A DNA stretch of 12,687 bases from Planctomycetota bacterium (GTDB lineage: Bacteria; Planctomycetota; Phycisphaerae; WQYP01): positions 1-12,687 of the forward strand of contig JAKCCC010000017.1 in assembly GCA_021838985.1 (NCBI GenBank), in the 5' to 3' direction. Positions within the stretch are counted from its first letter, which is position 1; the number at the start of each line of letters is the position of its first letter. Under the pieces are notes generated by a model, which was given only the letters and a program-made list of their open reading frames with translations, was not told where the DNA came from and searched no databases. This document shows positions 1 through 12,687 of the stretch, one piece after another. The translations under genes and the position numbers were made by a program.

Positions 1-934
1 TCCGCCTCAATTGGCGATCAAACCGATTCTCTGCGGGCAGCACCGTCAACGCTATCTTAGGGCCGGTTGTTGCGACCTTACGCCAGTTCAGTCGCAGGCG
101 GCCTCCGGCGGGGCGACGCTGGACAACGCGCTCGACCGGTGGCAGACTTTTAACCCCTACCGTCCATATCCCGGTAACCAGTGGTTCTACGAATACCTCG
201 GCGATACCTTCCCGGCGCAGTTGCGCCGCCCAGGCTTCGTGGTCGTATTCAACGCGGCGAATTTCCGCTGCCACACCGGCGCCTGTAACTTTCAGAATCA
301 AGTAATGCACCCCCGGATCGCCGTCATGATCCGGTTTTCCGACCACGCCGCAATTGGCTGCGAATCCCGCGTCATCGATGTCCCGCAGCCAAGGCAAGCC
401 TGAATGGGTGCTGACGAACCCACAGGCCCTCGAAATTGTTAACAGGCTCCGCAACGACTTCTCGTCCAGGTTCGATTCATAGAGAAACTCATTTGTTCGG
501 CGCGGGCTGCCATGGCAAAGAAGAATCGCGCCCGCCGGCGCGTTTACACGGTAGAGCGCCGGCCATGTCGCCAGCCAACGGCGGTTTTCTTCAGAAAGGC
601 TCCTGCTGACATAAGCAAATGCCTGGCAACTGGCTCGTTCATCTTCCGCCGATAAATAGCCGCATGCACATTCGTTTTTCCCGGCCGCCGCCTGCCGCTC
701 ATGATTGCCGGCCACTACCATATCGAATTCAGCGCGGATCAGGTCTACGATTTCATCGCTATGGCCGCAGCAACCGATGGCATCGCCAAGAAATCCATAC
801 TGCGTGCAGTCCTGCCCGCGGGCATCCTCCAGGCACGCGCGCAGGGCCGGCACATTTCCATACGCACCGCCCATCAGCGCGATACGTGCCGCCCGCGGCA
901 CATGACCGCTATCTGTGGTCATTCCTTGAATCAT
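1..934 (-). CDS. Metallophosphoesterase-like protein, partial, degenerate metal site
   Basis: Open frame from ATG at 934 to the left edge without a stop (311 codons seen), so the C-terminus lies outside the window. It matches the calcineurin-like phosphoesterase family: GD at residues 50-51, GNHE at 76-79, CHGSP at 140-144, and a late block VGKPDHDGDP (198-207) followed by RRVEYD (226-231), which corresponds to the family's VGQPRDGDP and RRVEYD. The first motif, normally S-D-x-H-G-N, reads G-G-A-Y-G-N (residues 22-27), so the metal-binding Asp and His are gone. The usual GHTH reads S-T-H-S (175-178). It may therefore be a pseudo-phosphatase or binding protein. GGAGG lies 8 bases before this ATG; an in-frame ATG at 922 is an alternative start. 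The start is one base after the stop of the upstream MFS gene, implying translational coupling. Family assignment is firm; substrate and activity are unknown. Confidence 0.8.
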   Translation of the reverse strand, partial: MIQGMTTDSGHVPRAARIALMGGAYGNVPALRACLEDARGQDCTQYGFLGDAIGCCGHSDEIVDLIRAEFDMVVAGNHERQAAAGKNECACGYLSAEDERASCQAFAYVSRSLSEENRRWLATWPALYRVNAPAGAILLCHGSPRRTNEFLYESNLDEKSLRSLLTISRACGFVSTHSGLPWLRDIDDAGFAANCGVVGKPDHDGDPGVHYLILKVTGAGVAAEIRRVEYDHEAWAAQLRREGIAEVFVEPLVTGIWTVGVKSLPPVERVVQRRPAGGRLRLNWRKVATTGPKIALTVLPAENRFDRQLRR

Positions 935-935
935 T

Positions 936-2363
936 TCAACACCCTCCGCCCGATACGAAAACCGGTTGCGCGATCGTCTCCAACGATACACCCGCACCTT
1001 CGATTCCCCAGCGCCCCCACGGAATCATGGCTAATGCACCGACCAGCCAGAGCAACCCCATCAGGCCAAATACGCCCGCGTCACCCCATGCTGATCTAGA
1101 AACCGCCACGAGCAGGGGACCGGACGCGATCGCGCCAATTCGCCCAACCGCTACCGAAACACCGATTCCCGTGGAACGCAGGTGCGTCGGAAAGATTTCC
1201 GAAAATGTTGGATACGCACTGGTCCATGCTCCCGTGGCGCAGAAATTCGCCGCCATGAACGCGATTAGAACCAGCGACGGTGAATGTGTCGCCGCGGCCG
1301 GCGCCATCAGCACGCTGGTCAATGCCGCCAGCGTATAAAAGAGTGGTACGGTTCGCTTGCGGCCCAATCGATCGAATTTCCAAGCCATCAACAGGCCGCC
1401 GGCAAGCGCCCCGACATTCCCCAGGAGGTAAAACCACGGCATGTGGCTGTTGGCAATATGCACCTGGGGTAGCACGGCTAAGGCCAGAAAAGTGAACATG
1501 CCGTAGTAGCCGAACGCTTCCGATAGGTCCAAGGTGGCCCCCAACATCAGCCGATACGGATATCGGCTGAGCAATTCCCGCAAATCGACTATAACACTGC
1601 GTGCCCGGTCATGGGTGCGCGATCTCATTGTTGGCCATGGTATCGCTGCTCGACCATCCGGTTGCTGTCCTGCGGAACGTACAATGCCATCCCTGGCTTT
1701 TCCGGCCGCTTCCAGCCGCCCGCGCGACAGCAGCCAACGCGGCGATTCCGGCAACACGCGCCGGAAATAGGCCACAAACAATCCACCCGCCGCGCCTAGC
1801 GCAAAGCCCAATCGCCAGGCAATAGCCTGCTGGGGAATCAGATTCAAAAACAGAATGCTCACCAGGGCCGCCAGCATGGCCCCGACGGGCCAGAAGTTCA
1901 TCACAATCGCCGCCGCTCGCCCGCGATGTTGCACTGGCAGCAGTTCACCGATCGCGCCGTTGATGGCGGAATATTCCGCCCCCACGCCGATGGCCGTCAG
2001 AAAGCGGAACACCACGAACAACGTGAATCCCGGCGAAAGGGCCGAACACAGGGTGAAGACGGAGTAGACAGTCAGCGTCAACAGAAAAAGCTTCTTACGC
2101 CCAAACCGATCGGCCAAGTAGCCAAAAAGCACGGCTCCGACCATGATCCCGGCCAACCACAATGACGTGATGAGAGAGGCCTGGCCGTTGGATAAATGCC
2201 ACTGCGCCTTGAGAATCCCCAGGAGACCGCCGGTCAGATTGACTTCGAAAGCGTCAAACAACCATCCGATCCCGAGAGCCAAAGTCATCGTGGTATGAAA
2301 ACGGCTCCAGCGCAGTGTATCTAGAACAGCCCAAGGAGACGTGGTTTGCGAATCGGTCGGCAT
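936..2363 (-). CDS. Major facilitator superfamily transporter
   Basis: A 475-residue polytopic inner-membrane protein with the length and about 12 hydrophobic segments of an MFS secondary transporter. The loop 2-3 signature is seen as GYLADRFGRKKLF (residues 81-93), its second-half counterpart as DRLGRKR near residue 335, and the PESPRWLLSRGR block after helix 6 is typical of sugar-porter and related proton-symporter clades. Asp37 in the first helix (LFDAFE) resembles organic-acid and sugar porters. The substrate cannot be read from sequence. A weak AAGG lies 4 bases before the ATG. The next gene downstream starts one base after its stop, so transporter and metallophosphoesterase are probably co-transcribed. 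It lies 187 bp downstream of the merTP stop, and I see no MerR-type promoter in that gap, so membership of the mercury operon is doubtful, though no strong terminator separates them. Confidence 0.88.
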   Translation of the reverse strand: MPTDSQTTSPWAVLDTLRWSRFHTTMTLALGIGWLFDAFEVNLTGGLLGILKAQWHLSNGQASLITSLWLAGIMVGAVLFGYLADRFGRKKLFLLTLTVYSVFTLCSALSPGFTLFVVFRFLTAIGVGAEYSAINGAIGELLPVQHRGRAAAIVMNFWPVGAMLAALVSILFLNLIPQQAIAWRLGFALGAAGGLFVAYFRRVLPESPRWLLSRGRLEAAGKARDGIVRSAGQQPDGRAAIPWPTMRSRTHDRARSVIVDLRELLSRYPYRLMLGATLDLSEAFGYYGMFTFLALAVLPQVHIANSHMPWFYLLGNVGALAGGLLMAWKFDRLGRKRTVPLFYTLAALTSVLMAPAAATHSPSLVLIAFMAANFCATGAWTSAYPTFSEIFPTHLRSTGIGVSVAVGRIGAIASGPLLVAVSRSAWGDAGVFGLMGLLWLVGALAMIPWGRWGIEGAGVSLETIAQPVFVSGGGC

Positions 2364-2550
2364 AGAACCTTCGCTCGGCGGTAGGGTTGGTTATGAAGCG
2401 GCCGCCGCCGGCCACTGCATCCTACCGTTCATGCCAAGTTGGTCGTATAGGACGCTCCAATCTTACCGCAAGGCCCCTACGACCGTGCTCGCCGTATATC
2501 GCAACGTACTCGTAGAGAATCCAGGGGTATTCGAAAGTGATTCGTTCCCA

Positions 2551-3342
2551 TCAGTGGTGTTCCTTGCGTTGGCTTAGCAGCGCCGTCGGATACCCGGCAG
2601 CCGTAAATTTCCTCACGAGTGTCTGCGGATCAAACGTATGTGGATCGGCGGTAATTACAACGCTGCCATGGGTATAGGAAACGCGGGCGGTTTTTACGCC
2701 TGGCAATCTTGCCGCCACGGCCTGCAAGCCGGCGGCACAGGCTGTACAATCCATCCCTTTTACCTGGTAGTTATAGGTGTGCCATGCCGCGGCAGCATCC
2801 GTTTTGGCCACCTTGCCTGCGGATACATACGAGGCTGCAGGCGCAGGCGTGTGGGGAGTGGCCGTTGTGGTGGCGGCATGGGAGGCGCCCCCACCGCTGA
2901 CGGCGCGGATCAATGGCGCCCCGTAGTAGGGAAATGCGGCGAAAAGAATTACCAGCACGGTTGAAGCCCAAAGCGCCAAACGCCCACCGGCCCGCCGGGT
3001 TGGACCGCTGGCGCTGCAGCACGCCGCGGCCGCTGTCCCCGTTCGCCGCCGAAAATAGGCCCGGTAAAAGGCCAAGCCCAGCGCAATGGCGGCGATGCCC
3101 AGCAGCGGATACCGCAACGAAGCGATAACATTGGCCGCCGCTCCGGCCGCTGAGGCGCCCACCGCCAGCAGCAGCACGGGCAACCAGCAGCAGGCCGAAG
3201 CCAGAATGGCCGCTCCCATGGCCACCAGGCCGGTTCGCCATAAACCGCCCGGCGGTGCATTTCCGCTAATGTCGGTTGGCCCAGGCTGTGCCGGTTTTTC
3301 GCAACAGTCTTGGGCACTCGTGATGGTTGGGGGCTTTTCCAT
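2551..3342 (-). CDS. merT: Mercuric transport protein, MerT-MerP fusion
   Basis: A 263-residue inner-membrane protein with a C-terminal periplasmic-type HMA domain. The MerT part has three membrane helices (about residues 37-66, 70-96 and 121-148). A Cys pair sits in the first helix (C51-C52, in ASACCWLP) and a second pair in the loop after helix 2 (C108-C109), matching the cysteines MerT uses to relay Hg(II). An additional N-terminal pair is C13-C14. A linker rich in Ala, Thr and Pro leads to an HMA domain with GMDCTAC (C199, C202), equivalent to MerP. The expected role is to bind Hg(II) outside, pass it through the membrane and hand it to MerA. The start is the ATG at 3342, 7 bases after AAGGAG; that AAGGAG overlaps the merA stop codon, so merA and this gene are coupled. 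Upstream in-frame starts would overlap merA and lack a ribosome site. No separate merP is seen. Confidence 0.9.
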   Translation of the reverse strand: MEKPPTITSAQDCCEKPAQPGPTDISGNAPPGGLWRTGLVAMGAAILASACCWLPVLLLAVGASAAGAAANVIASLRYPLLGIAAIALGLAFYRAYFRRRTGTAAAACCSASGPTRRAGGRLALWASTVLVILFAAFPYYGAPLIRAVSGGGASHAATTTATPHTPAPAASYVSAGKVAKTDAAAAWHTYNYQVKGMDCTACAAGLQAVAARLPGVKTARVSYTHGSVVITADPHTFDPQTLVRKFTAAGYPTALLSQRKEHH

Positions 3343-3353
3343 ACCGCATCTCC

Positions 3354-4796
3354 TTATGTAGCACAACAACTCAAGTGTGTAGGATCCTTTGAAAAGGCCA
3401 GCGCCGCCAGCTTCATCCCTTCACCCAGGGTCAGATAGGGATGGAAACTTTCACGAAGCTGGCGAACCGTGATGCCGAATTTGATCGCCAGCGCCGCTTC
3501 CATCAGCAGTTCTGAACCTTCTGCCGCCAGAATACGCGCCCCCAGTAATCGATCGGTTTTGCGGTCGCGAATCAATTGGATCACACCCCGGGTATCGCGG
3601 GCGGCTATGGCCCGCGGCACGTGGGCTAAGGGTAACGCGGCGGATTCAGCCTCCCAGCCTGCTTCGCGTGCCTGGCGCTCATCGACGCCGACGCCGGCGA
3701 CCTGCGGATCTGTAAAAATAACCCAGGGCAGCGCGGTATAGTCGGCAGCGCGCCGGGCTCCGGTCAGCGCATTTTCCGCGGCCAACGCACCTTCATATGC
3801 CGCGGTATAAACAAACATGTGCTGGCCCAGCACATCTCCCGCCGCCCATACTCCCGCCCGCGTGGTTTGCAACGTTGGGTCGACGGTGATAAATCCACGC
3901 TTATTGAGCTCCACGCCCGCCTTTTCTAATCCCATATGGTGGGTATTCGGCGCGCGGCCCGTCGCCACCAGAATCCGCGCGGCGGTGAAATCCCGCCGCG
4001 CACCATTGATTGTGGCGGTCACGAGCACGTTCGGTCCGCGGCGCTGAACCTGCTCCACGGCCACACCGGTGACGATCTCCAGACCTTCGCCCACCAGATA
4101 GGTCGTCAGGAGGTTTGTGAGATCTTCCGCTTCTGTTGGCAGGATTCTGTCGGAACGTTGTAAAATCGTAACGCGGCTGCCCAGACGGGCGAACAGTTGC
4201 GCGCATTCCAACGCGACGTAACGCCCCCCCAACACGATCAGCGATTCCGGCAATGATTCCAATTCAAATAGGGATTGATTGGTCAGATAGCTGACGTCGG
4301 CCAGGCCGGGAATCTCGGGAATGGCAGCCGTAGCGCCGGTGGCGATTAAAATGTGATCCGCCACCAGCTGTTCGCCGCCAACCTGCACCGTCTTGTCGTC
4401 GATTAGCCGGCCGCGGCCCTCAATCAGTCGCACCTGGGGTAAACGACGGATTACCTCGAGATATTTTGCCTGGCGCAACCCATCCACCAGACGGCGTTTT
4501 TCTTCAATGATGGCTGGAAAATGCGCCAGGTGGCCCCTGGTTTGAATGCCTGCGAACGGATTATGCCTGGCCCGATACAATGATTCAGCCGCGCGTATCA
4601 GCGTTTTGGAGGGCACACATCCCACATTGACGCAGGTTCCACCGGTGGGAAGGCCGCCGTTGATAATGGTAACTTGATCCGCGCCTAATTCGACCGCGCG
4701 GCTGGCGGCGGCGAAGGCGGCGGAGCCGCCGCCGATGATAATCAACGTTCCAGCCGCATCCCGTTCGGATGTATCGTTACCACAACAAGAACCCAT
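3354..4796 (-). CDS. merA: Mercury(II) reductase MerA
   Basis: A 480-residue FAD-dependent disulfide oxidoreductase that reduces Hg(II) to Hg(0) with NADPH in the cytoplasm. Visible elements are the FAD dinucleotide fold IIGGGSAAFAA (about residues 20-30), the redox disulfide GGTCVNVGCVPSK (C55, C60), the NADPH-binding fold around VLGGRYVALE, the second FAD motif AAGDVLG, the HPYLT dimer-interface motif, and the vicinal C-terminal pair in LSCCAT (C477-C478), which is diagnostic of MerA against other family members. The N-terminal HMA domain of Tn501-type MerA is absent; instead the protein begins MGSCCGN, with a Cys pair that might serve capture. The ATG at 4796 follows AAAGG by 7 bases; a GTG two codons upstream (4802) is an alternative start. 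The gene lies after the 77-aa peptide gene, separated by two hairpins, and its stop overlaps the merTP ribosome site. Confidence 0.96.
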   Translation of the reverse strand: MGSCCGNDTSERDAAGTLIIIGGGSAAFAAASRAVELGADQVTIINGGLPTGGTCVNVGCVPSKTLIRAAESLYRARHNPFAGIQTRGHLAHFPAIIEEKRRLVDGLRQAKYLEVIRRLPQVRLIEGRGRLIDDKTVQVGGEQLVADHILIATGATAAIPEIPGLADVSYLTNQSLFELESLPESLIVLGGRYVALECAQLFARLGSRVTILQRSDRILPTEAEDLTNLLTTYLVGEGLEIVTGVAVEQVQRRGPNVLVTATINGARRDFTAARILVATGRAPNTHHMGLEKAGVELNKRGFITVDPTLQTTRAGVWAAGDVLGQHMFVYTAAYEGALAAENALTGARRAADYTALPWVIFTDPQVAGVGVDERQAREAGWEAESAALPLAHVPRAIAARDTRGVIQLIRDRKTDRLLGARILAAEGSELLMEAALAIKFGITVRQLRESFHPYLTLGEGMKLAALAFSKDPTHLSCCAT

Positions 4797-4849
4797 AAAC
4801 ACGCCTTTCCTCGCATAATCTGCGATATCCGACTCAACAGCTCAAACCC

Positions 4850-4899
4850 ACCGGGACCGTGCAGGCGCGATGATGCACACGCCTGCGCGGTCCCCCGGT
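4850..4899 (-). other. Long imperfect hairpin upstream of merA
   Basis: Arms at 4850-4867 and 4880-4899 pair over about 17 positions, with a two-base bulge and one mismatch, around a 12-base loop. The stem is GC-rich and has no following T-run, so it is not a standard intrinsic terminator. Lying between the small-peptide stop and the merA start, it could stabilise the upstream message, act as a processing site or reduce merA expression. The pairing is read directly; the role is inferred. Confidence 0.5.
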
Positions 4900-4906
4900 G
4901 AGCCGA

Positions 4907-4931
4907 GGCTGGCGGTTCCACCGCCAAAGCC
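4907..4931 (-). other. Hairpin directly after the 77-aa peptide gene
   Basis: GGCTGGCGG (4907-4915) pairs with CCGCC plus AGCC (4921-4925, 4928-4931), with a two-base bulge and a five-base loop. It starts two bases after the stop codon of the peptide gene in the direction of transcription. There is no T-run. With the larger hairpin at 4850-4899 it forms a tandem structure before merA. The effect on transcript stability or partial termination is inferred. Confidence 0.45.
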
Positions 4932-4933
4932 AG

Positions 4934-5167
4934 TCAGTGGCAGCAGCCGGGCTGGCTACCGGATGGCGCCTTTGGGTTAGTCTTTGATCCCGCCTTACCA
5001 CTGGACCTGACGCAGTGCGGATCCGTGCAACTGCTGGCCGCCACCATGGACGCCGCAGTCCAAGAGGGGGCCGGCAACTGTGCTACCATATTTGCACTGG
5101 CCAGCCCGGATAGTCCAACACCCGCCGCCAGCAGCGCTGCGGCCATCCAGAACATTGTGCCCTTCAT
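4934..5167 (-). CDS. Small exported Cys/His peptide, mer-associated (paralogue 2)
   Basis: A 77-residue protein of no family I recognise. Residues 1-25 form a Sec signal peptide (basic MKG, hydrophobic stretch, cleavage after ASA). The mature part carries SWTAAS, the motif C-T-D-P-H-C (C47 to C52), SSGK, and a terminal G-C-C-H (C75-H77). It is clearly paralogous to the peptide at 6674-6892: both start MKGT, share WTAAS, C-x-D-P-H-C and SSGK, and end in a Cys/His tail. This suggests a periplasmic soft-metal ligand or carrier, probably for Hg(II). AAGGAGG lies 6 bases before the ATG. The open frame continues far upstream of this ATG, but that part overlaps the thioredoxin-HMA gene and the promoter, so the long form is rejected. 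A MerR-type promoter lies about 90 bp upstream; merA and merTP follow on the same strand. That the gene is real is likely; its function is inferred. Confidence 0.8.
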   Translation of the reverse strand: MKGTMFWMAAALLAAGVGLSGLASANMVAQLPAPSWTAASMVAASSCTDPHCVRSSGKAGSKTNPKAPSGSQPGCCH

Positions 5168-5254
5168 AGGACACCTCCTTATTAAACCCGGCTTGGACAA
5201 AAGCCTCCTTATTCCGGATAAGCCGGGAAGGCCCGGAATTTGGATCACTGAGTA

Positions 5255-5286
5255 TTCGTACACGTTGTACTTAGATGCAGGGTCAA
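5255..5286 (-). promoter_or_regulatory. Diverged MerR-type promoter for the peptide-merA-merTP unit
   Basis: On the minus strand, TTGACC (5286-5281), a 20-bp spacer and TACGAA (5260-5255). The spacer aligns without gaps to the one at 6450-6481, with 13 of 20 positions identical, but the left half of the dyad is altered, leaving CTAAGTACA rather than a full palindrome. The geometry matches the other two promoters. It precedes the peptide start by about 88 bases. It may be a weaker or differently tuned MerR site. Confidence 0.6.
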
Positions 5287-5394
5287 GCGATAACATTTCA
5301 CACGCAGTTATCCCGCAGCAACGCACAACTCTGCGCCGCAAGGACGTTCCCCCCTTTGCTGGATTAACTTGTCTCATCATTGCCAGCATGCGCG

Positions 5395-6372
5395 TTACCC
5401 TGCCGTTCGCCTGCCGCCCGAACTTCCCGACCTCGTTTTGGTGCCGGGAACCGACGGCCCAGTAACGGGTTTCAAAATAAAGGTATGGTGGATCGCACCC
5501 CGATGGAACCCTATTGTCAGGACCACCCCCGCGTGGAATGGTGGAGCTTTGGCCTGCACACAAGCGGTTCCATGGGCGTATGAAACCATTGCCTTCTCCA
5601 CACCGGACAACTGGAGAAGCCTCTTACGCAGACTTGTCCGGCAAAGCGGACACTCCATCCCGCTCACACGGTAGGAATAGGTCGCATCGGTAATTGCCTG
5701 TTTCCGGATTGAGACGGACTTCCGATTCGCCATGACGCGATCCTCGTTCTGTGCCGAATCCCCAAGCACTTTCCGCACGTCGGCGAGCAGTCGCGCCGGA
5801 GCGTAGCCAGCGACAATATGCCGCACGATTCCCTGGCGGCCAATAACAAACTCTGTCGGAAAACCGATGACACCAAATTTGTGGGCGAGGATAGAATTTC
5901 CAGATCTCCCGTCAAATATCTGGGGCCAAGCAGCTTCGGGATGCGACTTTAGATAAGCACGCACCGCCGTGGCGGTTGTACGGATCGGGACCCCCAAAAC
6001 CTCCAGCCCCCTGGAGTGATGTTTTTGGTAAATGGTTTGAATGCATGGGGCTTCCTTCATACAAAGTGGGCACCATGGGCCCCAGAAATCAAGCACCACC
6101 ACCTTCCCTTTCCAACCGGCGGTGCTCAGATGTCCGCCCCCAAGAAGCCGTGCGCGCACCACGACGGGCTTGCCTTTTGAGACGGTGGCGTTTAATACCG
6201 TCTGGCGTCCGTTCCTTGTAGCTGGTGGCCCACCGCAACAGGCGGCCATTGCCGTCGGGCTACCCGTGGCGGGCTGGTCCGCGCGGGCGGAACTCAGCGG
6301 GGAGAGACAACAGCAACTGAGGGCAGCGACCAATGGCACGCCAACCGCACACGGAATAAGCCTACCAAACAT
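5395..6372 (-). CDS. Exported thioredoxin-fold protein fused to a MerP-like HMA domain
   Basis: A 325-residue protein. Residues 1-31 look like a Sec signal peptide (cleavage near SARA), preceded by a triple Cys at 20-22 and followed by a C45-C46 pair. Residues about 65-205 are a TlpA/ResA-like thioredoxin domain with FWGPWCPLC (C101, C104) and the cis-proline block GFPTEFVI (P172). Residues about 230-300 align without gaps to the HMA domain of the MerTP protein in this window and carry GMECPLC (C241, C244) and VSYAHG; the last strand is poorly conserved. Expected location is the periplasm; likely roles are reducing thiols on, or taking mercury from, partner proteins. The start is the ATG at 6372, with GGAGG 8 bases upstream; an in-frame GTG at 6429 would need a poorer site. 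A MerR-type promoter lies about 78 bases upstream. Domain calls are firm; the role is inferred. Confidence 0.87.
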   Translation of the reverse strand: MFGRLIPCAVGVPLVAALSCCCLSPLSSARADQPATGSPTAMAACCGGPPATRNGRQTVLNATVSKGKPVVVRARLLGGGHLSTAGWKGKVVVLDFWGPWCPLCMKEAPCIQTIYQKHHSRGLEVLGVPIRTTATAVRAYLKSHPEAAWPQIFDGRSGNSILAHKFGVIGFPTEFVIGRQGIVRHIVAGYAPARLLADVRKVLGDSAQNEDRVMANRKSVSIRKQAITDATYSYRVSGMECPLCRTSLRKRLLQLSGVEKAMVSYAHGTACVQAKAPPFHAGVVLTIGFHRGAIHHTFILKPVTGPSVPGTKTRSGSSGGRRTAG

Positions 6373-6449
6373 TTTGAAAGCCTCCGTCCAAGAGAGCCTT
6401 TGAACTAAATCGAGTGCCGACGCCGGCACGATTCGTTCGACACCTCACC

Positions 6450-6481
6450 ATTCTACATCCTGTACCTAGGTACGGAGTCAA
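6450..6481 (-). promoter_or_regulatory. MerR-type promoter/operator upstream of the thioredoxin-HMA gene
   Basis: On the minus strand, TTGACT (6481-6476), a 20-bp spacer and TAGAAT (6455-6450). The spacer contains the perfect palindrome GTACCTAGGTAC (6462-6473), and the -35 side reads TTGACTCCGTAC as in classical mer operators such as that of Tn501. The over-long spacer with a central dyad is the hallmark of MerR-family activation by DNA untwisting. This is the best of the three sites in the window. Confidence 0.88.
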
Positions 6482-6610
6482 GCCCCCGTGTTGGCGCGCG
6501 TCGCTCGTAGTAACCCAGCGTTTCAAGATTTATCGCCTCACCAACTCTCCACATACGTTGCTCCTCGGCTCGAAACCTAACTTTTTTCGACCAATCCAAT
6601 CTTCCGTGCA

Positions 6611-6639
6611 TGGCCCGGCGGTTTTCACCCGCCGGGCCA
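6611..6639 (-). terminator. Perfect 11-bp hairpin after the 72-aa peptide gene
   Basis: TGGCCCGGCGG (6611-6621) and CCGCCGGGCCA (6629-6639) form a perfect stem around a seven-base loop, 34 bases past the stop of the peptide gene and before the next MerR-type promoter. There is no T-run on the minus strand, so it is either a factor-assisted terminator or a 3' stabiliser. Confidence 0.5.
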
Positions 6640-6673
6640 CGGGCACCGATAGGGGGCGGGACACACCAGCAGC

Positions 6674-6892
6674 TCAGTGACAATGGCTGCAACCGGGGCA
6701 GGTCGGGTCATGACACTTGCCGCTGCTTTGACCACAGTGCGGGTCTTTGCAAGCGATACGCGGCGTGGCGCCACTCGCCGCCGTCCAACCGGCGTGCGCC
6801 GATACCTCCGCCGTTGCAGCCTGGCCGACCGCCGCCACAGACAAACCACCGGCCAGGACCATGGCCGCCAACATTGAAATCGTGCCTTTCAT
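6674..6892 (-). CDS. Small exported Cys/His-rich peptide, mer-associated (paralogue 1)
   Basis: A 72-residue protein of no family I recognise. A signal peptide ends near ATA (residue 27). The mature part of about 45 residues has GWTAAS, then C-K-D-P-H-C (C48 to C53), SSGK, and a dense tail with C60, C65, C68 and C71 interleaved with His 61, 70 and 72, ending CSHCH. Six cysteines and four histidines in 25 residues point to binding of a soft metal, most likely Hg(II) given its place. It shares the start MKGT, the WTAAS and C-x-D-P-H-C motifs and its 5' leader with the 77-aa peptide at 4934-5167. GAGGAGG lies 6 bases before the ATG. A strong MerR-type promoter is about 92 bases upstream, with a perfect hairpin downstream, so it may form its own transcript. 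Function is inferred; a metallothionein-like sponge or a metal chaperone are both possible. Confidence 0.82.
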   Translation of the reverse strand: MKGTISMLAAMVLAGGLSVAAVGQAATAEVSAHAGWTAASGATPRIACKDPHCGQSSGKCHDPTCPGCSHCH

Positions 6893-6983
6893 AGGGCACC
6901 TCCTCGATAACCCCGGCTTCAACAACGATCTCCATCCTCCAAAGCAGCCGGTACGCCCTGGAAAGATGACCTTCCGATATTCC

Positions 6984-7015
6984 ACTCTACACCACGTACT
7001 ACAGTACGGAGTCAA
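6984..7015 (-). promoter_or_regulatory. MerR-type promoter/operator upstream of the 72-aa peptide gene
   Basis: On the minus strand, TTGACT (7015-7010), a 20-bp spacer and TAGAGT (6989-6984). The spacer begins CCGTACTGTAGTACG and contains the perfect dyad CGTAC-N4-GTACG (6995-7008), matching the mer operator type. It is the first promoter of the mercury island. No divergent merR gene lies to its right, where one is usual. Confidence 0.85.
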
Positions 7016-7322
7016 GGGCTGGGCGGCTATCAGCGTTGGCAGGTTTCCGGATGGTTACCTGGCAGGATCCTGGGAACCCCGAATTGTCTTATGATTTTGC
7101 CGGCGGGTGTCCGTCGAACGGAAGGCGCCCCGGGAGGGACTCACCAGACGACCCATTCGAAAGGAGCCGCCGCGTCACACGATCGATGGCTTGCCTTTGA
7201 TTCGTGCAGGCCCAGCACCCTGCACCCACCATCAGATGCGTCTCCAGCCAGTAATCGTTCACGGGTCCCGATGGCTATCGGGATTCGCCCATCGTCACCC
7301 GTCCCCGGCGCCTCACCCGCCG

Positions 7323-7496
7323 CCCCACCGCTGCCAGGTGCCGCGCCGCCAGTTTCCGCTCCATCCGACTCGGTCGCGCCAAGAGCCAGTCCAGGGCGCC
7401 GGGGAGTTCCCTTACTTCAGCGTCGGCCACCCCCGACGTGGCGGCCACGGTGGAATCCCGCCAAGGCCGCGTGCCGGCCAACTTGTTGTATCTACA
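7323..7496 (-). pseudogene. Fragment of an IS1634/IS4-type transposase
   Basis: About 58 codons read in one frame resemble the N-terminal to middle part of IS1634-like DDE transposases: a KLAGTRPW block in place of SKLATTRLW, then VADAEV, then ALDWLLARPSRMERKLAARHL in place of the family's DWLLAR, IEKKLAARHL block. The sequence then diverges just before the expected LYD catalytic segment and hits a stop. Neither the rest of the transposase nor clear terminal inverted repeats are visible, so this is a remnant. Recognition is from memory of the family. Confidence 0.55.
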
Positions 7497-7575
7497 TGTG
7501 AACACAGATAATCTTGCATAATATGTCATCTCCTGTAAGTATACGACGTTAGGAACGACAAGGCATGGTTTTTAG

Positions 7576-7599
7576 GCCGAACTTCGGCTTAGTCTTTTT
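7576..7599 (+). terminator. Weak terminator-like hairpin with T-tract
   Basis: GCCGA (7576-7580) and TCGGC (7584-7588) form a short stem with a three-base loop, followed after TTAGTC by five T. A T-run also precedes it. The stem is only 5 bp and there is no plus-strand gene upstream, so a real role is uncertain. Confidence 0.22.
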
Positions 7600-7631
7600 A
7601 CTTCACGCCTGCGTCCTTGATGGTGGAATAT

Positions 7632-7890
7632 TCAGGCCTGCCGTCTGTCCAAGTAGTACTTGGGCCGCGCTGGGCCGGAAACGGGCCGCATGTGCGGCGG
7701 ATGCTCGACGGCGACACCTTCCGCCGAGCGCTTCAGCGTGGGATGAGCGTAGCCACCCGGCCAATAGCGCGCTTTTTCCACGATGCCCCGATGCTGCCAT
7801 GAACCGCTCGGCCCCCCTCTCCCAGTCGCGTCCTACTGCATCCCCTGGGATGCCGTGTAACCATTTCACAATCACTTGCGGTGGGTGCCA
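7632..7890 (-). pseudogene. Possible frameshifted gene remnant, unidentified
   Basis: A protein-like stretch can be read across two minus-strand frames: one containing WHPPQVIVKWLHGIPGD and ending near 7790, and another running from there to a TGA at 7634-7632 with RYWPGGYAHPTLKRSAEG and RPKYYLDRR. The frames join near a run of five A (minus strand) at about 7773, a typical frameshift site. Both have more natural residue usage than the frames around them. I do not recognise the family, and it could be chance. Confidence 0.25.
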
Positions 7891-8085
7891 ATTCGCGGTA
7901 CCCCCAGCCCGCGTAGCCCTGCCCGACCAATCCCGGCACGCCGGAAGCCGCACCGCGTACCTGCCGCGCTCCGCGCACCGCCGCACCCGGCCGCAACCTC
8001 AAATCCCATTATCTCACCCGCGCCCCGCCTATAGCTTCTTCATAGCCACCGCCTCGGCCGCCCCCAGAGGTGCCGGCCCCCGCCC

Positions 8086-8163
8086 CAAGTCCGCCCAACG
8101 GCGTATCGGCTACAGCGGATCCGGGATAGGGTGCCGCTTGCGGCTTAGCACAAGTCCGCCCAA
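8086..8163. repeat. Pair of 13-bp direct repeats
   Basis: CAAGTCCGCCCAA occurs exactly at 8086-8098 and at 8151-8163, 65 bases apart start to start. The intervening DNA has no gene. Origin unknown; it may be the trace of an insertion or an intergenic repeat family. Confidence 0.5.
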
Positions 8164-8407
8164 AAATCGCCGGGGCGACCAAGCTATTCCACTGCCGCCG
8201 TGTGGCCCCGACGCAGAGCGCCGCGCCGCCCACCGTCCAAGCCGGGGCAGAGCGCAGCGCCGCCCCGAGTTCCGTTGCCCGCCAGCCCCTGTTCCTTGAC
8301 CACCCGAAACTACCCCCTCCCCCGAACGTGCCAACTCAAGCCAGAAGTGAACTGTAAAAAAACAATAACACGGCAGCGAAACAGCGCTGGGGATATTTTC
8401 CTTGAAT

Positions 8408-8440
8408 GTTTTTACGCAACTAACATGCTGTTGCGAAAAC
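8408..8440. repeat. Inverted repeat/hairpin
   Basis: GTTTT plus CGCAAC (8408-8412, 8415-8420) pairs with GTTGCGAAAAC (8430-8440) around a nine-base loop, with a two-base bulge: 11 base pairs in all. It lies just before the 9-bp tandem repeats. It is not followed by a T-run on either strand. Role unknown. Confidence 0.4.
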
Positions 8441-8441
8441 G

Positions 8442-8564
8442 TGGCCGCCTTGGCCGCCTTGGCACACTTCCCAACCTAACTGGCGCCTCTGCTTAGATTT
8501 ACCAAATAGTTGGGACGTTGGCACGCGTTGGCCACCTTGGCACGCTTGGCCATCTTGGCATGCC
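8442..8564. repeat. 9-bp TGGC-based tandem repeats in two clusters
   Basis: Cluster one (8442-8468) has three units, TGGCCGCCT twice and TGGCACACT. Cluster two (8519-8564) has five units: one 10-base unit, then TGGCCACCT, TGGCACGCT, TGGCCATCT and TGGCATGCC. The shared form is TGGC followed by five variable bases, usually ending CT. The period is a multiple of three, but the surrounding frames do not look coding. The units are too short and contiguous to be a CRISPR array. Confidence 0.65.
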
Positions 8565-8704
8565 CCACGCGCCAACTTTACCCGCCAGTACCACGCCACG
8601 CCCCCTTTTCACAGTCCGACGGTCCCCACAAGCGACCAGGCTTTCACAAGGGGTGTGGGTTGCTCTCCGGTCGCCCCAGCCCCGCGCTGACCCATGGGGC
8701 TAAG

Positions 8705-8737
8705 AAAACTCCGTCGCTCCCTGCATAGCGCGGAGCG
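8705..8737 (-). terminator. Intrinsic terminator after the SGNH hydrolase gene
   Basis: On the minus strand, CGCTCC (8737-8732) and GGAGCG (8720-8715) form a stem with an 11-base loop, followed by ACGGAG and then TTTT at 8708-8705. It starts 31 bases past the stop of the hydrolase gene. The stem is modest, but position and T-tract fit a terminator. Confidence 0.45.
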
Positions 8738-8768
8738 TGAGCGAATGGGTCTGGGTTGGTATCGCCGG

Positions 8769-10157
8769 TCAGCCGGCAGCGGGAATCAACTGATAGTGAT
8801 GCGCCTGGGGCTGGTTAGCCGCGTATTCTTTCGCTTCTATCGCGTGATCCAGCTTGGCCATGGCCCGGACCACGCCGGCCACGGCCCGCGCCACGACCGA
8901 ATCATTTTCCGTGTTCACGGGTAGCATCGGCCGCTTCCAACCATCGTTTTCAAGAATCAGCTGCACGTCACGCCACCCCACAAAGTGCGTCTGGATCTCC
9001 TCCCAGACCATATTGTTGACCTGATACGCCTGCCGAAGCATCGGGGTAAAATAGCGAGCCAAATTGATACCCGCCGCCAGTTGGGCCGGGGTAAAGGTTC
9101 CGATGCTCTGGCCGTCAATAAGCAGGTGATAACGTGCCGCCCGCAGGCCCCGCACCACCAGCATCTCGCGGTCCAGTTGGTGCGTAAAGCCTGAAAGTTT
9201 ATCGATCAGCGCGGTCGTTGGGTTGGTGTATTTCGGCTTCGGCTGCGGCGGCAGGAGAATACGCACAGGCAAAAACTGCGGCCATTTTTCATGCAGCGCC
9301 AAAATGGGCATGGGCAGTGAACCATCGCGTTCGGTCCAAGTCAACCCGCCGTTCGCCAACTTCTTCAGGCCGCTGATCCGCGCGTTGCTGGCCCGGGATA
9401 GCGTATCCGCCGCCCCGTTAATGCTGACGCGGGCTACCGTGGCCGGCGCGCCCCAGGCCTTCAGCAGGGCCTGCGCCATCATCATTTCCGCAGCGGCGCC
9501 GGGATGGACGCGACCGGGAATAATCCGCTTGGCCAGGGCGGGATTTATTTTCTCGGCCGCCTTAAGCACTTTGACCATCGGGGCGTTGAAATCGACATAT
9601 TGCAGGTGCTTCCGCCGCGCCAGATCGCGCACCCAACGGCAATACCGCACCAAAACGGCGTTATATCCGCCGGGGAATCCCGGCTTTTGGGTGATATCGT
9701 CATAGGGCGACGTGCCCAGCAGCACAATTCGCACGCCGGGCAAATGGTGTTGCAGCGAACGGATGATGTGTTCATAACCTTTTTGGAACGTATGGAAAAG
9801 CGCGGCATTGAAAGGGCGGTAGCCGGCGTCGTTCATGCCCAACATGATGGTGACAATATCGGGCTTGAACGGAAATACGTCCCGCTTGAGTCGAACATCA
9901 ATCGGTCCGGCCCATCCGCCGGTCACGCGGTCACCGCCGACGCCGGCATCCACAAAGCGCACATGCATAGCCGGAAAACGGGTGCGCACATAGGTTTCCA
10001 CATCGGCGGGGTAAAAACGCTGCTCGGTAATGCTGTCGCCATAGAAGCAGACCCGGTCACCGTTCTTAAGAAAGAATTTGGATTTCGCCGCGGTAGCCGG
10101 GGAAACCGATGCCAGCATCATCAAGGCCATGGATAACACTAAATAATTCGCTTTCAT
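8769..10157 (-). CDS. Exported SGNH/GDSL-type hydrolase
   Basis: A 462-residue protein with a Sec signal peptide (cleavage near ATAA, residue 24) and an SGNH domain at about residues 30-235: block I YGDSITE (S42), block II GVGGD (G75), block III GMND (N109), block V IIPGRVHPG (H218). These are the four residues that give the family its name. The Asp usually three before the His (D-x-x-H) is Gly215, so a normal Ser-His-Asp triad cannot form from this motif. About 225 further residues form a C-terminal region I associate with large exported SGNH proteins of planctomycetes, which often act on acetylated polysaccharides; the substrate is not known. GGAG lies 6 bases before the ATG. The gene is transcribed away from tam, with 57 bp of AT-rich DNA between them, and a terminator-like hairpin follows it. 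Confidence 0.9.
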   Translation of the reverse strand: MKANYLVLSMALMMLASVSPATAAKSKFFLKNGDRVCFYGDSITEQRFYPADVETYVRTRFPAMHVRFVDAGVGGDRVTGGWAGPIDVRLKRDVFPFKPDIVTIMLGMNDAGYRPFNAALFHTFQKGYEHIIRSLQHHLPGVRIVLLGTSPYDDITQKPGFPGGYNAVLVRYCRWVRDLARRKHLQYVDFNAPMVKVLKAAEKINPALAKRIIPGRVHPGAAAEMMMAQALLKAWGAPATVARVSINGAADTLSRASNARISGLKKLANGGLTWTERDGSLPMPILALHEKWPQFLPVRILLPPQPKPKYTNPTTALIDKLSGFTHQLDREMLVVRGLRAARYHLLIDGQSIGTFTPAQLAAGINLARYFTPMLRQAYQVNNMVWEEIQTHFVGWRDVQLILENDGWKRPMLPVNTENDSVVARAVAGVVRAMAKLDHAIEAKEYAANQPQAHHYQLIPAAG

Positions 10158-10202
10158 CCGTTACTCCAATAAAAAATTAAACTATTAAAGATACCGTTTG
10201 GC

Positions 10203-10208
10203 TATAAT
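10203..10208 (+). promoter_or_regulatory. -10 box of tam, likely leaderless transcript
   Basis: A consensus TATAAT ends six bases before the tam ATG at 10215, so transcription should begin at or within a base or two of the start codon. No Shine-Dalgarno sequence is present. The -35 is weak; TTAAAC at 10177-10182 lies 20 bases upstream. Directly seen: the box and its spacing. Inferred: leaderless translation. Confidence 0.55.
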
Positions 10209-10214
10209 ACCGCA

Positions 10215-10985
10215 ATGCCGACCTGGAAACCCGATCAATATCTGCAATTTGCGGATGAACGCACGCAGCCCTGCCGCGATCTGATCCAGCGCCTCCGGTT
10301 GCAGCAACCGGAGCGCATCATTGATTTAGGCTGCGGCCCGGGTAACAGCACGGCGGAACTGGCGCGGCGCTGGCCGAAGGCTGCCATTACCGGTTTGGAT
10401 AATTCGTCGGAGATGCTGGCCGCCGCCCGCCGCGATTATCCGCTGCGCGAATTTATCCTCGGCGATATCGCCACCTGGCAATCCGGCATGCCGTGGGATT
10501 TAGTCTTTTCCAACGCCGCCCTGCAATGGCTGTCCGATCATGGCGAACTGCTTCCCCGCCTGCTGCGTCAGGTCGCCGTCGGCGGCGCTCTGGCGGTGCA
10601 GTTACCCGCCAATGACCAGGCGCCCGCGCAGCGCCTTATCCGGGAGTTGGCGACCTCGTCGGCATGGCGCGGCCGCTTTCGTGGCCCGATCCGCGACTGG
10701 TCCGTGGAACGACTGGTATTTTATTACGACGCCCTGGCGCCGCGCGCCGCGAAGATCGAACTATGGGCCACCGAATATCAGCACATCTTGCCCGGGCCGG
10801 AGGCGATCGTGCAGTGGTATCAGGGGACGGGTTTGCGACCTTTTTTGGACGCGCTGGCCGCGCCAGAGGATCGCGCGCGATTTCTGGAGGATTACCTGGC
10901 GGCAGTCACCGCGGCCTATCCACGCCAACCGGACGGCAAAATACTGTTTCCTTTTCGCCGCCTGTTTATCGTGGCGTACCGGTAG
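10215..10985 (+). CDS. tam: Trans-aconitate 2-methyltransferase
   Basis: A 256-residue cytoplasmic SAM-dependent methyltransferase close to E. coli Tam in length and sequence throughout. It has the N-terminal W-x-P-x-x-YL-x-F pattern, SAM motif I DLGCGPGNST (residues 37-46), GLD after the second strand, a SNAALQWLSDH block (ANASLQWLPDH in E. coli), QLPAN, the TGLRPFLDAL segment and the terminal RLFIV. Tam methylates trans-aconitate formed spontaneously from cis-aconitate, relieving inhibition of aconitase. The start is fixed by homology and by the -10 box six bases upstream, which leaves no room for an earlier start. It stands alone: divergent from the SGNH hydrolase gene and convergent with ald. 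Confidence 0.93.
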   Translation: MPTWKPDQYLQFADERTQPCRDLIQRLRLQQPERIIDLGCGPGNSTAELARRWPKAAITGLDNSSEMLAAARRDYPLREFILGDIATWQSGMPWDLVFSNAALQWLSDHGELLPRLLRQVAVGGALAVQLPANDQAPAQRLIRELATSSAWRGRFRGPIRDWSVERLVFYYDALAPRAAKIELWATEYQHILPGPEAIVQWYQGTGLRPFLDALAAPEDRARFLEDYLAAVTAAYPRQPDGKILFPFRRLFIVAYR

Positions 10986-11008
10986 CGCAGTGCCTCCAGA
11001 AATTCCGA

Positions 11009-11026
11009 AGGGCGCTGCACCGCCCT
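11009..11026. terminator. Small hairpin between convergent tam and ald
   Basis: AGGGCG (11009-11014) pairs with CGCCCT (11021-11026) around a six-base loop, 24 bases after the tam stop. No T-run follows, so termination by it alone is doubtful. Confidence 0.25.
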
Positions 11027-11152
11027 GGAAAATCAAGTAGCAAGCCACCGGAAGCCGGGGCGCAGGTAAGCTTCCTTGAATTTTCGCTCTGGCTTGTCAC
11101 TTTGCGGCCATGCCGCCGGTGCGCTTCCCTAATATTGTGTACTTTGTCGTTC

Positions 11153-12253
11153 TTATTTGGGACCTCCACCATTGCCCGCCAGGGCCTGGGCCACGGTGGG
11201 GTGCACCACTTGGCCCCGGCACACATTCAGCCCGGCGCGCAATTCCGCCACTTGCTGGCAGGCCTGTTCCCAGCCTAGATTCGCCAGTTTCACCGCATAG
11301 GGTATGGTCACATTGGTAAGCGCCTGCGTGGCGGTGCGGGCGTAGGCCCCGGGCATGTTGGTCACGCAATAATGCAGCACACCTTCCTCTTCGTAGATGG
11401 GATGGGAATGGGAAGTCGGGCGGGATGTCTGGGCGCAGCCGCCCTGATCGATGGCGATATCCACGAACACCGAACCCGGTCTGAGCTGGCGCAGCATTTC
11501 CCGGCGGATGAGCCGGGGCGCCCGCGCCCCGGGTATCAACACCGCGCCGATTAGCAGATCCACACCGGGCAGGGTTTCCATGAGATTCTGTTCGTTGGAA
11601 AACAGCGTATGCGCCGCCGAATGCAGCGTGATGTCCAGGAAGCGCATCTTCTCCAAATCCACTTCCAGAATAGTCACATCCGCGCCCAGGCCCATGGCCA
11701 TGCGGCCGGCGTTCACGCCCGCGGTGCCGCCGCCTAACACCAGGACTTTTCCCGGCAGCACCCCCGGTACGCCGCCCAAAAGCACCCCCTTGCCGCCTTG
11801 CGCTTTAGCCAGCAGATACGAGCCGACGATAATCGACATGCGGCCGGCGATCTCGCTCATCGGTTCCAACAGCGGCAGCCGGCGCTCGATTTGCACGGTT
11901 TCATAGCCGAACGCGACCACCTGCCGCTTCATCAGGGCGGCGGCGAGTTCGGGTTCCGCGGCCAGGTGTAAATAGGTAAACAGAATCTGGTTCGGGCGCA
12001 ACAGCGGATATTCGCTTGGCTGCGGTTCCTTGACTTTGAGAATCAGGTCCGCCTGGGCGAAAAGATCGGCGGCTCCAGGAACAATCCGCGCCCCCGCCGC
12101 GACGTAAGTTTCGTCGGGAAATCCGCTGCCTTCACCGGCCTTGGTTTCCACCAGAAGCGTATGGCCCTGCTGGGCCAACATGCGCACCCCGCCGGGCGTG
12201 CAGGCCACGCGATTTTCTTTATCCTTGATCTCTTTAGGGACGCCAATGTTCAT
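11153..12253 (-). CDS. ald: Alanine dehydrogenase
   Basis: A 366-residue NAD-dependent L-alanine dehydrogenase (alanine to pyruvate and ammonia, reversible), close to the family's usual length of about 370. Visible: the N-terminal GVPKEIKDKENRVACTPGGV block with R15, K75 in LKVKEP, catalytic H96 in TYLHLA, the MSEIAGRMS block, the NAD-binding fold VLGGGTAGVNAG (about residues 172-183) with a downstream acidic residue, DIAIDQGG with D269, and the C-terminal NMPGAYARTAT segment. The ATG at 12253 is chosen because the family starts M-x-IGVPKEIK; an in-frame TTG at 12277 has no ribosome site. The ribosome site of the ATG is also weak (GCGAG). It is cytoplasmic and usually hexameric, and is used in alanine catabolism or ammonia assimilation. 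Separated from the gene at the right edge by about 290 bases, it is probably a single-gene transcript. Confidence 0.95.
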   Translation of the reverse strand: MNIGVPKEIKDKENRVACTPGGVRMLAQQGHTLLVETKAGEGSGFPDETYVAAGARIVPGAADLFAQADLILKVKEPQPSEYPLLRPNQILFTYLHLAAEPELAAALMKRQVVAFGYETVQIERRLPLLEPMSEIAGRMSIIVGSYLLAKAQGGKGVLLGGVPGVLPGKVLVLGGGTAGVNAGRMAMGLGADVTILEVDLEKMRFLDITLHSAAHTLFSNEQNLMETLPGVDLLIGAVLIPGARAPRLIRREMLRQLRPGSVFVDIAIDQGGCAQTSRPTSHSHPIYEEEGVLHYCVTNMPGAYARTATQALTNVTIPYAVKLANLGWEQACQQVAELRAGLNVCRGQVVHPTVAQALAGNGGGPK

Positions 12254-12541
12254 AATTAAGCTCGCAGGGATCGACAATCAGCTGTTCCCGGTAGGCCGCT
12301 CCTGCGGCAGCGGGATTTCCGTGTCCATACTGCAACCGCTTTCAGCGGTCAGCCACGGGCGATCAGCTTACCGTGGCGGGCGGTGTCTGTCACGGCGACC
12401 CGATGGGCCACGGCTGTGGCACACACGCCGGCCGTAGGCGCCATCTCCGTGCCGCTGTCGCGGGACCAATGGCACGCGATTGGCGGGAGACAGGGCACGA
12501 GGGACTGCCCCGGTCGCCTGGCGGCGACGCGCCGCCAGGAT
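12254..12541. other. Intergenic region upstream of ald
   Basis: No supported gene. It contains a short hairpin ACCGCT-TTC-AGCGGT (12336-12350) and the stronger hairpin at 12517-12539 listed separately. No convincing -35/-10 pair for ald was found. Confidence 0.5.
12517..12539 (-). terminator. Perfect 10-bp hairpin after the right-edge gene
   Basis: CCTGGCGGCG (12517-12526) and CGCCGCCAGG (12530-12539) form a perfect stem with a three-base loop, two bases past the stop codon of the partial gene in its direction of transcription. There is no T-run, so it is a termination or mRNA-stabilising hairpin rather than a classical terminator. Confidence 0.5.
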
Positions 12542-12687
12542 TTATGCCTCGGCCCCCGCGCAACGCCGGTGCAGTTGTGACATCGCCAGCGGCTCGGCCT
12601 GGCCATCCTGCAGCAGACGCGGCAGCAGTTGTTCGTGCACGGCATAGCCGGAATTATGGTTATTTTCCAACCCATGGTAGTGCGAGA
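12542..12687 (-). CDS. C-terminal end of an unidentified protein, partial
   Basis: The last 47 codons of a gene entering from the right edge, ending in TAA at 12544-12542. The reading begins SHYHGLENNHNSGYAVHEQL and ends RRCAGAEA. This frame is preferred over the longer open frame in the neighbouring register (12349-12675) because its residue composition is protein-like and a perfect hairpin follows its stop by two bases. The segment VHEQLLPRLLQDGQ weakly recalls the end of NodB-type polysaccharide deacetylases, where an EALPRLL-like helix precedes the last strand, but this is a guess. No function is assigned. Confidence 0.5.
   Translation of the reverse strand, partial: SHYHGLENNHNSGYAVHEQLLPRLLQDGQAEPLAMSQLHRRCAGAEA

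Follow-up and report, generated by a model that had tools for sequence, protein, structure and literature searches.

The window analysed here, a planctomycete stretch of 12,687 nucleotides, carries on its minus strand two short genes for Cys/His-rich peptides among mer genes. Read along that strand, the order is a promoter, peptide 2, a stem-loop, a merR remnant, a second promoter, a redoxin/TlpA-HMA gene, a degenerate third promoter, peptide 1, three stem-loops, MerA and MerT-HMA. The merR remnant and the redoxin/TlpA-HMA gene thus lie between peptide 2 and peptide 1, and MerA and then MerT-HMA follow downstream of peptide 1 on the same strand. The features are:

6,984-7,015, minus strand: MerR-type operator/promoter of peptide 2, TTGACT ... 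TAGAGT with a GTAC-N4-GTAC dyad (pattern match)
6,899-6,905, minus strand: SD of peptide 2, GAGGAGG (sequence reading)
6,674-6,892, minus strand: peptide 2, 72 aa, signal-peptide-like N-terminus, tail CPGCSHCH (reading and alignment)
6,612-6,638, minus strand: GC-rich stem-loop after peptide 2 (predicted; region z -3.0)
6,485-6,554, minus strand: merR remnant, start of MerR only (comparison with L043 and with the merR of L001 and L004)
6,450-6,481, minus strand: MerR-type operator/promoter before the redoxin-HMA gene (pattern match)
5,395-6,372, minus strand: redoxin/TlpA-like protein fused to an HMA domain (Pfam and NCBIfam scans, comparison with L024)
5,255-5,286, minus strand: degenerate MerR-type operator aligned before peptide 1; it retains TTGACC and the dyad but has a weak -10 (alignment with relatives)
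5,174-5,180, minus strand: SD of peptide 1, AAGGAGG (sequence reading)
4,934-5,167, minus strand: peptide 1, 77 aa, signal-peptide-like N-terminus, tail PGCCH (reading and alignment)
4,907-4,933, minus strand: small stem-loop directly past the peptide 1 stop codon (predicted)
4,838-4,905, minus strand: large stem-loop between peptide 1 and merA, also in five relatives (predicted; leader z -4.6)
4,811-4,825, minus strand: small stem-loop just before the merA SD (predicted)
3,354-4,796, minus strand: MerA mercuric reductase (TIGR02053, 539 bits against a cut-off of 454)
2,551-3,342, minus strand: MerT-like protein with a C-terminal HMA domain (the HMA match passes its cut-off, the MerT matches do not)

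The MerT part is recognisable though below the cut-offs, scoring 29.0 bits against 32.9 in Pfam and 89 bits against 180 for the MerTP fusion model. In the Pfam and NCBIfam scans the window's MerA matched no HMA domain, and none of the window proteins scanned came out as a stand-alone MerP.

The sequence-only reading had described the two peptides as paralogues that share WTAAS, C-x-D-P-H-C, SSGK and a Cys/His tail (CSHCH or GCCH), each with a strong SD and its own MerR-type promoter. All four motifs are present in both peptides, the second as C[KT]DPHC and the tails as PGCSHCH and PGCCH, as are the two SD sequences upstream of them, and a single comparison of the pair gave 39% identity over 66 positions (E 2e-8). 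Past the N-terminus, peptide 2 has 6 Cys and 5 His and peptide 1 has 4 Cys and 2 His. Judged from their sequences, the two are real genes and diverged paralogues. Nine of ten pairwise dN/dS values among family members fall between 0.17 and 0.52, and these values indicate coding that is more than chance and purifying selection on the family; the tenth pair (L025/L026) differs by 3 synonymous changes and no non-synonymous change.

The promoter claim stands firmly for peptide 2, whose site has 1 mismatch to a consensus modelled on the Tn501 mer operator; a tighter pattern, fitted beforehand to the window's own sites, had 0 chance matches in 200 shuffles. For peptide 1 the claim stands by homology only: TTGACC and the dyad align with the operators of relatives, but the -10 is degenerate, and a loose spaced MerR-type pattern that fits 10 of the 11 family genes misses this one alone. 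The MerR proteins of four relatives (L001, L027, L028 and L029) scored best against the TIGR02051 MerR model, though below its cut-off, and have three Cys at a spacing near that of Hg-type MerR as in Tn501.

Peptide 2 as a single query returned 3 close homologues, and a profile of five rows brought in three further sequences related to peptide 1. A 15-row profile was then run against ~5.8 billion proteins; among its 3204 candidates, 17 clusters reached E 5.4e-6 or better, one of them peptide 1 itself, and an 18th cluster (E 7.3) was dropped. The source names an organism for two clusters, Planctomycetia bacterium and Phycisphaerae bacterium, and the L001 contig is a Planctomycetota MAG. Divergence is fast enough to hide members, the G015 gene having been missed by the first profiles. 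Most rows of a 25-row alignment (made without P0016, a 50-aa sequence that nearly duplicates part of L027) show an MK(G) start, a hydrophobic segment, CK(D/N/E)PxC, a variable linker and a PGCC(H/R/Q) end. The aligned rows are 68-82 aa long, with L004 at 115 aa as read. CKxPxC is the best conserved motif of the mature part, the length of the linker from there to PGCCH varies between rows, and L029 and P0010 have no PGCCH tail. All 25 rows have an N-terminal hydrophobic segment, judged from sequence, and in all 25 Cys is absent from the first 28 residues; 3-8 Cys lie beyond, with only 3 in P0017. AlphaFold2 predicted one N-terminal helix and no further fold (pLDDT 52.9, pTM 0.17), a low confidence that fits disorder and is weak evidence with 25 rows.

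None of the 25 family members matched any Pfam family at 0.01, DUF2946 included, and the two window peptides gave no credible match in NCBIfam and none to MerP (TIGR02052) or HMA (PF00403) at E up to 1; their weak Pfam and NCBIfam matches were judged to be chance. The earlier statement that they resemble neither MerP, MerE, MerF, MerG or MerH nor metallothioneins is in line with these scans, through which alone MerE, MerF, MerG and MerH were compared. The PDB gave nothing for peptide 2 by sequence and nothing credible by profile, the profile hits at E 3.1 and 5.4 being rejected as meaningless. We found no relative of the peptides in viral contigs, and a tblastn search of plasmids gave 13 Thermus records (E 0.2-0.9) that lie under an MBL-fold hydrolase and were taken as chance. 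Among the titles and abstract openings listed, no paper describes such peptides in mer operons; in the part of PMC3737084 available, an orf4 between merR and merT1 is described only as a hypothetical protein. The sequences suggest a family of probably exported Cys/His-rich peptides, unmatched in the libraries searched and tied to mer operons.

A search of 100 relatives of the L001 genome gave matches at E 0.1 in 20 of them and at E 3e-4 or better in 6; the matches in the 14 other genomes (E 0.001-0.09) were dropped before counting, several translations having been inspected. Across 396 genomes of the class, 15 had a match at E 0.01, with 14 candidates scored per genome. The strong matches (E 1e-22 or better) came from the same 6 genomes, and the nine others (E 2.5e-4 to 0.009) were dropped, the best of them, in G041, spanning profile positions 1-41. 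MerA exceeded its curated cut-off in 11 of the 100 relatives, and G026 has a partial MerA at the edge of a contig. In the order of 27 genomes, MerA is carried by 11 (10 over the cut-off plus the G026 fragment), and all 7 peptide carriers are among them; the G015 peptide was found upstream of merA and then put into the profile, which makes the later G015 match one by construction. Fisher tests of co-occurrence gave p 0.0016 with 6 carriers, 0.0004 with 7, and 0.0025 with the marginal G014 counted against, values that serve as a guide only, since the genomes, being related, are not independent samples and G002, G018 and G019 have a near-identical locus without the peptide. The exception, G014, has a marginal peptide match (E 2e-5, 2 Cys) that was left out of the family count; it has no MerA over the cut-off, and its 12-kb locus L030 has no MerA, MerT-HMA or MerR match.

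No peptide was seen in 4 of the 11 MerA carriers of the order (G002, G013, G016 and G018), and G019 has one mer locus with the peptide and one without; the peptide is therefore dispensable. Many contigs of the relatives are short, and an apparent absence may reflect a gap. Of 392 genomes spread over the phylum, 5 have MerA over the cut-off, G001 among these; in the other four, the 900 bases ahead of merA, inspected by eye, showed no family member among the ORFs of 30-250 aa on the strand of merA. HMA-like proteins lie ahead of merA in L062 and L064. Two peptide copies each are present in the window, G001 and G026, and these pairs suggest a role for dosage. The homologue search did not refute the sequence-only proposal of homologues near mer genes, which were found in relatives; its PVC-wide scope did not hold, since every member with a named source organism is planctomycete and most members belong to the single order of 27 genomes.

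We read the contexts of 11 family genes, 2 in the window and 9 in relatives, with G014 left out. The next gene is merA in 7, merR or its remnant in 3, and a merA remnant followed by merT in 1; where merA follows, the gap between the genes is 109-150 nt. The order peptide, merA, MerT-HMA recurs in L026, L027, L028 and L029, the last with MerT and HMA as separate ORFs; L027 and L029 also have genes for ECF sigma factors close to their mer genes. The L025 contig ends inside the merA that follows the peptide, and in L049 merA is followed by a MerT-like ORF. Genes of the peptide-2 type precede an intact merR in L004, where an ORF holding MerT-HMA comes next, and in L001, where a methyltransferase and an HMA P-type ATPase come next.

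Several loci form natural variants of this arrangement. L024 has a redoxin-HMA gene 79% identical to the window's, a peptide-1-type gene with a shifted start, a merA remnant reduced to the C-terminal 36 residues (75% identity) and MerT-HMA, so that the peptide gene and merT are kept. L047 (G013) has lost the peptide and kept a strong stem-loop before merA (z -3.4). Because L024 keeps the peptide without a full merA and L047 keeps merA without the peptide, the two can be separated. In L050, L051 and L070 (G002, G018 and the second G019 locus) neither the peptide nor the stem-loops remain, and merA lies where the SD of the peptide would be; their DNA is 99-100% identical, by either transfer or mixed bins. 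L042 (G016) has neither peptide nor stem-loop. Weak, out-of-place peptide matches in L070, L050, L051, L047 and L042 (E 2e-4 to 0.009) were taken as chance. In L043 (G001), where only 238 bases before merA are available, the window's merR remnant lies directly before merA (92% over 182 bases, with an in-frame stop), and the MerA is 90.5% identical to that of the window.

Strong predicted stem-loops (z -3.0 or below against 100 shuffles) follow 8 of the 11 family genes. After peptide 1 of the window z was -4.6, as it was in L025 and L026; it was -4.3 in L027, -5.9 in L028 and -1.8 in L029. After peptide 2 of the window it was -3.0, and in L001 and L004 it was -7.7 and -5.5. No unusual structure was predicted after the peptide genes of L049 (z -0.8) and L024 (z +1.2). 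When pairs were counted over six leaders, 96.8% of cells were paired compared with 33-43% when slid by 1-3 columns. Covariation in these leaders was modest: both partners had changed in 3 pairs, and 46 of 500 shuffles did as well. Where present, the stem-loops are strong as predicted structures. The merA SD lies outside the large stem-loop, only bordering the small one, and pairs elsewhere in several folds; its predicted openness is middling (0.27-0.57 over 9 leaders).

Because of the mer linkage, the selection, the MerR-type promoters and the confinement of Cys to the putatively exported part, the sequences point to Hg(II) handling outside the cytoplasm, and the peptides perhaps catch mercury outside the cell ahead of import and neutralisation. 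The reading we favour, and to which we give about an even chance, is a Hg-induced periplasmic mercury buffer or donor that would act like SilE/PcoE while being unrelated to them in sequence. The peptides would then form a new, fast-evolving family, probably Sec-exported, disordered and Cys/His-rich, and an early product of MerR-controlled planctomycete mer operons. Hg(II) on MerR would turn the promoter on, as the operator and the MerR of relatives suggest; the strong SD would give a high peptide yield, and the stem-loop behind most genes may keep transcript levels higher for the peptide than for what lies downstream. Once exported, the 3-8 Cys with His would bind Hg(II) in the periplasm and so protect the thiols there. 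The peptide could hand Hg(II) to the HMA-tagged MerT, and in the window also to the redoxin-HMA protein, with import via MerT-HMA and then reduction by MerA. Three points lead us to rank the buffer highest: L047 and L024 show the peptide and merA separated from each other, the linker and the number of Cys vary in the manner of a flexible chelator, and the gene is found in duplicate. The low Cys numbers (only 4 in peptide 1 and 3 in P0017) and the absence of PGCCH from L029 and P0010 count against it, and the conserved C-terminus and the stem-loops could equally mean regulation.

Such regulation might, though we consider it rather unlikely, take the form of a nascent sensor like CutF or CruR: an upstream ORF would be translated and exported at the same time, Hg(II) binding to its Cys tail would alter the progress of the ribosome, and this would open the stem-loop region or terminate there and so tune merA or merR output. 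It stays a serious rival, and the main one, because 7 of 11 genes stand immediately ahead of merA, a position that fits, and the stem-loops mostly fit too. The signal-like start and Cys-rich C-terminal end agree with it too, as do the published CutF with the same layout and CruR, a copper-sensing upstream ORF, as far as the available parts of these papers go (PMC9973294; PMC9426467). We weight it lower because L049 lies before merA without unusual structure; L029 and L024 likewise have weak or no structure, L047 retains a stem-loop although its peptide is gone, and P0010 and L029 lack the conserved end. Neither the modest covariation nor a large stem-loop that leaves out a merA SD of middling openness speaks for it, and Pro-Pro occurs in the last 15 residues of 5 of 25 rows, neither window peptide among them. 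A combination, in which a nascent Hg sensor tunes merA or merR and the released peptide is also a mercury sponge, appears doubtful; if true, it would supplement MerR with another Hg sensor, this one extracytoplasmic.

Equally doubtful, in our estimate, is a periplasmic chaperone that would substitute for MerP and pass Hg(II) to MerT-HMA or redoxin-HMA instead of buffering it in bulk. A MerT with a fused HMA, no stand-alone MerP among the scanned window proteins and the conservation of CKxPxC would suit such a role, but the peptides have no predicted fold and vary in linker and Cys number, unlike the folded MerP, and L029 has an HMA ORF separate from MerT. Cys/His ligands are not metal-specific, and with the ECF sigma factor genes of L027 and L029 this leaves some room for a peptide that serves against copper, silver or thiol stress in general and has the mer promoter in common merely through where it lies. 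We regard it as very unlikely, given that all 11 contexts read are mer and that the MerR of L001, L027, L028 and L029 match TIGR02051 best, though below the cut-off. That the genes are spurious ORFs in GC-rich DNA is extremely improbable: they are short and belong to no database family, but dN/dS of 0.17-0.52 in nine of ten pairs contradicts this, and the SD and promoter are conserved and 17 protein clusters exist.

In known mer systems Hg(II) is brought into the cell and reduced there, with MerP held responsible for the periplasmic step. A family of mer-linked, exported, disordered thiol peptides would extend this by a step of buffering or sensing outside the membrane, and it supplies short natural candidates for Hg binding. 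The natural series of loci with the peptide, without it, with the stem-loop only and with the peptide but no merA makes the sponge and sensor models directly testable.

As in a mer operon component, the peptides are encoded with merA, merT and merR behind a MerR-type promoter, degenerate in peptide 1. Bacterial metallothioneins are likewise Cys/His-rich and metal-induced, and the known ones are cytosolic, whereas the peptides have signal-like starts and no Pfam match. MerP is a small, folded mer operon protein that binds Hg(II) through Cys in the periplasm and has one GMTCxxC motif; the peptides differ from it in having no TIGR02052 or HMA match, no predicted fold and several clustered Cys. 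Its periplasmic location is stated in the accessible text of PMC8261052. With CutF, CruR and CopL the peptides share a short signal-bearing sequence with a Cys motif before a metal gene, mostly with a stem-loop between. At 68-82 aa, with the hydrophobic segment in 25 of 25 rows, they fall within the size rule for CutF-like proteins (<150 aa, N-terminal signal peptide). They differ in having no DUF2946, in a merA SD that borders a small stem and is not inside the large stem-loop, in accompanying mercury instead of copper genes, and in Pro-Pro within the last 15 residues, a filter for CutF-like proteins according to the part of PMC9973294 available, which only 5 of 25 rows pass. SilE, as described in the available part of PMC5008109, is disordered when free and binds several ions, and silE has its own, strongly metal-induced promoter. 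The likeness to SilE/PcoE lies in a small, metal-ligand-rich protein, exported in SilE and probably exported here. A MerR-type pattern stands before 10 of the 11 peptide genes, as read from the DNA, and the AlphaFold2 model (pLDDT 52.9, pTM 0.17) would fit disorder. SilE has 143 aa and His/Met ligands, whereas these peptides have 68-82 aa (115 in L004) and Cys/His, no Pfam match, no such PDB chain by profile, and a mer operon context, the comparison of sequences being made through Pfam and the profile.

The peptide 2 gene (72 aa) of the window was compared with its counterpart in L001, a locus from a relative's genome. Near-identity extends across the promoter, leader and signal-peptide codons (window 6809-7015), and synonymous divergence (pS) is 0.13 over the first 28 codons, whereas the mature part has diverged (pS 0.62). 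Because the 5′ part is nearly identical and the mature part is not, these sequences suggest a recombination boundary within the gene.

Other features noted in the window and in relatives:

Window 6485-6554, merR remnant beside a promoter, with about the first 20 codons left
L027:5521-6132, ECF sigma factor gene adjoining mer genes
L029:5734-6678, ECF sigma factor gene and short anti-sigma-like gene, adjoining mer genes
Window 5395-6372 and L024:1359-2414, redoxin/TlpA domain with an HMA domain fused C-terminally

A reduced merR is retained in two genomes (the window and L043) and merR is intact in L001 and L004; no complete merR was seen within the window. The short anti-sigma-like gene of L029 matched NF052368 with a score under that model's cut-off. 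By eye, an ORF resembling a degenerate anti-sigma gene lies upstream of peptide 2 (window 7089-7262, minus strand).

At L004:9486-9833 the peptide's usual stop is lost and the reading frame runs on for 42 residues through its stem-loop region. The peptide encoded before merA in G015 (L049:307-546) is 79 aa long and highly diverged; it contains 8 Cys and ends in LLPPCCR. Three genomes (G002, G018 and G019) share a mer locus without the peptide (L050, L051 and L070) at 99-100% identity over ~4 kb, which would reflect either recent transfer or mixed bins.

The redoxin/TlpA-HMA proteins of the window and L024 are 79% identical, and the window gene has its own MerR-type promoter upstream. This fusion is in itself an unusual mer component.
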